A stretch of 64,000 nucleotides of DNA from Flavobacterium gawalongense (GTDB taxonomy: Bacteria; Bacteroidota; Bacteroidia; Flavobacteriales; Flavobacteriaceae): contig NZ_VJZP01000009.1 of assembly GCF_007097265.1 (NCBI RefSeq), forward strand, positions 1 to 64,000. Reading direction: 5' to 3'. Under the pieces are notes generated by a model that saw only the letters and a program-made list of their open reading frames with translations, made no database searches and was not told the origin of the DNA. Both the position numbers and the translations under genes were made by a program. Shown here in pieces: positions 1-64,000 of this stretch; the first letter of the stretch is position 1, and every line of letters starts with the position of its first letter.

Positions 1-197
1 ATTTATGCTTTATAAATGTACAAACGACGAAAATTGTATTCGAAATGATTTTAGTCCGCATTACGGATAGTCATAAATTTTTTTATTGAATTTCATTTGG
101 CTAACATGGATCAGTTGATAGGTTTGTTATAATTACTTGTTTTTTTTAAAGCATTAAAAATCAGTATGTTAATTGTGAGTTAAACTGCTCTTTTAGA

Positions 198-228
198 TTT
201 GTTTGAAATAGAATTCGCCTTATCTTTG
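198..228 (+). promoter_or_regulatory. Promoter of sRNA copy 1
   Basis: TTTG at 198-201, a 19-nt spacer, then TATCTTTG at 221-228. This matches the Bacteroidetes primary sigma-factor consensus (TTTG near -33, TANNTTTG near -7). Transcription should begin near 234. Confidence 0.8.
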
Positions 229-233
229 AGTAT

Positions 234-366
234 GGTTTTGGTTTGTTCTTGAGTATGGCCATCTGCAAAGAGTAGCGTATTTGATAGTTAGTTGTATCGA
301 AAGGTATAACTGATAATAACAAACCAAAGTCTGAATCGGAGGCCCTTTAAAAAGGCCTCCTTTTTT
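234..366 (+). ncRNA. Small structured RNA, copy 1 of 4
   Basis: The predicted transcript is about 133 nt. Bases 234-247 pair with 318-331 to form a 14-bp closing stem (two wobble pairs). Bases 291-298 and 303-310 form an 8-bp hairpin capped by a GAAA tetraloop. A short CTGC/GTAG hairpin may form in the left arm at 264-276. The 3' end is an intrinsic terminator, GGAGGCC (338-344) with GGCCTCC (354-360) and a T-run at 361-366. Size, own promoter, closing stem and tandem multiplicity make a flavobacterial 6S-type RNA (6S-Flavo, formerly the Flavo-1 motif) the leading family guess. That is inference; I could not compare it with the covariance model. Confidence 0.8.
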
Positions 367-547
367 GTGGTTATTTCTCCAGTATGGACTTTTTAAAAAT
401 TTGATTTTTTGAAAATAATTACCATAAATCTTTTTATTAGATTTTACTTGGCTAACATAGATCAGTTGATGCGTTTTAGTATAGGTATTGCTTTTTAAAG
501 CATTAAAAATAAATATGTTAATTACGAGTTAAAGTGCTATATTAGAA

Positions 548-577
548 TTGTTTGAAATAGAATTCTCCGTATCTTTG
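548..577 (+). promoter_or_regulatory. Promoter of sRNA copy 2
   Basis: TTG at 548-550, 19-nt spacer, TATCTTTG at 570-577: same architecture and spacing as copy 1. Confidence 0.8.
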
Positions 578-582
578 AGTAT

Positions 583-715
583 GATTTTGGTTTGTTCTTG
601 AGTATGGCCATCTGCAAAGAGTAGCGTATTTGATAGTTAGTTGTATCGAAAGATATAAGCTGATAATAATAAACCAAAGTCTAAATCGGAGGTCTGTAAA
701 AAGACCTCCTTTTTT
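583..715 (+). ncRNA. Small structured RNA, copy 2 of 4
   Basis: Close to copy 1, with changes that preserve pairing. The terminator stem is GGAGGTCT (688-695) with AGACCTCC (702-709) instead of GGAGGCC/GGCCTCC, a compensatory change on both arms. The second base of the closing stem turns a G-U pair into A-U, and the GAAA hairpin turns U-G into U-A. T-run at 710-715. The pattern shows selection for RNA structure rather than a recent identical duplication. Confidence 0.8.
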
Positions 716-895
716 ATGGTTATTTCTCAAGTATAGTCTTTTTAAAATTTGATATTTTCAAAATAATTACCATGAATCCTTTATTGAATTTCATTGGACT
801 AACCTGCATTAGTTGGTAAATTTGTTGTAATTTCTACTTTTTTTAAAATATTAAAAATCAACATGTTAATTGCGAGTTAAAGTATATAATTAGAG

Positions 896-925
896 TTGTT
901 TGGAATGAAATTCACCTTATCTTTG
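896..925 (+). promoter_or_regulatory. Promoter of sRNA copy 3
   Basis: TTG at 896-898, 19-nt spacer, TATCTTTG at 918-925. Confidence 0.8.
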
Positions 926-930
926 AGTAT

Positions 931-1064
931 GATTTTGCTTTGTTCTTGAGTATGGCCATCTGCAAAGAGTAGCGTATTTGATAGTTAGTTGTATCGAAAG
1001 GTATAAGCTGATAATGACAAACCAAGGTCTGAATTGGAGGCCCTTTAAAAAGGCCTCCTTTTTT
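931..1064 (+). ncRNA. Small structured RNA, copy 3 of 4
   Basis: Near-identical core to copies 1 and 2 (the segment from GAGTATGGCC through the GAAA hairpin is shared). The closing stem keeps 13 of 14 pairs with one C-C mismatch. The terminator is GGAGGCC (1036-1042) with GGCCTCC (1052-1058) and a T-run at 1059-1064. Confidence 0.8.
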
Positions 1065-1243
1065 AGGACTAGATGCCAAAATATTAGTTTTTTTATTTTG
1101 CTTTTTTTCTAATATAATTGTATTAGAAACCTCTTTTATTAAAATTTACTAAACTAATTTTAGCGGGTAATACTGTCTTAATAACTGTGGTTTTAGTTTT
1201 ATAAAATGACTCGTTAACGATTAGTTAAAAATCTGATTTATAG

Positions 1244-1273
1244 TTGTTATGGTGGAATTAAATTGTATCTTTG
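1244..1273 (+). promoter_or_regulatory. Promoter of sRNA copy 4
   Basis: TTG at 1244-1246, 19-nt spacer, TATCTTTG at 1266-1273. The spacing is unchanged although the transcribed region has diverged. Confidence 0.75.
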
Positions 1274-1278
1274 AGTGT

Positions 1279-1417
1279 GATTTTGATTAATTACTTGATA
1301 TATCAACCTTACAATAAGATATGATAATTCAATAGTCAGCTATACAAGTTAAAGTATAAGTTAGATAATGGTAAATCAGAATCAACAATTGGAGGACCGT
1401 AAAGGTCCTCCTTTTTT
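1279..1417 (+). ncRNA. Small structured RNA, divergent copy 4
   Basis: The primary sequence differs widely from copies 1-3 but the fold is kept. Bases 1279-1288 pair with 1374-1383 (10 bp, one wobble) using different bases from the closing stem of the other copies. An ATATC/GATAT stem replaces the left-arm hairpin, and TATAC/GTATA replaces the GAAA hairpin. The terminator is GGAGGACC (1391-1398) with GGTCCTCC (1404-1411) and a T-run at 1412-1417, a third compensatory version of the stem. It ends 12 bp before the stop codon of the convergent downstream gene. Confidence 0.7.
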
Positions 1418-1429
1418 GTTGTAAACTTT

Positions 1430-2938
1430 TTAGTGTTTCGTAACACTTTTTAAATTGTCTGGAAAATACAAATCAGATAAATGAGTAAATTCATCACCAC
1501 GCATAAAAATGTTGATATCAACATCAGTAAAACTTTTTTTACCAGCGGCAGCCAGAAGTTCGTTGGCAGCATGCAGGGTGTTTTTATGAAAATAAAAGAC
1601 CCGTTCTGATTTATCAGTTACGACCAATCCTTTCATTAGCATTTTGTTTTGGGTGGCAACTCCCGTAGGGCATTCATTAGTATTGCAGCGCAAAGCTTGA
1701 ATACAACCCAATGAAAACATGAATCCACGTGCACAATTGCACATATCAGCACCAAGCGCAACAGCTTTAAGAATGGAGTAACCGGATATGATTTTACCAC
1801 TACAAATAATACGTATCTTGTCTCGGATGCCAAAACGTACCAGTGTTTTATTGACAAAAATAAGTGCGGGTTCTAACGGCATTCCCACACCATCGGCAAA
1901 TTCAAGAGGAGCGGCTCCCGTTCCGCCTTCGGCACCATCAACAGTAATGAAATCAGGAAAACAATTTTGAACCATTATTTCTTGGCAAATCAGTTCAAAT
2001 TCGCTGGTTTCTCCAATACATAATTTGAAACCAATTGGTTTCCCATTGGACAGCAACCGTAATTTTGCAATAAATTCTACCAAACCTTTCGCATCTGAAA
2101 ATGCCGAATGGCTTGGTGGAGAAAGAATAGTAGTATGTGGTTGAACGCCCCTGATTTTAGCTATTTGTTCCGTGTTTTTTGCAGCAGGTAAAACACCGCC
2201 ATGTCCAGGTTTTGCTCCTTGCGATAATTTAATTTCGATCATTTTTACTTCTGGTAAATTTGCTTTTTCTGCAAATCTCCCTCCGTCAAAACTACCTCTA
2301 TCATCACGACAACCAAAATAACCTGTTCCTATTTGCCAAGTAATATCGCCACCTTGTTGGTGAAATTCGGTCAAACCACCTTCTCCTGTGTTGTGATAGA
2401 ATTTCCCTTTGAGAGCTCCTTTGTTTAGAGCCATGATGGCATTTTCGCTCAGGGAACCAAAGCTCATCGCAGAAATGTTTAATAATGAAGCGGAATAGGG
2501 TTGCGTACAATCAGGTCCGCCAACTAAAACTCGAGGAAGTTCTTCATTGACTGTTGCAGGAAAAATAGAATGTTTGATCCCTTCGTAACTTGATCGATTG
2601 AGGTTTAATTGTGTTCCAAATGGAGATGTTGAATCAATATTTTTTGCTCTTTGATAGGCCAGCGTTCGCTGATTTCTGGAAAAAGGTTTCCCATCGGTGG
2701 AACGTTCGATAAAATATTGCTGAATTTCAGGTGCTATCATTTCAAATAAATATCTAAAATAGCCGAATACAGGAAAGTTTCTTAAAATGGCATGTTTGTG
2801 TTGCATGCTATTGGCTAATCCAACTAATAATAGAATGGATAAAATAACTAACAAAAATAGTCCGATGTTAAAATAGAAATAAAGAACGGAAGTGATGATA
2901 AATGCAGTGATTCCTAAAACGAAAAATTTTTGTCTCAT
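1430..2938 (-). CDS. FMN-binding glutamate synthase-family protein (GltB central/FMN domain)
   Basis: 502 aa. Two hydrophobic segments lie in the first ~45 residues, so the protein is probably membrane-anchored; the rest is the synthase core of GltB without the N-terminal amidotransferase domain. The FMN-barrel signatures SAMSFGSLSENA (about 155), HNTGEGGLT, KPGHGG and DGAEGGTGAAP are all present. C412, C418 and C423 have the C-x5-C-x4-C spacing that binds the 3Fe-4S cluster in glutamate synthases. By family it should carry FMN and a cluster and use ammonia, or another partner, rather than glutamine; its true substrate is unknown. It stands alone, divergent from the kinase gene, and its 3' end abuts the sRNA array. 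Confidence 0.85.
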   Translation of the reverse strand: MRQKFFVLGITAFIITSVLYFYFNIGLFLLVILSILLLVGLANSMQHKHAILRNFPVFGYFRYLFEMIAPEIQQYFIERSTDGKPFSRNQRTLAYQRAKNIDSTSPFGTQLNLNRSSYEGIKHSIFPATVNEELPRVLVGGPDCTQPYSASLLNISAMSFGSLSENAIMALNKGALKGKFYHNTGEGGLTEFHQQGGDITWQIGTGYFGCRDDRGSFDGGRFAEKANLPEVKMIEIKLSQGAKPGHGGVLPAAKNTEQIAKIRGVQPHTTILSPPSHSAFSDAKGLVEFIAKLRLLSNGKPIGFKLCIGETSEFELICQEIMVQNCFPDFITVDGAEGGTGAAPLEFADGVGMPLEPALIFVNKTLVRFGIRDKIRIICSGKIISGYSILKAVALGADMCNCARGFMFSLGCIQALRCNTNECPTGVATQNKMLMKGLVVTDKSERVFYFHKNTLHAANELLAAAGKKSFTDVDINIFMRGDEFTHLSDLYFPDNLKSVTKH

Positions 2939-3122
2939 AATGAAAGTTATTTCAACTACTAAATTAGCAAGAAGATTGAAGATTTTGGGCTTTTAACGCT
3001 ATTATTTGAAATGAATTGTTTTATTTCACAAAATAGAAAAACACAATTTAGAAAGAGTAGTTAGAAAAACTAAAGTACTCTTTTTTACGTAAGTGTTTTT
3101 GTCTAATTGTAATTTATTAAAC

Positions 3123-5504
3123 ATGGTTAAGAAAAAATACATTCGACTTTCTATTACTTTGAAATTATTGTTTCTCATGTTGTTTTTCACAAATACTTAT
3201 TCACAATATGTATTTAGGAGTGATGCGATTCCTGAAAAAATTTCTTTACACAACTATACTACAATTACGGATGTTGGCCAAAGAAATTATAATTTTCAAT
3301 TTGTAATTGAAAATTATAATTCATTGAGCCCTAAAAAGCTTAAAACTGAAAATGATGATTTAGGCTTTACTCAAAATAATTTTTGGACCAAAACGGAACT
3401 TAAAAACCCTACAGATTTATCCTTAAAATATTACTTAGAGACTGCTAGACCAATTACAGATTTGGTAGAATTATATATTGTTGATGTAGCTTCAAGAAAA
3501 ATCACCAAAACTGTTAGTGGTGATAATATGCCGTATTATGAACGTAGTTTTGATAATCGAAAAACCATTTTTAAAATTGAAATAGCACCAAAATCCAGCT
3601 TGAAATTGTTTTTGCATCTAAAAAGTGATGGTGAAGTACTAAAAATGCCAATAAAACTGTATTCATCTGAAAGTTTTATAAGAATGCTTTCAAAGGAGCA
3701 ATTGATTTATGGAATTTTCTATGGAATTTTGGTTATTGTAGCGATAATTTACTTCTTTTTCTTTTTTGGTTTACGCGATAAAACATTTTTGTATTATAGC
3801 TTATATGTTGTTTTTGTTGGTTTATTGCAATTTTCTTTAGATGGTTTTTTCTTTCAGATCGTTACACCTCATGGCGGCTGGTTTTCAAATCATGCGGTGT
3901 TGTTTTTTGCGATAATTGCAGCTTTTTTATCTGGGAAATACAGTGAAGTGTTTTTGAAAATAAAACAACACAGCAAAATATTTTATGCGCTGTTTAACAC
4001 TAGTTATGCATTACTGTTTGTTTTATTATTTTGCGCAATACTTTTTCCTTCTGCTTTGTTGTTTTGCTATATGATGGTCAATGTGTTGGCATTGATATTT
4101 TTGATTTTGATTATTTGTTCCATTGGATACCTTTATTATAAAAAGAAGCCAATAGACTCTTTGTTTATTATTGGAATTTTCTTTTTAATTTTAGGATTTG
4201 GAGTCTTTATTCTGAATAACTTCGGTCAGGTTCCTAATAATTTTTTAACTGAAAATAGTTCTAAATTGGGTACTGGTTTAGAGATTATTTTTCTTTCTCT
4301 TTCGATGTCAAATTTAATTCGAAATCTTAAAAATGAAAAAAATGAACTGAATCGTCTTGCTTTAGTTCGTTCGGAAGAAATGAATGATTTAAAATCTTAT
4401 TTTTTATCGAATATTAGTCATGAATTAAGAACACCTTTGAATGCAATTATGAATATGATTGATTCTATTTCTGTTGAGGTTCAGGATGAAAAAATCAGAA
4501 AAAATTGCCAGATTATAAAGTATTCTTCGCATAGTTTATTGAGTTCTGTCAATGATATTTTAGATTTTTCTAAAATTGAAAAAGGAGAATTAAGGCTGGA
4601 AAATGAGCAATTTGATCCGGTACAGGTTTTGGAGCATTTGAAGAATAATGCAATCAATATCGCTAAAGATAAAGGATTAGAATTTCAGTTTTCAAAATCA
4701 GATACTATTCCTGATTTTTTAATTGGAGATGTGACCCGATTGGTACAGGTGGTGAACAACGTATTGAATAATGCCATTAAATTTACAGCCATCGGTTTTG
4801 TGAAATTTACTATCGATAGCGAGTTGAAACCTAACAATAAAGCCAGTCTGATTTTGACTGTTTCGGATTCTGGTATAGGAATTTCCAAAGATAAAATGGA
4901 CAGTATTTTTGATTCTTTCTCTCAAAATAATATCGATAATAAGCGAAAATTTGGCGGACTTGGATTAGGACTTTACATCGTTAAGACTTTGGTCGATATG
5001 CAAAACGGAACTATTGTAATGGATAGTATAATCAATGAAGGAACCAGCTGCGTTATTACAATAGATTTTGATATCTCGCCAGAAAAGAAAAAGACGGAAG
5101 TTCCGGTTAAAACTGTTATTGAAGATTTACAAGGGAAATCCCTTTTAGTAGTTGAAGACAATCCGATCAATCAAATGGTCATAAAAATGATCACCAAAAA
5201 ATGGCTAAATACGACTGTTGTTTATGCCGGCAATGGTCAGGAAGCATTGGAAGCATTTAAAATAAATCAATTTGATATTGTATTAATGGATCTTCAAATG
5301 CCAGTTATGGATGGCTATGAAGCCACGATCGCAATTAGAAATGGTGAAGCAGGAGCAGATAACAGCAATATTCCAATCATTGCGGTAACCGCTGACGTGA
5401 TGGAAACCACAAAGCAGCGTGTTAAGGAAATAGGAATGAATGATTATTTGTCTAAACCAATTAAGAAAGAAACCTTATATGAGGCAGTTAAAAGGTTAAT
5501 TTAA
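3123..5504 (+). CDS. 7TMR-DISM hybrid sensor histidine kinase with C-terminal receiver
   Basis: 793 aa from the ATG at 3123. An in-frame GTG at 3093 would add ten residues ahead of what looks like the natural signal sequence, so I prefer the ATG. Order of domains: signal peptide; a periplasmic 7TMR-DISM extracellular domain (about 30-190); seven membrane helices (about 200-395); HisKA with the phospho-accepting H433 in SHELRTPLN; HATPase_c with NNAIKFT, DSGIGI and GGLGLGL; and a receiver with phospho-acceptor D723 in MDLQMP. It senses an unknown, possibly carbohydrate-type, ligand at the inner membrane. No response-regulator output gene is adjacent. Its stop overlaps the stop of the convergent NYN gene by 4 bp. 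Confidence 0.9.
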   Translation: MVKKKYIRLSITLKLLFLMLFFTNTYSQYVFRSDAIPEKISLHNYTTITDVGQRNYNFQFVIENYNSLSPKKLKTENDDLGFTQNNFWTKTELKNPTDLSLKYYLETARPITDLVELYIVDVASRKITKTVSGDNMPYYERSFDNRKTIFKIEIAPKSSLKLFLHLKSDGEVLKMPIKLYSSESFIRMLSKEQLIYGIFYGILVIVAIIYFFFFFGLRDKTFLYYSLYVVFVGLLQFSLDGFFFQIVTPHGGWFSNHAVLFFAIIAAFLSGKYSEVFLKIKQHSKIFYALFNTSYALLFVLLFCAILFPSALLFCYMMVNVLALIFLILIICSIGYLYYKKKPIDSLFIIGIFFLILGFGVFILNNFGQVPNNFLTENSSKLGTGLEIIFLSLSMSNLIRNLKNEKNELNRLALVRSEEMNDLKSYFLSNISHELRTPLNAIMNMIDSISVEVQDEKIRKNCQIIKYSSHSLLSSVNDILDFSKIEKGELRLENEQFDPVQVLEHLKNNAINIAKDKGLEFQFSKSDTIPDFLIGDVTRLVQVVNNVLNNAIKFTAIGFVKFTIDSELKPNNKASLILTVSDSGIGISKDKMDSIFDSFSQNNIDNKRKFGGLGLGLYIVKTLVDMQNGTIVMDSIINEGTSCVITIDFDISPEKKKTEVPVKTVIEDLQGKSLLVVEDNPINQMVIKMITKKWLNTTVVYAGNGQEALEAFKINQFDIVLMDLQMPVMDGYEATIAIRNGEAGADNSNIPIIAVTADVMETTKQRVKEIGMNDYLSKPIKKETLYEAVKRLI

Positions 5505-6265
5505 CTGTAACGCAATCGAACATAAACGTGTTTAATTCCTTTTTTATCCGAATCTCTTTCATCGATTTCAAGAATATCAGTAAGAGATTTAAGCATAGGA
5601 GTTAATTTTGCAAAGCCATAATTTCTTGGGTCGAATTCAGGTTTTTTCTTCACAATGAGGTTTCCTACATCTCCAAGAAAAGCCCAGCCACTGTCATCAG
5701 CAATGTCTTCGATGGTTGATTCTATCAATTCGATGGTTTGTACATCGACTTTGTTTAAGCTTTTAGGTGTTGCTTTTTTTGCATCTGAGGCAGTTCTTTT
5801 TGGTAATTTCTTTTTAATGGCGCCATCCAAAACTTCAATATAAATAAATCTATCGCAGGCAACAATAAATGAATTGGGCGTTTTTTGTTCTCCAATTCCA
5901 ATGACTTTCATTCCGGATTCTCTCAGTCGGATTGCTAAACGTGTAAAATCAGAATCACTGGAAACAATACAAAAACCATCTACTTTATCCGAATACAATA
6001 GATCCATGGCGTCAATAATCATCGCTGAATCCGAAGAATTTTTACCCACCGTGTAACTGTATTGTTGAATAGGAGTAATGGCATGTTCCAATAAAACACT
6101 TTTCCAACCTCCGGCATTTGGTTTGGTCCAATCGGCATAAATACGTTTGGTTGTTGGTGTTCCAAATTTGGCTATTTCTTCCATCATTCCTTTCACATTA
6201 CTGTAAGGAACATTGTCAGCATCAATGAGAACGGCCAATTTTAATTCTTTTGTATCTTGTGACAT
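5501..6265 (-). CDS. NYN-domain (LabA/DUF88-type) protein with C-terminal OST-HTH/LOTUS-like region
   Basis: 254 aa. The N-terminal ~150 residues are a NYN (PIN-like) nuclease fold with the acidic residues expected for metal binding: D15 and D17 in LIDADN, the SDSAMIID segment and VSSDSDF. The C-terminal part (about 175-250: DDSGWAFLGDVG, KPEFDPRNYGF) resembles an OST-HTH/LOTUS RNA-binding domain. By family it is probably a ribonuclease or RNA-binding protein in the cytoplasm; the substrate is unknown. It stands alone and is convergent with the kinase gene. Confidence 0.85.
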   Translation of the reverse strand: MSQDTKELKLAVLIDADNVPYSNVKGMMEEIAKFGTPTTKRIYADWTKPNAGGWKSVLLEHAITPIQQYSYTVGKNSSDSAMIIDAMDLLYSDKVDGFCIVSSDSDFTRLAIRLRESGMKVIGIGEQKTPNSFIVACDRFIYIEVLDGAIKKKLPKRTASDAKKATPKSLNKVDVQTIELIESTIEDIADDSGWAFLGDVGNLIVKKKPEFDPRNYGFAKLTPMLKSLTDILEIDERDSDKKGIKHVYVRLRYS

Positions 6266-6325
6266 AAATTTCTAATGTTGAAATATTTATTCAAATATAC
6301 AAAGTTTATTCCTGAATACGCTTTT

Positions 6326-6407
6326 TAGCCCTGATCGAAACGGCATCCTTTTGTGCCGATTTTTCTTCGGCACAAAAGATACAGTGTAGAGCAGGAAATA
6401 GCTCCTC
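6326..6407 (+). repeat. Interspersed repeat with variable hairpin, copy A
   Basis: Conserved left flank TAGCCCTGAT..GCATCC, then a 12-bp hairpin CTTTTGTGCCGA / TCGGCACAAAAG (6348-6378), then GATACAG..GGAAATAGCTCC. The same flanks surround a completely different hairpin at 45707-45811 on the other strand. It is followed by TTCGACTTCGCTCAGGATGAC, another short sequence I associate with intergenic repeats of this phylum. Confidence 0.7.
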
Positions 6408-6551
6408 CCTTCGACTTCGCTCAGGATGACAAACTTTGCTTTTTACATGACACAAAGTGGGTACGAAAATAAATTTGCTTTCAATACCTTTATAAAATTT
6501 AAATAATTATTTTTGCAACTTCTTAAAATTAAAATTATTACTTGATATATT

Positions 6552-7814
6552 ATGGTAAAAGATTTATTCGAAAGGATTCAAAACAATAAAGGACCATTAG
6601 GAAAATGGGCTTCGCAAGCGGAAGGTTATTTTGTTTTTCCTAAATTGGAAGGTGAATTGGGTCCAAGAATGCAGTTTGCTGGAAAGGATGTTTTGAACTG
6701 GAGCTTGAATGACTATTTAGGTCTTGCAAATCACCCGGAAGTTCGTAAAGCAGATGCTGATGCGGCTGCACAATATGGCGCGGCTTATCCAATGGGTGCC
6801 CGTATGTTGAGTGGGCATACTAAATATCATGAACAATTAGAGAATGAGTTGGCTGCTTTTGTAATGAAAGAATCGGCTTATTTATTGAATTTTGGGTACC
6901 AAGGAATGGTGTCAATTATTGATGCTTTGGTTACTAAAAATGACGTAATTGTGTATGATGTTGATGCTCATGCTTGTATCATTGACGGAGTTCGTTTGCA
7001 TATGGGAAAACGTTTTACCTACAAGCACAATGACTTGGAGAGCATGGAGAAAAATCTTCAACGTGCTACAAAATTGGCTGCAGAAAATGGTGGAGGTATT
7101 CTTTTTATTACCGAAGGTGTTTTTGGAATGCGTGGGCAACAAGGAAAATTGAAAGAGATTGTTGCTATGAAGCAAAAATATAATTTCCGTTTGCTTGTAG
7201 ATGATGCACATGGTTTTGGAACACTTGGTGCAACAGGTGCTGGAGCAGGTGAGGAGCAAGGTGTTCAGGATGATATTGATGTTTACTTCTCAACTTTTGC
7301 AAAATCTATGGCTAATATTGGTGCTTTTGTGGCGGCTGATGCAGCAATCATTGACTACCTAAAATATAATTTGCGTTCGCAAATGTTTGCTAAAGCATTA
7401 CCAATGATTCAAACAATTGGTTCGTTGAAGCGATTGGAATTGTTGCGAAATTCATCAGAATTAAAAGATAAACTTTGGGTAATCGTTAATGCTTTACAAA
7501 GCGGATTACGTTCTAGAAATTTCAATATTGGTGATACTAATACGTGTGTTACACCAGTTTATCTTGAAGGAAGTGTGCCAGAAGCGATGGTTATGGTAAA
7601 TGATTTGAGAGAAAATTACGGAATTTTCTTGTCGATTGTGATTTATCCTGTGATTCCAAAAGGAATTATTTTGTTAAGAATGACACCTACTGCTTCACAT
7701 ACTTTAGCTGATATTGATGAAACACTAACTGCTTTTGAAGCGATCCGTGAAAAATTAGAAAACGGAACGTATAAAGAAATTGCATCACGAACTAAAGTTG
7801 ATTTGGACGCTTAG
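6552..7814 (+). CDS. PLP-dependent alpha-oxoamine synthase family acyltransferase (candidate cysteate/serine acyltransferase)
   Basis: 420 aa fold-type I aminotransferase of the KBL/BioF/SPT family, which condenses an amino acid with an acyl thioester and releases CO2. PLP residues are visible: K251 in STFAKSM (Schiff base), D in LVDDAHGFGTLG (pyridine nitrogen) and H in VDAHACIIDG (ring stacking). There are no bio or kbl genes nearby. In Flavobacterium a close member of this family makes capnine, the sulfonolipid base, from cysteate, and others make sphingoid bases from serine; which one applies here cannot be read from sequence alone. Monocistronic, followed by a strong terminator. Confidence 0.8.
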   Translation: MVKDLFERIQNNKGPLGKWASQAEGYFVFPKLEGELGPRMQFAGKDVLNWSLNDYLGLANHPEVRKADADAAAQYGAAYPMGARMLSGHTKYHEQLENELAAFVMKESAYLLNFGYQGMVSIIDALVTKNDVIVYDVDAHACIIDGVRLHMGKRFTYKHNDLESMEKNLQRATKLAAENGGGILFITEGVFGMRGQQGKLKEIVAMKQKYNFRLLVDDAHGFGTLGATGAGAGEEQGVQDDIDVYFSTFAKSMANIGAFVAADAAIIDYLKYNLRSQMFAKALPMIQTIGSLKRLELLRNSSELKDKLWVIVNALQSGLRSRNFNIGDTNTCVTPVYLEGSVPEAMVMVNDLRENYGIFLSIVIYPVIPKGIILLRMTPTASHTLADIDETLTAFEAIREKLENGTYKEIASRTKVDLDA

Positions 7815-7835
7815 TTCAGTGTTGAAGTTTTATAT

Positions 7836-7871
7836 AAAAAATCCATCAGTCTTGACTGATGGATTTTTTTT
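7836..7871 (+). terminator. Intrinsic terminator after the oxoamine synthase
   Basis: ATCCATCAGTC / GACTGATGGAT with a 2-nt loop, A-run before and 8-T run after. Confidence 0.85.
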
Positions 7872-7924
7872 GGAATGAATTTAGCTATGAATCCGTACAT
7901 TTATAAAACTAAAATGGGAAGTTT

Positions 7925-8398
7925 ATGAAAAAAGTAATTTTATTAGGGGTTGTCTTTATGAGTATTCTAGTTTCTTGTAAAAAAGAAAAAGAAATGGAAG
8001 AAGCTCCGGCTGCATCAGAAAAAATAGCTGTTGAAGAACCTGTATCCGAAGAATGTTACAGCGCAATTATAAAAAAGGATACGATTTCAATGACTTTGAC
8101 TATAAAGGGGGATCAATTGACTTCGGGGAAATTGAGTTATAATTTCTATGAGAAAGACAAAAGTTTTGGAACATTAGTTGGAAAAATAAAAGGAGATACG
8201 CTTTTTGCGGATTATGCATTCATGTCTGAGGGTATTGCCACCGTTCGCCAAGTTGCTTTCTTGAAAAAAGGGAATACATATGTTGAAGGTTATGGGGATG
8301 TTACAGATGATAATAAAGGGAAAGTAATTTTTAAAGATGTAATACAATTAAAATTTGAAGGGAATATAGTTTTGTCAAAAGTGGATTGTAAAATGTGA
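7925..8398 (+). CDS. Small exported lipoprotein, unknown function
   Basis: 157 aa. A lipoprotein signal peptide with lipobox LVSC puts the lipidated cysteine at residue 18. It is followed by a Lys/Glu-rich, Ala/Pro-containing linker (about 19-40) and a small domain of about 110 residues with alternating beta-type segments (DTISMTLTIKGDQLTSG..). The linker suggests a surface or periplasmic domain tethered to a membrane. I do not recognise a named family. Own transcription unit between two terminators. Confidence 0.75.
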   Translation: MKKVILLGVVFMSILVSCKKEKEMEEAPAASEKIAVEEPVSEECYSAIIKKDTISMTLTIKGDQLTSGKLSYNFYEKDKSFGTLVGKIKGDTLFADYAFMSEGIATVRQVAFLKKGNTYVEGYGDVTDDNKGKVIFKDVIQLKFEGNIVLSKVDCKM

Positions 8399-8414
8399 TT
8401 TTTGTTATAAAAAG

Positions 8415-8478
8415 CAACCATCTATAACTAAAAAATCCATTAGCTACGGCCGATGGATTTTTTAGTTTTAGATGGTTG
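8415..8478. terminator. Long bidirectional hairpin terminator
   Basis: Inverted repeat of about 26 bp per arm with one mismatch. The inner part is AAAAAATCCAT / ATGGATTTTTT and the outer part CAACCATCT / AGATGGTTG. It serves the lipoprotein gene on one strand and the GNAT-like gene on the other, and ends at the stop codon of the latter. Confidence 0.8.
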
Positions 8479-9597
8479 TTACAAATTCTTTAAAAAAGTG
8501 CATCTGCGTTTATGAATTACAGGATCAAAATGTTTCCACAAGTTGTGAACGGCCATATTTTCAGCTAATTCAGGCGTTCTAAAACAATTAATAACTCCCT
8601 TTTCTTTAAAAGTTTCGTAGTATTCTTTAAATATGATTGCTGTAACTGCTTTGTTTTGGTATTCCGGGAGAACACCGATAAGATAAAAAATCACATCTTT
8701 ACTATGCTTTTTTGCTTTCAGCAAATGCAGGAATCCAAAGGGGAATAGTTTTCCTTTTGATTTTTGCAATGCTTCCGAAAAAGAAGGCATCACAATACTA
8801 AAAGCAATAATATTATGGTCTTTATCTTCTACAAATTTGATGAATTCAGGATTGATAAAACTGATGTATTTTTTCTTGAAATATTCTTTTTGTGTGTCTG
8901 AAATGGCTACGAAAGAGGATAAAGAAGCATACGATTTATTGAATAAATCAAACATTTTATCCACATGAGGCATCACTTCTTTGGTGGTTTTAAAATTAAG
9001 CGGACTTAATTGGTATCTTCTTTTTACCAAATCATTAGCCTTTTCGAAAAATTCCGGTTTTACATTTGCAAATGGAAATTTACTTTCAATGTATTCTTTC
9101 TCTTTAACGTAGCCCAATTGCTCAAAATGACTGGCGTAATACGGATGATTGTACCACGTAATCATAGTTCCTATTTCGTCAAAACCTTCGGTAAGAACAC
9201 CTACTTTATCTAAATTTGAGAATCCCATTGGACCTTCAACGTGTTCTAAATTGTTTTTTCGACCTAATTCATAGACTTTTTCAAGTAATGCTTTTGTCAC
9301 TTCAATATCATCAATGACATCAAACCAACCAAAACGAACTTTCTTTTTTTGTTGGTCATTTACTTCGCTCCAATTGATTATGGCAGCGATTCTGCCTACA
9401 ATTTCATTGTTTTTGTATGCCATATAAAAATACGCTTCGGCATTTTCGAAAGAGGGATTTTTAGTTTTATCAAAGGTTTCCAGTTCATCTGCGATGATCG
9501 GTGGAACCCAATAATTGTTGTCTTTGTATAAAGAAAAAGGGAACTTGATATAATCCGTTAGCTCGCTTTTGGTTTTGGCTTCTTTTATTGTAATCAT
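8479..9597 (-). CDS. GNAT-like acyltransferase family protein
   Basis: 372 aa. The N-terminal ~180 residues show a GNAT-like arrangement (YMAYKNNEIVGRIAAIIN resembles beta strands 2-4, followed by ALLEKVYELGRKNNLEHVEGP). The C-terminal half has a second acyltransferase-like segment (FYLIGVLPEYQNKAVTAIIF). By resemblance it may be a double-GNAT-fold protein acting on an unknown substrate in the cytoplasm. Probably co-transcribed with the outer-membrane protein gene 21 bp upstream. Confidence 0.65.
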   Translation of the reverse strand: MITIKEAKTKSELTDYIKFPFSLYKDNNYWVPPIIADELETFDKTKNPSFENAEAYFYMAYKNNEIVGRIAAIINWSEVNDQQKKKVRFGWFDVIDDIEVTKALLEKVYELGRKNNLEHVEGPMGFSNLDKVGVLTEGFDEIGTMITWYNHPYYASHFEQLGYVKEKEYIESKFPFANVKPEFFEKANDLVKRRYQLSPLNFKTTKEVMPHVDKMFDLFNKSYASLSSFVAISDTQKEYFKKKYISFINPEFIKFVEDKDHNIIAFSIVMPSFSEALQKSKGKLFPFGFLHLLKAKKHSKDVIFYLIGVLPEYQNKAVTAIIFKEYYETFKEKGVINCFRTPELAENMAVHNLWKHFDPVIHKRRCTFLKNL

Positions 9598-9618
9598 GGT
9601 AGTTTTGGCTTGTGATTT

Positions 9619-10554
9619 CTATCCCTTTTTTGTTTTTTTTGCTCTTTTCTTAGCTTTTTTATCGGAATCGTTATTGTCTAAATTAATTCTGACTTCATTA
9701 TAATTAGCGTCATAGCGCCAAGAAAATCCAACGCCTCCATAAAGAACAGAAGGAGTGTCTTTGAAATTGGTACTTATGGATGCGTCAATTTGCATGTCTT
9801 TATTCAGTAAATAAGCGGCGCCTCCTCTCACAATAGCATCGCTGTAAAAATCGCTTTTGAAACCTTGGTTTTCTATAAATCCAGACCATTTATCGTTGAA
9901 TCCTCTTGTTAAGGTCAACACATAGCCATAACTTGGAAAATCAGTAGTGACATAATCTGCTATGATATTAGTTACAAAAACCCAACTTCCGTCACCTAAA
10001 TGGTTTTGGGTAATCAACATAATTTTTGGTGATATGTTGGATTCAGGAGAAAAAGAATATGGATTATCGGCCATAGTAAAATTAGCTCCTGCAAATACCG
10101 AAACGGCAGGGATTAATTGATGCCAATTGAAAGTTCGATTGGCTTTCCAACTGTATACATTTACTTTTTTTTCGTAATTTTTGAAAGGATCGTAAATCAA
10201 ATATTTAGCTCCTAAAATGGTTTGTTTTAGTGCTGATCTATTGGTGTTACTGAACAATGTTGTGAATTTCTCGTTTTGGTATTGCAAATCGGCTATTAAT
10301 TCTAATTTTTCCATAAATAACCCCCATCTTAATGTGACATCCAGACCAAAACCATTAGCGTCATAATTCAATAAACTATGATTTTCTTTTATGCCATAAA
10401 TGCCGGTTTCTATTTGAATAACAGATTTTCCAACTGCAAAAGCTGACATTGTTTCACCGGGTCTATTGGAGTTGATTTGATCCGTATGCTGGCCATAATG
10501 AATGCATGGAATCATAAAAATGGCAGAGACAAGTAAGATTTTGATTTTGAACAT
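9619..10554 (-). CDS. Outer-membrane protein, MetA-pathway phenol-degradation-like family
   Basis: 311 aa with an N-terminal signal peptide (cleavage probably after HYG-Q) and a body of alternating aromatic/polar strands typical of a small outer-membrane beta-barrel. The opening QINSNRPGETMSAFAVGKSV is typical of the Phenol_MetA_deg-like transporter family. The C-terminus is a basic KKAKKRAKKTKK tail, which is unusual for a barrel and probably lies outside the membrane domain. Transported substrate unknown. Confidence 0.7.
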   Translation of the reverse strand: MFKIKILLVSAIFMIPCIHYGQHTDQINSNRPGETMSAFAVGKSVIQIETGIYGIKENHSLLNYDANGFGLDVTLRWGLFMEKLELIADLQYQNEKFTTLFSNTNRSALKQTILGAKYLIYDPFKNYEKKVNVYSWKANRTFNWHQLIPAVSVFAGANFTMADNPYSFSPESNISPKIMLITQNHLGDGSWVFVTNIIADYVTTDFPSYGYVLTLTRGFNDKWSGFIENQGFKSDFYSDAIVRGGAAYLLNKDMQIDASISTNFKDTPSVLYGGVGFSWRYDANYNEVRINLDNNDSDKKAKKRAKKTKKG

Positions 10555-10678
10555 ATTATTTTTTTTGGGTTAAAAAGTAATAACGCTTTTCAAATGTACT
10601 ATATTTTATTATTTATTTAAGAATGATATTTTAATTTTGAATGTTGGATTTGTTAATTTTGCAAAAAATATTTTAATT

Positions 10679-10960
10679 ATGCAAACTGCTTCTTTTTCCG
10701 GTTTTATAAAAGCACTTTTTTATATGGTTGCTTTCTATTACATTTTTAAATTTTTGGCGAAGTTATTCCTGCCTTTATTAGTTAAAAAAGTAGTGGAGAA
10801 AGCGGGGCAAAATTTTCAGCAACAGCAACAAAATGCGCAGGATAATTCTTGGAATACAACACAAAGTAAAGACGAAGTGATTTATAATACTGCGAATGCC
10901 AAAAATCCGCGTGAAACCAAAAAAGTAGGAGAATATGTTGATTACGAAGAAATAGATTAA
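10679..10960 (+). CDS. DUF4834-type small membrane protein
   Basis: 93 aa from the ATG at 10679; the longer reading from a TTG at 10637 adds residues unlike the family start. One hydrophobic segment (ALFYMVAFYYIFKFLAKLFLPLLV) is followed by a Gln-rich stretch and an acidic C-terminus (GEYVDYEEID). Function unknown; conserved in Flavobacteriaceae. It lies 48 bp ahead of the yfhO-like gene and may be co-transcribed with it. TAATTTTG at 10654-10661 may be its -7 box. Confidence 0.75.
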   Translation: MQTASFSGFIKALFYMVAFYYIFKFLAKLFLPLLVKKVVEKAGQNFQQQQQNAQDNSWNTTQSKDEVIYNTANAKNPRETKKVGEYVDYEEID

Positions 10961-11008
10961 ATTTGTCGTAAAACATAGCTCTCATACTGTAAACCAAACC
11001 TTCAAAAA

Positions 11009-13423
11009 TTGAAAATAATAAATAAGTTCTATCCGCACGCGCTGGCCATACTTGGTTTTGTACTCCTATCTCTAATCTATTTTTATCCTGTATTGCAGGG
11101 AAAACAAATTTTTCAATCGGATATTGCCCAATACACGGGAATGGCCAAAGAGCAAAACGACTTTAGAGCCTCAGATCATGTGGAACCTTATTGGACAAAT
11201 TCAGCTTTTGGAGGAATGCCTACCTATCAATTAGGAGCAAAATATCCTCATGATTATATTGGAATGATTGATGATGTGTTACGATTTTTACCTCGTCCCG
11301 CCGATTATTTATTTCTGTATTTTCTTGGCTTTTATGGATTAATGCTGGTTTTAAAAATTGATCCTTTGAAAGCCTTTTTTGGTGCATTGGCTTTTGGTTT
11401 TTCGACGTATTTGATAATTATACTTGGTGTTGGGCATAATGCCAAAGCGCATGCCATTGCCTATATGCCGCTAGTTATTGCCGGTTTTATTTTAGTGTTT
11501 CGAAAAAAATACATTTTAGGTGGTTTACTCACGATGTTTGCCACTGCATTAGAAATTAATGCGAACCACTTCCAGATGACTTATTATTTGTTGCTTTTCT
11601 TATTGATACTTTCCGGTTATTTTATTTTTCCGGCTGTAAAAGAGAAGGAATATAAATCACTATTATATTCGTTTGGAGTTCTTGCGGTAGCAGGAATTTT
11701 TGCATTGGGTGCTAATGCAACAAATTTATTGGCCACAGCAGAGTATGCGGATTTTAGTACTCGCGGTAAAAGTGAATTAACTTTTAATCCTGACGGTTCA
11801 AAAACGACTAGTAATAGTGCAATGACTCGGGATTATATTACGGAATACAGTTACGGGATAGCTGAAAGTTTCAATCTTATTGCTCCAAGACTTTTTGGAG
11901 GTTCTAATAATGAAGCTCTTGGGACAGATAGTAAGATGTATAATTTTATGATTGGTCAAGGAGTACCTGAAGCACAGGCGAACGATTTTGTTTCGGGAAT
12001 GCCAACGTATTGGGGTGATCAGCCTATTGTAGCTGCGCCAGCATATATTGGAGCAGTCGTTTTCTTTTTGGGAATCTTAGCTTTGTTTATTGATAAGCGA
12101 AAAATTAAATATGTATTTCTTTCTGGGGCAATCGTAGCATTAGTACTTTCTTGGGGTAAAAATTTCCCTATTTTGACAGACTTTTTTATCGATTACGTTC
12201 CTATGTACAATAAGTTTAGAGCGGTTTCTTCGATACAAGTAATTTTAGAATTATGTTTTCCTGTTTTAGCGATTATGGGATTACAATCTTTTTTCAAATT
12301 AGAAAAAGAGCTGCAATGGAAAGCCTTGTGGCAATCTGGAACTGTAGCCTTAGGAGCTATTTTGATATTGTTTTTCTCTAAAAGCATGTTTAGTTTTTCC
12401 GGCGGAAGTGATAGTTATTTTCTGGAAAGTTATGGGCCTGGTTTTGTTGATGCGCTCAAGGAAGACAGAAGGAGTTTGTATAGTGCCGATTTGTTACGTT
12501 CCGGTTTCTTTATTTTGCTTTCAGCTGGGGTTTTATGGTTGTTTATAAAAAATAGATTGGCCTCAAATACGGCTATAATTTTTGTGGGTCTTTTAATGAT
12601 TTTTGACTTATTTTTTGTAGATAAAAAATATGTTTCAGGTAAAGATTTTATGAGCGGAAGAGAAGTTGAAGCTCCGTTTCAGGAAAAACCTTCGGATGTT
12701 GAGATTCTTAAAGACACGACTCATTACCGAGTTTTTGAAGTAAGTGGTAATTTATCAAGCGCCAGAACTTCTTATTTCCATAAATCTATAGGAGGTTATA
12801 GTGCGGTTAAACCAAGGAGAATGCAGCAATTATTTGATTACCAAATTGCCAAAAGTAATATGGAAATTCTGAATATGCTTAATGTGAAATATGTAATTCA
12901 AACGGATAAAGAAGGAAAAGAATTCCCAACTTCGAATCCGAATGCTAACGGAAATGCTTGGTTTGTGAGTGAAGTAAAATTAGTGAATTCTGCTGATGAA
13001 GAAATGAAAGCATTGGATAGTTTAGATTCTAAAAATGTGGTAGTAGTCAATCAAAAAGAATTTGAAATAAAAAATAAGGCTTTCGCCAAAGACAGTCTTG
13101 CGACAATAACTTTAGATTCACATAAACCCAATGACTTGAAATACACATCAATCAATTCAAATGAAGGTTTGGCAGTTTTCTCTGAAATGTATTATGGAAA
13201 AGGCTGGAATGCCTATGTAGACGGCAAAAAAACAGACCACTTCCGAGTTGATTACGTTTTAAGAGGACTGCAAATTCCAGCTGGAAAACACACCATAGAA
13301 TTTAAATTTGAACCTCAAGTTGTAAAAACTGGAGGTACCATTGTATTGTTTAGTTCTATAGGTATGTTATTGCTTTTGGTTGGTGGAATTTATTTTGAAA
13401 GAAAAAAAAATCGTGGTAATTAG
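11009..13423 (+). CDS. YfhO family membrane protein (GT-C-type glycosyltransferase candidate)
   Basis: 804 aa. An N-terminal membrane anchor is followed by a loop with QIFQSDIAQYTGMAKEQNDF and about a dozen hydrophobic helices up to residue ~560. A C-terminal extracytoplasmic domain and a final helix (about 775-795) complete it. YfhO proteins are polytopic GT-C-like enzymes that glycosylate surface polymers using lipid-linked sugars. The start is TTG at 11009: the first membrane helix needs it, and the next ATG would remove that helix. Followed by a GT4 and a flippase gene, which supports a role in surface glycan building. Confidence 0.85.
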   Translation: MKIINKFYPHALAILGFVLLSLIYFYPVLQGKQIFQSDIAQYTGMAKEQNDFRASDHVEPYWTNSAFGGMPTYQLGAKYPHDYIGMIDDVLRFLPRPADYLFLYFLGFYGLMLVLKIDPLKAFFGALAFGFSTYLIIILGVGHNAKAHAIAYMPLVIAGFILVFRKKYILGGLLTMFATALEINANHFQMTYYLLLFLLILSGYFIFPAVKEKEYKSLLYSFGVLAVAGIFALGANATNLLATAEYADFSTRGKSELTFNPDGSKTTSNSAMTRDYITEYSYGIAESFNLIAPRLFGGSNNEALGTDSKMYNFMIGQGVPEAQANDFVSGMPTYWGDQPIVAAPAYIGAVVFFLGILALFIDKRKIKYVFLSGAIVALVLSWGKNFPILTDFFIDYVPMYNKFRAVSSIQVILELCFPVLAIMGLQSFFKLEKELQWKALWQSGTVALGAILILFFSKSMFSFSGGSDSYFLESYGPGFVDALKEDRRSLYSADLLRSGFFILLSAGVLWLFIKNRLASNTAIIFVGLLMIFDLFFVDKKYVSGKDFMSGREVEAPFQEKPSDVEILKDTTHYRVFEVSGNLSSARTSYFHKSIGGYSAVKPRRMQQLFDYQIAKSNMEILNMLNVKYVIQTDKEGKEFPTSNPNANGNAWFVSEVKLVNSADEEMKALDSLDSKNVVVVNQKEFEIKNKAFAKDSLATITLDSHKPNDLKYTSINSNEGLAVFSEMYYGKGWNAYVDGKKTDHFRVDYVLRGLQIPAGKHTIEFKFEPQVVKTGGTIVLFSSIGMLLLLVGGIYFERKKNRGN

Positions 13424-13424
13424 C

Positions 13425-13450
13425 TAGAGACGCACTGCAGTGCGTCTCTA
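13425..13450. repeat. Perfect 26-bp palindrome
   Basis: TAGAGACGCACTG followed by its exact complement. It lies 1 bp after the yfhO-like stop and ahead of the GT4 start; it could act as a hairpin in the read-through transcript. It looks like a dispersed palindromic repeat unit. Confidence 0.8.
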
Positions 13451-13466
13451 TCATAAAACAAATAAA

Positions 13467-14756
13467 TTGAAACCAGAACCAAAGAAAATCTTAATAATTA
13501 CCTATTATTGGCCACCGGCTGGGGGACCTGGCGTTCAACGTTGGTTGAAATTTGTGAAATATTTACCTGATTTTGGAATTCAGCCCATCGTATATATTCC
13601 TGAGAACCCAACGTATCCAATTGTTGATGAAAATTTAGTAAAAGAGGTTTCCGATAAAGCAATTATTTTAAAGCATAAAATTTTTGAACCGTATCAATTA
13701 GCTTCGTTTTTTTCGAAGAATAAAACCAAAAAAATCAGTTCTGGAATTATCCCAAATCAAAAAAAACAATCTTTTTTAGATAAAACGTTTCTTTGGATTC
13801 GTGGCAATCTTTTTATTCCGGATGCCCGTGTTTTTTGGGTAAAACCATCCGTTTCTTATTTAGAAAAATACATTAGAGAAAATAATATTGATACCATTGT
13901 TACTTCGGGTCCGCCACACAGTTTGCATCTCATTGGATTAGAGCTAAAACAAAAATTAGATTTAAAATGGTTTGCTGATTTTCGGGATCCTTGGACGACC
14001 ATTGGCTATCACAAATCGTTGCGATTATCAGATTATGCCGCCAAAAAACACAAAGCATTAGAACATCAGGTTTTAAATACGGCAGACACGATTATAGTAA
14101 CGAGCAAAACCACAAAAACAGAATTTCAAGCCATTACAAACAAACCTATTACAGTTATAACGAATGGGTATGATACGGAAAATGTCGTGAAACAAACCTT
14201 GGATTCAAAATTTAGTTTAGCCCACATTGGTTCTTTTCTTTCCGAAAGAAATCCTTTGATTTTATGGGAAAGTTTGGTTGAATTAATTAATGAGATTCCG
14301 GATTTCAAATCACATTTAGAAATAAAACTGATAGGGGCAGTAAGTCAGGAAGTATTGGAAGCCATAACTCAATTTGGCTTAAATCCGTATTTGAATAATT
14401 TAGGTTATGTTTCCCATGCGGAAGCGATTGCACATCAAAGAAAATCACAGGTTTTATTACTTATCGAAATCAATTCCGAAGATACAAAGAGTATTATTCC
14501 GGGAAAATTATTCGAATATATGGTTTCTAACAGACCAATTATAGCGATTGGGCCAAGTGGTTCTGATTTTGCTGAAATCATAACTGAAACCAATACAGGC
14601 GTGTTTTTTAATTATTCAGAAAAGATGAGATTAAAAGGTGTAATTTTGGACTTTTATAATCAGTTTTTGGAAGGGAAATTACAAGCAAATGGAGTAGGGT
14701 TACAACGCTATTCCAGAAAAAACCTTACCAAAGAATTAGTACAATTGATTCAATAA
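13467..14756 (+). CDS. Glycosyltransferase family 4 (GT-B)
   Basis: 429 aa from a TTG at 13467. An earlier in-frame GTG at 13440 lies inside the 26-bp palindrome and gives an atypical N-terminus, so I reject it. N-terminal half: ITYYWPPAGGPGVQRW (glycine-rich acceptor-side loop) and TSGPPHSLHLIG. C-terminal half: a Rossmann domain with HIGSFLSERN, LLLIEINSED and the donor-site E-x-G-like segment PGKLFEYMVSNRPIIAIG. Transfers an unknown activated sugar in the cytoplasm; lies between YfhO and the flippase. Confidence 0.85.
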   Translation: MKPEPKKILIITYYWPPAGGPGVQRWLKFVKYLPDFGIQPIVYIPENPTYPIVDENLVKEVSDKAIILKHKIFEPYQLASFFSKNKTKKISSGIIPNQKKQSFLDKTFLWIRGNLFIPDARVFWVKPSVSYLEKYIRENNIDTIVTSGPPHSLHLIGLELKQKLDLKWFADFRDPWTTIGYHKSLRLSDYAAKKHKALEHQVLNTADTIIVTSKTTKTEFQAITNKPITVITNGYDTENVVKQTLDSKFSLAHIGSFLSERNPLILWESLVELINEIPDFKSHLEIKLIGAVSQEVLEAITQFGLNPYLNNLGYVSHAEAIAHQRKSQVLLLIEINSEDTKSIIPGKLFEYMVSNRPIIAIGPSGSDFAEIITETNTGVFFNYSEKMRLKGVILDFYNQFLEGKLQANGVGLQRYSRKNLTKELVQLIQ

Positions 14757-14804
14757 AAAGCCGAAGTTCTTGCAACTTTAAATCTTAAACTTTAAACTCC
14801 TAGA

Positions 14805-16265
14805 ATGGGAATAGTATTAAATCAGTCTTTAAAAAACACCATAATAACCTATATTGGCTTTGGTATTGGAGCCATAAACACACTCTATTTGTATCCTATT
14901 TTTTTAGGAGCTACCTATTATGCTTTGACAAATTATATTCTTTCGGCAGCTAATGTTATCATGCCTTTATTTGCCATAGGAATGCAAAATACTTTGGTGA
15001 AGTTTTATTCACAATACGAATCCGATGAGGAAAGATCCCGATTTTTATCTTTTACGGTATTATTCCCTTTGTTTTTGTGTATTCCATTATTGCTGATTGG
15101 TTTGTTTTTCTTTGATGACATTTCAATTTTTTTATCCAAGAAAAATCCGGTTGTTAAAGAGTTTATTTGGCTTATTCCATTCATAGGATTGTGTATGGCT
15201 TATTTTGAAATTTTTTACGCTTGGGCAAGAGTTCATATGCATTCTGTTTTTGGTAATTTTATCAAGGAAGTGGGACTTCGATTATTTTCGTTGTTTGCTT
15301 TGATAGGAGTGTATTATAAATGGATTTCGGTTATAGAATTTGTTTATGTTACTGCAGGAATTTATTTTTTGGCTTTAATGATTACGATGCTATATGCATT
15401 TAATATTAAAAAGCCAGTTTTTCAATTTGCCATTCCACACAATGTAAAAAATATAATGGAGTATACCTTTTATATTATTTTATCCGGAAGTGTTGCTAAT
15501 TTACTTTTGGATGGTGATAAAATGATGCTCAATCAATATATGATTATTGAAAATATCGCTTATTATTCAGTAGCGACATATATTGCCTTAGTTATATCCG
15601 TTCCCAGTCGTGCGATGCACCAAATTGTTTATCCAATTACCGCAAGGTTAATGCACGAGAATAAACATGATGAATTAAATGATCTCTATAAAAAAACATC
15701 CATTAATCTCCAAATAGTTGGCGGCTTTGTGATGTTATGTATTTTTGTTAATATCAATCAGTTGTATGAATTAGTGCCTAAAGAGTATAGTGGAGGTATT
15801 TTGGTGGTTTTTATGATTGGGATTTCCAAATATTTCGACCTGATTTTAGGGAATAATAATGCTATCATTTTTAATACAAAATATTACAGAGCAGTATTGT
15901 TTCTTGGTGTATTTTTAGTTGTTTTGACTATAGTCTTGAATATGATTTTTATCCCTATATATGGTATTATGGGGTCTGCTTTTGCTACTTTATTATCGAT
16001 AACCTTATATAGTCTTGCCAAATTGCTTTTTGTGGTTAAGCGCTTGGATTTATATCCTTTCACAAGTCAAACATTGTATTCTATAGCAATTACGTTTGTT
16101 TTGTTCTTACTGTTTTATTTCTGGCAGTTTCCTTTTCATCCTATAATTGGTATTGGATTAAAATCTGTTTTGGTGACCATTTTATATGTTTATATCAATT
16201 ATAAATTAGTTGTTTCTACTGAAATAAACCAAGTTATGGATAAAGTATTGAAAAAGTTGAAATAA
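14805..16265 (+). CDS. Wzx-type polysaccharide/oligosaccharide flippase
   Basis: 486 aa with 12-14 hydrophobic helices spread over the full length, in the pattern of the MATE/MOP superfamily. The first helix ITYIGFGIGAINTLYLYP has the typical starter of Bacteroidetes oligosaccharide flippases. By family it moves lipid-linked glycan across the inner membrane. The gene is 48 bp after the GT4 gene and closes the glycan block; the mobile-DNA scar starts behind it. Confidence 0.85.
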   Translation: MGIVLNQSLKNTIITYIGFGIGAINTLYLYPIFLGATYYALTNYILSAANVIMPLFAIGMQNTLVKFYSQYESDEERSRFLSFTVLFPLFLCIPLLLIGLFFFDDISIFLSKKNPVVKEFIWLIPFIGLCMAYFEIFYAWARVHMHSVFGNFIKEVGLRLFSLFALIGVYYKWISVIEFVYVTAGIYFLALMITMLYAFNIKKPVFQFAIPHNVKNIMEYTFYIILSGSVANLLLDGDKMMLNQYMIIENIAYYSVATYIALVISVPSRAMHQIVYPITARLMHENKHDELNDLYKKTSINLQIVGGFVMLCIFVNINQLYELVPKEYSGGILVVFMIGISKYFDLILGNNNAIIFNTKYYRAVLFLGVFLVVLTIVLNMIFIPIYGIMGSAFATLLSITLYSLAKLLFVVKRLDLYPFTSQTLYSIAITFVLFLLFYFWQFPFHPIIGIGLKSVLVTILYVYINYKLVVSTEINQVMDKVLKKLK

Positions 16266-16314
16266 TTTTTCAATTGGAATCTTCTTTTTGATCAGGAAAA
16301 AAATGTAAATAATA

Positions 16315-16393
16315 CCATTTAGAAATATAAAACAGTCTTTTTTTCTCATCCCAGCCCTCTTTAAAGATTGGATTGTTTTATATTTCTAAATGG
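16315..16393. mobile_element. 79-bp palindromic insertion-like element (MITE-like)
   Basis: Perfect 20-bp inverted repeats at 16315-16334 and 16374-16393 (CCATTTAGAAATATAAAACA and complement) around a 39-bp centre. AATA stands immediately outside each end (16311-16314 and 16394-16397) and could be a 4-bp (or TA) target duplication. It codes for nothing. Lies 50 bp behind the flippase stop. Confidence 0.65.
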
Positions 16394-16463
16394 AATAAAA
16401 ACAGATTGTTTTGTTTTTGTACTTATCCCGACATCCAATCATTTTATTAAAATAAAAAGTATC

Positions 16464-16516
16464 GACTTATTTACATAATAAACAATGACAACATCAAATG
16501 AACAGATGAAAGAGAA
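16464..16516 (+). repeat. Direct repeat, left copy (uninterrupted)
   Basis: About 52 bp, GACTTATTTACATAATAAAC through GAACAGATGAAAGAGA, repeated at 17218-17340 with two substitutions. The right copy is split by a 61-bp element. The two copies bracket the IS630 remnant in the same orientation. Confidence 0.85.
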
Positions 16517-16540
16517 TAGTAATACCATAACTTATATATT

Positions 16541-17147
16541 TTAGTCCAAAAAAGGAGCTGAGACGATATATTCGAATTCGCAGGTTTTCTTTACAATTTC
16601 ATTGGTTAGTTTTCGTACTTCTTTTTCAATAAAATCACTAACTCCATTGAGTGATTTGTATACTTTTCCAGTAAATGCTCTTTTTATTCTCCACCATATT
16701 TTTTCTGAAGGATTGAGTTCTGGCGAATATGGCGGAATGAAAAGCAGTGCTATATTGTTTGGAATAATGAGTGTTTTTCTTTGTGGAATACTCCGTTATC
16801 GAGAATGATGAGTTTAAACTCTTCTGTATTTTCTTTTGAGAATTCGTTTAAAAAAGCTTGAAAATTAGCAGAATTGCAGTGCGACAATTCTAGTTCAAAA
16901 TGATCTCCAATGAATGGAGAATAAGCTCCGAAGAGCCAAATAGCTTTAAAAACTTGCTGAAAAGTACACACCGGTTTAACACCTTGTGCCGTTAGTCCTT
17001 TCCCATTACGAGTAAACATTCCAAATCGGCTCTCATCTTGACAATACAAGTTTATTGTTTTGCATTCTTCTGGTTTTTCATTGCAGATTTTTAAAATGTA
17101 ATTTTTTTTTGTAAGTATTAGATTATTTAACTTTATTAAAAATGATT
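16541..17147 (-). pseudogene. IS630-family transposase remnant (frameshifted, N-terminus missing)
   Basis: Read on the minus strand, an open frame from about 17147 gives NLYCQDESRFGMF (first catalytic D), FELELSHCNSANFQAFL and KLIILDNGVFHK (second D). It then hits a stop. A change of frame within about 16770-16785, beside an A-run, restores LLFIPPYSPELNPSEKIWW (catalytic E) and runs to a natural-looking end, SAPFLD, with the stop at 16541. The DDE triad is therefore present but split over two frames. The N-terminal HTH domain (over 100 residues) is absent. No clear terminal inverted repeats remain, so it is a decayed copy rather than an active element; some IS630 members frameshift by programme, but the missing front argues against function. 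Confidence 0.8.
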
Positions 17148-17217
17148 TTAATCGATTTTGTTTGTTGCTTCATAGATTATTTTGTAAATTAGTTATCAAA
17201 TGTAAAATAATAATTTA

Positions 17218-17340
17218 GACTTATTTACATAATAAACAACGACAACATCAAGTGAACAGATGACAGGGCAAACGCATGAGTTTAAACATGGTTTAAAAAA
17301 ATATATACTGGTGCGTTTGCCCTGGAACAGATGAAAGAGA
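17218..17340 (+). repeat. Direct repeat, right copy, interrupted by a small element
   Basis: Same 52-bp sequence as 16464-16516, but with a 61-bp element plus a second copy of GAACAGATGA inserted after position 17263. Confidence 0.85.
17264..17324. mobile_element. 61-bp palindromic mini-element with 10-bp target duplication
   Basis: Ends are perfect 13-bp inverted repeats (CAGGGCAAACGCA / TGCGTTTGCCCTG). The centre holds a smaller palindrome, TTTAAAC-ATG-GTTTAAA. GAACAGATGA occurs directly on both sides (17254-17263 and 17325-17334). The uninterrupted paralogous site at 16464-16516 has GAACAGATGA once, so insertion with a 10-bp duplication can be read directly. No coding capacity; it would need a transposase in trans. 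No family name recognised. Confidence 0.8.
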
Positions 17341-17476
17341 TAAGCTTAAAGTCAAAGATATTTAGATTACCCTTTTTGATATGTCAATAAACTTTGAATC
17401 TCTGCTATAGCTAGAACAAAGATTAGTATCTATGTAAGTAAGTTGAAAAAAGTATAAAAATCACTAAAAGTGGGTA

Positions 17477-17507
17477 TTGTGGAAACGAGGTATAGCCCTT
17501 ATTTTTG
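17477..17507 (+). promoter_or_regulatory. Promoter of the 101-aa protein gene
   Basis: TTG at 17477-17479, 20-nt spacer, TATTTTTG at 17500-17507; 61 nt before the ATG. Confidence 0.6.
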
Positions 17508-17568
17508 CAGATATTATTTTTACAAAATATTTAAAGACAATAATAAATAGCTAAAGTAATTTACCCCA

Positions 17569-17874
17569 ATGATTATGAAAAGCCATCAATACATAAACGA
17601 AGAAAGTTTACAAAAGTTTTCTAACATCTTAGCGAATAAAATCCATCATGGATTTACTATTATAGAAAGAAATGATACTTTGCCTTTTGCGGTTTTATCA
17701 AAAGGTAGAAAAGAAGTAGATCACGGGTTTAATTTTTTACTTTGTTGTTTGACATTAGGTATATGGTCTGTTGGTTGGATTTATTTAACTTATGTTTCTT
17801 CCAAAGAAAAAAATATAGTGATAGCAATCGATGAAGATGGAAATACATTTGAAGAAAAATGCTATTCTGAATAG
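17569..17874 (+). CDS. Small membrane protein, unknown
   Basis: 101 aa (or 99 if the second ATG at 17575 is used). The N-terminal ~50 residues are soluble and charged, ending in GRKEVDHGFN. One strong hydrophobic segment (FLLCCLTLGIWSVGWIYLTYV, about 55-77) is followed by a short tail with AIDEDGNTFEEK. The hydrophobic part resembles the single helix seen in many small proteins of this group; no function recognised. Convergent with uvrA, 5 bp from its stop. Confidence 0.65.
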   Translation: MIMKSHQYINEESLQKFSNILANKIHHGFTIIERNDTLPFAVLSKGRKEVDHGFNFLLCCLTLGIWSVGWIYLTYVSSKEKNIVIAIDEDGNTFEEKCYSE

Positions 17875-17879
17875 ATTCC

Positions 17880-20666
17880 TTATAATTTATCCTTTAGGTA
17901 TTTTCCAGTGATTGATTTTTTTATTTTTACGATTTCTTCGGGAGTTCCAACAGCTAATAATTGTCCTCCATTTTCTCCTCCTTCAGGGCCTAAATCAATA
18001 ATCCAGTCGGCACATTTTATAAGATCAAGGTTGTGTTCAATTACAAGTATCGAATGCCCTTTGTCTATCAAAGCATCAAATGAAGCCAATAGTTTCTTAA
18101 TGTCATGAAAATGCAATCCGGTTGTTGGTTCGTCAAAAACAAAAAGTGCTTTGTCTTTTGTGGCCCCTTTTACCAAGAATGAAGCCAGTTTTATACGCTG
18201 GGCTTCTCCACCGGAAAGTGTAGAAGACGATTGTCCTAATTGCACATATCCCAATCCCACATCTTGCAGCGGTTGAAGTTTTTGAGTAATTTTACTTTGC
18301 TTGTTAGCTATAAAAAAGGCAATTGCATCGTCAATAGTCATAGTAAGAATATCGTGAATGTTTTTACCTTCAAAGGCGACTTCCAAGACTTCTTTCTTAA
18401 ATCGTTTTCCATTGCAGGTTTCACAAGGCAATTGCACATCAGCCATGAAAACCATTTCTACATTTATGGAACCTTCCCCTTTGCAGGTTTCGCATCTTCC
18501 GCCATCAACATTAAAAGAAAAATGTTTGGCCTGATAGCCTCTTATTTTTGATAATTTTTCCTTGGCATACAATTCTCGGATATCGTCATAAGCCTTAATA
18601 TAAGTCACCGGATTAGAACGAGAACTTCTTCCAATTGGGTTTTGATCTACATATTCAATATGCTTGATTTGCGAAAATGAACCTGTCATTTCAGTAAATT
18701 GTCCTGCTTTTTCTCCTGCATTCTCCAGCTTTTTTTGCATGGCAGGAAATAGAATTTTTTTGACTAGCGTACTTTTTCCGCTTCCTGAAACTCCTGTGAT
18801 AACTGTCAATACATCCAGCGGAAACGTAACATCTATATTTTGTAGATTGTTTTCTCGGGCTCCTTTTATTTCAATAAAATTCTTGAAAGGTCTTCGTCTC
18901 TTGGGAACGGTAATTTCTAAGTCGCCATTCAAATATTTCGCAGTAAGCGAAGTCGATTTTAGGATTTCATCAAATGTGCCCTGAGCGACTAAATTACCAC
19001 CAAGGGTTCCCGCTTCTGGACCAATATCAATAATCATATCGGCCGCTTTCATGATATCCTCGTCATGTTCTACAACAATAACAGTATTTCCTAAATTACG
19101 AAGCGACAGTAATACTTTTATCAGACGTTCCGTATCTTTTGGGTGTAAACCAATACTGGGTTCGTCAAGAATATACATGGATCCGACTAAACTGCTTCCT
19201 AATGAGGTTGCTAAGTTGATACGTTGTGATTCCCCACCCGAAAGTGTTGCAGAGTTTCTGTTTAATGTCAGATAATCTAATCCTACTTCGGTTAAAAAGG
19301 ATAATCTATTATTGATTTCCACTAATAATCGTTTTGCGATTTGTTTTTCATGGATATCTAAGTCAATACTTTCGAAAAAAGTAACCAAATGCTTAATAGG
19401 TAAGTCAACTAGATCAGAAACAGTTTTGGAATTGATCTTTACATAGGAGGCTTCTATTCGCAAGCGTTTGCCTTTGCAGGAATAACATTTGGTTTTGCCT
19501 CTATAACGAGAAAGCATCACACGGTTTTGAATCTTATAATTTTTTTCTTCTAATTCCTTAAAGAAATCATTTAAGCCTTGGAAGTAGTTATTTCCATTCC
19601 AAATCAATTCTTTTTGATCTTCAGATAATTGATAAAAAGGTTTATGGATGGGAAAATCGAATTTGTAAGCGTTGTTTACCAATTCGTCCCGAAACCAGCT
19701 CATACTTTCGCCTCTCCAAGGAAAAATGGCGTTTTCGTATACAGATAAGGTCGTATTTGGTACCACTAATTCGGCATCAATTCCTATAATATTTCCGTAA
19801 CCTTCACATACAGGACACGCTCCGTAAGGATTGTTGAAACTGAATAAATGTACATTTGGTTCTAGGAAGGTAATACCGTCCAATTCGAAATTATTAGAAT
19901 AAGAAAACTTTTTATCCGAATTTAATTCCTGTAAATAACAAATTCCCTTGCCTTCAAAAAAAGCGGTTTGAACTGCATCAGCAAGTCGATTATAAAATTC
20001 TTCTTCGTCTTTAACTACAATTCTGTCTATAATGAGCTTTATATCTTTATTGTCTAAAGAATGTTGGTCTATTTCGTCCAAACGAACCATTTGATTATTA
20101 ACTAAAATTCGTGCAAATCCTTGTTGCAAAAGTACTTTTAGTTTGTCTTCCAGTTTTCTGCCATCTTCCAGATGAACAGGAGCAAGGAGTAGCCATTTGC
20201 TATCAATATCGAAACATTTCACATCGGTAACTACATCGGTAACCGTATTTTTTTTTACTTCTCGACCTGAAATAGGAGAATAGGTTCGTCCAATTCGGGC
20301 AAATAATAGTTTTATATAATCATAAATTTCCGTTGAAGTTCCTACTGTAGAACGGGCATTTGTAGTATTTACTTTTTGTTCAATAGCAATTGCAGGTGCA
20401 ATACCTTTGATATATTCAACTTTTGGTTTGTCTAATCGACCAAGAAATTGTCGCGCATACGATGACAAACTTTCTACATATCGGCGCTGTCCTTCGGCGT
20501 ACAAAGTGTCAAATGCCAGACTTGATTTTCCGGATCCGGAAAGTCCTGTAATAACAACTAATTTATTTCGAGGAATCGCAACATCTACATTTTTTAAGTT
20601 ATGTACTTGTGCGCCTTTGATAATAATATTTTTCTTAGAATCTAATTTAGAAAGGTCAACTTGCAT
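17880..20666 (-). CDS. uvrA: UvrABC excinuclease subunit A
   Basis: 928 aa, close to the usual ~940. It has two ABC ATPase modules: Walker [10 protein letters not shown] (K47) and GVSGSGKST (about 630), signatures LSGGESQRI and LSGGEAQRI, and Walker B followed by DEPSIGLHP and DEPTTGLH. Zinc-binding CxxC pairs are seen in CPVCEGYG (about 270), CYSCKGKR (about 395) and [17 protein letters not shown] (about 720-745). It scans DNA for bulky lesions with UvrB in nucleotide excision repair. Single gene; CAAAAGTA at 20685-20692 is a possible -7 box on the minus strand. Confidence 0.97.
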
Positions 20667-20970
20667 AAAAACAATTAATTTTCACAAAAGTAATCAATTT
20701 TCATCGGAGAAATTAAGTTGAGAAATCACAAATCACAAATTGGGATTTTTAATTGAATGAAATCAGAAAAGCAATTCTTGAAATTCTTTATGCTTATTAA
20801 ATTTCTTGTTAAATAGTTTTATAGATGTATTTTTTAATTTTTTAAACATAATAGTTTTAAAAAAATATTTTTTCATCTTGTTATTGCGTATATTTATATC
20901 ACCCGAACGTAAAATCTTAGCCTGAATTTTAACATTTTTATTCTATAGATGTTAATTTTTCTTAATTTAA

Positions 20971-21003
20971 TTTGTTTGTTAAAATAATTATTCGCTAAAT
21001 TTG
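20971..21003 (+). promoter_or_regulatory. Promoter of the ECF sigma-factor gene
   Basis: TTTGTTTG at 20971-20978 and TAAATTTG at 20996-21003 (17- or 21-nt spacer). It lies in the 433-bp gap between uvrA and the sigma gene; I see nothing else of note in that gap apart from AT-rich sequence. The leader would be about 90 nt. Confidence 0.65.
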
Positions 21004-21099
21004 AGCATTAAAATAACCCTAATTAATCATCAGCCTATAGTATAAAACTACTTTTTAGAGAAAATTCTCCATTTTAATTAAAAACTAAAAAGTATAACT

Positions 21100-21684
21100 A
21101 TGGCTAATACACAACTTCCAGACGCATTATTGGTTCAGGATTATGTTGCAGGTAATGAAGATGCCTTAGCTTCATTAATCAAAAGACACGAATCAAAAAT
21201 TTATGGTTTTATATATTCTAAAATCTCTGATAGAGATACATCGAATGATATTTTTCAAGATACCTTTATTAAGGTAATAAGAACCTTAAAATCAAATTCC
21301 TATAATGAAGAAGGAAAGTTCTTACCATGGGTAATGAGAATTTCTCATAATCTTATTGTTGATCATTATCGGAAAAATAAAAAAATGCCGATGTTTAGAG
21401 AAACGGAAGAATTTTCTATTTTTTCAATAATGTCTGATGATTCTCTTACAATTGAAAACAAAATAATATCGGAACAGGTCGAAATGGATTTGAAAAAACT
21501 TATCGAAGAACTTCCTATAGATCAAAAAGAAGTTTTGGTCATGAGAATGTATCAAGATATGAGTTTTAAAGAAATTTCTGAAACAACTGGAGTCAGTATC
21601 AATACTGCTTTAGGAAGAATGCGTTATGCATTAATGAATTTAAGAAAAGTTATAGATAAACATCAAATTGTTTTGACTAATTAA
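21100..21684 (+). CDS. RNA polymerase sigma factor, ECF/sigma-70 family
   Basis: 194 aa. Region 2 (about 20-90) holds KIYGFIYSKISDRDTSNDIFQDTFIKV and WVMRISHNLIVDHYRKNKK. Region 4 (about 125-180) holds LPIDQKEVLVMRMYQDMSFKEISE and the HTH TGVSINTALGRMRYALMNLRK. Regions 1.1 and 3 are absent, as in the ECF class. No anti-sigma factor gene lies beside it; a 47-aa ORF follows instead. Its regulon is not evident from the window. Confidence 0.92.
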   Translation: MANTQLPDALLVQDYVAGNEDALASLIKRHESKIYGFIYSKISDRDTSNDIFQDTFIKVIRTLKSNSYNEEGKFLPWVMRISHNLIVDHYRKNKKMPMFRETEEFSIFSIMSDDSLTIENKIISEQVEMDLKKLIEELPIDQKEVLVMRMYQDMSFKEISETTGVSINTALGRMRYALMNLRKVIDKHQIVLTN

Positions 21685-21735
21685 TAATAAATCGAAACTT
21701 GCTGCGTTGTAATATAAAAACAAATTTATTACAAT

Positions 21736-21879
21736 ATGGCAAAAATTTACTCCAAAAAATCATTAGTCACTAAGAAGATGAAGCCCGAGAAAGAAATCGT
21801 TTCTTTTTTATTGAATTATTCAAAAGCGTTGAGCATAATAAAAATAGAAGATAAAAGTTTCGAAATTATAGCTAATTAA
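21736..21879 (+). CDS. 47-aa conserved-looking small protein downstream of the sigma factor
   Basis: ATG at 21736, stop TAA at 21877-21879. Sequence features: a basic front (AKIYSKKSLVTKKMKPEK), a hydrophobic/amphipathic middle (EIVSFLLNYSKAL) and an acidic-hydrophobic end. The ORF follows the sigma gene by 51 bp on the same strand with no terminator between, so it is probably co-transcribed. It has no membrane helix and no recognised family. A small regulator of the sigma factor is one possibility, but that is speculation. Confidence 0.6.
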   Translation: MAKIYSKKSLVTKKMKPEKEIVSFLLNYSKALSIIKIEDKSFEIIAN

Positions 21880-21955
21880 AAACAGTCAATTTAAGTATTG
21901 GATGGTATTGTATTGAAAAAAATCAAGGTTCTGTTTTTTAGGACTTGAATAACCA

Positions 21956-21990
21956 GATTCCACTAATTTTATTTTAAAATTAGTGGAATC
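21956..21990. terminator. 15-bp hairpin between the 47-aa gene and nth
   Basis: GATTCCACTAATTTT / AAAATTAGTGGAATC around a 5-nt loop, touching the nth stop codon. There is no T-run on the plus side, so it is more a boundary hairpin than a classic terminator. Confidence 0.55.
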
Positions 21991-21992
21991 TC

Positions 21993-22661
21993 CTATTTAG
22001 AGGAGGAGTTCTGTTTTTTGTAGTAGTCATCTAAAACTGTCTTCCTTCCAATTGTTTTGGTGATAATGTCTTTTTCTAAATCCCAACCTCGAGCTGGTGA
22101 ATATTCCCGTCCATACCAAATGATTTGTAAATGCAGATCATTCCATAATTCCTCTGGGAAAATGCGTTTTGCATCCTTCTCCGTTTGAACCACATTTTTC
22201 CCATTAGTCAAATTCCACCGATACATTAATCGATGAATATGCGTATCAACGGGAAATGCAGGAACTCCAAAAGCCTGAGACATCACCACGCTTGCGGTTT
22301 TATGTCCCACAGCCGGTAATTCTTCTAAATATTCAAAACTCTGCGGGACTTTTCCGCCGTGTTTATCAATTAAAATATGGGATAAACCATGAATACCTTT
22401 CGATTTCATTGGCGACAAGCCACAAGGTCGTATGATTTCCTTAATCTCTTCCACTGACATTTTAATCATATCATACGGATTATCCGCTTTGGCAAAAAGT
22501 AAAGGTGTAATTTGATTCACGCGAACATCCGTGCATTGTGCCGAAAGTAAAACCGCAATCAGTAAAGTATAAGGATCTTTATGGTCTAGCGGAATAGGAA
22601 TCGTTGGGTACAATTCTTTTAACGTATTTATAACAAATGTTACACGTTCCTGTTTATTCAT
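21993..22661 (-). CDS. nth: Endonuclease III-like DNA glycosylase, lacking the 4Fe-4S cluster
   Basis: 222 aa. Helix-hairpin-helix LPAVGHKTASVV carries catalytic K121, and PVDTHIHR carries catalytic D139, as in a bifunctional glycosylase/AP lyase that removes oxidised pyrimidines. The C-terminus, which in E. coli Nth holds four cysteines for a 4Fe-4S cluster, reads IIWYGREYSPARGWDLEKD with no cysteine at all. Cluster-less members exist, so activity is likely retained. Monocistronic; divergent from bcp. Confidence 0.9.
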   Translation of the reverse strand: MNKQERVTFVINTLKELYPTIPIPLDHKDPYTLLIAVLLSAQCTDVRVNQITPLLFAKADNPYDMIKMSVEEIKEIIRPCGLSPMKSKGIHGLSHILIDKHGGKVPQSFEYLEELPAVGHKTASVVMSQAFGVPAFPVDTHIHRLMYRWNLTNGKNVVQTEKDAKRIFPEELWNDLHLQIIWYGREYSPARGWDLEKDIITKTIGRKTVLDDYYKKQNSSSK

Positions 22662-22723
22662 TTTTGTATTTTTATAAAGAGTAAAAATAGTATAATTTCT
22701 ATTAGGTGCCTAATCCAGTTTTG

Positions 22724-22746
22724 CGTTACAATCCCGAAACTTCGGG
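22724..22746. repeat. Possible decayed fragment of the interspersed repeat
   Basis: CGTTACAATC directly followed by the small hairpin CCCGAA-AC-TTCGGG. CGTTACAATC is also the inner flank of repeat copy B (near 45726). Only this flank is recognisable, so the assignment is tentative. The rest of the 282-bp nth-bcp gap shows nothing else. Confidence 0.35.
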
Positions 22747-22943
22747 ACTCATTTTTATAGCTTTTTTTCTAAGTAATTGCAAGAGCTTCCTTTGGTCGAT
22801 TTGCTATTACAAGAAAAAAATAGTTATAAAAATTCCGGGGTTTTCACTTCACCCTGGGGCATTTAGAATAGAAACAAGAAGTAAATTGCTAGAATTACAC
22901 AAAAATAAAAAATTAAGAATTTAACAAACAAAAAATCTAAATA

Positions 22944-23396
22944 ATGACAACATTAAAAAAAGGAGATAAAGCACCCAATTTTTCTGGTCTGGATCAAGAC
23001 GGAAAAGCACATCAATTAGCCGATTATAAAGGGAAAAAATTGGTCGTTTTCTTTTATCCAAAAGCCGATACACCGGGATGCACTGCCGAAGCCTGTGATC
23101 TAAGAGATAATTTTGAGCGTTTCAAAGCCAATAATTATGAGCTTCTGGGTGTAAGTGCCGATGCGCAAAAAGCCCAGGCAAAGTTCAAAGAAAAATATGA
23201 TTTCCCTTTTCCATTATTGGCAGATGAAGATAAATCTGTAATTCAAGCTTTTGGAGTTTGGGGTCCAAAGAAATTTATGGGAAAAGAATATGATGGGATT
23301 CACAGAACCACATTTGTAATCGATGAAAACGGAATTATTGATGAGGTAATTTCTGATGTAAAAACCAAAGCGCATGCTGCACAGATATTGAAGTAA
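22944..23396 (+). CDS. bcp: Thioredoxin-dependent thiol peroxidase (BCP/PrxQ)
   Basis: 150 aa, usual length. The active-site segment FYPKADTPGCTAEACDLRD gives peroxidatic C46 and resolving C51 five residues later, the PrxQ/BCP pattern. It reduces hydrogen peroxide and organic peroxides in the cytoplasm using thioredoxin. Followed by a terminator. Confidence 0.95.
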   Translation: MTTLKKGDKAPNFSGLDQDGKAHQLADYKGKKLVVFFYPKADTPGCTAEACDLRDNFERFKANNYELLGVSADAQKAQAKFKEKYDFPFPLLADEDKSVIQAFGVWGPKKFMGKEYDGIHRTTFVIDENGIIDEVISDVKTKAHAAQILK

Positions 23397-23453
23397 GTGT
23401 TCAGTCTCAGATAACAGATTTTAGACACAATTATCAGAATTTGAAGATAAAGT

Positions 23454-23496
23454 AAAAGCCAAAAAAGGATAAATCATCTCTTTCTTGGCTTTTTTG
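23454..23496 (+). terminator. Intrinsic terminator after bcp
   Basis: AAAAGCCAA / TTGGCTTTT with a 22-nt loop and a T-run. Confidence 0.6.
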
Positions 23497-23559
23497 TTTG
23501 ATTAAAATATCGAATTCAATATTTCTGATAACTGCTATCTGAAATCTGAATACTATTCA

Positions 23560-25020
23560 CTAATTACTTTCTTTCAACACTTTACTTGGGTCATACCCAA
23601 AAAGGTGATGTTCCTTGATTATTTCAGCAATACCGGAAGGAAGCATAGTTTCCCATCCTGGTTTTCCTTGGCTTATCATGTTAAGTACTTCACGAGAGAA
23701 TACCTCCAGAATATTAGGGTCATAATCTACAATATCGACAACTTTACCATTGAATTTGAAGAATTTGTACAATTCTTTCATTCTAGGATGCACTTTCAAA
23801 TTATCTGAAGTAATAATTTCACCGTTTTCGCCAATCATTGGATATAAAAAGACTTTCATATCACGGTAAAATAATTTTCCGAAAGCTTCCAGAATTCCAC
23901 CACTTAAATGACGATAGTATTTTTCATCAAAAATATCAACCAAATTATTTACACCCATTGCTAATCCCATTCGGGCTTTGGTGTAATTGGCAAAATACTC
24001 GACCACTTTATAATATTCTTGGAAATTAGAGATCATCACCGTTTGTCCCAACGAACAAAGTAATTCGGCGCGATCCATAAAATCTCTTTCGTCTATTTCA
24101 CCATCAGATCGTAAATTCGAAAGTGTAATTTCAAAAACAACAAGTGTATTATCAACTTCCACTTTATTCTCATTCAGAAACATTTTCAATGATTTCTCAT
24201 ACATGTCCATGTTTACTTTAGTAACCGGACGGAAACTACCTCTAAAAGCAAGAATGTTTTTTTTGTATAATATGGCTGCAGGAAGTATGTTTTTTCCATC
24301 TGGATTAAACATAACCGCATCGGTCATTCCATTTTTAACCAGCTGTAAACTCATCAAACGATTATCTACATCTGCAAAACGTGGTCCTGAGAAATTAATA
24401 GTGTCTATTTCTAGCTGATCTTTATCTAAATGGTCGTATAAATAACGCAACAAACGTTTAGGGTCATTGTATTTGTAGTATGCACCATAAATTAAATTTA
24501 CGCCAAGAATACCAAGTGTTTCTTGTTGTAAGCGGACATCAGTTTCTTTAAAACGAATGTGAATAATAATTTCATTATAATCCTCATCCGGTTCAATTTG
24601 ATAGCGAATACCAACCCAACCATGTCCTTTAAACTGTTTGGCAAAGTCTATTGTAGCAACTGTATTGGCATAGCTGAAAAACATTTTATTGGGATGTTTT
24701 TCTCGACTTAAACGTTCTTCGATTAATTGTCCTTCAAAGGTGAGCATTTTTTTAAGTCGGCTTTCCGTTACATAACGGCCGTCTTTTTCTATACCATATA
24801 CGGCATCACTAAAATCTTTGTCATAGGCCGACATTGCTTTTGCAATAGTACCTGAAGAACCACCCGATCTAAAAAAATGTCTTACGGTTTCTTGTCCAGC
24901 ACCAATTTCTGCGAAAGTTCCGTAAATATTTTCATTCAAATTGATACGAAGTGCCTTGTCTTTTATGGAAGGAATTTGCTCGATGACTTTGTCACCTTTT
25001 AATTTTATTTCAGTACCCAT
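23560..25020 (-). CDS. Conserved protein of unknown function (486 aa)
   Basis: A soluble protein with no signal peptide or membrane helix. Conspicuous segments: TFAEIGAGQETVRHFFRSGGSSGTIA (about 35-60, a glycine-rich stretch), FFSYANTVATIDFAKQFKGHGWVGIRYQ (about 118-145), VMFNPDGKNILPAAILYKKNILAFRGSFRP (about 236-265) and an acidic YDPNILEVFSREVLNM near the end. I recall this family carrying unreliable names such as nicotinate-nucleotide adenylyltransferase or TonB-dependent receptor in annotations; neither fits, since there is no HxGH nucleotidyltransferase motif and no barrel. Its minus-strand -7 box is probably CAAAGTTA at 25048-25055. Divergent from the MBL hydrolase gene. Confidence 0.7.
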   Translation of the reverse strand: MGTEIKLKGDKVIEQIPSIKDKALRINLNENIYGTFAEIGAGQETVRHFFRSGGSSGTIAKAMSAYDKDFSDAVYGIEKDGRYVTESRLKKMLTFEGQLIEERLSREKHPNKMFFSYANTVATIDFAKQFKGHGWVGIRYQIEPDEDYNEIIIHIRFKETDVRLQQETLGILGVNLIYGAYYKYNDPKRLLRYLYDHLDKDQLEIDTINFSGPRFADVDNRLMSLQLVKNGMTDAVMFNPDGKNILPAAILYKKNILAFRGSFRPVTKVNMDMYEKSLKMFLNENKVEVDNTLVVFEITLSNLRSDGEIDERDFMDRAELLCSLGQTVMISNFQEYYKVVEYFANYTKARMGLAMGVNNLVDIFDEKYYRHLSGGILEAFGKLFYRDMKVFLYPMIGENGEIITSDNLKVHPRMKELYKFFKFNGKVVDIVDYDPNILEVFSREVLNMISQGKPGWETMLPSGIAEIIKEHHLFGYDPSKVLKESN

Positions 25021-25047
25021 TTTGTTTTAAATATGGCTAATATGTTA

Positions 25048-25055
25048 CAAAGTTA
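25048..25055 (-). promoter_or_regulatory. Putative -7 box of the 486-aa protein gene
   Basis: Reads TAACTTTG on the minus strand (TANNTTTG), 28 nt before the start codon. No clear -33 element. Confidence 0.45.
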
Positions 25056-25115
25056 ATTAAATAGGTTTCTAATGAAAGATAATTAACCCTATTTTTGTAA
25101 AAAAATCTAATTGAA

Positions 25116-25880
25116 TTGAAGGTATATTTTTTAGGCACCGGTACATCACAAGGAATTCCCGTTATAGGGAGTAATCATCCAGTATGTAAAAGTACTGATT
25201 TTAAGGATAAAAGGCTACGGGTTTCAGTTTGGGTTTCTTGGGAAAATCATTCTTTCGTAATCGATTGCGGACCTGATTTTAGACAACAAATGCTTTTTTC
25301 AAATTGCCAAAAAGTAGACGGAATCTTATTTACCCATGAACATTCCGATCATACCGCTGGTTTGGATGATATTCGTCCGTTTAATTTTAAACAAGGTGAG
25401 ATTCCAATTTATGCGCATCAAAGGGTAATTGATAATCTAAAAAAACGTTTCGATTATGTTTTTGAAACCATAAACAGATACCCAGGAGCACCTTGTGTAA
25501 AAACGATTGAAGTAATCAATAATCAGCCATTTTCTATTGGTGATAAAACTGCCATTCCTATAGATGTGATGCATGCGGGTCTCCAGGTTTTTGGTTATAG
25601 AATAGATGATTTTGCCTATTTGACGGATGTGAAAACAATTGAAGATGCTGAAATAGAAAAATTAAAAAATCTAAAGGTATTGGTGATAAATGCTTTGCGT
25701 GAAGAATCTCATTTTGCGCATTTCAATTTGCAGGAAGCATTAGATTTTATAACTTTGGTTCAGCCTAAAAAAGCCTATATTACTCACATCAGTCATATTC
25801 TTGGTTTTCATGAGGAAGTACAAAAAAGACTTCCGGAAAACGTTTTCCTTGCATATGATAATCTGGAAATTACAATTTAA
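25116..25880 (+). CDS. Metallo-beta-lactamase-fold hydrolase (PhnP/RNase Z-like family)
   Basis: 254 aa. The metal-binding motif H74-E-H76-S-D78-H79 (FTHEHSDHTAGLDD) and the following DVMHAG and THISHILGFHEE segments are typical of PhnP-type phosphodiesterases. The front FLGTGTSQGIPVIG is also diagnostic. Start is TTG at 25116, the only start that keeps KVYFLGTGT complete. A -7-like TATTTTTG lies at 25090-25097. The following gene starts 11 bp after its stop. Confidence 0.88.
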   Translation: MKVYFLGTGTSQGIPVIGSNHPVCKSTDFKDKRLRVSVWVSWENHSFVIDCGPDFRQQMLFSNCQKVDGILFTHEHSDHTAGLDDIRPFNFKQGEIPIYAHQRVIDNLKKRFDYVFETINRYPGAPCVKTIEVINNQPFSIGDKTAIPIDVMHAGLQVFGYRIDDFAYLTDVKTIEDAEIEKLKNLKVLVINALREESHFAHFNLQEALDFITLVQPKKAYITHISHILGFHEEVQKRLPENVFLAYDNLEITI

Positions 25881-25891
25881 TCAGTCTTAAA

Positions 25892-26392
25892 ATGAAAAAA
25901 TCATTATTGCTTTACGCTTTTATTCTAGCTTTACTATTTAATGTTTACACTTATATGTTTTTGAGTAAGGAAGTAACTTTTGAACAGGATAGATATAAAA
26001 AGGTAACTACAAAGTTGAAAGACAGTTTGAATTCGGTTAAAAATAAATTAGTGGACGCCAACTATTTTTCTTTGGAAAAAAATGAAAATGCCCAAAACTA
26101 TTTTGAATCTTCAAACTCAGGAAAGATAATTCAATATGAAAAATTAATTCCTTTTGTAACCGAGAAATTATTGGATTATAATTCAAATCCTAATGGAAAT
26201 CCTTATGTAGGTCAGGATAAAATTGGGGCTAATAAATTCATCATTAATAAAGTTAAAATTCTAAACCATCGATGGATTATTGCTGATTTTAGTGATGGTG
26301 AAATTTGGGGAGAAGTATTATTGAAATACTTTGTCAACGATGATGATAGCATTACGTTTGAAGTAAATCAATCATTATTGTATCAAAAATAA
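25892..26392 (+). CDS. Membrane-anchored hypothetical protein
   Basis: 166 aa. One N-terminal membrane helix (LLLYAFILALLFNVYTYMFL) is followed by a charged coiled-coil-like stretch (about 35-60) and a small domain with NHRWIIADFSDGEIWGEVLLKYFV near the C-terminus. It probably faces the periplasm. No family recognised. 11 bp behind the MBL hydrolase gene, so likely co-transcribed. Confidence 0.7.
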   Translation: MKKSLLLYAFILALLFNVYTYMFLSKEVTFEQDRYKKVTTKLKDSLNSVKNKLVDANYFSLEKNENAQNYFESSNSGKIIQYEKLIPFVTEKLLDYNSNPNGNPYVGQDKIGANKFIINKVKILNHRWIIADFSDGEIWGEVLLKYFVNDDDSITFEVNQSLLYQK

Positions 26393-26401
26393 AGTATATT
26401 T

Positions 26402-26430
26402 CAGTCGCAGTTCTTAGTTCACTGCGACTG
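26402..26430. terminator. Hairpin between convergent genes
   Basis: CAGTCGCAG / CTGCGACTG with an 11-nt loop, between the 166-aa protein and the esterase. Weak or no T-run. Confidence 0.45.
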
Positions 26431-26441
26431 AAAACTGAATA

Positions 26442-27089
26442 TTAATTTTCAAGAAGCCAATTCTTGAAATCATAAAAATTTTGTGGTGCTACGCCATGAC
26501 CTACAGGATATTCTTTATAGGTGGATTTTATACCTAATTTCTCCAAAAATGGTTTTGTTTTTCGAGCCCACTCTACAGGAATTACCTGATCTGCAGTTCC
26601 ATGTGAATGGAATATTTTAAGTTTTGTAAAATCATTTCTCAGATAATTTTCTTCTAAAATTGGTTCGCTGACATAGCCACTCAACGCAACTACTCTTTGA
26701 ATTTTATCAGGATGCGATAATGCTATTGCATAGCTTAGTATAGAACCTTGACTGAAGCCAACCAAAGTAATATTTTTAGAATCAATAGGATAAGTTTGAA
26801 TTAATTCATCAATAAATTGAGCTATTAAATCCCTTGATACTTTGGCTTGCCCGTGATCTGAAAATTTGTTCTCATCTGCATCAAAGTTTATCGCATACCA
26901 AGCATAACTGCCGTATTGCATGTTATAAGGTGCCCGTGCTGAAATAATGTAATATTCTTCCGGAAGTTCGGTTGCAAAAGAAAATAAGTCTTCCTCATTG
27001 CTGCCATACCCGTGCAGTAAAAGTAAAAGGGGGTTTTTGTCTAATTTTATTTTGGGGTCTCGTATTTTATATTCTAAAGATAAATTCAT
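26442..27089 (-). CDS. Alpha/beta hydrolase, phospholipase/carboxylesterase type
   Basis: 215 aa. Nucleophile S113 in GFSQGS, oxyanion-region LLHGYGSNEEDL, acid D in HGTADQVIPVEWA and catalytic H in PVGHGVAP form a complete triad in the right order for the Abhydrolase_2 family (acyl-protein thioesterase/carboxylesterase). No signal peptide, hence cytoplasmic. Substrate unknown. Last gene of a run with the DUF4870-like and dihydroorotase-like genes (4-bp gaps). Confidence 0.88.
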   Translation of the reverse strand: MNLSLEYKIRDPKIKLDKNPLLLLLHGYGSNEEDLFSFATELPEEYYIISARAPYNMQYGSYAWYAINFDADENKFSDHGQAKVSRDLIAQFIDELIQTYPIDSKNITLVGFSQGSILSYAIALSHPDKIQRVVALSGYVSEPILEENYLRNDFTKLKIFHSHGTADQVIPVEWARKTKPFLEKLGIKSTYKEYPVGHGVAPQNFYDFKNWLLEN

Positions 27090-27093
27090 TTAA

Positions 27094-27420
27094 TTATGAG
27101 ATGTTTTTAAGCCATTTTTGAAAATAAGTACCTAATAAAGGAACTGGTTTTGTTTCGCCTTTTATAGCACTGAAAATACCGTATGACCATAATACGGACA
27201 CGAAAATCCACATAGGAGCTGAAATCATTAAACTGTCAAAATTACTGATTATTAATCCTAATGATATAAAAGTTAAAGTGAGTCCCAATCCTTGGCGAAT
27301 ATGAAAGGAAGCAAACGCATTTTTATTTTCGGCATTCATGGACATCGCTATAAATACGCCAATTCCTAAAATATAGCTTGTTATTGCGGCTGTCTTTCCT
27401 TCTTCAATATTATTATTCAT
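27094..27420 (-). CDS. DUF4870/Tic20-like small membrane protein
   Basis: 108 aa with three to four hydrophobic helices. The motif NAFASFHIRQGLGLTLTFIS is characteristic of the DUF4870/YtjA-like membrane family (FH-x-RQ). Function unknown. 4 bp from each neighbour in the run. Confidence 0.75.
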   Translation of the reverse strand: MNNNIEEGKTAAITSYILGIGVFIAMSMNAENKNAFASFHIRQGLGLTLTFISLGLIISNFDSLMISAPMWIFVSVLWSYGIFSAIKGETKPVPLLGTYFQKWLKNIS

Positions 27421-27424
27421 ATTA

Positions 27425-28678
27425 TTATACTAGAATTAATTTTCCTTGATTCAAAATCCCGTGAACTTTACCCTTAATTTCTGTTCCCAGAAAAGCAGAG
27501 TTTTTTGATTTCGATAGAATTGATGATTTTGTAAAAATGCTTTTTGGTTCCGGGTTGAATAGGGTAATATTAGCTTTTGAACCTTCATTAATGGTTTGTA
27601 CATCAATACCAAATGTCGATTTTCCCGCTGTCAATTTCTCTATCACTGTTTCTAATGGTAATACCGTCATTAAAGCGCCAAAAGCACTTTCTAAACCGAT
27701 TGTTCCATTTTTTGCAGTATCAAACTCCATTTTTTTATGCTCAATGTCAATTGGGTTATGGTCGGATGTGATCATATCAATCGTTCCGTCTTTTATTCCT
27801 TTCAACAAAGCTTTTCTATCCGTTTCTGTTCTGAGCGGTGGTGAAACTTTATATCTGGTATCGAATCCTTCCAGTTTCTCATCGGTTAAAACCAAATGAT
27901 GAACGGCAACACTACAAGTAACATTTAATCCATTGGCTTTCGCTTCTTTGATTAATTGAACTGATTTTTTTGTCGAAAGAGTTGGAATGTGTAGTTTTCC
28001 TCCAGTATATTCTAATAGAAATAAATTTCTTGCAATTTGTAATTCTTCGGCAAGATTTGGAATTCCTTTTAAGCCTAATCGCGTAGAAATAACACCTTCA
28101 TTAGCTGCTCCGTTTCCTTTTATATTTTCGTCTTGAGCAAATGCAATGACCAATCCATCAAAATCCTGAACGTATTGTAAGGCGATTTTTAGCAAATTGG
28201 CATTGTCCAGACTTTTATTGTAATCTCCAAAAGCAATTGCACCCGCTTTTTTCATATCATACAATTCGGCCATGTCTTTTCCTTCGCTTTGTTTTGTCAG
28301 CGCCCCTATAGGAAAAAGTTGTGTGGCGAATCCATGCGCTTTGTTTACCACAAAATTCACTTGGGATTGATTGTCAATAATAGGGAAGGAGTTAGGTTGT
28401 AATGCTATTGCGGTAAAACCGCTTTTGGCAGCTACAGCAAGTCCGTTTGATATCGTTTCTCTATCTTCAAAACCAGGTTCACCAAGCGAAACGCTGCTGT
28501 CAAACCAGCCTTGCGATACGTGCAAATTATCGAGTTTAACTTCGTCTGCCTTTTCTAAATTAGGAAGAGATCTTCCTATTTTTTTTATAAAACCATCAAC
28601 AATTAAAATATCTACTGTCTTGTTATGAAAAGGACTTTTCGAATCGATAATTTTTGCTTCTCTGATGATTATATTCAT
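27425..28678 (-). CDS. Dihydroorotase-like amidohydrolase, probably catalytically dead
   Basis: 417 aa, full length for the dihydroorotase/amidohydrolase family, with EPGFEDRETI and VSPPLRTETDR well preserved. The metal site is not. The strand-1 HxH of active enzymes (DxHxHLREPG) reads DSSVSLGEPG. The next ligand region reads LHIPTLST where active enzymes have H-x-x-H-x-ST. Only VHHLVLTDE and TSDHNP remain. It resembles the non-catalytic dihydroorotase subunits (PyrC-prime type) that support aspartate transcarbamoylase, but no pyrB lies here. Located upstream of DUF4870-like and esterase genes in a tight run. Confidence 0.75.
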   Translation of the reverse strand: MNIIIREAKIIDSKSPFHNKTVDILIVDGFIKKIGRSLPNLEKADEVKLDNLHVSQGWFDSSVSLGEPGFEDRETISNGLAVAAKSGFTAIALQPNSFPIIDNQSQVNFVVNKAHGFATQLFPIGALTKQSEGKDMAELYDMKKAGAIAFGDYNKSLDNANLLKIALQYVQDFDGLVIAFAQDENIKGNGAANEGVISTRLGLKGIPNLAEELQIARNLFLLEYTGGKLHIPTLSTKKSVQLIKEAKANGLNVTCSVAVHHLVLTDEKLEGFDTRYKVSPPLRTETDRKALLKGIKDGTIDMITSDHNPIDIEHKKMEFDTAKNGTIGLESAFGALMTVLPLETVIEKLTAGKSTFGIDVQTINEGSKANITLFNPEPKSIFTKSSILSKSKNSAFLGTEIKGKVHGILNQGKLILV

Positions 28679-28800
28679 ATGTAGCTTTTTTATTGTTTTC
28701 TAAATGGGCATATGTAATTTGCATAAAACGTCATCGTTGTTGTATCGAATTTTCGTTTTGCTCATTTCATAATGATTGTTTAATTATTTGAACGTCGTCT

Positions 28801-30729
28801 TTATTTTACGAATCTTATAATTGCTATTTCTGATATTAGAAATAACAGTGTAAAGATAACAAACCATTTCCAAATTTGATTATCGGTCCTGTCAGTTTGT
28901 AAAGTGTCAAAAAATGATGTTATGGATTCCGTTGTTTTATAGTCAGAGAGAATGTTTTCATTGGCTGTAGCCAAATTACTTTCGGTTCTATTGTAATTGA
29001 AACTGATGTTTTCTAACCACTCTTTTTTATTGTAAATGCTGTAATTTCCAGCTTGTTCCGGATAATCATTGAAAATTATTTTCACTTTATTATTCAGAAT
29101 TTGTTGGATAGGAATAAATTGTTCCTCTGAACCTTTAACAGTTAAAATGTCGTCTTTGTTTAAAGAAGCGTCTGTTAAATGCGGATTATTATTTCCTATT
29201 ATCAAAGCATTGATGCCATTGTTTTGATTGTTCATCGCCATTTTATAAAAAGTAGGCACAATCAATGGAGATTGTTGGAAATTTGAATTTACCGTATTAA
29301 TTGGTGCCGAGAAAACATAAACAGCAGCAACCGAATTTGCTAATGAAGTCAAGAAAATACTTTGGTCTTCATAGGATAGAGCGGCTGGACTTGAGCTGGA
29401 TAAACCAAACGAATTTTTTGTTTTTGGATATTGAAAATTGGTAACTTTATTTTCGAAAACAGTATTGAATATAGGATGATTAAAATTGATTTTAATAATC
29501 AGTTTTTCTTTATTATCTAAAGCGTTGAATTTTAGGTTTCCAAAATTCATCAAAAATGAATTCATATTTGGAACCGAAGCCACTGCCGAAGGAATCACAA
29601 TTAAATTCCCTCCTTTTTCCACAAAAGATTTTAAAGTGGTTTGGAGCGCTTGTGGAATTTCATCCAATTCATTTAAAATAATCGCATTTTGCTCTTCCAA
29701 TTTATTGTAATCCAGTGAGCCTAAAGTGTAATTATTGAAATTGAATTCTTCATTGGTATAAATTCGGGAAAGAAAGTTGCTTTTTTCTGGTTCACCAATG
29801 CTGATAACATTCGTTTTCTTCGTTTTTGAAATGCTAAAATATAAAGTGTTGTCATAACTTAAGCCATTGTCAACAATGGATACGTAACCATGAAAGACTT
29901 GTTTTGGAATCGTAAAATTGAGGCTTTTTTTCTTTGGTTCTAAAGCTACTATCGTCTTCGCAATAAGCTTGTTGTCATTATATAAAGAAATAGGAATTGG
30001 ATTAAAATCTTCGCCATAACCGGATAATTGCACACTAATTTCATAAAAATTATCGAGTGTTTTATTGATGAAAACGCTGTCGATGGAAACGTTGTTTTTT
30101 TGTTCTGCTTTCGGAATTATGAATTGGGGAGAGTCAGTTGCGTCACTGTTTTTTAATTGTTTTTCATCAAGTCCTACGGCATCCGTAATGATAACAATGT
30201 CTTTTTTAAAATCCGATTTATGCGCTTTTATTTTTGCCATTGTATTATCCAACTGAAAAGGCGCAGCACTATATTTAAGGTTTTGTAACGAACTTCGAAC
30301 CGACTTTATATCTGTATTCCAATAATTTTCGGAATTGGTGAGCAAAGAGAAATTTACATTTTCAGGTGTTTCTTCCAGTAATTCCTGAATAGCTCGTTTT
30401 AACAATTCCCCTTTTTTGCCTTTGGCTTGCATACTAAAGGAATTATCCAAGATTATATACAATTCATTAGTGGCATTTTTACTGTCTTTTGAATCGAAAA
30501 AAGGCTGCGCAAATGCTAGAATAATACAAGTGAGTAATAATAAACGACAGGTGAGAAGCAGCCATTTCTTAATTTTGGAGCTTTTTCTGGTTTGTATCGA
30601 AAGTGCTTTTAAGAAACGAACGTTAGTGAAATGTTCTTTTTTGAAACGACGTAATTGAAATAAATGAACCAAAATAGGTACAATCAATACGAATAGAAAG
30701 TATAAAATTTCGGGATGTTTAAAATGCAT
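28801..30729 (-). CDS. BatA/von Willebrand factor A domain membrane protein
   Basis: 642 aa. N-terminal BatA module (HPEILYFLFVLIVPILVHLFQLRRFKK, two membrane helices within the first 80 residues). A vWA-like domain follows with MIDAS DNSFSMQ (D-x-S-x-S, about 90), then a long beta-rich periplasmic region and a final helix (IWKWFVIFTLLFLISEIAII). This is the architecture of Bacteroidetes BatA-like proteins sometimes linked to aerotolerance; the precise role is unknown. Ends 123 bp before the dihydroorotase-like gene; same strand. Confidence 0.82.
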   Translation of the reverse strand: MHFKHPEILYFLFVLIVPILVHLFQLRRFKKEHFTNVRFLKALSIQTRKSSKIKKWLLLTCRLLLLTCIILAFAQPFFDSKDSKNATNELYIILDNSFSMQAKGKKGELLKRAIQELLEETPENVNFSLLTNSENYWNTDIKSVRSSLQNLKYSAAPFQLDNTMAKIKAHKSDFKKDIVIITDAVGLDEKQLKNSDATDSPQFIIPKAEQKNNVSIDSVFINKTLDNFYEISVQLSGYGEDFNPIPISLYNDNKLIAKTIVALEPKKKSLNFTIPKQVFHGYVSIVDNGLSYDNTLYFSISKTKKTNVISIGEPEKSNFLSRIYTNEEFNFNNYTLGSLDYNKLEEQNAIILNELDEIPQALQTTLKSFVEKGGNLIVIPSAVASVPNMNSFLMNFGNLKFNALDNKEKLIIKINFNHPIFNTVFENKVTNFQYPKTKNSFGLSSSSPAALSYEDQSIFLTSLANSVAAVYVFSAPINTVNSNFQQSPLIVPTFYKMAMNNQNNGINALIIGNNNPHLTDASLNKDDILTVKGSEEQFIPIQQILNNKVKIIFNDYPEQAGNYSIYNKKEWLENISFNYNRTESNLATANENILSDYKTTESITSFFDTLQTDRTDNQIWKWFVIFTLLFLISEIAIIRFVK

Positions 30730-30910
30730 TTTGATTTCAAGTTTACTTCACTGGATTTTATTTTCAATGGAGTTCATTGAATTTAGTAGTCAAAAATACA
30801 AATTAGTTGACAGTTTTGTTTGAAGTTGCTATAATTTTTCAAAGGAACAAACAATTGGCATTGATTATAAAATATTTATGTATTTTAGCTTTTCAATAAA
30901 ATTTAAAAAC

Positions 30911-32023
30911 ATGAAAAATTCATATGTTGTTCTTTTTTTAATTTTCATTTTTACAAGCGTGCAAGCACAAAAAAATAAATTTAATTTGCTAATTGGAACC
31001 TACACCAATAGCTGCGAAAGTAAAGGAATTTACACCTATGATTTTGATACAAATACTGGAGGTTTTAATCTTAAAAGTGCTACTGAAAATATTGTAAATC
31101 CAAGTTATTTGACCGTTTCCAAAAATAATAATTATGTTTATTCAGTAAATGAAAATGGTCCCGAAAGTACGGTAAGCTCTTTTGGTTATAATCCTTCAAG
31201 TGGAAAATTAAGCTTAATCAATAAACAAAGTTCCAAAGGAGCTGATCCTTGTTGTATTATTAATGATGATAAAAATGTAATTGTTGCCAATTATTCTGGT
31301 GGGAACATTGCAGTTTTTGGTAAAAATAGCGATGGAAGCATTGCTGAAGCTAAGCAAGTGGTACAGCACTACGGAAAAGGAGTTAATGCGCAAAGACAAG
31401 AAGGTCCTCACGTCCACATGGTTCATTTTTCTCCGGATAGAAAGTTTATTTTATCTAATGATTTAGGGAATGATAAAGTGTATTCGTATCAATACAATCC
31501 AAATGCTGCAACTGAAATTTTGAAAATTAAAGATAGTGTTGCAGTAAAATCAGGAAGTGGGCCAAGACATTTAACGTTTAGTAATGACGGAAAATTTGTT
31601 TATTTATTGCAAGAATTAGACGGAGCATTAACGGTTTTTAGTTATTCAAACGGAATATTAAAAAAAATAGACGAAACCACCATTTTAGCAAAAGATTTCA
31701 AAGGAACTTTCAGTTCTGCAGATATTCATATTTCACCGGACGGAAAATTTTTATATGCTACAAATAGGGGTGAAGCGAATACTATTTCGATCTTTAAAAT
31801 TCTAAAAAATGGAAAATTGCAATCGAAAGGACAAAGGAGTACTTTAGGAAAAGGGCCTAGAAATTTTGCTATTGATCCCACTGGGAAATTTCTTTTGGTA
31901 GCGCATCAATATACGAATGATGTGGTCATTTTTAAAAGAAATGCAACCACGGGAGTGCTAACGGATACAGGAAAAAGAATCGCTTTGTGTTCTCCGGTTT
32001 GTTTAGTTTTCACAAAGAATTAA
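30911..32023 (+). CDS. Exported lactonase family (6-phosphogluconolactonase-type beta-propeller)
   Basis: 370 aa from the ATG at 30911, where a clean signal peptide starts (cleavage after VQA-Q); an ATG 33 bp upstream would bury it. A seven-bladed propeller is suggested by recurring segments such as NKFNLLIGTYT, VHMVHFSPDRKFIL, SGSGPRHLTFSNDGKFVY, SADIHISPDGKFLYATNRG and GKGPRNFAIDPTGKFLLVA. The family hydrolyses sugar lactones, but an exported form may act on other lactones or simply bind. Monocistronic, with a strong terminator. Confidence 0.85.
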   Translation: MKNSYVVLFLIFIFTSVQAQKNKFNLLIGTYTNSCESKGIYTYDFDTNTGGFNLKSATENIVNPSYLTVSKNNNYVYSVNENGPESTVSSFGYNPSSGKLSLINKQSSKGADPCCIINDDKNVIVANYSGGNIAVFGKNSDGSIAEAKQVVQHYGKGVNAQRQEGPHVHMVHFSPDRKFILSNDLGNDKVYSYQYNPNAATEILKIKDSVAVKSGSGPRHLTFSNDGKFVYLLQELDGALTVFSYSNGILKKIDETTILAKDFKGTFSSADIHISPDGKFLYATNRGEANTISIFKILKNGKLQSKGQRSTLGKGPRNFAIDPTGKFLLVAHQYTNDVVIFKRNATTGVLTDTGKRIALCSPVCLVFTKN

Positions 32024-32049
32024 ATTAAAATTCATAGCATTGAAAAATA

Positions 32050-32088
32050 AAAAAGGCTAAAAAATGATTGTCATTTTTTAGCCTTTTT
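32050..32088. terminator. Bidirectional terminator
   Basis: 18-bp inverted repeat AAAAAGGCTAAAAAATGA with a 3-nt loop; A-run and T-run make it work for both the lactonase and the helicase gene. Confidence 0.9.
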
Positions 32089-32095
32089 AAATCTA

Positions 32096-33448
32096 TTATT
32101 TATTCTTGTCTTTTCTCTTTTTGTCTCTGGTTTTTAGCATATTTCTATTGACAGAGCCATGCGTTTTTTTCTTGGTTACACCAGGCCCGCCCAAATTGAC
32201 TTTCTTATTCTTTTTACTTTTCTCTTGAAAAGCACCGTCACCTTCCAATTTTTGTTTTTTCATCATAAACTTAATCGGTTGTCTCTCTTTTTCAGGTTCG
32301 ATTAATTTCGATGAAACTTCAACTGTTTCTGGGAAAGGCTCAATTTCTAATTCCATATTCATCAACACTTCCACTTCCACTTTAGATTCTTCTTCACGAG
32401 GCGTGATAAGACTTATTGCGGTTCCTGTTGCATCGGCACGACCGGTTCTACCAATTCTATGCATATACAATTCGGGCATTTCAGGCATTTCAAAGTTGAC
32501 AACGTGGGTGATATTTGAAATATCCAAACCTCTTGCCATAATATCTGTGGTGATCAAACCACGTAAATTTCCTTCTTGGAATGAAGCCATCGTACTTAAA
32601 CGATAATTTTGTGATTTATTAGAGTGAATCACTCCAAACTGACCTTCAAAATCTTCTTCTATACGTTCGTGAACCATATCTGAAATCTTCTTGTTGTTTA
32701 CAAAAACCAGAACACGACTCATGTCTTCATTGTTTTGCAATAAGTGTTTTAGAAGGTTTATTTTGGTGTTAAAATTGGGAACTTTATAGGTAATTTGTTT
32801 GATGTTTTCCAATGGTGTTCCTGATGCTGAAAGCGTAACTTCTTCTGGGTAATCAAAATAGTCATTCAAAATAGCATCTACGTCATCGGTCATAGTTGCC
32901 GAAAAAAGTATGTTTTGACGTTTTTTAGGCATCATAGCCAAAATAGCAGTCAATTGGGTACGGAAACCTAAATTAAGCATTTCGTCAAACTCATCGATTA
33001 CCAATTTTTGCATTTCTTCAAAACGAATCACATTGTCCAGTGTTAAATCCATGATTCTTCCTGGAGTTCCCACGAGTATGTCACAACCTTTATAAACGGT
33101 TGTTTTTTGAGTATTAATGTTGACACCTCCAAATATACCAACGGTACGAACCGACATGTATTTTGTCAATTTTTCTACTTCTTCCACTACTTGCACTACA
33201 AGCTCACGTGTAGGAACCAGAATTACTATTTTAGGGGTATGTCCCGGAGTAAATTTATATAATTTTAATAAAGGCAATAGGTATGCAAATGTTTTACCAG
33301 TACCGGTTTGCGCAATTCCCATCATATCTCTTCCAGACATTATCACAGAAAAAGTTTTTTCCTGAATGGGAGTTGGAGAAGTAAATCCTAAATCATCTAT
33401 TGCTTTTTGTACAGATTTAGGGAGATTGAATTGTTCGAAAGTACTCAT
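32096..33448 (-). CDS. DEAD-box ATP-dependent RNA helicase
   Basis: 450 aa. Q motif FNLP..G-F-x-x-PTPIQ, motif I AQTGTGKT (K52), motif II DEFD at 151-154 (a DEAD variant), motif III SAT and motif VI HRIGRTGR are all in order. The last ~70 residues are Lys-rich and probably RNA-binding. It remodels RNA, for example in ribosome assembly or cold adaptation; the specific role is not evident. Single gene. Confidence 0.94.
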   Translation of the reverse strand: MSTFEQFNLPKSVQKAIDDLGFTSPTPIQEKTFSVIMSGRDMMGIAQTGTGKTFAYLLPLLKLYKFTPGHTPKIVILVPTRELVVQVVEEVEKLTKYMSVRTVGIFGGVNINTQKTTVYKGCDILVGTPGRIMDLTLDNVIRFEEMQKLVIDEFDEMLNLGFRTQLTAILAMMPKKRQNILFSATMTDDVDAILNDYFDYPEEVTLSASGTPLENIKQITYKVPNFNTKINLLKHLLQNNEDMSRVLVFVNNKKISDMVHERIEEDFEGQFGVIHSNKSQNYRLSTMASFQEGNLRGLITTDIMARGLDISNITHVVNFEMPEMPELYMHRIGRTGRADATGTAISLITPREEESKVEVEVLMNMELEIEPFPETVEVSSKLIEPEKERQPIKFMMKKQKLEGDGAFQEKSKKNKKVNLGGPGVTKKKTHGSVNRNMLKTRDKKRKDKNK

Positions 33449-33525
33449 TTGCTTAAATTTTGTGCAAAGATAGTCTTTTTGAAAGGAATGTTAAGTTTTG
33501 ATACTAAACTTCAATAATCTACCCT

Positions 33526-34791
33526 TTATTTGAATCTTATTTCCCACGATAAATTAAGTGAATAAATCCAAAAGTATTTGCCTGGGTCAAATATTATTTC
33601 TTGGTGAGTAACTGCAAATTGAGTTCCCCAAGCATTTTGTTTATTTGACGAAGAAAAATAATATCCCAAATTAATTTTTTGCGACTTTAAATTTATGATT
33701 GAGGCTTCATTTTGATTAAAATTAAACTGATTTGTTTCCGGTGAAAATCCAATTCCTAATGAAAGTCCTAAATAATTATCGGCATCGCTACGGTATTTGC
33801 GATATGCAATAGTTCCAGAGCTGCTGGTTCCGGTACCACCAGGCGTTATATAAGGGCGAAATGACCAATAGCTATTTCCATAATACCAACCTACAGAGCC
33901 GGTATATATAGTTGTGGTGGTACTGTACATTAAAGTTCGGAACCCTAAGGAAACTTCAAAGCTTTTAGGTAAAGATTTGTATAGTTCTGCACCAAATCTA
34001 ACATCTGGAAACAGAAAAGAATTTGACAAACCAACATTAACATAGGCATAAAATCCTTTTGAAATTTTTGGGTATAAATCGACTTCATACTGTAACCCAT
34101 TTTCCTTGAATCTTCTATTGAAATTTACTTTCGCTATTATACTTCCGTATTTTGTTTGTCGGCCATATTTAAAAGTATGATATTGCATTGGATCAAATAC
34201 GTCCGAATACAAATCAACAGTTGAATTAATTCCAATAGAATTTTGGCTTAGTATTTTATTTAAACTGACTTTATAATCTTTGGCTTTTTTATCATCCGGA
34301 TTTTTATCCAATATAAATTGAACTGTATTTAATGCTTCTATTGGATTGTTTGTGTTTTCTTGAGCACTTGCTTTTAAATACAATATTTCCGCATCGTCAG
34401 GAAATTTTTTCAAAGCTTCATTTGTCATTTCTAAAGCCGCAAATGGCATATTTGCCGAGGACTCATTTTTTATTGCTGCTATCCAGTTACTCTTATTTTT
34501 AACATCTCTTTCTAAGACATAAGCAAACTCTTTTCGTGCTTTTTTATATTCTTCATCCCAAGAATAGGTTGTTGCCAAAAAAGAACGGATTTCGTGATAA
34601 TCTGGATATTTAGTTAGAATAGAAAGCAAAGTGTCCTGCGCCTGTTTGCGTTGTTTATTAAAAGCTAAATTACGGGCTATCTCAAAGGAAGCATCCGGAT
34701 CTCCATTGTATTTCTTTTCTTGACCTGACATTTCAAAGGCAAGTAAAAATGTCCAGATACAAATGAGTTTTATGACTATTTTTGAAATCAT
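33526..34791 (-). CDS. TPR-YaiO outer-membrane beta-barrel protein (glycan export porin candidate)
   Basis: 421 aa. Signal peptide (about 1-23), then three to four TPR-like helical repeats (about 30-185), then a beta-barrel of amphipathic strands (about 190-421) ending in NLSWEIRFK. The arrangement of periplasmic TPR superhelix plus outer-membrane barrel is that of exopolysaccharide exporters such as PgaA, and the barrel matches the YaiO family. Its start overlaps the stop of the upstream gene by 4 bp, so translation is coupled. Residues 39-105 are visibly similar to residues 666-735 of that neighbour. Confidence 0.85.
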   Translation of the reverse strand: MISKIVIKLICIWTFLLAFEMSGQEKKYNGDPDASFEIARNLAFNKQRKQAQDTLLSILTKYPDYHEIRSFLATTYSWDEEYKKARKEFAYVLERDVKNKSNWIAAIKNESSANMPFAALEMTNEALKKFPDDAEILYLKASAQENTNNPIEALNTVQFILDKNPDDKKAKDYKVSLNKILSQNSIGINSTVDLYSDVFDPMQYHTFKYGRQTKYGSIIAKVNFNRRFKENGLQYEVDLYPKISKGFYAYVNVGLSNSFLFPDVRFGAELYKSLPKSFEVSLGFRTLMYSTTTTIYTGSVGWYYGNSYWSFRPYITPGGTGTSSSGTIAYRKYRSDADNYLGLSLGIGFSPETNQFNFNQNEASIINLKSQKINLGYYFSSSNKQNAWGTQFAVTHQEIIFDPGKYFWIYSLNLSWEIRFK

Positions 34792-37178
34792 TTTTTTAGG
34801 GATTTTTTTAAAATTTGGTAATTATTATTCTCAGGATATATTTTTATAAGGCTGTCGATAGTTTTATTAGCCTGATTTTTATTTTTCATCCTTTCATAGG
34901 CTTGTGCCAATTTATAACCTAATTCGGCATCGTTGATTTGATTTGCTAATCCTTTTTTACCAATTTCAATTGCTTTTTTATTCTGTTTTGACCACAAATA
35001 GACATCCATTATTGCTAAATAAGAATCAGCATAAAAGGGAGTCCTGTTTATGACTTCCAGTAATTCTATTTCCGCATTTTTATAATCACTATCCCAAGCT
35101 AATGTTCTGCCTTTCAAAGTTCTTACGTCACCATTATTAGGAAGTTCATTCAAGATATAATTACATAATAATCTCACTTTTTCATGCTCTTTTTTTAATG
35201 CTAAATCTCTTGCGAGAAAGAAAATTTGACCAGAATTTAATCCTTTTGTTAATTTTTTTATTAGTGAAAGTTGCTCAGGTGTAAAGACATAAGTTGGTTT
35301 TTTAAAGCTGGCAGCGGTACTGGTAATTTTATTTTTGGTGGTTAAGTAAGCATTTAATTTTTTATAATCATTAAAAGAACCTGTTATCGTTTCCATCATG
35401 TCGTTGTCTGCTTCACTAAGATTGAAATTTTCATCAATTTTAAAAAGGCTGCCATCTGAATAAAAATAGTCCTTATAAATATAGTCATTAATGCTGCCTT
35501 TGTATCTCATCAATGGAATGTTGTGGATATTTCTAAATTCTCTAACGGTATCCAAACCTTGACCTATCCAAGTCGTTTTTTCTAATTTATTGAATGTATA
35601 ATTATTCGTTAAAAAGGAAACTAAACTTGGCGTTACATCACTATGTGAAGAAATGGATTTAAATTTAGCAGTTTTCTTCAACATAGGGCTGTAAATATAA
35701 AAAGGAACATGAAAACGGGATAAATTGTCTTTTTGGGGAACTGGAATTAACCTGTGATCTCCCGTGATTATAAAAATAGTATTCTCATAATCGGGTCTTT
35801 TAGAATAAGCTTTCATGAAACTTTGGATCGAATTATCGGTATAAAGAAGACAGGCAAATATATCTTTATATTCACTCATCTTGTTTTTTTCAAAATAAGA
35901 TTTGGTATTTAAAATTCGTTCGACCCTTTGTAAGTACCCTTTTTTAGAAGGGAAATCAAAAGGTTCGTGATTGGTAAGTGTCATTATGATATCCAATCGA
36001 GGTTCCTTTTTATCTTTTAATTCAGATAATGTTTTTCGGTATATTTCAGCATCAGGATAACCCCAGGAAAATCCGCCTGAATTTTCCTTTGTCTTAACAT
36101 ACCCGGGACCGAATTTGTCGATATCAATGATTTTATCGATACCGTTATATTCTAGGAAATTACTTTTTCTATCAAATGTTGATTCATCTCCAGAATAATA
36201 AGCGGTAGTATAACCGTTTGATTTTAGAATGCTGATTAATGAATTATGTTTAGGAATTGGATTCAATTCCATAAATCCATTTTCTCCAAACGGCAACGAA
36301 CCCATTAAAGAAGGTAGTGCGCCAAATGTTCGTCCGGCATTACTCACGAAATTTTCCCAATAAAGCGATTTTGTTGCCAATGAGTCTAAGTAAGGAGTAA
36401 ACCCTTTGTATTCACCATTATAAGTGAAATCGCTCCCAAGTCCTTCCATAATAATAAAAACGACATTTGGTTTTTCTTTTTGAATATTGAAAAATGGAGC
36501 CAATACATCTTTCGTGCTTTCGGATGCTTTTTCCAGAGGAAATTCTTTCTTGAAAGTCAGATTACCTTCAGAAGCCAAAGCTTTATCATTTTCAGCTCTT
36601 ATAATGTCACTCAACAAGAAATTTAATTTGTTTTGAGAAGCAATTTTCTTTGTATTGGCAATTACAAAAGTTAAACTCCCAAAAAGGAATATAATTAAAA
36701 GTGAAATTTTGGTATTGATTTTATGTCCAAATGAATTGAATAGCCAAATCAATCCCAGATAAACAATTGGTAGTACTATAAACGGTAAAAACATCAAAAA
36801 TGATATAGATAAAGATGCAGTTACAGTCGTGTACATGTCACTCAAAGAATAACCTAAAAGATCTGCTCCAAGATTGATATGAGTGGTAAGGCTGTATCCT
36901 ATCAATGCAAGTTGGATGATTGCGATAATTGAGAATAGTACTTTAATAACAATTATTCCTAAAGGATTTTTAATGTATTTTAATAATAAATACAGCGGAA
37001 AAAACAATAATCCGATTAGTAATCCCGTAAAAAAATCATTTAATAATTTATAGGTAAATAACTGTATATCAAAATTTTTGAATAATTCGATTAAGCTTAA
37101 TAGACAAAAAATAATTATCAATGAAATGGTAGCATAAATATATTCTAAACTGTTATAGTAAGAGAATTTTTCTTTCAT
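34788..37178 (-). CDS. LTA-synthase-like alkaline-phosphatase-superfamily membrane protein with TPR tail
   Basis: 796 aa. Five membrane helices (about 13-180), then an extracytoplasmic sulfatase-fold domain: metal ligand E245 in FIIMEGLGSD, candidate nucleophile T284 in NAGRTFGALPS and the D-H pair in IITGDHRLIP. A C-terminal TPR region (about 650-796) follows. LtaS-like enzymes transfer glycerol-phosphate, and relatives transfer phosphoethanolamine; here the acceptor is presumably the glycan made by the adjacent GT2. A TPR tail is unusual in this family and resembles the front of the next gene's product. Confidence 0.85.
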   Translation of the reverse strand: MKEKFSYYNSLEYIYATISLIIIFCLLSLIELFKNFDIQLFTYKLLNDFFTGLLIGLLFFPLYLLLKYIKNPLGIIVIKVLFSIIAIIQLALIGYSLTTHINLGADLLGYSLSDMYTTVTASLSISFLMFLPFIVLPIVYLGLIWLFNSFGHKINTKISLLIIFLFGSLTFVIANTKKIASQNKLNFLLSDIIRAENDKALASEGNLTFKKEFPLEKASESTKDVLAPFFNIQKEKPNVVFIIMEGLGSDFTYNGEYKGFTPYLDSLATKSLYWENFVSNAGRTFGALPSLMGSLPFGENGFMELNPIPKHNSLISILKSNGYTTAYYSGDESTFDRKSNFLEYNGIDKIIDIDKFGPGYVKTKENSGGFSWGYPDAEIYRKTLSELKDKKEPRLDIIMTLTNHEPFDFPSKKGYLQRVERILNTKSYFEKNKMSEYKDIFACLLYTDNSIQSFMKAYSKRPDYENTIFIITGDHRLIPVPQKDNLSRFHVPFYIYSPMLKKTAKFKSISSHSDVTPSLVSFLTNNYTFNKLEKTTWIGQGLDTVREFRNIHNIPLMRYKGSINDYIYKDYFYSDGSLFKIDENFNLSEADNDMMETITGSFNDYKKLNAYLTTKNKITSTAASFKKPTYVFTPEQLSLIKKLTKGLNSGQIFFLARDLALKKEHEKVRLLCNYILNELPNNGDVRTLKGRTLAWDSDYKNAEIELLEVINRTPFYADSYLAIMDVYLWSKQNKKAIEIGKKGLANQINDAELGYKLAQAYERMKNKNQANKTIDSLIKIYPENNNYQILKKSLKK

Positions 37179-37195
37179 TTGGATGTTTTATAGTA

Positions 37196-38632
37196 TTAGG
37201 CTTTGGTCATTCCTTTTCGTGTCATAGTTCCCCATTCTATTTTTTTGTAAAAATAGTAGTCTATATTTCCTTTAATGGCTGAATATAGGATATATGGATG
37301 ATTAACAAAAGGTTCTAGGAAAGCTATCATTATTAATTTAAAGCCTATAGACTTCTTTTTATATTGATGATAAGTAAGTTCCTCTGAAACAATTGCAACT
37401 ATAGAAAATAGAACCGAAAATAAATAGGCTAAAATAACAAATGCAAATGTATAATCCCATCTTACTTCATTAAGAACTGTAAGAATTCCAAAATAAATTA
37501 TACCGGCAACTTCTATAACTGGAGCCATTCTTTCGAAAAAGAACCAATACGGATAGCTGAGAAGTCCCAAGGATTTATATTTTGGATTAAACCCTATTTT
37601 GCGGTGTTTTTTAAGTGTTTCGATAGTTCCACGAGTCCATCTGTTTCTTTGGGAAATAAATGTTTTATAATTGTCTGGAGCTTCTGTCCAGCATAGTGGG
37701 TCAGGAATATAAGCTACTTTATATTTTTGTTTCTCATCTTCCATATATCTTCTCATCCGCACAATAATTTCCATATCTTCCCCTACGGTATTTGTATCGT
37801 AACCGCCCACTTTAATGGCTATTTTTTTATCAAATAAACCAAACGCACCTGAAATCACTAACAAACCGTTTAGTCTGCTCCATGCCATTCTTCCTAATAA
37901 AAAGGCTCTCAAATATTCTAAAATTTGACCTTGTTCCAGCCATGTTTTAGGAAAGTTTATATCGAGTAATTTACCGTCCTTAACAATGCATGAATTGGCG
38001 ATTCTTATTACTCCACCAGCTGCAATTACTTTGGCATCGGTTGTTTCCAGAAATGGTTTAATCATTTTTTGAAGTGCATCTTCCAATAACAAACAATCCA
38101 CATCTATACAAGCAACATATTTGTTTTTACTTATATTCAGTCCCATATTTAAAGCATCAGCTTTTCCTCCGTTTTCTTTGTCAATTACAGTTAATTTATC
38201 AAATGCAGGATTTGTAGATTTATAAATGCCTTTTCTTAGTGGTTTTGTTTTAATATGTTCATTGATATGATGGCTTATTTGAATTAGGTCGTAGGCTTCA
38301 ATAAGTTTGCTTAAACTATCATCTTTACTTCCATCATTTACAATGATAACATCATAATTTACATAATGACTCGATAATAAGGAACGTACGTTTTCAACAA
38401 TGTTTAAACTTTCATTATAGGCAGGCGCTATAATTGAAATTGAAGGAGAGAAAGTTGAAGATAATATTTCTTTATAATTAACAAAGCTATTTTTCTTTAC
38501 ATATTCAATTGTTTCGATAGCTGAAATTACTGCTAATATAATATAAGATGTAATTGCAACTGCAGAAAAAATAAAAAAGAAATAATGAACGATTGACATT
38601 ATAATTTGTAAAGTAGTTGTATTCATAGTCAA
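37196..38632 (-). CDS. Processive family 2 glycosyltransferase (PgaC/hyaluronan-synthase-like)
   Basis: 478 aa. One N-terminal membrane helix pair (about 10-40), a GT-A domain with IIVNDGSKDDS (D100), DVD at 177-179, GED at 284-286 and QRNRW at 328-332 (the product-channel motif of processive synthases), then three or more C-terminal helices (about 365-450). This set matches beta-glycan polymerases that extrude their product through the inner membrane. Sugar identity (GlcNAc, glucose or other) cannot be told. 17 bp upstream of the phosphotransferase gene and 6 bp downstream of the HEAT gene. Confidence 0.92.
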   Translation of the reverse strand: MTMNTTTLQIIMSIVHYFFFIFSAVAITSYIILAVISAIETIEYVKKNSFVNYKEILSSTFSPSISIIAPAYNESLNIVENVRSLLSSHYVNYDVIIVNDGSKDDSLSKLIEAYDLIQISHHINEHIKTKPLRKGIYKSTNPAFDKLTVIDKENGGKADALNMGLNISKNKYVACIDVDCLLLEDALQKMIKPFLETTDAKVIAAGGVIRIANSCIVKDGKLLDINFPKTWLEQGQILEYLRAFLLGRMAWSRLNGLLVISGAFGLFDKKIAIKVGGYDTNTVGEDMEIIVRMRRYMEDEKQKYKVAYIPDPLCWTEAPDNYKTFISQRNRWTRGTIETLKKHRKIGFNPKYKSLGLLSYPYWFFFERMAPVIEVAGIIYFGILTVLNEVRWDYTFAFVILAYLFSVLFSIVAIVSEELTYHQYKKKSIGFKLIMIAFLEPFVNHPYILYSAIKGNIDYYFYKKIEWGTMTRKGMTKA

Positions 38633-38638
38633 TTGGTT

Positions 38639-39715
38639 TTAGGCTGTTAACATTTTTTTTAATTCGACCTCGTATAAAGCATATTCTTCAAAATTAATAT
38701 TCTTCAAGATCCCCATTACAAATAATTTAATTTCAAATTTTTTGTGATGTATATGTTCCAGTAAAAAAGGTTTATCACTATTCTCATACACATTTTCCAT
38801 CATTTTTAGAAAAGCGATTTGTTCTTCATGACTGCGTTCATTAAAATTATTTTTCAAAATGTTTTTGGCTTCAACGATATTCAAATGGCTTAATGCAGAA
38901 ATTACATTAACCCTTACGTCTTCACTCTTATGATTTAACAGTTCAATAAGCTCTTCTTTTGCTTCAAATTGATTGTAAACTTTAGCAAGTTTTAAAGTAA
39001 AAATGACTACAGAATCATTTGAAGATTTCAACCATGGTCTGATGTCTGCAATTTCTGTGTCATTGTTAAGTTGAAGGACTTCCAACAATTGAATCTGATC
39101 CCATTCAGATAAGGAGGTTTCTAAAACATTCAAAAAATCAAGTCCCTTGAAAGCATATAAATGGACCAGGTATAATTGCATTTCTTTACGAACTTCTCTC
39201 TTCGGATGGTTGATGTTATTCATTATTATTTTATGAACTCCCTTTATTTTAAATTGTGTAAGTTCTCTAATTCCGATAGCGATAATATCCCATTTTTCAT
39301 TTCTCAGTTTGGCTAATGAGTAACGTAAAAGCCCCAATTTAATAAAGAGTTTGTCTATAGATTCAGCTATTTCACCAGATATCTCATTTCTTAATTTTAA
39401 TAATGTTGAAATAATAATTTTTCTTTTAAAAGGATCAGCTACGCATTTTTTTAATTCATTGATAATTAATTGTTGTTCTGAACTAAAGGTATCATCTTCA
39501 TTTCCGGAATACAAATAGGTTACAAGATAAGATTCATAATCCTCTTGATATTTAGCCTTAATCTTTTCATTCTCCCTTAAATGATTTCTTAAATATTTCA
39601 GATACATTATCAGCATTAGAATAATTATGAAAAAAATACTGCTTAAGCCCCATGCCAATTGGATTATTGGTGAAGAGTGTTTTAAAGATTCTAAAAGGTA
39701 AAGGTTCTCGTTCAT
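38639..39715 (-). CDS. Membrane-anchored HEAT-repeat protein
   Basis: 358 aa. N-terminal helix SPIIQLAWGLSSIFFIIILMLIMYL (about 14-40), then a charged linker. A long array of short alpha-helical pairs of HEAT/armadillo type follows (for example NHPKREVRKEMQLYLVHL, SNDSVVIFTLKLA, NHKSEDVRVNVISALSHL). The domain probably lies in the cytoplasm. HEAT arrays bind proteins; here the likely partners are the upstream receiver and the downstream synthase. No enzyme motif. Confidence 0.8.
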   Translation of the reverse strand: MNENLYLLESLKHSSPIIQLAWGLSSIFFIIILMLIMYLKYLRNHLRENEKIKAKYQEDYESYLVTYLYSGNEDDTFSSEQQLIINELKKCVADPFKRKIIISTLLKLRNEISGEIAESIDKLFIKLGLLRYSLAKLRNEKWDIIAIGIRELTQFKIKGVHKIIMNNINHPKREVRKEMQLYLVHLYAFKGLDFLNVLETSLSEWDQIQLLEVLQLNNDTEIADIRPWLKSSNDSVVIFTLKLAKVYNQFEAKEELIELLNHKSEDVRVNVISALSHLNIVEAKNILKNNFNERSHEEQIAFLKMMENVYENSDKPFLLEHIHHKKFEIKLFVMGILKNINFEEYALYEVELKKMLTA

Positions 39716-39747
39716 AACTAGATGCTTTAAGTTATTCGTTTGAAATA

Positions 39748-40116
39748 TTAAATCAGCAATCGTTTTACCCTGATTACTAATTCATGTGGACTAAAAGGCT
39801 TACTCATAAAATCAGTAGCTCCCAAGTCAAATGCTTTAAGTACGATTTCTTCCTGTCCTGCTGACGAAAAAACGACAATTGGAGTTTGTGTATTCAATTT
39901 GTTTCTTACATGACTGATTACTTCTAATCCGCTGACAAAAGGCATCATGATATCGGTTAAAATTAATTCCGGATTGTGCTCTTCTATTAATTCGATTGCT
40001 TGCTTTCCGTCCACAGCTATAAGAAGTTTATACCCTTCTTTTTCTAATCTAAATTTCAGTAGCAATGAGAGGACCGAATTATCTTCGGCTAGAACAATTT
40101 TTTTAGTGTTATTCAT
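39748..40116 (-). CDS. Stand-alone CheY-like response regulator
   Basis: 122 aa, receiver domain only. Acidic pocket E11-D12, phospho-acceptor D55 in LILTDIMMP, switch S/T in FSSAG and conserved K in MSKPFSPHE. There is no output domain, so it should act by protein contact. It leads the glycan operon, 32 bp ahead of the HEAT gene. No kinase is encoded nearby, so the input comes from elsewhere. Confidence 0.92.
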   Translation of the reverse strand: MNNTKKIVLAEDNSVLSLLLKFRLEKEGYKLLIAVDGKQAIELIEEHNPELILTDIMMPFVSGLEVISHVRNKLNTQTPIVVFSSAGQEEIVLKAFDLGATDFMSKPFSPHELVIRVKRLLI

Positions 40117-40565
40117 TTGTTTATTGGTTTGAATTAGGTTAATAATTCAGATTTAAAATAGCATAAAATCATTTGTTAATAGCTTCAATGATTTCCATTT
40201 TTTACTTTCTTCTAAATTAGATTCGACTTATTTAAAATTTGAATTTTTTATCTGGTTGTTACCCTTTTTAATTCTAAATTTTGTGTTTTTTTAACTCTAA
40301 TTTATTAGTAATTTTATTAACCAAATGTAATGCAATTTTTTTTTAAAATACTCGACAAAGTGCAAAAAAAACAGATAAAATGCATAAAAACAATTAAAAG
40401 TAAGATAAGTATTACGATAATATGTTAAAAAAAGTTGCTCTATATACCTTAATTATATAAAATGGATTTATTATAAAAATTAAAATATTGTTTCAATCAA
40501 TTTCTTTATTGTTTCTAAAAAAAGGGGATAATCGATTTTTGATTAGGTAAACTTTGGAGTAAAAA
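40117..40565. other. 449-bp non-coding gap upstream of the glycan operon
   Basis: Very AT-rich, with poly-A/T runs and no ORF. It must hold the operon promoter on the minus strand. CAAATGTA at 40322-40329 reads TACATTTG there (TANNTTTG), but the only CAAA that could be a -33 box is 26 nt away, longer than usual. The leader would be about 200 nt. No hairpin of note. Confidence 0.4.
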
Positions 40566-41330
40566 TTAAAATCCTTCGAAAACGCCCAATCCAAATAATG
40601 CGAAGTCATATTTTACTGGATCATTTGCATCAAATTCACGAAGTTTTATATCTAATTCAGCTAATGCTTTTCCATCGTTTTGTTTTCTTGTAAGTAATCC
40701 TAATTTCCGTGCTACATTACCGGAATGCACATCCAAAGGACAGGATAAAGAAGCAGGGGAAATACTTTTCCAGATTCCTAAATCGACACCTTTATTGTCT
40801 TGGCGCACCATCCATCGTAAAAACATGTTGATTCGTTTCGCTGCCGAATTATTCAAAGGATCCGAAATGTGTTTTTGGGTTCTATACTGATGTGGAATTT
40901 CAAAGAATGTCTTTTTGAATTCGTGGATGCTTTTTTGCATCGATTCCAATTCTTGATGTTTGCTGAAAACATTTTCTAAACCGCTATGGTTTTGATAGAT
41001 GTTTTTTAAGCTTCTTATAAAACTCGCAAAATCCTGTCCATTAAAAGTTCGATGAACAAATGATTCTAATCGTTCCAAATCATTTTCGGAATGCGACATA
41101 ACAAAATCGTAAGGAGCATTTCCCATCAAACCCATCATTTTATGAGAGTTTTTGATAATCATTTTGCGATTTCCCCAAGCAATTGTAGCACTTAGGAAAC
41201 CAGCAATTTCAATATCCTCCTTTTGTGAAAACAAATGTGGAATTTGGACAGGATCACTTTCTATGAAGTCGAGTGTATTGTACTGTATAACTTTTTCGTC
41301 GAGGAAGGATTTTAATTCGGAGAAATTCAT
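40566..41330 (-). CDS. TIGR02757 family protein
   Basis: 254 aa from the ATG at 41330. An upstream in-frame ATG at 41402 would translate a dispersed repeat (CGGATGACGCGGATTGAACA type), so I reject it. The family has VMSHSENDLERLESFVHRTFNGQDF, LFLRWMVRQDNKGVDLGIW and LDVHSGNVARKLGLLTRKQNDGKA. This is an all-helical, HhH-GPD-like fold without recognised catalytic assignment. Function unknown; soluble. Confidence 0.85.
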   Translation of the reverse strand: MNFSELKSFLDEKVIQYNTLDFIESDPVQIPHLFSQKEDIEIAGFLSATIAWGNRKMIIKNSHKMMGLMGNAPYDFVMSHSENDLERLESFVHRTFNGQDFASFIRSLKNIYQNHSGLENVFSKHQELESMQKSIHEFKKTFFEIPHQYRTQKHISDPLNNSAAKRINMFLRWMVRQDNKGVDLGIWKSISPASLSCPLDVHSGNVARKLGLLTRKQNDGKALAELDIKLREFDANDPVKYDFALFGLGVFEGF

Positions 41331-41429
41331 AATTGGGACACGGATGACGCGGATTGAACAGATTTGTGCGGATTTTGTTTTTATCTTAATACTGAGCAAC
41401 AAACTCTCACAGCTGTTTAATCAGCCTAT

Positions 41430-41696
41430 TTATATTATTTTTGATAGTAAAATAGTAATTATTGAACTTATAGGACTACATAAAACGAATAAAAAATAAT
41501 CAATTTTTTTGAAATTTTTAAAGTTGGTTAAATAAGCAATTATTATCATTGTAATTATTGATAAAGCAAAATAACAAAGGATGTAAATACCTCCTCCAAG
41601 AGCACTTGAAGTATTTTTTGTTTGATTATTTATATCCCGGACAAGATAATTAATTAACAAAAAAAATAGTATCATAAGGGTTCTAAGAAATATCAT
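41430..41696 (-). CDS. Small membrane protein, unknown
   Basis: 88 aa with three hydrophobic helices (IFLRTLMILFFLLINYLV, GGIYILCYFALSIITMIIIA, FLFVLCSPISSIITILL). The overall composition is membrane-like and the frame is uninterrupted, but there is no recognised family. Lies between repeat sequence and the ABC ATPase gene. Confidence 0.5.
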   Translation of the reverse strand: MIFLRTLMILFFLLINYLVRDINNQTKNTSSALGGGIYILCYFALSIITMIIIAYLTNFKNFKKIDYFLFVLCSPISSIITILLSKII

Positions 41697-41741
41697 CGTT
41701 CTACTTTTTTGACCACTAAATTACTGCAAACTGAACACTGA

Positions 41742-42407
41742 TTACTGACCACTAATTTGTCCATCAATCATCACTAATTTTCTATCGGCCATATTTGCTA
41801 GTTCTTCATTGTGGGTTACAATCACGAAAGTTTGTCCCAATTCATCACGCAATTTAAAAAATAATTGGTGCAGGTTTTCAGCAGATGCAGTATCAAGATT
41901 TCCCGAAGGCTCATCGGCAAAAATGATTGCGGGTTTGTTGATTAAAGCTCTTGCCACAGCCACACGTTGCTGTTCCCCGCCGGAAAGTTCATTGGGTTTG
42001 TGGTTCAAACGATGGGAAAGACCAAGATAGGTCAAGAGTTTTTCGGCTTCTATTTCTGTTTCCACTTTAGATTTATTGGCAATGAAAGCGGGAATGCAAA
42101 CATTTTCCAACGCCGTGAATTCAGGTAATAATTGATGAAATTGAAATATAAAACCTAAATTCAAGTTTCTGAATTTAGACAAGGTTTTATCATTCATGGT
42201 CAGAATATCTTCATTATTGATACGCAATTCAATTTCGTTTTCGACTGTAGGTTTGTCTAAAGTTCCAAGGATTTGCAAAAGCGTTGTTTTTCCGGCTCCC
42301 GAAGCTCCAACGATAGAGACAATTTCCCCTTTTTGAATATGTAAATCAACTCCTTTTAGTACATGTAGTTGGTCGTAATATTTATGTAGATTTTTGGCGT
42401 GTATCAT
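41742..42407 (-). CDS. lolD: ABC transporter ATPase, LolD type
   Basis: 221 aa from the ATG at 42407; nine extra residues upstream do not match the family start ([11 protein letters not shown]). Walker [10 protein letters not shown] (K40), Q-loop [12 protein letters not shown], signature [15 protein letters not shown], Walker [11 protein letters not shown] and switch VTHNEEL. LolD-type ATPases drive extraction of outer-membrane lipoproteins with LolC/E, or macrolide-type efflux; no permease gene is adjacent. Single gene. Confidence 0.9.
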
Positions 42408-42627
42408 TTTGAAACTATTTTCACAAAGAAACAAAGATTTTAATGATTATTAATTGGTTCACAATATATTTTACCTTCACAAATTATAAACTTTAGTTAA
42501 TATGGAATAATCGCTTCCATTTAATAGATTAAATTTGATTTTAGTTTTTTATTCATTAGAATAGTATCTTTTCATGTTATTCAAGAGTAGAAAGAGTTGT
42601 TTTGTCACAAACTAAAGAACTATAAAT

Positions 42628-43176
42628 ATGGAAATACAAGAAGGAATGGAAGTTGCCACGTTCGCCGGAGGTTGTTTTTGGTGTACCGAAGCAGTTTTTT
42701 TAGAATTAAAAGGAGTGCAACGCGTGGTTTCGGGATATATAGGTGGAGAGACAATTAATCCAACATATAAGGACATTTGTAATGGAGATACGGGTCATGC
42801 AGAAGCCATACAAATTACTTTTGATCCCAGTGAAATAAGTTATGGAGAACTGCTGGAAATATTTTTTGCAACGCATGATCCTACTACTTTAAACCGTCAA
42901 GGGAATGATATTGGGACACAATACCGAAGCGAAATATTTTACAATAATGAAAATCAGAAAGATTTAGCCGAAGCGTATATTGATTTGATGACGAGAGAAA
43001 ACACGTTTGGTAAACCAATCGTTACCAAAATTTCACCCGCTTCTATATTTTATGAAGCCGAAGATTACCACCAAAATTATTACAATCAAAACAAATTACA
43101 GGGATATTGCAGTTATGTAATTACGCCAAAAGTCGAAAAATTGAAAAAAGTTTATAAAGACAAGCTTAAAAATTAA
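42628..43176 (+). CDS. msrA: Peptide methionine-S-sulfoxide reductase A
   Basis: 182 aa. Catalytic C16 in FAGGCFWCTEAVF, then VSGYIGGETINPTYKDIC..GHAEAIQITFDP, FFATHDPTTLNRQGNDIGTQYRS and YHQNYY, all hallmarks of MsrA. No MsrB domain fused. Repairs oxidised methionine using thioredoxin; no signal peptide, so cytoplasmic. Divergent from the LolD-like gene. Confidence 0.96.
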   Translation: MEIQEGMEVATFAGGCFWCTEAVFLELKGVQRVVSGYIGGETINPTYKDICNGDTGHAEAIQITFDPSEISYGELLEIFFATHDPTTLNRQGNDIGTQYRSEIFYNNENQKDLAEAYIDLMTRENTFGKPIVTKISPASIFYEAEDYHQNYYNQNKLQGYCSYVITPKVEKLKKVYKDKLKN

Positions 43177-43222
43177 TTGGCATTAGATTTGTATGTTTTT
43201 GTAAAAAACAATTCTAAAAATA

Positions 43223-43522
43223 ATGATAGAAAAAGTGCAAGTTGGCAAAACAGATACTAAAAACAGAAATCTTTTTCTGGGGATATTGTTTGATGCGATA
43301 GGAATGTTATCGTTTACGGTCCCATTCGTCGGAGAATTTTCGGATGTTGTCTGGGCGCCAATTGCAGGTTATTTAATGACAACAATGTATAAAGGAACTG
43401 TAGGGAGGGTAGGAGGAGTATTTACTTTTCTGGAAGAAATCTTACCATTTTCAGATGTTATTCCCACATTTACATTGACATGGATTTATAATTATTGGAT
43501 AAAAAACAAAAACGACTCATAA
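43223..43522 (+). CDS. Small membrane protein, unknown
   Basis: 99 aa. Hydrophobic helices at about 17-45 (LFLGILFDAIGMLSFTVPFV) and around 70-92 (IPTFTLTWIYNYWI), with GLY-rich GRVGGVFTFLEE between. Looks like a conserved small inner-membrane protein of Bacteroidetes; role unknown. 46 bp behind msrA and likely co-transcribed. Confidence 0.65.
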   Translation: MIEKVQVGKTDTKNRNLFLGILFDAIGMLSFTVPFVGEFSDVVWAPIAGYLMTTMYKGTVGRVGGVFTFLEEILPFSDVIPTFTLTWIYNYWIKNKNDS

Positions 43523-43528
43523 TTGCTA

Positions 43529-43695
43529 CCGTCTGGACACAAGTTTAAAATAGGACACAGATTAAAAATATTTACAGAGATTTTATGATATTATAAAAAA
43601 GATAGCCACGAATTTCACTAATTTACTCTAATTAATTCGTAAAAATTAGTGAAATTCGTGGCTAAAATTTCATCTGAATATTTGTGTCCAGACGG
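43529..43695. repeat. Nested palindromic element (two inverted repeats, one inside the other)
   Basis: The outer 14-bp perfect repeats CCGTCTGGACACAA / TTGTGTCCAGACGG lie at 43529-43542 and 43682-43695. The inner 22-bp perfect repeats begin with TAGCCACGAATTTCACTA, at 43603-43624 and 43643-43664. The whole can fold into a long hairpin between two convergent genes. Non-coding; probably a mobile or REP-like repeat that also stops transcription. Confidence 0.8.
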
Positions 43696-43718
43696 AAGCT
43701 TATAATTGAGGCGTTTTT

Positions 43719-44021
43719 TTATTCTTTAAAAAGAAATCCTAATCCCATTCGTTTTAGCATCTTCTTTTCGAATGCCCAAAAGAATTTAAATTGTCCGAAA
43801 ATAAATCCTATTAAGACTAAAAGTACTTGGTATAATGGGAAAATCAATAATAATCGGACAGGAGTGAACCAATAGCCTAAATCTGATTTTGTAATTCCCA
43901 ACCAAAAACAAAAAGGTTTTGATAACCAAGCCGAAGCCGAACCTGTAATTGCAAAAACAATAAATATAATTGTGAGTTGTAAATTGGTTTCAATTCCCCA
44001 ACGTTTTTTTAAATCGCTCAT
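43719..44021 (-). CDS. DUF6787-type small membrane protein
   Basis: 100 aa with two hydrophobic helices (LTIIFIVFAITGSASAWLSKPFCFWLGI and LLLIFPLYQVLLVLIGFIFGQFKFFWAFEKKM). The starter LKKRWGIETNLQ and the FEKKMLKR end are typical of this Flavobacteriaceae family. Function unknown. Downstream of the DUF6146 gene on the same strand. Confidence 0.78.
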   Translation of the reverse strand: MSDLKKRWGIETNLQLTIIFIVFAITGSASAWLSKPFCFWLGITKSDLGYWFTPVRLLLIFPLYQVLLVLIGFIFGQFKFFWAFEKKMLKRMGLGFLFKE

Positions 44022-44053
44022 CTTTATTTATAATGATTACAAATATAGTGACA

Positions 44054-44488
44054 TTATCTTGAGGGAACATGTCCAAAGAGTTTTTGTTTATAGGAATTTT
44101 GAAAATAAATCATGTAATTGTAAATTAAATAATTTACTTCATAGCCATAGTCAATGTTAGAATCATAATTAATGGTCATTTCATAAAGATTGGGATTATA
44201 CCTTTGAGGCTGTAAAACACGACTGTTCCATTCACTAACGTAAAATTGATTTTTGTTTTCCAAATAGAACTGAGAATGGTATCCCCTAGGAAAAGCTCTT
44301 GAATGAAGCCAAGTACTAAAGCCTGGGTCGATTATTATGACTTCATATTTAAGCTCATCATTGGCAATTCTGACAGTGTCGTTTTGAGTAATAGTTGATT
44401 CGTCTTTACCTGAGATTATAGGTTTAGAAGTAGTACAACCAATAATAAAACAAATAATTAAGAGTAATATGTAAAAACTATTTTTCAT
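44054..44488 (-). CDS. DUF6146-type lipoprotein
   Basis: 144 aa. Lipobox IIGC puts the lipidated cysteine at 18. The mature domain has VIIIDPGFSTWLHSRAFPRGYHSQFYLENKN, FYVSEWNSRVLQP and INYDSNIDYGYEVNYLIYNYMIYFQ, the signature of a conserved family near serA in flavobacteria. Periplasmic or surface location; function unknown. Confidence 0.8.
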   Translation of the reverse strand: MKNSFYILLLIICFIIGCTTSKPIISGKDESTITQNDTVRIANDELKYEVIIIDPGFSTWLHSRAFPRGYHSQFYLENKNQFYVSEWNSRVLQPQRYNPNLYEMTINYDSNIDYGYEVNYLIYNYMIYFQNSYKQKLFGHVPSR

Positions 44489-44633
44489 GATTAAAAAATG
44501 AATTATAAAGTTACAAAAAATAAAAATTTATTTATGATATTTGTTCTAAAAAATTAATTTTCAATGAGTTCTAATAAGGAATGGGCTGTTTGTAAATGGA
44601 ATATGATTTAGATTAAAAACGAAACGGAATAAA

Positions 44634-44671
44634 AAAAGGGATTTATTAAACAACGTTAATAAATCCCTTTT
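44634..44671 (-). terminator. Intrinsic terminator after serA
   Basis: 15-bp stem AAAAGGGATTTATTA / TAATAAATCCCTTTT; the A-run on the plus strand is the T-run of the minus-strand transcript. Confidence 0.88.
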
Positions 44672-44691
44672 CACTATTTAATGCAAAAATA

Positions 44692-45642
44692 CTAGCCTAA
44701 TAAACCAATAATTTGTTGTGCTAATTCAGTACCAATTCTATCTTGCGCCTCAGCTGTAGCGGCTCCAATATGAGGAGTCATTGAGATTTTATGGTTCATC
44801 AAAATAGTCATTTCAGGAGTTGGTTCGTTTTCAAAAACATCCAATCCGGCGAACAATACTTTTCCGCTGTCTAATGCTTTTACTAAAGCAACTTCATCTA
44901 TAACACCACCGCGAGCACAGTTTACAATACCTACACCATCTTTCATAATAGCCAATTCTTTCTCTCCAATGATGTAACCATCTTGAGCAGGAACGTGTAA
45001 TGTAATGAAATCAGCTTCTTTGAATAAAGATTCAAGTGATTGAGAAACGATATTTGTTGTGATCGATTGACCGTCAAAAAACTCCACTTTCACATCAACT
45101 TTATCAATAAACATATCTGCAGCAATTACTTTCATGCCTAAACCTAATGCCATTTTAGCAGTAGCTTGACCAATACGTCCAATTCCTACTACTCCAAGCG
45201 TTTTTCCTCTTAATTCGATTCCATTTGCATATGCTTTTTTCAAACCTTCAAAGTTTGTATCTCCTTCAAGAGGCATATTTCTATTAGAATCATGTAAAAA
45301 ACGAACACCGGAAAATAAATGAGCGAAAACCAATTCTGCCACTGATTCTGATGAAGAAGCAGGAGTGTTTATTACGTGAATCCCTTTGCTTTTGGCATAA
45401 TCTACATCAATATTATCCATTCCTACACCGCCACGACCAATAATTTTTAATCCTGGGCAAGCGTCAATAATATCCTTACGTACTTTAGTCGCACTACGCA
45501 CTAATACTACGCTTACATTGTTTTCATTCACAAAATTGGCTACTTGTTCTTGCGCTACTTTTGTAGTTATAACTTCAAATCCACCTTTTTCTAAAGCTAG
45601 AATTCCACTTTTAGAAATTCCATCATTGGCTAATACTTTCAT
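44692..45642 (-). CDS. serA: D-3-phosphoglycerate dehydrogenase-type D-2-hydroxyacid dehydrogenase
   Basis: 316 aa, the short form without the C-terminal ACT or intervening domain. NAD site GVVGIGRIGQATAKMALGLG, catalytic region NCARGGVIDE and active-site H in MTPHIGAAT. It oxidises 3-phosphoglycerate in serine synthesis. serC lies just upstream on the same strand, separated by a 221-bp repeat-filled gap, which supports the assignment over other hydroxyacid dehydrogenases. The short form lacks the usual serine-feedback domain. Confidence 0.92.
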   Translation of the reverse strand: MKVLANDGISKSGILALEKGGFEVITTKVAQEQVANFVNENNVSVVLVRSATKVRKDIIDACPGLKIIGRGGVGMDNIDVDYAKSKGIHVINTPASSSESVAELVFAHLFSGVRFLHDSNRNMPLEGDTNFEGLKKAYANGIELRGKTLGVVGIGRIGQATAKMALGLGMKVIAADMFIDKVDVKVEFFDGQSITTNIVSQSLESLFKEADFITLHVPAQDGYIIGEKELAIMKDGVGIVNCARGGVIDEVALVKALDSGKVLFAGLDVFENEPTPEMTILMNHKISMTPHIGAATAEAQDRIGTELAQQIIGLLG

Positions 45643-45706
45643 TTTTTATGTCATTGCGAGGAACGAAGCAATCTCATCCTCATATTATTTATTATTTTAT
45701 TTTTCT

Positions 45707-45811
45707 GGAGCTATTTCCCGCTATCCGTTACAATCTTTCTAGTCCTGAATTTGTTTCAGGATCCTGAAACAAATTCAGGACTAGAAAGGATTTTCACTGC
45801 TATCGGGGCTA
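45707..45811 (-). repeat. Interspersed repeat with variable hairpin, copy B
   Basis: Read on the minus strand: TAGCCCCGAT..AATCC, a giant hairpin, then GATTGTAACGGATAG and GGAAATAGCTCC. The flanks match copy A (6326-6407) but the hairpin is unrelated and much longer. The upstream part of this serC-serA gap (about 45652-45675) holds another short repeat, CATTGCGAGGAACGAAGCAA. Confidence 0.75.
45735..45788. repeat. Perfect 54-bp palindrome within repeat copy B
   Basis: 27-bp arms centred on GGATCC at 45759-45764 (CTTTCTAGTCCTGAATTTGT.. and exact complement), zero loop. Likely forms a cruciform or RNA hairpin in the serC-serA spacer. Confidence 0.9.
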
Positions 45812-45863
45812 GGATTCCCAGTAAATCTAATTTATATGTTTTTAAACTGAAAACTGCGACTGA

Positions 45864-46937
45864 TTACTGTGTGCTTTTTTCTAATTCTTTCATTACATCA
45901 ACCAATACTTGAACACTTTCTAATGGAAGCGCATTGTACATAGAAGCTCTGTAACCACCTACAGAACGATGTCCGGGTAATCCAGATATTCCAGCTGCTT
46001 TCCACATAGCGTCAAAAGTTTCAGCATGAGCTGGATCATTTAATAAGAAAGTAGCATTCATATTTGAACGATCTTCAACAGCAGCAGCTCCTTTGAATAA
46101 TGGGTTTCTGTCAATTTCTCCATAAAGCAATGCTGCTTTAGCATTATTTATTTTTTCGATTGCAGCAACACCTCCAAGGTTTTTCAACCATTGTAAAGTC
46201 AATAAAGACGCGTAAACTGGGAAAACAGGTGGAGTATTATACATGCTTTCTGCTTTGATATGTTTAGTATAATCCAACATGCTTGGGATTATTCTGCCAT
46301 TTTTACCTAAAATTTCCTCTTTCACAACAACCAAAGTAGTTCCTGCTGGGCCCATATTTTTTTGTGCTCCGGCATAAATCAAATCAAATTTAGAAAAATC
46401 CAATTCTCTTGAAAATATATCAGAACTCATATCACATACAATTGGCATATCAAGTGATGGAAATTCCTTCATTTGTGTACCAAAAATAGTGTTGTTACTG
46501 GTGCAGTGGAAATAATCAGCATCTGAAGGTACAGTGTATCCTTTTGGAATATGATTGTAATTTTGTTCTTTCGAAGAAGCTACAACAACAGTTTCTCCAA
46601 AAAGTTTTGCTTCTTTTATTGCAGCAGTTGCCCAAGTTCCTGAATCAAGATAAGCAGATTTTCCACCTTCTTTCATTAAGTTGTAAGGAGCCATAATAAA
46701 TTCTAAACTAGCTCCGCCAGCAAGAAATAATGCTTGATACCCTTTTCCTTCAAGGTCTAAAAGTTCAATAACAAGAGCTCTTGCTTCATCCATAACGGCA
46801 ACGAAGTCTTTGCTTCTGTGCGAAATTTCTAAAATGGATAACCCAGAATTGTTGAAATTTAAAATAGCTTGTGCTGATTTTTCAAAAACTTCTTGTGGTA
46901 AAATACAAGGTCCTGCGCTGTAGTTGTGTTTTTTCAT
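45864..46937 (-). CDS. serC: Phosphoserine aminotransferase
   Basis: 357 aa from the ATG at 46937, giving MKKHNYSAGPCILP, the standard SerC start; the ATG 33 bp upstream is in the leader. SAGP-x-x-LP, LFLAGGASLEF and the PLP-lysine segment YAGAQKNMGPAG are diagnostic. It converts 3-phosphohydroxypyruvate and glutamate to phosphoserine. Upstream of serA on the same strand. Confidence 0.95.
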   Translation of the reverse strand: MKKHNYSAGPCILPQEVFEKSAQAILNFNNSGLSILEISHRSKDFVAVMDEARALVIELLDLEGKGYQALFLAGGASLEFIMAPYNLMKEGGKSAYLDSGTWATAAIKEAKLFGETVVVASSKEQNYNHIPKGYTVPSDADYFHCTSNNTIFGTQMKEFPSLDMPIVCDMSSDIFSRELDFSKFDLIYAGAQKNMGPAGTTLVVVKEEILGKNGRIIPSMLDYTKHIKAESMYNTPPVFPVYASLLTLQWLKNLGGVAAIEKINNAKAALLYGEIDRNPLFKGAAAVEDRSNMNATFLLNDPAHAETFDAMWKAAGISGLPGHRSVGGYRASMYNALPLESVQVLVDVMKELEKSTQ

Positions 46938-47030
46938 GGTGTAGTTTAAGTCCAAAAAATTAAAGTGCAAATTTCGGTAATAGGAGTTTAAAAAGCGTTA
47001 AATAATTCGAAAAAATTAAACAATTTTTGA

Positions 47031-48089
47031 CTATATTGTTAACAAAAATGAAATAGTATCGGTATTATCTGCATAATTCCACAATTTAGGTTTTTGCGTT
47101 TGTCCAAAATCAATACTGTTTTCTATCAGATTATTACTTACAATACACTGAATTTGCTCGTTTTCAGATTGTAATCGTATTTGTAAATCATTGATGTCAT
47201 CGTAAAATTCATAAAACACACTAGAAATAGGTGAGGCATGACTTTTATCTTCTTTTAATGTCAAAAATCCATTGTCCAATAATTTAAAATTACTCATCAG
47301 GAAAACGGCTTTGTTGTAATCATAATTGTTTGCGTATTTTTCGTAATGAATAACATCCTGGTACTCAAATATGGCTTCAAAAAAGGCATCGAAAGTATAC
47401 CCTTTTGGGACAAAAAGTTTAGAAACATTGCGACATCCTAAACCAAAATATCGGAATATATCTTCACCCAAAGCGGTTAGTTGTTCTTTAGTTTCTTTTC
47501 CGTTCAAAACTGCAACCGAATTCCTGCTTTTTCTGATTATGGAAGGTTTGTCTTTGAAATAATATTCAAAATAACGGGCTGTATTGTTACTTCCTGTTGC
47601 TATAACTGCATTGAAATTTTCTAGTTTCCCCTCAACGAAAGTTATTTTATTAGCCAATCCAGGGTCAACGGCTATGATATATTTAGCTAAAAACGGTAAT
47701 AAATGTTGGTCATTTGAGGATGTTTTTACTACTACATTATGTCCTGTGATTAAAACCGACAAGAAATCATGAAAACCCACCAGTGGAATATTTCCGGCAA
47801 GAATTAAGGCTATGTTTTTAGGTTCGTTTATTTGAAAATCGTAAGCAGAAAGCCATTGATTTAAATTTTCTTCGGTTAGTGCTTCTGCCCAAGATTGAAT
47901 AGAAAAATAAACTTGTTCAGGCGTATACCATCCATTATGGGATTGAGATAATTTTATTAATTCGATAAAATCATCAAAAAATAGATCGTTATGCAAAACA
48001 GTTGATTTCTTAGACGAATTATCTTCGGAAAATTGACTTAAAAACTTTCCTAATTCGATAAAACTTCGTTTTTTTTCGTTTTGTAACAT
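47031..48089 (-). CDS. Acyl-CoA reductase (LuxC family)
   Basis: 352 aa. LuxC/aldehyde-dehydrogenase-like core: LAGNIPLVGFHDFLSVLITGHNVVVKTSSND (about 95-125), ATGSNNTARYFEYYF, IRKSRNSVAVLNG and the probable catalytic cysteine in GLGCRNVSKLFVPKG. The family reduces acyl-CoA to fatty aldehyde with NADPH. It is divergent from the ferredoxin gene and upstream of serC; this neighbourhood is common in flavobacteria but its metabolic logic is unclear. Confidence 0.85.
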   Translation of the reverse strand: MLQNEKKRSFIELGKFLSQFSEDNSSKKSTVLHNDLFFDDFIELIKLSQSHNGWYTPEQVYFSIQSWAEALTEENLNQWLSAYDFQINEPKNIALILAGNIPLVGFHDFLSVLITGHNVVVKTSSNDQHLLPFLAKYIIAVDPGLANKITFVEGKLENFNAVIATGSNNTARYFEYYFKDKPSIIRKSRNSVAVLNGKETKEQLTALGEDIFRYFGLGCRNVSKLFVPKGYTFDAFFEAIFEYQDVIHYEKYANNYDYNKAVFLMSNFKLLDNGFLTLKEDKSHASPISSVFYEFYDDINDLQIRLQSENEQIQCIVSNNLIENSIDFGQTQKPKLWNYADNTDTISFLLTI

Positions 48090-48225
48090 AAGTAACTTGT
48101 ATATGAATAGTTTTGATTGTAATTTTGCACAAAAATAAGCTATAATAAGTTATAAGTCAAAAGAGAAAAATTGTTAAATGGTTTTATCTCATAACTCATA
48201 ACTTTTAACTCATAAAAAGATAAAG

Positions 48226-48576
48226 ATGGCAATTATAATAACAGATGAATGTATCAATTGTGGCGCTTGTGAACCAGAGTGCCCAAATACTGCAATATAC
48301 GAAGGAGCCGATGATTGGAGATATAAAGATGGAACAAAACTTAAAGGGAAAGTGATTTTACCTGATGGTACCGAAGTAGATTCAGATGAAGCTCAAACTC
48401 CAATTTCTGACGAAATTTACTATATTGTTCCGGGAAAATGTACAGAATGTAAAGGTTTTCATGATGAGCCACAATGTGCGGCAGTATGTCCTGTTGACTG
48501 TTGTATTCCGGATGAGAATCATGTAGAAAGCGAAGAAACTTTGTTAAACAGACAAGCATTTCTGCATAATGAATAG
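48226..48576 (+). CDS. 2[4Fe-4S] ferredoxin
   Basis: 116 aa. First cluster motif [13 protein letters not shown] (CxxCxxCxxxCP), second [21 protein letters not shown] with the long insert of Alvin-type ferredoxins. A ~45-residue insertion between the clusters holds an acidic loop. Low-potential electron carrier in the cytoplasm. Divergent from the acyl-CoA reductase gene; followed by a terminator. Confidence 0.95.
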
Positions 48577-48597
48577 ATTCTTATAAAAACTGACGAA

Positions 48598-48634
48598 AAA
48601 AAATCCTGAGCATTACTCAGGATTTTTTTTTTTT
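48598..48634. terminator. Bidirectional intrinsic terminator
   Basis: AAAAAATCCTGAG / CTCAGGATTTTTT with a 5-nt loop and a long T-run, between the ferredoxin gene and the convergent 178-aa gene. Confidence 0.88.
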
Positions 48635-48653
48635 CGATCTAGACAATTACTTC

Positions 48654-49190
48654 TTATTCTTTAACAATAATGTAAGTTGTAACAGTTACTTTATCTGTTT
48701 TGTAGTCATAAGATTCTAAAATTAGATTTCCATTTGCATCAAAATAACCGTATGAAGTTTTATTTTTTGCATTATAAATATAATTATTATTTGATGTTTT
48801 TCTTAAAATGGCTGCTTTTTTACCGTCAGGAAAATACATGGTATAACCACTATTGTCAGTTGAAACCTGATATTTTTTGCCGTTTAAATTGTAATAGGCA
48901 GATCTGTCGATATCAATTACTTTAGTAATTCCGTTTGTGGTAACTTGAGTAGTTGCAGTAACTTGAATAGGAGTTTGTTTCATTTCTTTATTCAGGACAT
49001 TAGAATCAGCATCTTTTAATTCAATAGTTTGAACTTCCTTAACTTCCTGAGTTTTGATTGATTTTTTTTCTCCTTCTGAATCTTTAACCGTTGTAACGGT
49101 AGTTTTGACTTCTGATTTTACGTTTTCATTTTGCGCTTGAATAGTTAATGATAATAAAAAAACAGACATTCCTAAAATTATAGTTTTCAT
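48654..49190 (-). CDS. Exported protein of unknown function
   Basis: 178 aa. Signal peptide (cleavage after IQA-Q), a Lys/Glu/Val-rich low-complexity region with repeated VKTT/EVK segments (about 20-70), then a small beta-rich domain with KYQVSTDNSGYTMYFPDGKKAAIL and YGYFDANGNLILESYDY. No family recognised. CAAAGTTA at 49219-49226 reads TAACTTTG on its strand and may be its -7 box. Confidence 0.7.
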   Translation of the reverse strand: MKTIILGMSVFLLSLTIQAQNENVKSEVKTTVTTVKDSEGEKKSIKTQEVKEVQTIELKDADSNVLNKEMKQTPIQVTATTQVTTNGITKVIDIDRSAYYNLNGKKYQVSTDNSGYTMYFPDGKKAAILRKTSNNNYIYNAKNKTSYGYFDANGNLILESYDYKTDKVTVTTYIIVKE

Positions 49191-49301
49191 GATATTTAAT
49201 TTAATAATTTGTATATAACAAAGTTACAGTTGTCTGATTGTAAATTTGTTGCATAATTATTGTAAAAAATTACATTATTTACATAAAAAACTATGTGTGA
49301 T

Positions 49302-50057
49302 TTATTTCGAAATGGCTTTGTTTTTTTTCGCGACTATAACATACGTATCGTAAGCATACGTTTTTCTATCAATTGTTTTAATGATTTCAAAACCATTTAA
49401 ATATAAAAACAATTGGATTTCATTTAAGGTAAATACGCGAACTGTTGAAAAATCGTCTGCAATTATTTCTTTTTCACCGTCTTTCAAGGTATAATATTGC
49501 GCTGTCCATTCCAGCATAAAATTATCTGATAAAGTTGTCTTCCAGTTGCTGTTTCTGTAATATTTTATTCCTTCATATTCGGCTTCGTGTATTATTACTT
49601 CGTTTTCTTTGATAAAGGGAATAAAACGATTGGCATCTATAAAATCAAAAATGAGCATTCCATCCTTATTAAGATTTTTATAAATAGAATCAAAAGTGCT
49701 GTTTACATCATCATTTGATATTAAATAACTGGTGGAACGTCCCGTGATGATGATCGAATCTACCGGTTTTTCCAGTTCAAATTCCCTCATATCGCCATGA
49801 ATGAAAGTGCAGTTTTTATTCCTTTCTTTTGCTATCGCAATCATGCTCTGACTGTAATCCAGACCGATATAATCTTGATGATTTTCCTGAAATCGTTTGG
49901 CAAGATTGCCTGTGCCACTCCCAATTTCCAGAATAGTTTTACAATGGTATTCTTGTATTAGACTATTATAAAACTGATATTCCTCATCATAATCAATGAA
50001 GGTTTGGTACATAGCATCAAAAATTGCTGCCATTTTTCCGTCATAAAGATTTGTCAT
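49302..50057 (-). CDS. Class I SAM-dependent methyltransferase
   Basis: 251 aa. Motif I ILEIGSGTGNLAKRF (about 43-57), motif II YIGLDYSQSMI, FIHGDMREF and DSIIITGRSTSYLIS follow the Rossmann-like methyltransferase order. C-terminal beta segments (WTAQYYTLKDGEKEI) resemble small-molecule methyltransferases. Substrate unknown; single gene. Confidence 0.85.
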   Translation of the reverse strand: MTNLYDGKMAAIFDAMYQTFIDYDEEYQFYNSLIQEYHCKTILEIGSGTGNLAKRFQENHQDYIGLDYSQSMIAIAKERNKNCTFIHGDMREFELEKPVDSIIITGRSTSYLISNDDVNSTFDSIYKNLNKDGMLIFDFIDANRFIPFIKENEVIIHEAEYEGIKYYRNSNWKTTLSDNFMLEWTAQYYTLKDGEKEIIADDFSTVRVFTLNEIQLFLYLNGFEIIKTIDRKTYAYDTYVIVAKKNKAISK

Positions 50058-50103
50058 GATATTTGTTTATATAAGTACTAAATTTAAGGAAAATAAACGA
50101 AAT

Positions 50104-50134
50104 AAAAAAAGGACTATCTTTCGATAGCCCTTTT
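50104..50134 (-). terminator. Intrinsic terminator after the TonB-dependent receptor
   Basis: AAAAGGACTATC / GATAGCCCTTTT, one A-C mismatch, 4-nt loop; A-run on the plus strand serves the minus-strand gene. Confidence 0.75.
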
Positions 50135-50154
50135 GAAATTATTTGATAACCGAA

Positions 50155-52812
50155 TTAGAATTTATAGTTTAAAGATAAATTAAACATAGTTCCTAATTGG
50201 CTAAAGTGATATCCATCATACGTCATTTGAGAATAACGACCGTTGAATGTAATTAAGTTAAATTGTGATTTTACTTGTGCAGGGTTGTTCAAAAGTGCAG
50301 TTCCTGCCGCATTTTCTGCTTTAAATTCCCATTCTGGTAAAACGTTTAATAAATTATTCACGTTTAACGCTAATGTTAACTTGTCTGTTGCAGAAAAATT
50401 AATTCCTAAATCGGTAACCACTTTTGGTGTAAACTCAGTTCTTAAATCAGGACTCATTCCCTTTTGATGAAATGTAGCTTTTCCAAAGTAAGTGTTGTTA
50501 AGGGAGAAACCAAATTTGCCTATTTCGTAATTGCCTCCCAAAATCCATTTTGTTTCCGGTCTAGAGGTAAACATTAAAGATTCTTGATCTGGTCCAAAAC
50601 TGGCATTCGTAACGTCAGAGATTCTTTCATTTTGGAATGTTACGTTTCCTGATAAATTGAATCCTAATTTTCCATCACCTAACATTATATTAGTATAATT
50701 CATAACGACATCTAAACCTGATGTTCTGGAATCAAATGCATTAGCAAACCAACTTACTGTTCCGAATTGTGTAGCTACTTCATCACTTAAAATAATTCGG
50801 TCTTCTACTTTAATGTTATAATAATCTAAAGTAAAATTAAAGTTTTTTATAGGTTTTGCACCTATTCCCACAGTAATGTTAGTTGATTTTTCAGCGTCTA
50901 ATTGAGGAATTCCCAATTGGCGTGCTTGTGGAGAAACATTGTTTATAATACCACTAACTTGGATTCCTTGACCCGGTACAAATGAATATTGTGATTTTTG
51001 GGTATAAATTTGATGTAAAGTTGGTGCTCTAAATCCAGTTGAAGCAGATCCTCTTAAAGTAATTTTGTCATCAAGGAATTTATATCTTAAACTCAATTTT
51101 CCAACGGTTGCATCACCAAAATCACTGTAGTTTTCATAACGAACGGTTCCGTTTATTAAGAAATTTTCTGTAATATCATAAGCTAAGTCAAAATAGGCAC
51201 CAAGATTGTAGCGGTTCCATTTGCCTGAATTTTCAGGTCTGTTTCCGGCAAATGAATCAGCACCAGTTCCTTCCCATGACGCTTTATCCCCTTCAACCAC
51301 CTCGAAATTTTCTGTTCTAAACTCAGAACCAATACCAATACTTACTTTGTCAGATACGGCTTTAGAAATATCGATATTTCCTACGATATGATTGAAAGAA
51401 GTTCCTCCAGGTTTGAAAGTTATCGGGCTATTTTCTTGATAAATATGTTCTCCACTAATAGGATCAACTAAGTCAGATCTATTGTGTGAGTTTTCTACGG
51501 TATAGGTTTGTTTGTTACCGCCTGCAGTTATACTGGCATCAGTATTCCATCCATTCTTTTTTGATTTGTAACCCAAGGTTGCGTTATAATCACCTAAATC
51601 ACCTACAAATGTTGGTACATAACCATTATAGGAAGGATTTGCAGAATCACCGTTACCAAAGAAATCGTTTAAGTAAGGATAACTCGCTAATGTTCTCCAA
51701 TACGGCGTTCTATAATTAGCAAATGAGTTTACTTTTTTGTAAACATAAGCAGCATTATAATACAATTGTGTTTCATCGGATAAATCAAATCCACCGTTTA
51801 CCAAGAATTTTGCAGCAGCGGTTTCCGGCGAACCATTGATGTTTCCAGCGTCTGGTTTTTTTGCAAGAAAAGCTTGGACATCAGAAAGAGAAGCTCCAAA
51901 ATCTCCAGCATCTCCAGCGGCATCTACTGTTCCAGGTCTGTTAGATAAGTTGACTTTAGAGAAATCTACAGTATAGTTTACAAATCCTTTTTCTCCCACG
52001 GTAGAACCATTGTTCAAACTTACCCCTAGCATTTCGCCATCACCTTCAGAAGTAATCCCGCTTCTTACAGTCACAGATCCATTACCTGTGTTTTTCTTCA
52101 AGATGATGTTCATTACCCCGGCAATCGCATCAGAACCATATTGAGCAGATGCACCATCACGAAGAATCTCTACTCTTTCGATGGCGTCAGTAGGAATGGC
52201 AGAAATATCAGCACCTGTTTCACCGCGTCCCGGAGAGGTTTGTACATAAAGTAAAGAACTTAAGTTTTTACGTTTCCCGTTGATAAGAATTAAGGTTCTA
52301 CTTGGTCCCATATTTCTGATTTCATAAGGATCTAGTAAAGAAGTCGCATCGTTTACCGGTGTTTGAACCGTATTAAATGAAGGAATTTTGTACTGTAATG
52401 CTTTATCAAAACTAGCCTGACCAGTAGAAGCTAAATCTTTTGCAGACAATACATCAATAGGTAAGGCAGTTGTGGTATTACTTCTTGGCGCAGTTCTGGT
52501 TCCCGTAACTACAATCTCATCCAAGGCTTGTCCGCCTTCTTCCGCTAATACTACATCTATTGTAGAACTAGTAGCTGCTTTTTCTACTTTATTGAATCCT
52601 ACATAGCTAAAAACTAAAGTGGCTCCGTCTTTAACTTTTATTTTATAAGCCCCATCGATATCAGTTGAGACACCGTTGTTTGTCCCTTTTTCGATAATGT
52701 TAACTCCTGGTAACCCAGCGCCAGTGTTATCTTTTACAACACCAGAGATTTCTTTTTGCGCAAAAAGAAACGTGACGTTTAGCAAAAAAAATAATAATGT
52801 AAACTTTTTCAT
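50155..52812 (-). CDS. TonB-dependent outer-membrane receptor with carboxypeptidase-D-like N-domain
   Basis: 885 aa. Signal peptide (about 1-18), CarboxypepD_reg-like domain (about 20-100: KEISGVVKDNTGAGLPGVNIIEKGTNNG), TonB-dependent plug (about 115-235: VVTGTRTAPRSN, IRNMGPSRTLILINGKR, VEILRDGASAQYGSDAIAGVMNIILKK) and a beta-barrel ending with the aromatic C-terminus LSLNYKF. Imports a large or scarce substrate across the outer membrane. No SusD-like lipoprotein gene is adjacent, so it is a stand-alone receptor and not part of a SusCD pair. Confidence 0.93.
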   Translation of the reverse strand: MKKFTLLFFLLNVTFLFAQKEISGVVKDNTGAGLPGVNIIEKGTNNGVSTDIDGAYKIKVKDGATLVFSYVGFNKVEKAATSSTIDVVLAEEGGQALDEIVVTGTRTAPRSNTTTALPIDVLSAKDLASTGQASFDKALQYKIPSFNTVQTPVNDATSLLDPYEIRNMGPSRTLILINGKRKNLSSLLYVQTSPGRGETGADISAIPTDAIERVEILRDGASAQYGSDAIAGVMNIILKKNTGNGSVTVRSGITSEGDGEMLGVSLNNGSTVGEKGFVNYTVDFSKVNLSNRPGTVDAAGDAGDFGASLSDVQAFLAKKPDAGNINGSPETAAAKFLVNGGFDLSDETQLYYNAAYVYKKVNSFANYRTPYWRTLASYPYLNDFFGNGDSANPSYNGYVPTFVGDLGDYNATLGYKSKKNGWNTDASITAGGNKQTYTVENSHNRSDLVDPISGEHIYQENSPITFKPGGTSFNHIVGNIDISKAVSDKVSIGIGSEFRTENFEVVEGDKASWEGTGADSFAGNRPENSGKWNRYNLGAYFDLAYDITENFLINGTVRYENYSDFGDATVGKLSLRYKFLDDKITLRGSASTGFRAPTLHQIYTQKSQYSFVPGQGIQVSGIINNVSPQARQLGIPQLDAEKSTNITVGIGAKPIKNFNFTLDYYNIKVEDRIILSDEVATQFGTVSWFANAFDSRTSGLDVVMNYTNIMLGDGKLGFNLSGNVTFQNERISDVTNASFGPDQESLMFTSRPETKWILGGNYEIGKFGFSLNNTYFGKATFHQKGMSPDLRTEFTPKVVTDLGINFSATDKLTLALNVNNLLNVLPEWEFKAENAAGTALLNNPAQVKSQFNLITFNGRYSQMTYDGYHFSQLGTMFNLSLNYKF

Positions 52813-53204
52813 AAATAGTTGATTTTGGTTTTTGTTTGGTTTGAAATCGGATGCAATATAATATTTTTTTAATATAACATTAGTATATCATTAAAAAATC
52901 ACAAAATAATTATCATATCATTAAAAAAACATGCGAAAATTATTGCATCAATAAATTGTTATAAAAAAAATTATTACATCGATAAATTGTTACAAAAAAA
53001 TAGAGCTAGAGTATTAATGTAATGATTATGCTGTCTAACATTTATTAAATCTTATATTTGCAAACTTTTAAAGTAAATACTAAACTTTTAACGGGAGACC
53101 GTTATCTGTAAACAAAAATATCATGAAATCGTCATGATTCCGTAATAAAAAAATATGAAGAATGGCGATGCCATATTCCATTAAAAAACAAATATTATCT
53201 ACAT
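52813..53204. other. 392-bp intergenic region: AT-rich repeats and structured ychF leader
   Basis: 52910-52998 holds two imperfect direct copies of ATTATTRCATCRATAAATTG plus TTATAAAAAAA-like tails. A -7-type box TATATTTG at 53053-53060 has no good -33 partner. The following ~140-nt leader of ychF contains three small hairpins: TAACGG-GAGA-CCGTTA (53089-53104), ATCATGA / TCATGAT (53120-53138) and ATGGC-GAT-GCCAT (53162-53174). Confidence 0.6.
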
Positions 53205-54299
53205 ATGAAAGCAGGAATTGTAGGATTACCAAATGTTGGAAAATCAACATTATTCAATTGTTTATCAAATGCAAAAGCGCAAAGTGCTAACTTTCCTTTT
53301 TGTACCATCGAACCAAATATAGGTGTTGTAAATGTTCCGGATTCCAGAATGGAAAAACTGGAAGAATTAGTAAAACCAGAGCGCGTGCAAATGGCGACTG
53401 TTGATATCGTTGATATTGCAGGATTGGTAAAAGGAGCCAGTAAAGGAGAAGGTTTAGGAAATCAATTTCTTGGAAATATTAGAGAGTGTAATGCGATAAT
53501 TCACGTTTTGCGTTGTTTTGATAACGATAACATTGTTCACGTTGACGGAAATGTAAATCCAATTCGTGACAAAGAAACTATTGATATTGAGTTGCAGTTG
53601 AAAGATCTTGAAAATGTTGAAAAACGTTTAGAAAAAGTGAAACGTGCCGCAAAAACCGGAAATAAAGAAGCAATTGTTGAAGAAGGGTTGTTAAACAGAA
53701 TTAGAGAGACTTTACTTCAAGCCAAATCGGCCAGAACTATAACTCCACAAAACAATGATGAGGAAGTTTTGATGGAAGGTTTCCAATTGATTACGGCAAA
53801 ACCAGTATTGTATGTTTGTAATGTAGATGAAAATTCAGCAGTTAGCGGAAATAAATATGTAGACCAAGTTCGCGAATTGGTTAAAGATGAGGATGCTGAA
53901 GTTATTGTGCTTTCTGTAGGTGCTGAAGCTGATATTACGGAATTGGAGAGCTATGAAGAACGTCAGGTTTTCTTAGAAGACATGGGTTTGCAAGAGCCAG
54001 GTGCATCTGTATTGATTCGTGCTGCTTACAAATTATTGAAACAACAAACCTATTTTACAGCAGGAGTTAAAGAAGTTCGTGCTTGGACTATAAATATTGG
54101 TACAACTGCGCCACAAGCTGCGGGAGTTATCCACACTGATTTCGAAAAAGGATTCATCCGTGCCGAAGTTATTGCTTATGAAGATTTCGTTCATTATGGG
54201 TCAGAAGCAAAATGTAAAGAAGCAGGAAAATTCAAAGTGGAAGGAAAAGAATACATCGTGAAAGATGGTGATGTAATGCATTTTCGTTTTAATGTATAG
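53205..54299 (+). CDS. ychF: Ribosome-binding GTPase/ATPase YchF
   Basis: 364 aa. G1 GLPNVGKST, G3-like DIAGLVKGASKGEGLGNQFL, and the N-x-x-E-type nucleotide motif (CNVDEN) typical of YchF, which prefers ATP. A coiled coil (about 125-200) and C-terminal TGS domain (FEKGFIRAEVIAYEDFVHYG) complete the Obg-family architecture. A translation-associated stress regulator in the cytoplasm. Single gene. Confidence 0.97.
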   Translation: MKAGIVGLPNVGKSTLFNCLSNAKAQSANFPFCTIEPNIGVVNVPDSRMEKLEELVKPERVQMATVDIVDIAGLVKGASKGEGLGNQFLGNIRECNAIIHVLRCFDNDNIVHVDGNVNPIRDKETIDIELQLKDLENVEKRLEKVKRAAKTGNKEAIVEEGLLNRIRETLLQAKSARTITPQNNDEEVLMEGFQLITAKPVLYVCNVDENSAVSGNKYVDQVRELVKDEDAEVIVLSVGAEADITELESYEERQVFLEDMGLQEPGASVLIRAAYKLLKQQTYFTAGVKEVRAWTINIGTTAPQAAGVIHTDFEKGFIRAEVIAYEDFVHYGSEAKCKEAGKFKVEGKEYIVKDGDVMHFRFNV

Positions 54300-54332
54300 T
54301 TGTATTTAGTTAATTATCAGAATATAAAAAGG

Positions 54333-54363
54333 AACCTACAAAGTGATTTGTAGGTTTTTTTTG
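54333..54363 (+). terminator. Intrinsic terminator after ychF
   Basis: AACCTACAAA / TTTGTAGGTT, GTGA loop and a T-run. Confidence 0.9.
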
Positions 54364-54418
54364 TTTTTGTTAAATCATTTTTGTTACTTTATGTGCCCCA
54401 ATCGAAAATTTTTTAGCC

Positions 54419-55564
54419 ATGAAACTTCAACAAATCATTATTAATGATAAAAAGAAAGATAAGATTCTTTTTTCTTCCAATGGTTTTAACTCAAGAAAAG
54501 CAAATCTGGTACTGGCTTTTGGTGAAAGAGTTTTTTTAGATGATATACTGCCCTATAAAAAAATAAAAGATTTATACCCAGAAGCACATATTGTTATTTG
54601 TTCTACTTCAGGGCAAATTTCTAATACCAATTTAGTTGAAAATAATATTGTAGCTACCGCAATAAATTTTGAAAAAACAGCTATAAAAGTTTCTGAAATT
54701 GATATTTTTAAAAATTCTGATATTCATGAGTTAGGGAATATAATTGAAAGAGACTTTTTTGATAAAGATCTAAAATCGATACTTATTCTTTCGGAAGGTA
54801 GTTTTATTAATGGAACGGAACTTATAAACGAATTAGTAAAACAAACTAAAGGAGCAATCCCTATTTTTGGAGGACTGGCTGGGGATGAATATAAATTTGA
54901 AAAAACTATTGTGGGTTTAAACAGCGATGCCTCTCAAGGTAAAATTGTAGCTGTTGGCTTTTATGGAAATGCTATTCATTTTGGTTTTAGCTCTAAAGGT
55001 GGTTGGAGTGATTTTGGTCCGGAAAGAGAAGTTATGCTTTCAGAAAAGAATGTATTGTACAAAATAGGGGATAGGTTTGCATTAGATTTATACAAAGAAT
55101 ATCTTGGGAAATATGCCGAAGAATTACCCGGCTCGTCATTATATTTCCCGCTTTCTATGAAAGAAAATAAAAATGCCGAACCAATTGTAAGAACTATTTT
55201 GTCTATAGATGAAGAAAAAAAATCAATGACTTTTGCCGGAAATATTCCTCAAGGCTCTTTCGTTAGATTGATGAAAGGAAATTTAGACAAAATAATAGAT
55301 GCTTCTTACAGCGCCGCTTTGCAAATATTTTCGAAACAATCTGCTAAACCGGAATTAGTATTGTTGGTAAGTTGTGTGGGACGAAAAATTGTTCTTGGCA
55401 ATAGAATTGAAGAAGAACTTGAAGTTGTAAAAGAGGTTTTTGGCGAAGATACACTAGTTTGTGGTTTTTACTCTTATGGTGAAATTTCTCCAACACTTAA
55501 AAAAGTAGCCTGTGAGTTACATAACCAAACGATGACAATTGCAACTATTTATGAAGAATTGTAA
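54419..55564 (+). CDS. FIST-domain sensor protein
   Basis: 381 aa. FIST N-terminal domain (about 25-215; hallmarks LVLAFGERVFL, IVICSTSGQISNTN, IPIFGGLAGDEYKFEKT, VAVGFYG) and FIST C-terminal domain (about 220-365; LGKYAEELPGSSLYFPL, LVLLVSCVGRKIVLG, VCGFYSYGEISP). FIST domains are presumed ligand sensors, perhaps for amino acids. No transmembrane helix. Its stop overlaps the start of the kinase gene by 1 nt (TAATG), so the two are coupled. Confidence 0.9.
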   Translation: MKLQQIIINDKKKDKILFSSNGFNSRKANLVLAFGERVFLDDILPYKKIKDLYPEAHIVICSTSGQISNTNLVENNIVATAINFEKTAIKVSEIDIFKNSDIHELGNIIERDFFDKDLKSILILSEGSFINGTELINELVKQTKGAIPIFGGLAGDEYKFEKTIVGLNSDASQGKIVAVGFYGNAIHFGFSSKGGWSDFGPEREVMLSEKNVLYKIGDRFALDLYKEYLGKYAEELPGSSLYFPLSMKENKNAEPIVRTILSIDEEKKSMTFAGNIPQGSFVRLMKGNLDKIIDASYSAALQIFSKQSAKPELVLLVSCVGRKIVLGNRIEEELEVVKEVFGEDTLVCGFYSYGEISPTLKKVACELHNQTMTIATIYEEL

Positions 55565-57078
55565 TGGAGAAAGAAAATATACACAGGCAGCTTAACAGGC
55601 AAATAAAAAAGTATTTTTCGGATGGCTTCATTGCGAATAATGAAGCCATCCAAAATTTTATTGAAGTTGTAAATCTCTCTTATTTGAATTTTGAAAAAGA
55701 TGCTGAATTATTTGAACAATCTTCACGTTTGAATGATTTAGAATATTATGAAATAAATCAAAAATTAAAATCAGAACTAGAAAAAAAAGAAAACATACAG
55801 AACAAGTTAATTCAAGCCATAAAGCAATTAAACGACAATGAAATAAAATTTGAGAATGAGGACGGCTCAATTGATTTACTGCAAATCTTACGTAATGAAA
55901 TAGAATCTAAGAAAGAATTTCAAGATCAATTGTATTTAGCAAAATCGAATGCTGAAAAAGCCAATGAAGCTAAGTCGGATTTTCTCTCTATCATGAGTCA
56001 TGAAATTCGAACTCCTTTAAATGCAATTATTGGTTTGATTTATATTATGGAAAAAGAAAATACGTTAAATAGTTTTCAGGAAAATCTGGAAGTTTTAAAG
56101 TATTCAGCACAAAATTTATACATGCTCATAAATGATATTCTAGATTTTAATAAAATAGAAGCAGGGAAAATTGACCTTGAAAAAATCCCATTTGATTTTA
56201 AGGAATTAGTTTTACATATCGAAAAATCTTTAGAGACAAAAGCATCAGAAAACTTAAATAGGATTGAGGTAATTATTGATGATAAATTTATTACGAACGT
56301 AATCAGCGATCCTTTAAGGATTGGTCAAATCATTACAAATTTAGTTTCAAATGCTATAAAATTTACTAAAAATGGATTGATTCAAATTAAAATAGATCAA
56401 ATTCAACAAAGGGATGGCATTTCTATTTTTAAAGTTCAAATTATCGATAACGGAATTGGAATTGACATCGAAAAGTTTAAATTGATTTTTCAAAAGTTTG
56501 AACAGGCAGAAGCAAAAATCACTAGGCAATTTGGAGGAACGGGCTTGGGGTTAGCAATAACAAAAAAACTACTCCATTTATTGAATTCAGATATCGAATT
56601 GCAAAGTGAAATAGGAATTGGTTCTAACTTTAGTTTTGTTTTGGAATTACCGATTTTTTCAACAAATTTAGAATTAAAAAACAACATTGTATATCATGAT
56701 TACAAAGAAGAAAATCTAGACGGATTAAAAGTTCTTTTGGTTGAAGATAATTTGATAAATATCAAAATTGCCGAAAAAATATTGAAGCAATGGAATGTGA
56801 ATGTTGATACTGCAGAGAACGGACTTATTGCCATTGAAAAATATAAATCAAACGCGTATGATATTATTTTAATGGATTTGTCAATGCCGGTAATGGATGG
56901 TTATGAAGCAACAGCAATCATAAGAAGTACAAATACATTGATTCCAATTATTGCATTGACAGCCTCCTCTTCTTATAGTTATCTTGAAAAAGCGATAAAG
57001 ATTGGTATAAATGAATGTATTATAAAGCCATTTAACCCAAAAGAATTAAACATGAAATTGAGAAAGTATTGTCGGTAA
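55564..57078 (+). CDS. Cytoplasmic hybrid histidine kinase with receiver, partner of the FIST protein
   Basis: 504 aa without signal peptide, membrane helix or recognised sensor domain. The first ~130 residues are coiled-coil-like. HisKA has H146 in SHEIRTPLN, HATPase_c has NLVSNAIKFT, DNGIGI and FGGTGLGL, and the receiver has phospho-acceptor D438 in MDLSMP. The lack of its own sensor and the 1-nt coupling make the FIST protein the likely input. No output regulator lies nearby. Confidence 0.9.
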   Translation: MEKENIHRQLNRQIKKYFSDGFIANNEAIQNFIEVVNLSYLNFEKDAELFEQSSRLNDLEYYEINQKLKSELEKKENIQNKLIQAIKQLNDNEIKFENEDGSIDLLQILRNEIESKKEFQDQLYLAKSNAEKANEAKSDFLSIMSHEIRTPLNAIIGLIYIMEKENTLNSFQENLEVLKYSAQNLYMLINDILDFNKIEAGKIDLEKIPFDFKELVLHIEKSLETKASENLNRIEVIIDDKFITNVISDPLRIGQIITNLVSNAIKFTKNGLIQIKIDQIQQRDGISIFKVQIIDNGIGIDIEKFKLIFQKFEQAEAKITRQFGGTGLGLAITKKLLHLLNSDIELQSEIGIGSNFSFVLELPIFSTNLELKNNIVYHDYKEENLDGLKVLLVEDNLINIKIAEKILKQWNVNVDTAENGLIAIEKYKSNAYDIILMDLSMPVMDGYEATAIIRSTNTLIPIIALTASSSYSYLEKAIKIGINECIIKPFNPKELNMKLRKYCR

Positions 57079-57182
57079 TTTCTTTAAATATTGGTGGAAC
57101 AGTATCATTTGTAATTTTAAATTACCTTTTTCTGTGTAATAGATCTTTTAATTTTTATTACTTTTAATAAAAATAAATCACC

Positions 57183-57704
57183 ATGAAAATCATTGCTTTC
57201 GGCGGAAGTCCCAGTAAAAATTCCATCAATAAAAAATTAGCAACTTATGCCGCTCATCTTTTTGAAAATGCAGATATTGAGGTTTTAGATTTAAACGATT
57301 TTCAAATGCCAATTTTTAGTGTTGATATAGAAAAAGAAATTGGTCAGCATGAATTGGCAAAAGCATTTTTGGCTAAAATTGCCACAGCTGATATTTTAGT
57401 CGTTTCGCTTGCAGAAAACAATGGCAATTATTCTGCGGCTTTCAAGAATGTGTTTGACTGGTGTACCAGAATAACTGCTAAGGTTTTTCAGGAAAAGCCA
57501 ATGTTACTTATGGCAACATCACCCGGAGCCAAAGGGGGAGCAAGCGTTTTGGGAATAGCAAAAAACGCTTTTCCTTTTTATGGTGGTAATATAAAAGCAA
57601 CTTTCTCACTTCCCAGTTTTGACGCTAATTTTGATGTTGTAAACGGTAAAATTTCCAATCCAGAATTGGACAATCAGTTGAAAGAGATTATCAAGAATTT
57701 TTGA
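57183..57704 (+). CDS. NADPH-dependent FMN reductase family
   Basis: 173 aa flavodoxin-like fold. FMN-phosphate loop FGGSPSKNSINKKLA, LDLNDFQMPIFS and VSLAENNGNYSAAFKNVFDW match the NADPH-dependent FMN/azoreductase-type family. Reduces flavins, quinones or azo compounds in the cytoplasm. Single gene. Confidence 0.88.
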   Translation: MKIIAFGGSPSKNSINKKLATYAAHLFENADIEVLDLNDFQMPIFSVDIEKEIGQHELAKAFLAKIATADILVVSLAENNGNYSAAFKNVFDWCTRITAKVFQEKPMLLMATSPGAKGGASVLGIAKNAFPFYGGNIKATFSLPSFDANFDVVNGKISNPELDNQLKEIIKNF

Positions 57705-57773
57705 GTTTTTCAACCTTTTATTTCTTTTTCTAAAATCTGTAATCTGAATTCTCAAATCTGTAGTCTTTTTCCG

Positions 57774-57800
57774 TTGTCAATATCATTCTTAATAACTTTG
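57774..57800 (+). promoter_or_regulatory. Putative parE promoter
   Basis: TTG at 57774-57776, 16-nt spacer, TAACTTTG at 57793-57800; 64 nt before the ATG. The spacer is at the short end. Confidence 0.5.
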
Positions 57801-57864
57801 ATGGCTTCCTATTTTAAATTTTATCGAATTATACTACATTAGCACAAAATCCACAAATTTTAAA

Positions 57865-59727
57865 ATGTCCGAACAAAATCAATATACCGAAGATAACATT
57901 CGGTCGCTCGACTGGAAAGAACATATTCGCATGCGTCCCGGAATGTATATTGGGAAACTTGGCGATGGTTCCTCTCCAGATGATGGTATTTATATTCTTC
58001 TAAAAGAGGTGCTCGATAACTGTATCGATGAGTTTGTCATGGGTGCAGGAAAAACTATTGAGGTAACTATCAAAGACAAAACAGTTACTGTTAGGGATTA
58101 CGGTCGCGGAATTCCATTGGGAAAAGTGATTGATGTAGTTTCCAAAATGAATACGGGTGGAAAATACGATTCATTGGCATTTAAGAAATCCGTTGGTTTG
58201 AATGGAGTAGGGACAAAAGCTGTGAATGCTTTGTCCAATTATTTTCGTGTAGAATCCGTTCGGGACGACAAACAAAAAGCAGCTGAGTTTTCTGCGGGAA
58301 ATCTGGTTCTTGAAGAAGATATTATTGAAACTACTAAGCGAAAAGGAACCAAAGTAGCTTTTACTCCTGACGAGGCGATTTTCAAAAATTACAAATTCAG
58401 ATTCGAATATGTAATCAAAATGCTCAAAAACTATTGTTACTTAAACAATGGATTGACCATTTTATTCAATGGCGAAAAATACTTTTCAGAGAATGGTCTG
58501 AAAGATTTATTGGAAGAAACCATTCATGCAGATGATTTAGAATATCCAATCATCCATTTGAAAGGCGAGGATATCGAGATTGCCTTAACGCACAGTAAAA
58601 CACAATACAGCGAAGAATACCATTCCTTCGTAAACGGACAAAATACAACGCAAGGAGGAACACATTTGGCAGCGTATCGTGAAGCGATTGTGAAAACCAT
58701 TCGGGAGTATTACAATAAAAGTTTCGAAGCATCAGATGTTCGAAAGTCTATTGTTACAGCTATTAGCATCAAAGTAATGGAGCCGGTTTTTGAGTCACAA
58801 ACCAAAACCAAACTGGGTTCAACTGATATGGGTTCTGAACCAGGAATGCCATCGGTTCGTACTTTTGTAAATGATTTTGTGAAAACGAAGTTAGATAATT
58901 ATTTACACAAGAATCCTCTAACTGCAGAAGCATTGTTGCGAAAAATTCTTCAAGCCGAAAGAGAGCGTAAAGAATTATCCGGTATTAGAAAATTAGCGAC
59001 AGATCGAGCCAAAAAAGCTAATTTGCATAACAAGAAATTAAGGGATTGTCGTGCCCATCTTCCGGATACTAAAAATCCTAAAAGTTTGGAGAGTACACTT
59101 TTTATTACTGAGGGAGATTCGGCTTCTGGGTCAATTACCAAATCGCGGGATGTAAATACACAAGCCGTTTTTAGTTTACGTGGTAAGCCCTTGAATTCGT
59201 ATGGAATGAGCAAGAAAATTGTTTATGAAAATGAAGAATTCAATTTATTGCAAGCGGCACTAGATATTGAAGATGGATTAGAAAAATTGCGTTACAACAA
59301 CATCGTAATTGCAACTGATGCCGATGTCGATGGAATGCACATTCGATTATTATTGATTACTTTTTTCTTGCAGTTTTTTCCTGAATTAATAAAAGAAGGC
59401 CATTTGTACATTTTACAAACACCACTTTTTAGAGTTCGAAATAAGAAAGAAACGATTTACTGCTATTCTGATGACGAACGAAAAGCAGCAATCGAAAAAT
59501 TAAAACCAAAACCGGAAATCACTCGATTTAAAGGATTGGGAGAAATTTCTCCAGATGAGTTCAAAAATTTCATTGGAGAAACCATTCGTTTAGATCCTAT
59601 TATGATGGATAAAAATACCTCAATCGAACAATTATTGTCTTTCTATATGGGTAAAAATACTCCAGATCGCCAAGAATTTATCATCAAGAATTTGAAGGTA
59701 GAATTGGACGTGATTGAGAAAGTTTAA
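57865..59727 (+). CDS. parE: DNA topoisomerase IV subunit B
   Basis: 620 aa. GHKL ATPase with [19 protein letters not shown] and [18 protein letters not shown] with EGDSASGS (about 412) and DADVDGMHI (about 492); C-terminal domain with [13 protein letters not shown]. It decatenates daughter chromosomes with ParC. Length and the TOPRIM sequence are typical of the Bacteroidetes topoisomerase IV B subunit. In many relatives the ParC gene follows, but here it does not, at least within the next 4 kb. Confidence 0.92.
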
Positions 59728-59750
59728 AATTCAAACTGATATAGAATAAT

Positions 59751-60152
59751 ATGGAAAATCAAGATGTTCGATGGAAGCAGAGGTTTCAGAATTTTGGAAA
59801 AGCTCTTTCTCAATTAACAAAATTTATTGAAAAAGGGGAACTTAATGAACTTGAAGAGCAGGGTTTGATTCAAAGTTTTGAATATACACATGAATTGGCT
59901 TGGAACGTGATGAAAGACTTTTTGATATTTGAAGGAATTCAAAATATTGTTGGATCAAGAAGCGCTACAAGAGAAGCTTTTAATAAAGGTTTATTTGAAG
60001 AAGGACAAATTTGGATGGACATGATAGAAAGCCGAAATGAAAGTGTTCATACCTATAATGAGGAAACAGTCGATAAAATAGCTCATAAAATAAAAGAGGT
60101 TTATTTTTTAGCTTTTATTAATTTTAATGAAAGAATGAAAACATTTTTATGA
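59751..60152 (+). CDS. HEPN-like protein, HI0074 (nucleotidyltransferase substrate-binding) family
   Basis: 133 aa, all-helical four-helix-bundle look. The motif RNESVHTY (R-x4-H) near residue 94 is the HEPN RNase signature, and WMDMIESRNESVHTYNEETVDKIA is typical of the HI0074/HepT group. Together with the overlapping MNT gene it forms a pair of the HEPN/MNT (type VII-like) toxin-antitoxin class, in which MNT adenylylates the HEPN protein. 23 bp behind parE. Confidence 0.85.
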   Translation: MENQDVRWKQRFQNFGKALSQLTKFIEKGELNELEEQGLIQSFEYTHELAWNVMKDFLIFEGIQNIVGSRSATREAFNKGLFEEGQIWMDMIESRNESVHTYNEETVDKIAHKIKEVYFLAFINFNERMKTFL

Positions 60153-60457
60153 TGAAATTTGGCTTAAATAAAGAAACGATTTCTAAAATAAATTCAGTTT
60201 TTGTTAAACATTCTGAAATCGAGAAGGTAATTATTTATGGTTCCCGAGCAAAAGGGAATTTTAGAAATGGCTCGGATGTTGACCTGACACTTTTTGGAAA
60301 TGAATTGAAGTATGGTTTAGTTGGAGAAATAAATTTCGAAATTGATGATTTGAATACTCCTTATTTATTTGACATTTCAATTTATAATCAATTAACTTCC
60401 GAAAGTTTAAAAGACCATATCAACCGAGTAGGGAAAATTTTTTATAAAAAAATTTGA
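60149..60457 (+). CDS. Minimal nucleotidyltransferase (MNT, HI0073 family)
   Basis: 102 aa. The polymerase-beta-like signature GSRAKGNFRNGSDVDLTLFG carries the two metal-binding aspartates; a third is expected in LFDISIY. Starts within the last codons of the HEPN gene (ATGA overlap), so expression is coupled. Likely antitoxin or nucleotide-modifying partner. Confidence 0.88.
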   Translation: MMKFGLNKETISKINSVFVKHSEIEKVIIYGSRAKGNFRNGSDVDLTLFGNELKYGLVGEINFEIDDLNTPYLFDISIYNQLTSESLKDHINRVGKIFYKKI

Positions 60458-60813
60458 AATTTCTTGAACTTTAAGAAAAATAAATTAACGAAGTCTGGAA
60501 ACAATTAATCGAAAATAAATAATTTGGAAATTTCTATGCTTTTCTCAATGCTCAATGACAGCCAAATAGAAGGGCAAGCGCCGGTTTAGGGAAAACCAAA
60601 ACATTACTGCAAAAAAGTATTTATTAGATTATGTAGTAGATAAAATTCACACGAAAAATTCTTGGAAGAATTACAAAAGAAAAAAACTCTAGAAATAAGT
60701 TATTAAAAGTAGAGAAATTAGAGAAGGAGATTGCGTTTTTGAAGGGGAAATTAGGGAAAGAATAATAAATAGAATTTGTGTTTTGTCAATCATAAATTAT
60801 AAAAAATAAAAAT
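60458..60813. pseudogene. Decayed coding-like stretch between MNT and SNF2 genes
   Basis: Short open stretches survive without starts, in different frames: NITAKKYLLDYVVDKIHTKN (about 60598-60657, continuing with WKNYKRKK) and KVEKLEKEIAFLKGKLGKE ending in two stops at 60764-60769. They look like pieces of one degraded gene, perhaps with a coiled-coil C-terminus. Identity not recognised; random AT-rich sequence remains possible. Confidence 0.3.
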
Positions 60814-63800
60814 ATGTCAAGTAATTTCGGAAAAACCTGGTGGGGTCAGCAATGGCTTCAATCGTTAAGTAATATTGATTACGAAAACAGGTTGGATCGG
60901 GGAAAAAGTTATGCCAAGAAAGGGGCGGTTACAAAAATTATTTTCAAGGGCAATAGAATAGAAGCCAAAGTAGCAGGAAGTAGGCCAAAACCCTATAATG
61001 TAGATATTACTTTGCCTCCGTTTTTTGAACCGCAATTGGGGGAGTTTATTAGTGCTTTGGCAAAAAAGCCAACCATTATTTCTAAATTGTTGAATAGAGA
61101 GCTCGATCCCGAAGTATTGACCATTGCCGAAAATTTAGGCATGAAAGTGTTTCCCAAACAATGGACCGATTTCAAGATGCAATGCAGTTGTCCAGATTGG
61201 GCAGTGCCTTGCAAACACTTGGCTGCAGTGGTGTATAAAGTGAGTGCCGAGATTGATAATAACCCGTTTTTGGTATTTGAGCTACACCAAGTGAATTTGA
61301 TTGCCGAACTCAATAAATTAGGAATTTTTGTAAATGCCCCGACTTCTGAAATTCCGAAGATTACCGATTTGTATTTTGATTCCAAAAAGAAAAAAACAAC
61401 GGACTATAATCCTGAGAATGCATACAAGAAATTATCTTTTTCTAAACTATCACCCATACACGAACCGTTAACCGCTTTGTTGGCTGATTTTCCTGCGTTC
61501 TATCAAGGTACTGGAAATTTTAAGGAAAAATACAGTTCTAAAATTGCCAGAACGGTAAAGGCAGCACAAAAAGTAGTTCAGGGTAAAATATCATTAGAGA
61601 ATTTGTTTCTAAAGGCAAGTCTTCAGGAACAAAAAATAAATCCACACAGCCAGAATAAAATCACGATTGACGAAACCTATCAATCGAAAGTTTTTGTGAA
61701 TGAAACCCAGTTTTCATTTCTTCATTTCTTGCAACAGATAGCCCAAATTCATTCGTCTAAAACACTGGATTACCAACCCTCGACGGCTTCGTTGCACACG
61801 ATTTTGCATTTTTCGGTGCATCTTTTGGCAAATGGTGCGGTGGTGCCTCAAATTGTGCAATTGCAAAACAAGGAATTCGCGATACGCTGGTTGCCTGCTC
61901 TATTGAGTAAGGATGTTAGAGATTTGGTCGAAAAATTAGAAGAAATTTTGCCACCAGCCATTTTTCTTTGGGAAGAAAAAAAAGGTCAAAAAGCCATTAA
62001 CAACAATCAGGCATTCAATCTGCTTTCGTTGTTTTTGACTGAAATGATTCATATTCTGGAAGATGTACCCAATCCCGATTTGTTTTTGAATTTGTTTTTC
62101 AGAAATGAAATTTACGGATTCAAAAAACCGGGTGAGGACGCTTTGAGTGGCGGTATTTCGGCTTGGACTCAAAAATATTTTATTACGCAAGGCAATTACA
62201 AACCGCAAATTGTAGTCAGTGAATTGTCCGATGATTTTTTGATTACGCTAAATATAAAGGAGAAACAACAACAACCTGATGAAGCACCTTATGGCTTGCA
62301 CGATATTTTAAATTTAGAAAAATTCGATAAAAATCGCTACGAAATTCTGCAAAGCCTGACTCAATTAAGCCCGTTTATTGATGGTTTAGATGGTTATATA
62401 AACAGTCAAGGAGCAGATAAGATAGTAATGGGCAATGCTGTTTTTACACCTTTCTTGATGGAAATGATTCCAGCGATTCAGCTTTTGGATATTGATATTT
62501 TGCTTCCAAAATCATTGCAAGAGATTTTAAAACCCAAAGCGAGCCTTAAAATTAAACGAAAAACGGAAGGAAAATCGTTTATTACGCTCGGAAAATTATT
62601 CGATTTTGATTGGCAGATTGCCATTGGAGATACCTTGATGAGCGAAGAGGAGTTCAATAAATTACTCAAAAAATCAGATGGATTACTCAAATACAAATCC
62701 AGGTATATTTATGTCAATCAAAACGATTTAGAAAAAATACACAAACATTTTACGTCCACCAAAGAGCTTTCGGCTTTCGAAATGTTGCGAGCTGCTTTGA
62801 GTGGCGAATACCAAGGTGCTACAGTTGGCTTGACTGATGACGTACGGGATTTGATTGCCGAACTGACTAATTTTTCGGAAATCGAATTGCCAAAAGGGAT
62901 CAACGCCCAGCTGCGTCCGTATCAACACCGCGGGTTTTCTTGGATGTACCGCAATGCCAAAATTGGTTTTGGATCCGTTCTTGCCGATGATATGGGATTG
63001 GGGAAAACCTTGCAGGTGATTACCACTTTATTGAAATACAAAGAAGACGGATTGCTCGAAAATGAAAAAGCCTTGGTCGTTGCCCCAACGGGACTTTTGA
63101 CGAATTGGGAAACCGAAATATCCAAATTTGCCCCAACATTAAAAACCAAAATTTACCACGGTGGGAATCGGAAATTGGATAAGGACGATGATTTTGACGT
63201 GTTAATTTCCTCTTATGGAATCGTGCGTAGTGATGCCAAGGAATTGAAAAAGAAAAAATGGCATTCGCTCGTAATTGACGAAGCACAAAACATAAAAAAC
63301 ACCAATACCGAACAAACCAAAGCCATTAAAACCATTGGTGCCAATCATTTTATAGCGATGAGCGGAACGCCGGTCGAGAACCGTTTGAGCGAATTGTGGA
63401 GTATTATGGATTATAGCAATCGTGGTTTTTTGGGTAACCTCAAAGAGTTTAACGAAACGTATGGTAACCCGATTCAGCAGTTTAATGACGTGGCTGTTGC
63501 CGAAAATCTAAAGAAAGTGACCGCTCCCTTTATGATGCGTCGATTAAAGTCGGACAAATCTATTATTTCTGATTTACCGGATAAAATCGAAATGGATTGT
63601 TATTCGACCCTTGCCAATGAGCAAGCTAGTTTGTATGAAAAAACGCTACAAAAGGCTATGGAAGACATCGATAGTTTAGACCTTAGCGATGATAAAGCCC
63701 TTTTTGTCCGACAAGGATTGGTTCTCCAGATGATTCTGGCACTCAAACAAATATGCAATCATCCCACACAATATTTAAAAAACAATATTCTTGACGCTTC

Positions 63801-64000
63801 GCTAAGTGGCAAAATGGAATTATTATTTAATCGATTGGACAGTATTATTGAAAGTGGTGAAAAAGTATTGATTTTTACCCAATTTACAGAAATGGGTAAT
63901 TTGCTAAAGCATTTTATCACAGAAAGATACAAAGAAGAACCGCTGTTTTACCACGGAGGCTGTAACTTGAAACAGCGTGCAACAATGGTCGATGGTTTCC
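60814..64000 (+). CDS. SWIM zinc-finger SNF2-family DEAD/DEAH helicase (partial, runs off the window)
   Basis: ATG at 60814; at least 1062 aa in one frame with no stop before 64000. SWIM zinc finger C124-x-C126..C133-x-H135 (CSCPDWAVPCKH), a long unassigned middle (about 140-690), then SNF2 motifs: Walker A DDMGLGKTL (K731), DEAQ at 822-825 followed by NIKN, and SGTPVENRLSELWSI. The front MSSNFGKTWWGQQWLQSL is typical of SWIM proteins in bacterial SNF2 systems. It should translocate on double-stranded DNA. The C-terminal helicase half is cut off. Downstream of the decayed stretch and not coupled to it. Confidence 0.92.
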   Translation, partial: MSSNFGKTWWGQQWLQSLSNIDYENRLDRGKSYAKKGAVTKIIFKGNRIEAKVAGSRPKPYNVDITLPPFFEPQLGEFISALAKKPTIISKLLNRELDPEVLTIAENLGMKVFPKQWTDFKMQCSCPDWAVPCKHLAAVVYKVSAEIDNNPFLVFELHQVNLIAELNKLGIFVNAPTSEIPKITDLYFDSKKKKTTDYNPENAYKKLSFSKLSPIHEPLTALLADFPAFYQGTGNFKEKYSSKIARTVKAAQKVVQGKISLENLFLKASLQEQKINPHSQNKITIDETYQSKVFVNETQFSFLHFLQQIAQIHSSKTLDYQPSTASLHTILHFSVHLLANGAVVPQIVQLQNKEFAIRWLPALLSKDVRDLVEKLEEILPPAIFLWEEKKGQKAINNNQAFNLLSLFLTEMIHILEDVPNPDLFLNLFFRNEIYGFKKPGEDALSGGISAWTQKYFITQGNYKPQIVVSELSDDFLITLNIKEKQQQPDEAPYGLHDILNLEKFDKNRYEILQSLTQLSPFIDGLDGYINSQGADKIVMGNAVFTPFLMEMIPAIQLLDIDILLPKSLQEILKPKASLKIKRKTEGKSFITLGKLFDFDWQIAIGDTLMSEEEFNKLLKKSDGLLKYKSRYIYVNQNDLEKIHKHFTSTKELSAFEMLRAALSGEYQGATVGLTDDVRDLIAELTNFSEIELPKGINAQLRPYQHRGFSWMYRNAKIGFGSVLADDMGLGKTLQVITTLLKYKEDGLLENEKALVVAPTGLLTNWETEISKFAPTLKTKIYHGGNRKLDKDDDFDVLISSYGIVRSDAKELKKKKWHSLVIDEAQNIKNTNTEQTKAIKTIGANHFIAMSGTPVENRLSELWSIMDYSNRGFLGNLKEFNETYGNPIQQFNDVAVAENLKKVTAPFMMRRLKSDKSIISDLPDKIEMDCYSTLANEQASLYEKTLQKAMEDIDSLDLSDDKALFVRQGLVLQMILALKQICNHPTQYLKNNILDASLSGKMELLFNRLDSIIESGEKVLIFTQFTEMGNLLKHFITERYKEEPLFYHGGCNLKQRATMVDGF

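Follow-up and report, generated by a model that had tools for sequence, protein, structure and literature searches.

By analogy, the closest counterpart in logic to the locus described here is LhrC1-5 of Listeria monocytogenes, a multicopy small RNA (sRNA) all five copies of which need one two-component system, LisRK, and for which additive action of the copies was inferred (PMC4132741). RsmX, as presented in the same source, is also multicopy and stands under a two-component system (PMC4132741). In Bacteroides thetaiotaomicron, of the same phylum, FopS/GibS likewise belong to many paralogous, terminator-ended sRNAs; the seed of FopS was placed near the 5′ end, and FopS sites are intergenic in nine cases, antisense in four and in a 3′UTR in one (PMC11697453), whereas the copies considered here are tandem. 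One transcriptome study of Flavobacterium sRNAs (PMC9723704) was found in the open-licence literature, and no paper on an array of this kind was found among the matches listed there. The array RNA probably serves in regulation, its dose depending on the number of copies. It departs from LhrC in several respects: LhrC is controlled by LisRK, whereas an activator of the array is suggested by a promoter repeat; LhrC binds Hfq without requiring it, whereas the genome carrying the array has no Hfq match; and LhrC relies on redundant CU-rich target motifs (PMC4132741), whereas the array RNA has variable loops and a conserved closing stem. The array also has no match to an Rfam family at gathering level.

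The array occupies positions 168-1417 of the window, the 64-kb stretch of DNA that was analysed, which forms the start of contig C86. Four units of ~350 bp, all on the + strand and spaced by 348-349 bp, each comprise a structured RNA of ~133 nt, preceded by a -7 box of the Bacteroidetes type and ending in an intrinsic terminator. The features are listed below, with bit scores from model R2 (see below):

1..75, + strand: right end of a MITE-like repeat of ~220 bp (repeat matches in the genome; coincides with the contig end)
168..184, + strand: unit 1 direct repeat, GTTAA-N6-GTTAAA (sequence pattern, also family-wide)
221..228, + strand: unit 1 -7 box, TATCTTTG (sequence pattern; TAnnTTT in 146/149 family upstream regions)
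234..366, + strand: unit 1 RNA, middle-copy type "B", inferred start (R2 match 229-367, 117.0 bits; fold; covariation)
517..533, + strand: unit 2 direct repeat (sequence pattern)
570..577, + strand: unit 2 -7 box (sequence pattern)
583..715, + strand: unit 2 RNA, type B, inferred start (R2 match 578-716, 127.4 bits; fold z -7.5)
865..881, + strand: unit 3 direct repeat (sequence pattern)
918..925, + strand: unit 3 -7 box (sequence pattern)
931..1064, + strand: unit 3 RNA, type B, inferred start (R2 match 926-1065, 113.6 bits; fold z -3.7)
1213..1229, + strand: unit 4 direct repeat (sequence pattern)
1266..1273, + strand: unit 4 -7 box (sequence pattern)
1279..1417, + strand: unit 4 RNA, "last-copy" type, inferred start (R2 match 1274-1418, 121.2 bits)

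An earlier, sequence-only reading had given every copy its own promoter and terminator, and a -7 box and a T-run hairpin are indeed present in 4/4 units. The pattern TTG-N19-TATCTTTG was found at 199-228, 548-577, 896-925 and 1244-1273, with no fifth copy on either strand of the 64 kb; the starts 548, 896 and 1244 had been given correctly, whereas the first had been placed at 198. Within these matches TATCTTTG starts at 221, 570, 918 and 1266, once per unit. The units end at 366, 715, 1064 and 1417 in a GC-rich stem followed by a T run, the 3′ end of the RNA bodies being a GGAGG...CCTCC hairpin plus T run; the terminators and the 348-349 bp period that had been claimed are both seen in the sequence, and a simple terminator scan picks up two of the four. 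The direct repeat upstream of every unit was absent from the earlier description. The units had also been said to share one orientation and to code for no protein, and the lack of any ORF of ≥60 aa on the + strand of the array indicates that they are probably non-coding; one 62-aa ORF lies on the - strand (542-730). A small conserved reading frame starting from a 5′ RTG was considered and was rejected on inspection, because conservation would then be highest at third codon positions.

Folding of the four unit RNAs gave structures that each beat 200/200 shuffles (z = -5.2, -7.5, -3.7 and -4.7 for units 1-4), that of unit 1 being a three-way junction plus terminator. Model R1 was built from an alignment of 22 copies from seven regions, and model R2 from 150 matches from 69 loci, its alignment holding 150 of the 151 matches. 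The common fold consists, in order, of an AU-rich closing stem (P1), the hairpins P2 and P3 of the three-way junction, and the terminator. In the 150-row alignment 93.5% of cells are paired, a value as high as which was reached by 0/500 shuffles, and slid structures, used as a control, gave 34.6-58.5%. Covariance analysis, named earlier as a possible refutation of the stems, supports them: changes on both sides occur in 24/30 pairs among the 150 sequences, where fitting of the alignment to the model biases these counts toward it, and in 9/30 pairs of the unfitted 22-sequence alignment. Among helix strands, conservation is highest in the 5′ strand of P1, whose mean majority is 0.91; its 3′ strand reaches 0.84, and unpaired columns 0.70. 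This asymmetry is modest, entropy being lower on the 5′ strand at 10/14 pairs. The hairpin loops vary across the family. Beyond the four units, R2 gave 10 further weak matches in the window (E 0.001 to 0.7), which were set aside as chance or mirror matches, four of them lying on the - strand over unit terminators.

RNA bodies of units 1-3 are 92-96% identical, their promoters 79-87% and their upstream spacers 57-77%, while the body of unit 4 is 53-56% identical to those of units 1-3, which is consistent with selection acting on the RNA. The spacer likeness among units 1-3 had been noticed before and is borne out by these values. The description of four tandem copies is true of the window and falls short for the genome (G000), which carries at least seven: contig C24 holds three more RNA copies, reading toward the contig end. 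Positions 1-75 of the window have 29 strong matches in the genome, their own one counted, and at 9/12 inspected places the left end of the element lies 216-217 bp away; the same left end is seen at the end of C24 (positions 1-70). Because of these element ends and the similar spacers, the simplest reading would join C24 to C86 in a single seven-copy array, split by a ~220-bp element that also breaks the assembly.

Comparison across species suggests how the array was formed. A midpoint-rooted tree of 96 copies mostly places first, penultimate and last copies beside those of like position in other species, and it clusters middle copies by species in several genomes, with exceptions and weakly supported nodes. 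Unit 4 clusters with the last copies of other species' arrays. Tandem duplication of the whole transcription unit, as had been proposed, is supported; unit 4 is an older paralogue type common to several species and no recent copy of units 1-3. An order test drew on 27 arrays of at least two copies (the multi-copy loci L210, L230, L238, L245, L249, L259 and L262 were left out, and the G000 parts on C24 and in the window were treated as one array through numbering only). For 82/100 copies the closest foreign copy belongs to the same position class, without correction for relatedness, compared with a mean of 42.6 and a maximum of 60 in 2000 shuffles; the other 18/100 break the order. The closest copy lies in the own genome for 22/46 middle copies versus 5/54 end copies. 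The position grouping and the own-genome relatives of middle copies thus indicate an old, ordered array with an independently expanding middle.

R2 matches were found in 83/299 sampled genomes of the genus, the own genome included, and R1 matches in 82/299. No R2 match was obtained in 216/299 sampled genomes, so the genus does not carry the RNA universally. Searches beyond 40 genomes used stricter filters, and the best 10 candidates per genome (R1 and R2 in the genus, R2 in the family) or the best 16 (R1 in the family) were scored, so that 83/299 is a lower bound. Copy number among the 83 carriers ranges from 1 to 8, with two or more copies in 35; F. urumqiense has eight (L083) and F. psychrolimnae four (L142). 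Such a natural series of ordered paralogues offers a way to ask why a bacterium keeps many copies of one sRNA, for dose or for division of labour, and also makes testable how sRNAs of Bacteroidota work without Hfq. R1 gave 0 matches in 198 family genomes besides the own one, and R2 gave three weak matches in 298, all in other genera and judged false, since they rest largely on the terminator. The family was thus convincingly found in no other genus of the sampled Flavobacteriaceae. One BLAST match (G020) was discarded because it lies inside a protein gene.

The neighbourhood was compared in 69 loci which, being hand-picked from the listed matches, are not a random sample. Neighbour domains were assigned with Pfam, and the gene names rdgB and kbl are putative. 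The gene that we take to be rdgB adjoins the RNAs in 50/69 loci; the typical order is a DEAD-box helicase gene and rdgB, both pointing away, the RNAs, and then a downstream set of a glutamate-synthase-like gene and/or a 7TMR-DISM hybrid histidine kinase gene, an NYN-LOTUS gene and a kbl-like aminotransferase gene. Three of the 19 loci without rdgB lie at contig ends (L001, L216, L230). Among the 16 inspected, an upstream gene that is presumably rmuC-like occurs in five, a presumed maleate-isomerase-like gene in six, and a presumed copper-ATPase-like gene downstream in three, L264 having the latter plus the rmuC-like gene; L210, L215 and L221 have none of these neighbours. In 26 genus genomes chosen as match-less (19 from the genus searches, G083 from the family searches and six absent from the match list), no R2 match with E <0.05 was found within ~1.5 kb of rdgB, the best being 0.065. 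A protein with NYN and OST-HTH/LOTUS domains, a putative RNA-binding nuclease, is encoded at 5501-6265 (-) of the window and in 27/69 fetched loci.

Upstream sequence sufficient for promoter analysis was available for 149 of the 151 matches. GTTAA-N6-GTTAA is exact in 103/149, carries one mismatch in 20 and is found in neither form in 26; it lies 52-54 bp ahead of TAnnTTT in 109/149, and TAnnTTT itself is present in 146/149. Among 77 non-redundant copies, chosen because their repeat lies at distance 53, half-site conservation is 88-100% and the canonical -33 TTTG is not conserved, although the four units of the window do have TTG-N19. In the own genome the repeat followed by TANNTTTG at a distance of 28-48 occurs eight times, seven of these being array copies, compared with 0 in the reversed control; all 7/7 own-genome copies share the promoter site. 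On its own, the repeat shows no enrichment in this genome (19 matches versus 23 in the reversed control) and therefore points to no regulon or regulator. Twelve repeat sites outside the array have no common theme, four being one repeated sequence at contig ends, and the combined pattern in named genomes falls at many unrelated genes (among 80 listed of at least 117 stretches). A possible connection with an RprX/RprY-type system was weighed and set aside. OmpR/PhoB-type regulators characteristically use 11-bp direct repeats at such a distance, and the activator of the array promoters would most likely be a response regulator of this type. GTTAA-N6-GTTAAA and TATCTTTG, with a constant total length of 64, also precede genes in named Flavobacterium and Myroides contigs (L077, L108, L116, L134, L137) that we take to encode PadR-like regulators; the spacing there differs from that of the sRNA promoters. 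In Chitinophaga (L105, L107, L110, L120, L139, L147), GTTAAAACTACGTTAAA and TATCTTTG occur with a constant total length of 69 at a gene that is presumably undecaprenyl-diphosphate-synthase-like.

We give slightly better than an even chance to the reading, drawn from sequence comparison, in which the array produces an activator-controlled, Hfq-independent, multicopy regulatory sRNA that acts in trans and whose copy number sets the dose. One activator binding the direct repeat would turn on all copies together under one condition, RNA level would be proportional to copy number, and the RNAs would act in trans without Hfq, of which no match was found in the own genome by a search that detects Hfq in 5/14 well-known genomes. 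The 5′-terminal region, that is the 5′ strand of P1, would most likely pair with mRNAs, and the older paralogue types may target partly different ones. Hairpin loops are the usual seeds of sRNAs, and their variability in this family counts against the pairing reading. The conserved P1 5′ strand could be a 5′ seed, as in FopS, or part of a protein-binding stem; FopS has a single-stranded 5′ stretch and a terminator hairpin (PMC11697453), whereas the 5′ end of the array RNA lies in the long stem that closes the three-way junction. With the conserved segment sequestered in a stem, a protein-binding RNA is suited equally, and an RNA that titrates or scaffolds a protein, in the logic (not the sequence) of CsrB/RsmX, is the less probable yet serious competitor: the protein would read the junction together with its conserved closing stem, and the amount sequestered would be set by copy number. 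The P1 sequence is the most conserved one although many other AU pairs could form the stem, the loops vary, and many copies share one promoter site, RsmX likewise being multicopy and under a two-component system; the conservation of P1 is, however, somewhat one-stranded, as would be expected of a pairing strand more than of a duplex ligand, and the partner protein is purely hypothetical. Pairing was rated about twice as likely as titration. A tentative extension, which we consider rather doubtful, sees an ordered ancient array in which end paralogues are kept for separate roles, the central type is amplified as a dosage rheostat, and a protein replacing Hfq reads the closing stem; if true, the central type would have been amplified independently and repeatedly in single species. 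That the array is a non-functional repeat, made of decaying duplicates or mobile sequence, is hardly credible: it is tandem, variable in number and has a mobile-like element inside it, but the stems covary, the RNA bodies of units 1-3 are more conserved than the spacers, and the promoter box is held at a fixed distance, and the copy order conserved, across species.

Two further proposals concern the identity of the RNA. Membership in the family of Rfp18 of F. psychrophilum, which would make the array RNAs partly known and is compatible with the other readings, is possible and on balance doubtful. By its description, Rfp18 is a strongly structured sRNA widely conserved in the genus, as the array RNA is a structured, genus-conserved one, and it is required to keep the mRNAs of two metalloproteases at their normal levels (PMC9723704). 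Multiple copies are not mentioned in the parts of that paper drawn on here, which thus describe no multicopy RNA, and "rdgB" is absent from its main text (PMC9723704); moreover, a widely conserved RNA sits poorly with R2 matches in 83/299 genus genomes. The sequence-only reading had favoured a 6S-type RNA, which would bind RNA polymerase, under the label "6S-Flavo, formerly Flavo-1". That label conflates two Rfam families, RF01685 (6S-Flavo) and RF01705 (Flavo-1); both, like the array RNA, are present in the genome, and neither model matches the array, their matches lying elsewhere. Size and a long closing stem speak for a 6S-type RNA, nothing more, and we regard it as very improbable. The Rfam search of the units for 6S-Flavo, proposed there as a check, was run and gave no match, and the 13 low-scoring Rfam matches with E values of 10 or less at positions 1-1500 of the window are unrelated and do not include 6S-Flavo. 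The own genome has a separate 6S-Flavo match (C7:29351-29459, E 8.8e-14), whose 80.8 bits fall short of the 85-bit cut-off, as do 60/61 genus genomes overall, this one among them, with one match each; 16 of those, G000 not included, have matches above the family cut-off. The three-way junction fold of the array RNA also argues against it. The alternative allowed by the same reading, a new family, fares better: the array has no Rfam 15 match at gathering level, and its conserved fold could be modelled as R1/R2. In a large environmental genus, these models add a covariation-supported RNA family that is unmatched in Rfam 15 across the window and 15 related loci. Flavo-1 membership of the array was rejected, as the RF01705 matches in the window fall at 6323-6402 (+) and 45710-45814 (-) alone. 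In the 15 related loci Flavo-1 was the sole Rfam family found, with seven matches; in L263 one of them (3366-3443, -) abuts an R1 match (3442-3575, -), with two positions in common, and the remaining six are apart from R1 matches. The two Flavo-1 matches of the window lie outside the listed genes and have similar ends (AGCCC... / ...GGAAATAGCTCC) around different hairpins; in appearance, a dispersed inverted-repeat element describes them as well as an RNA gene does.
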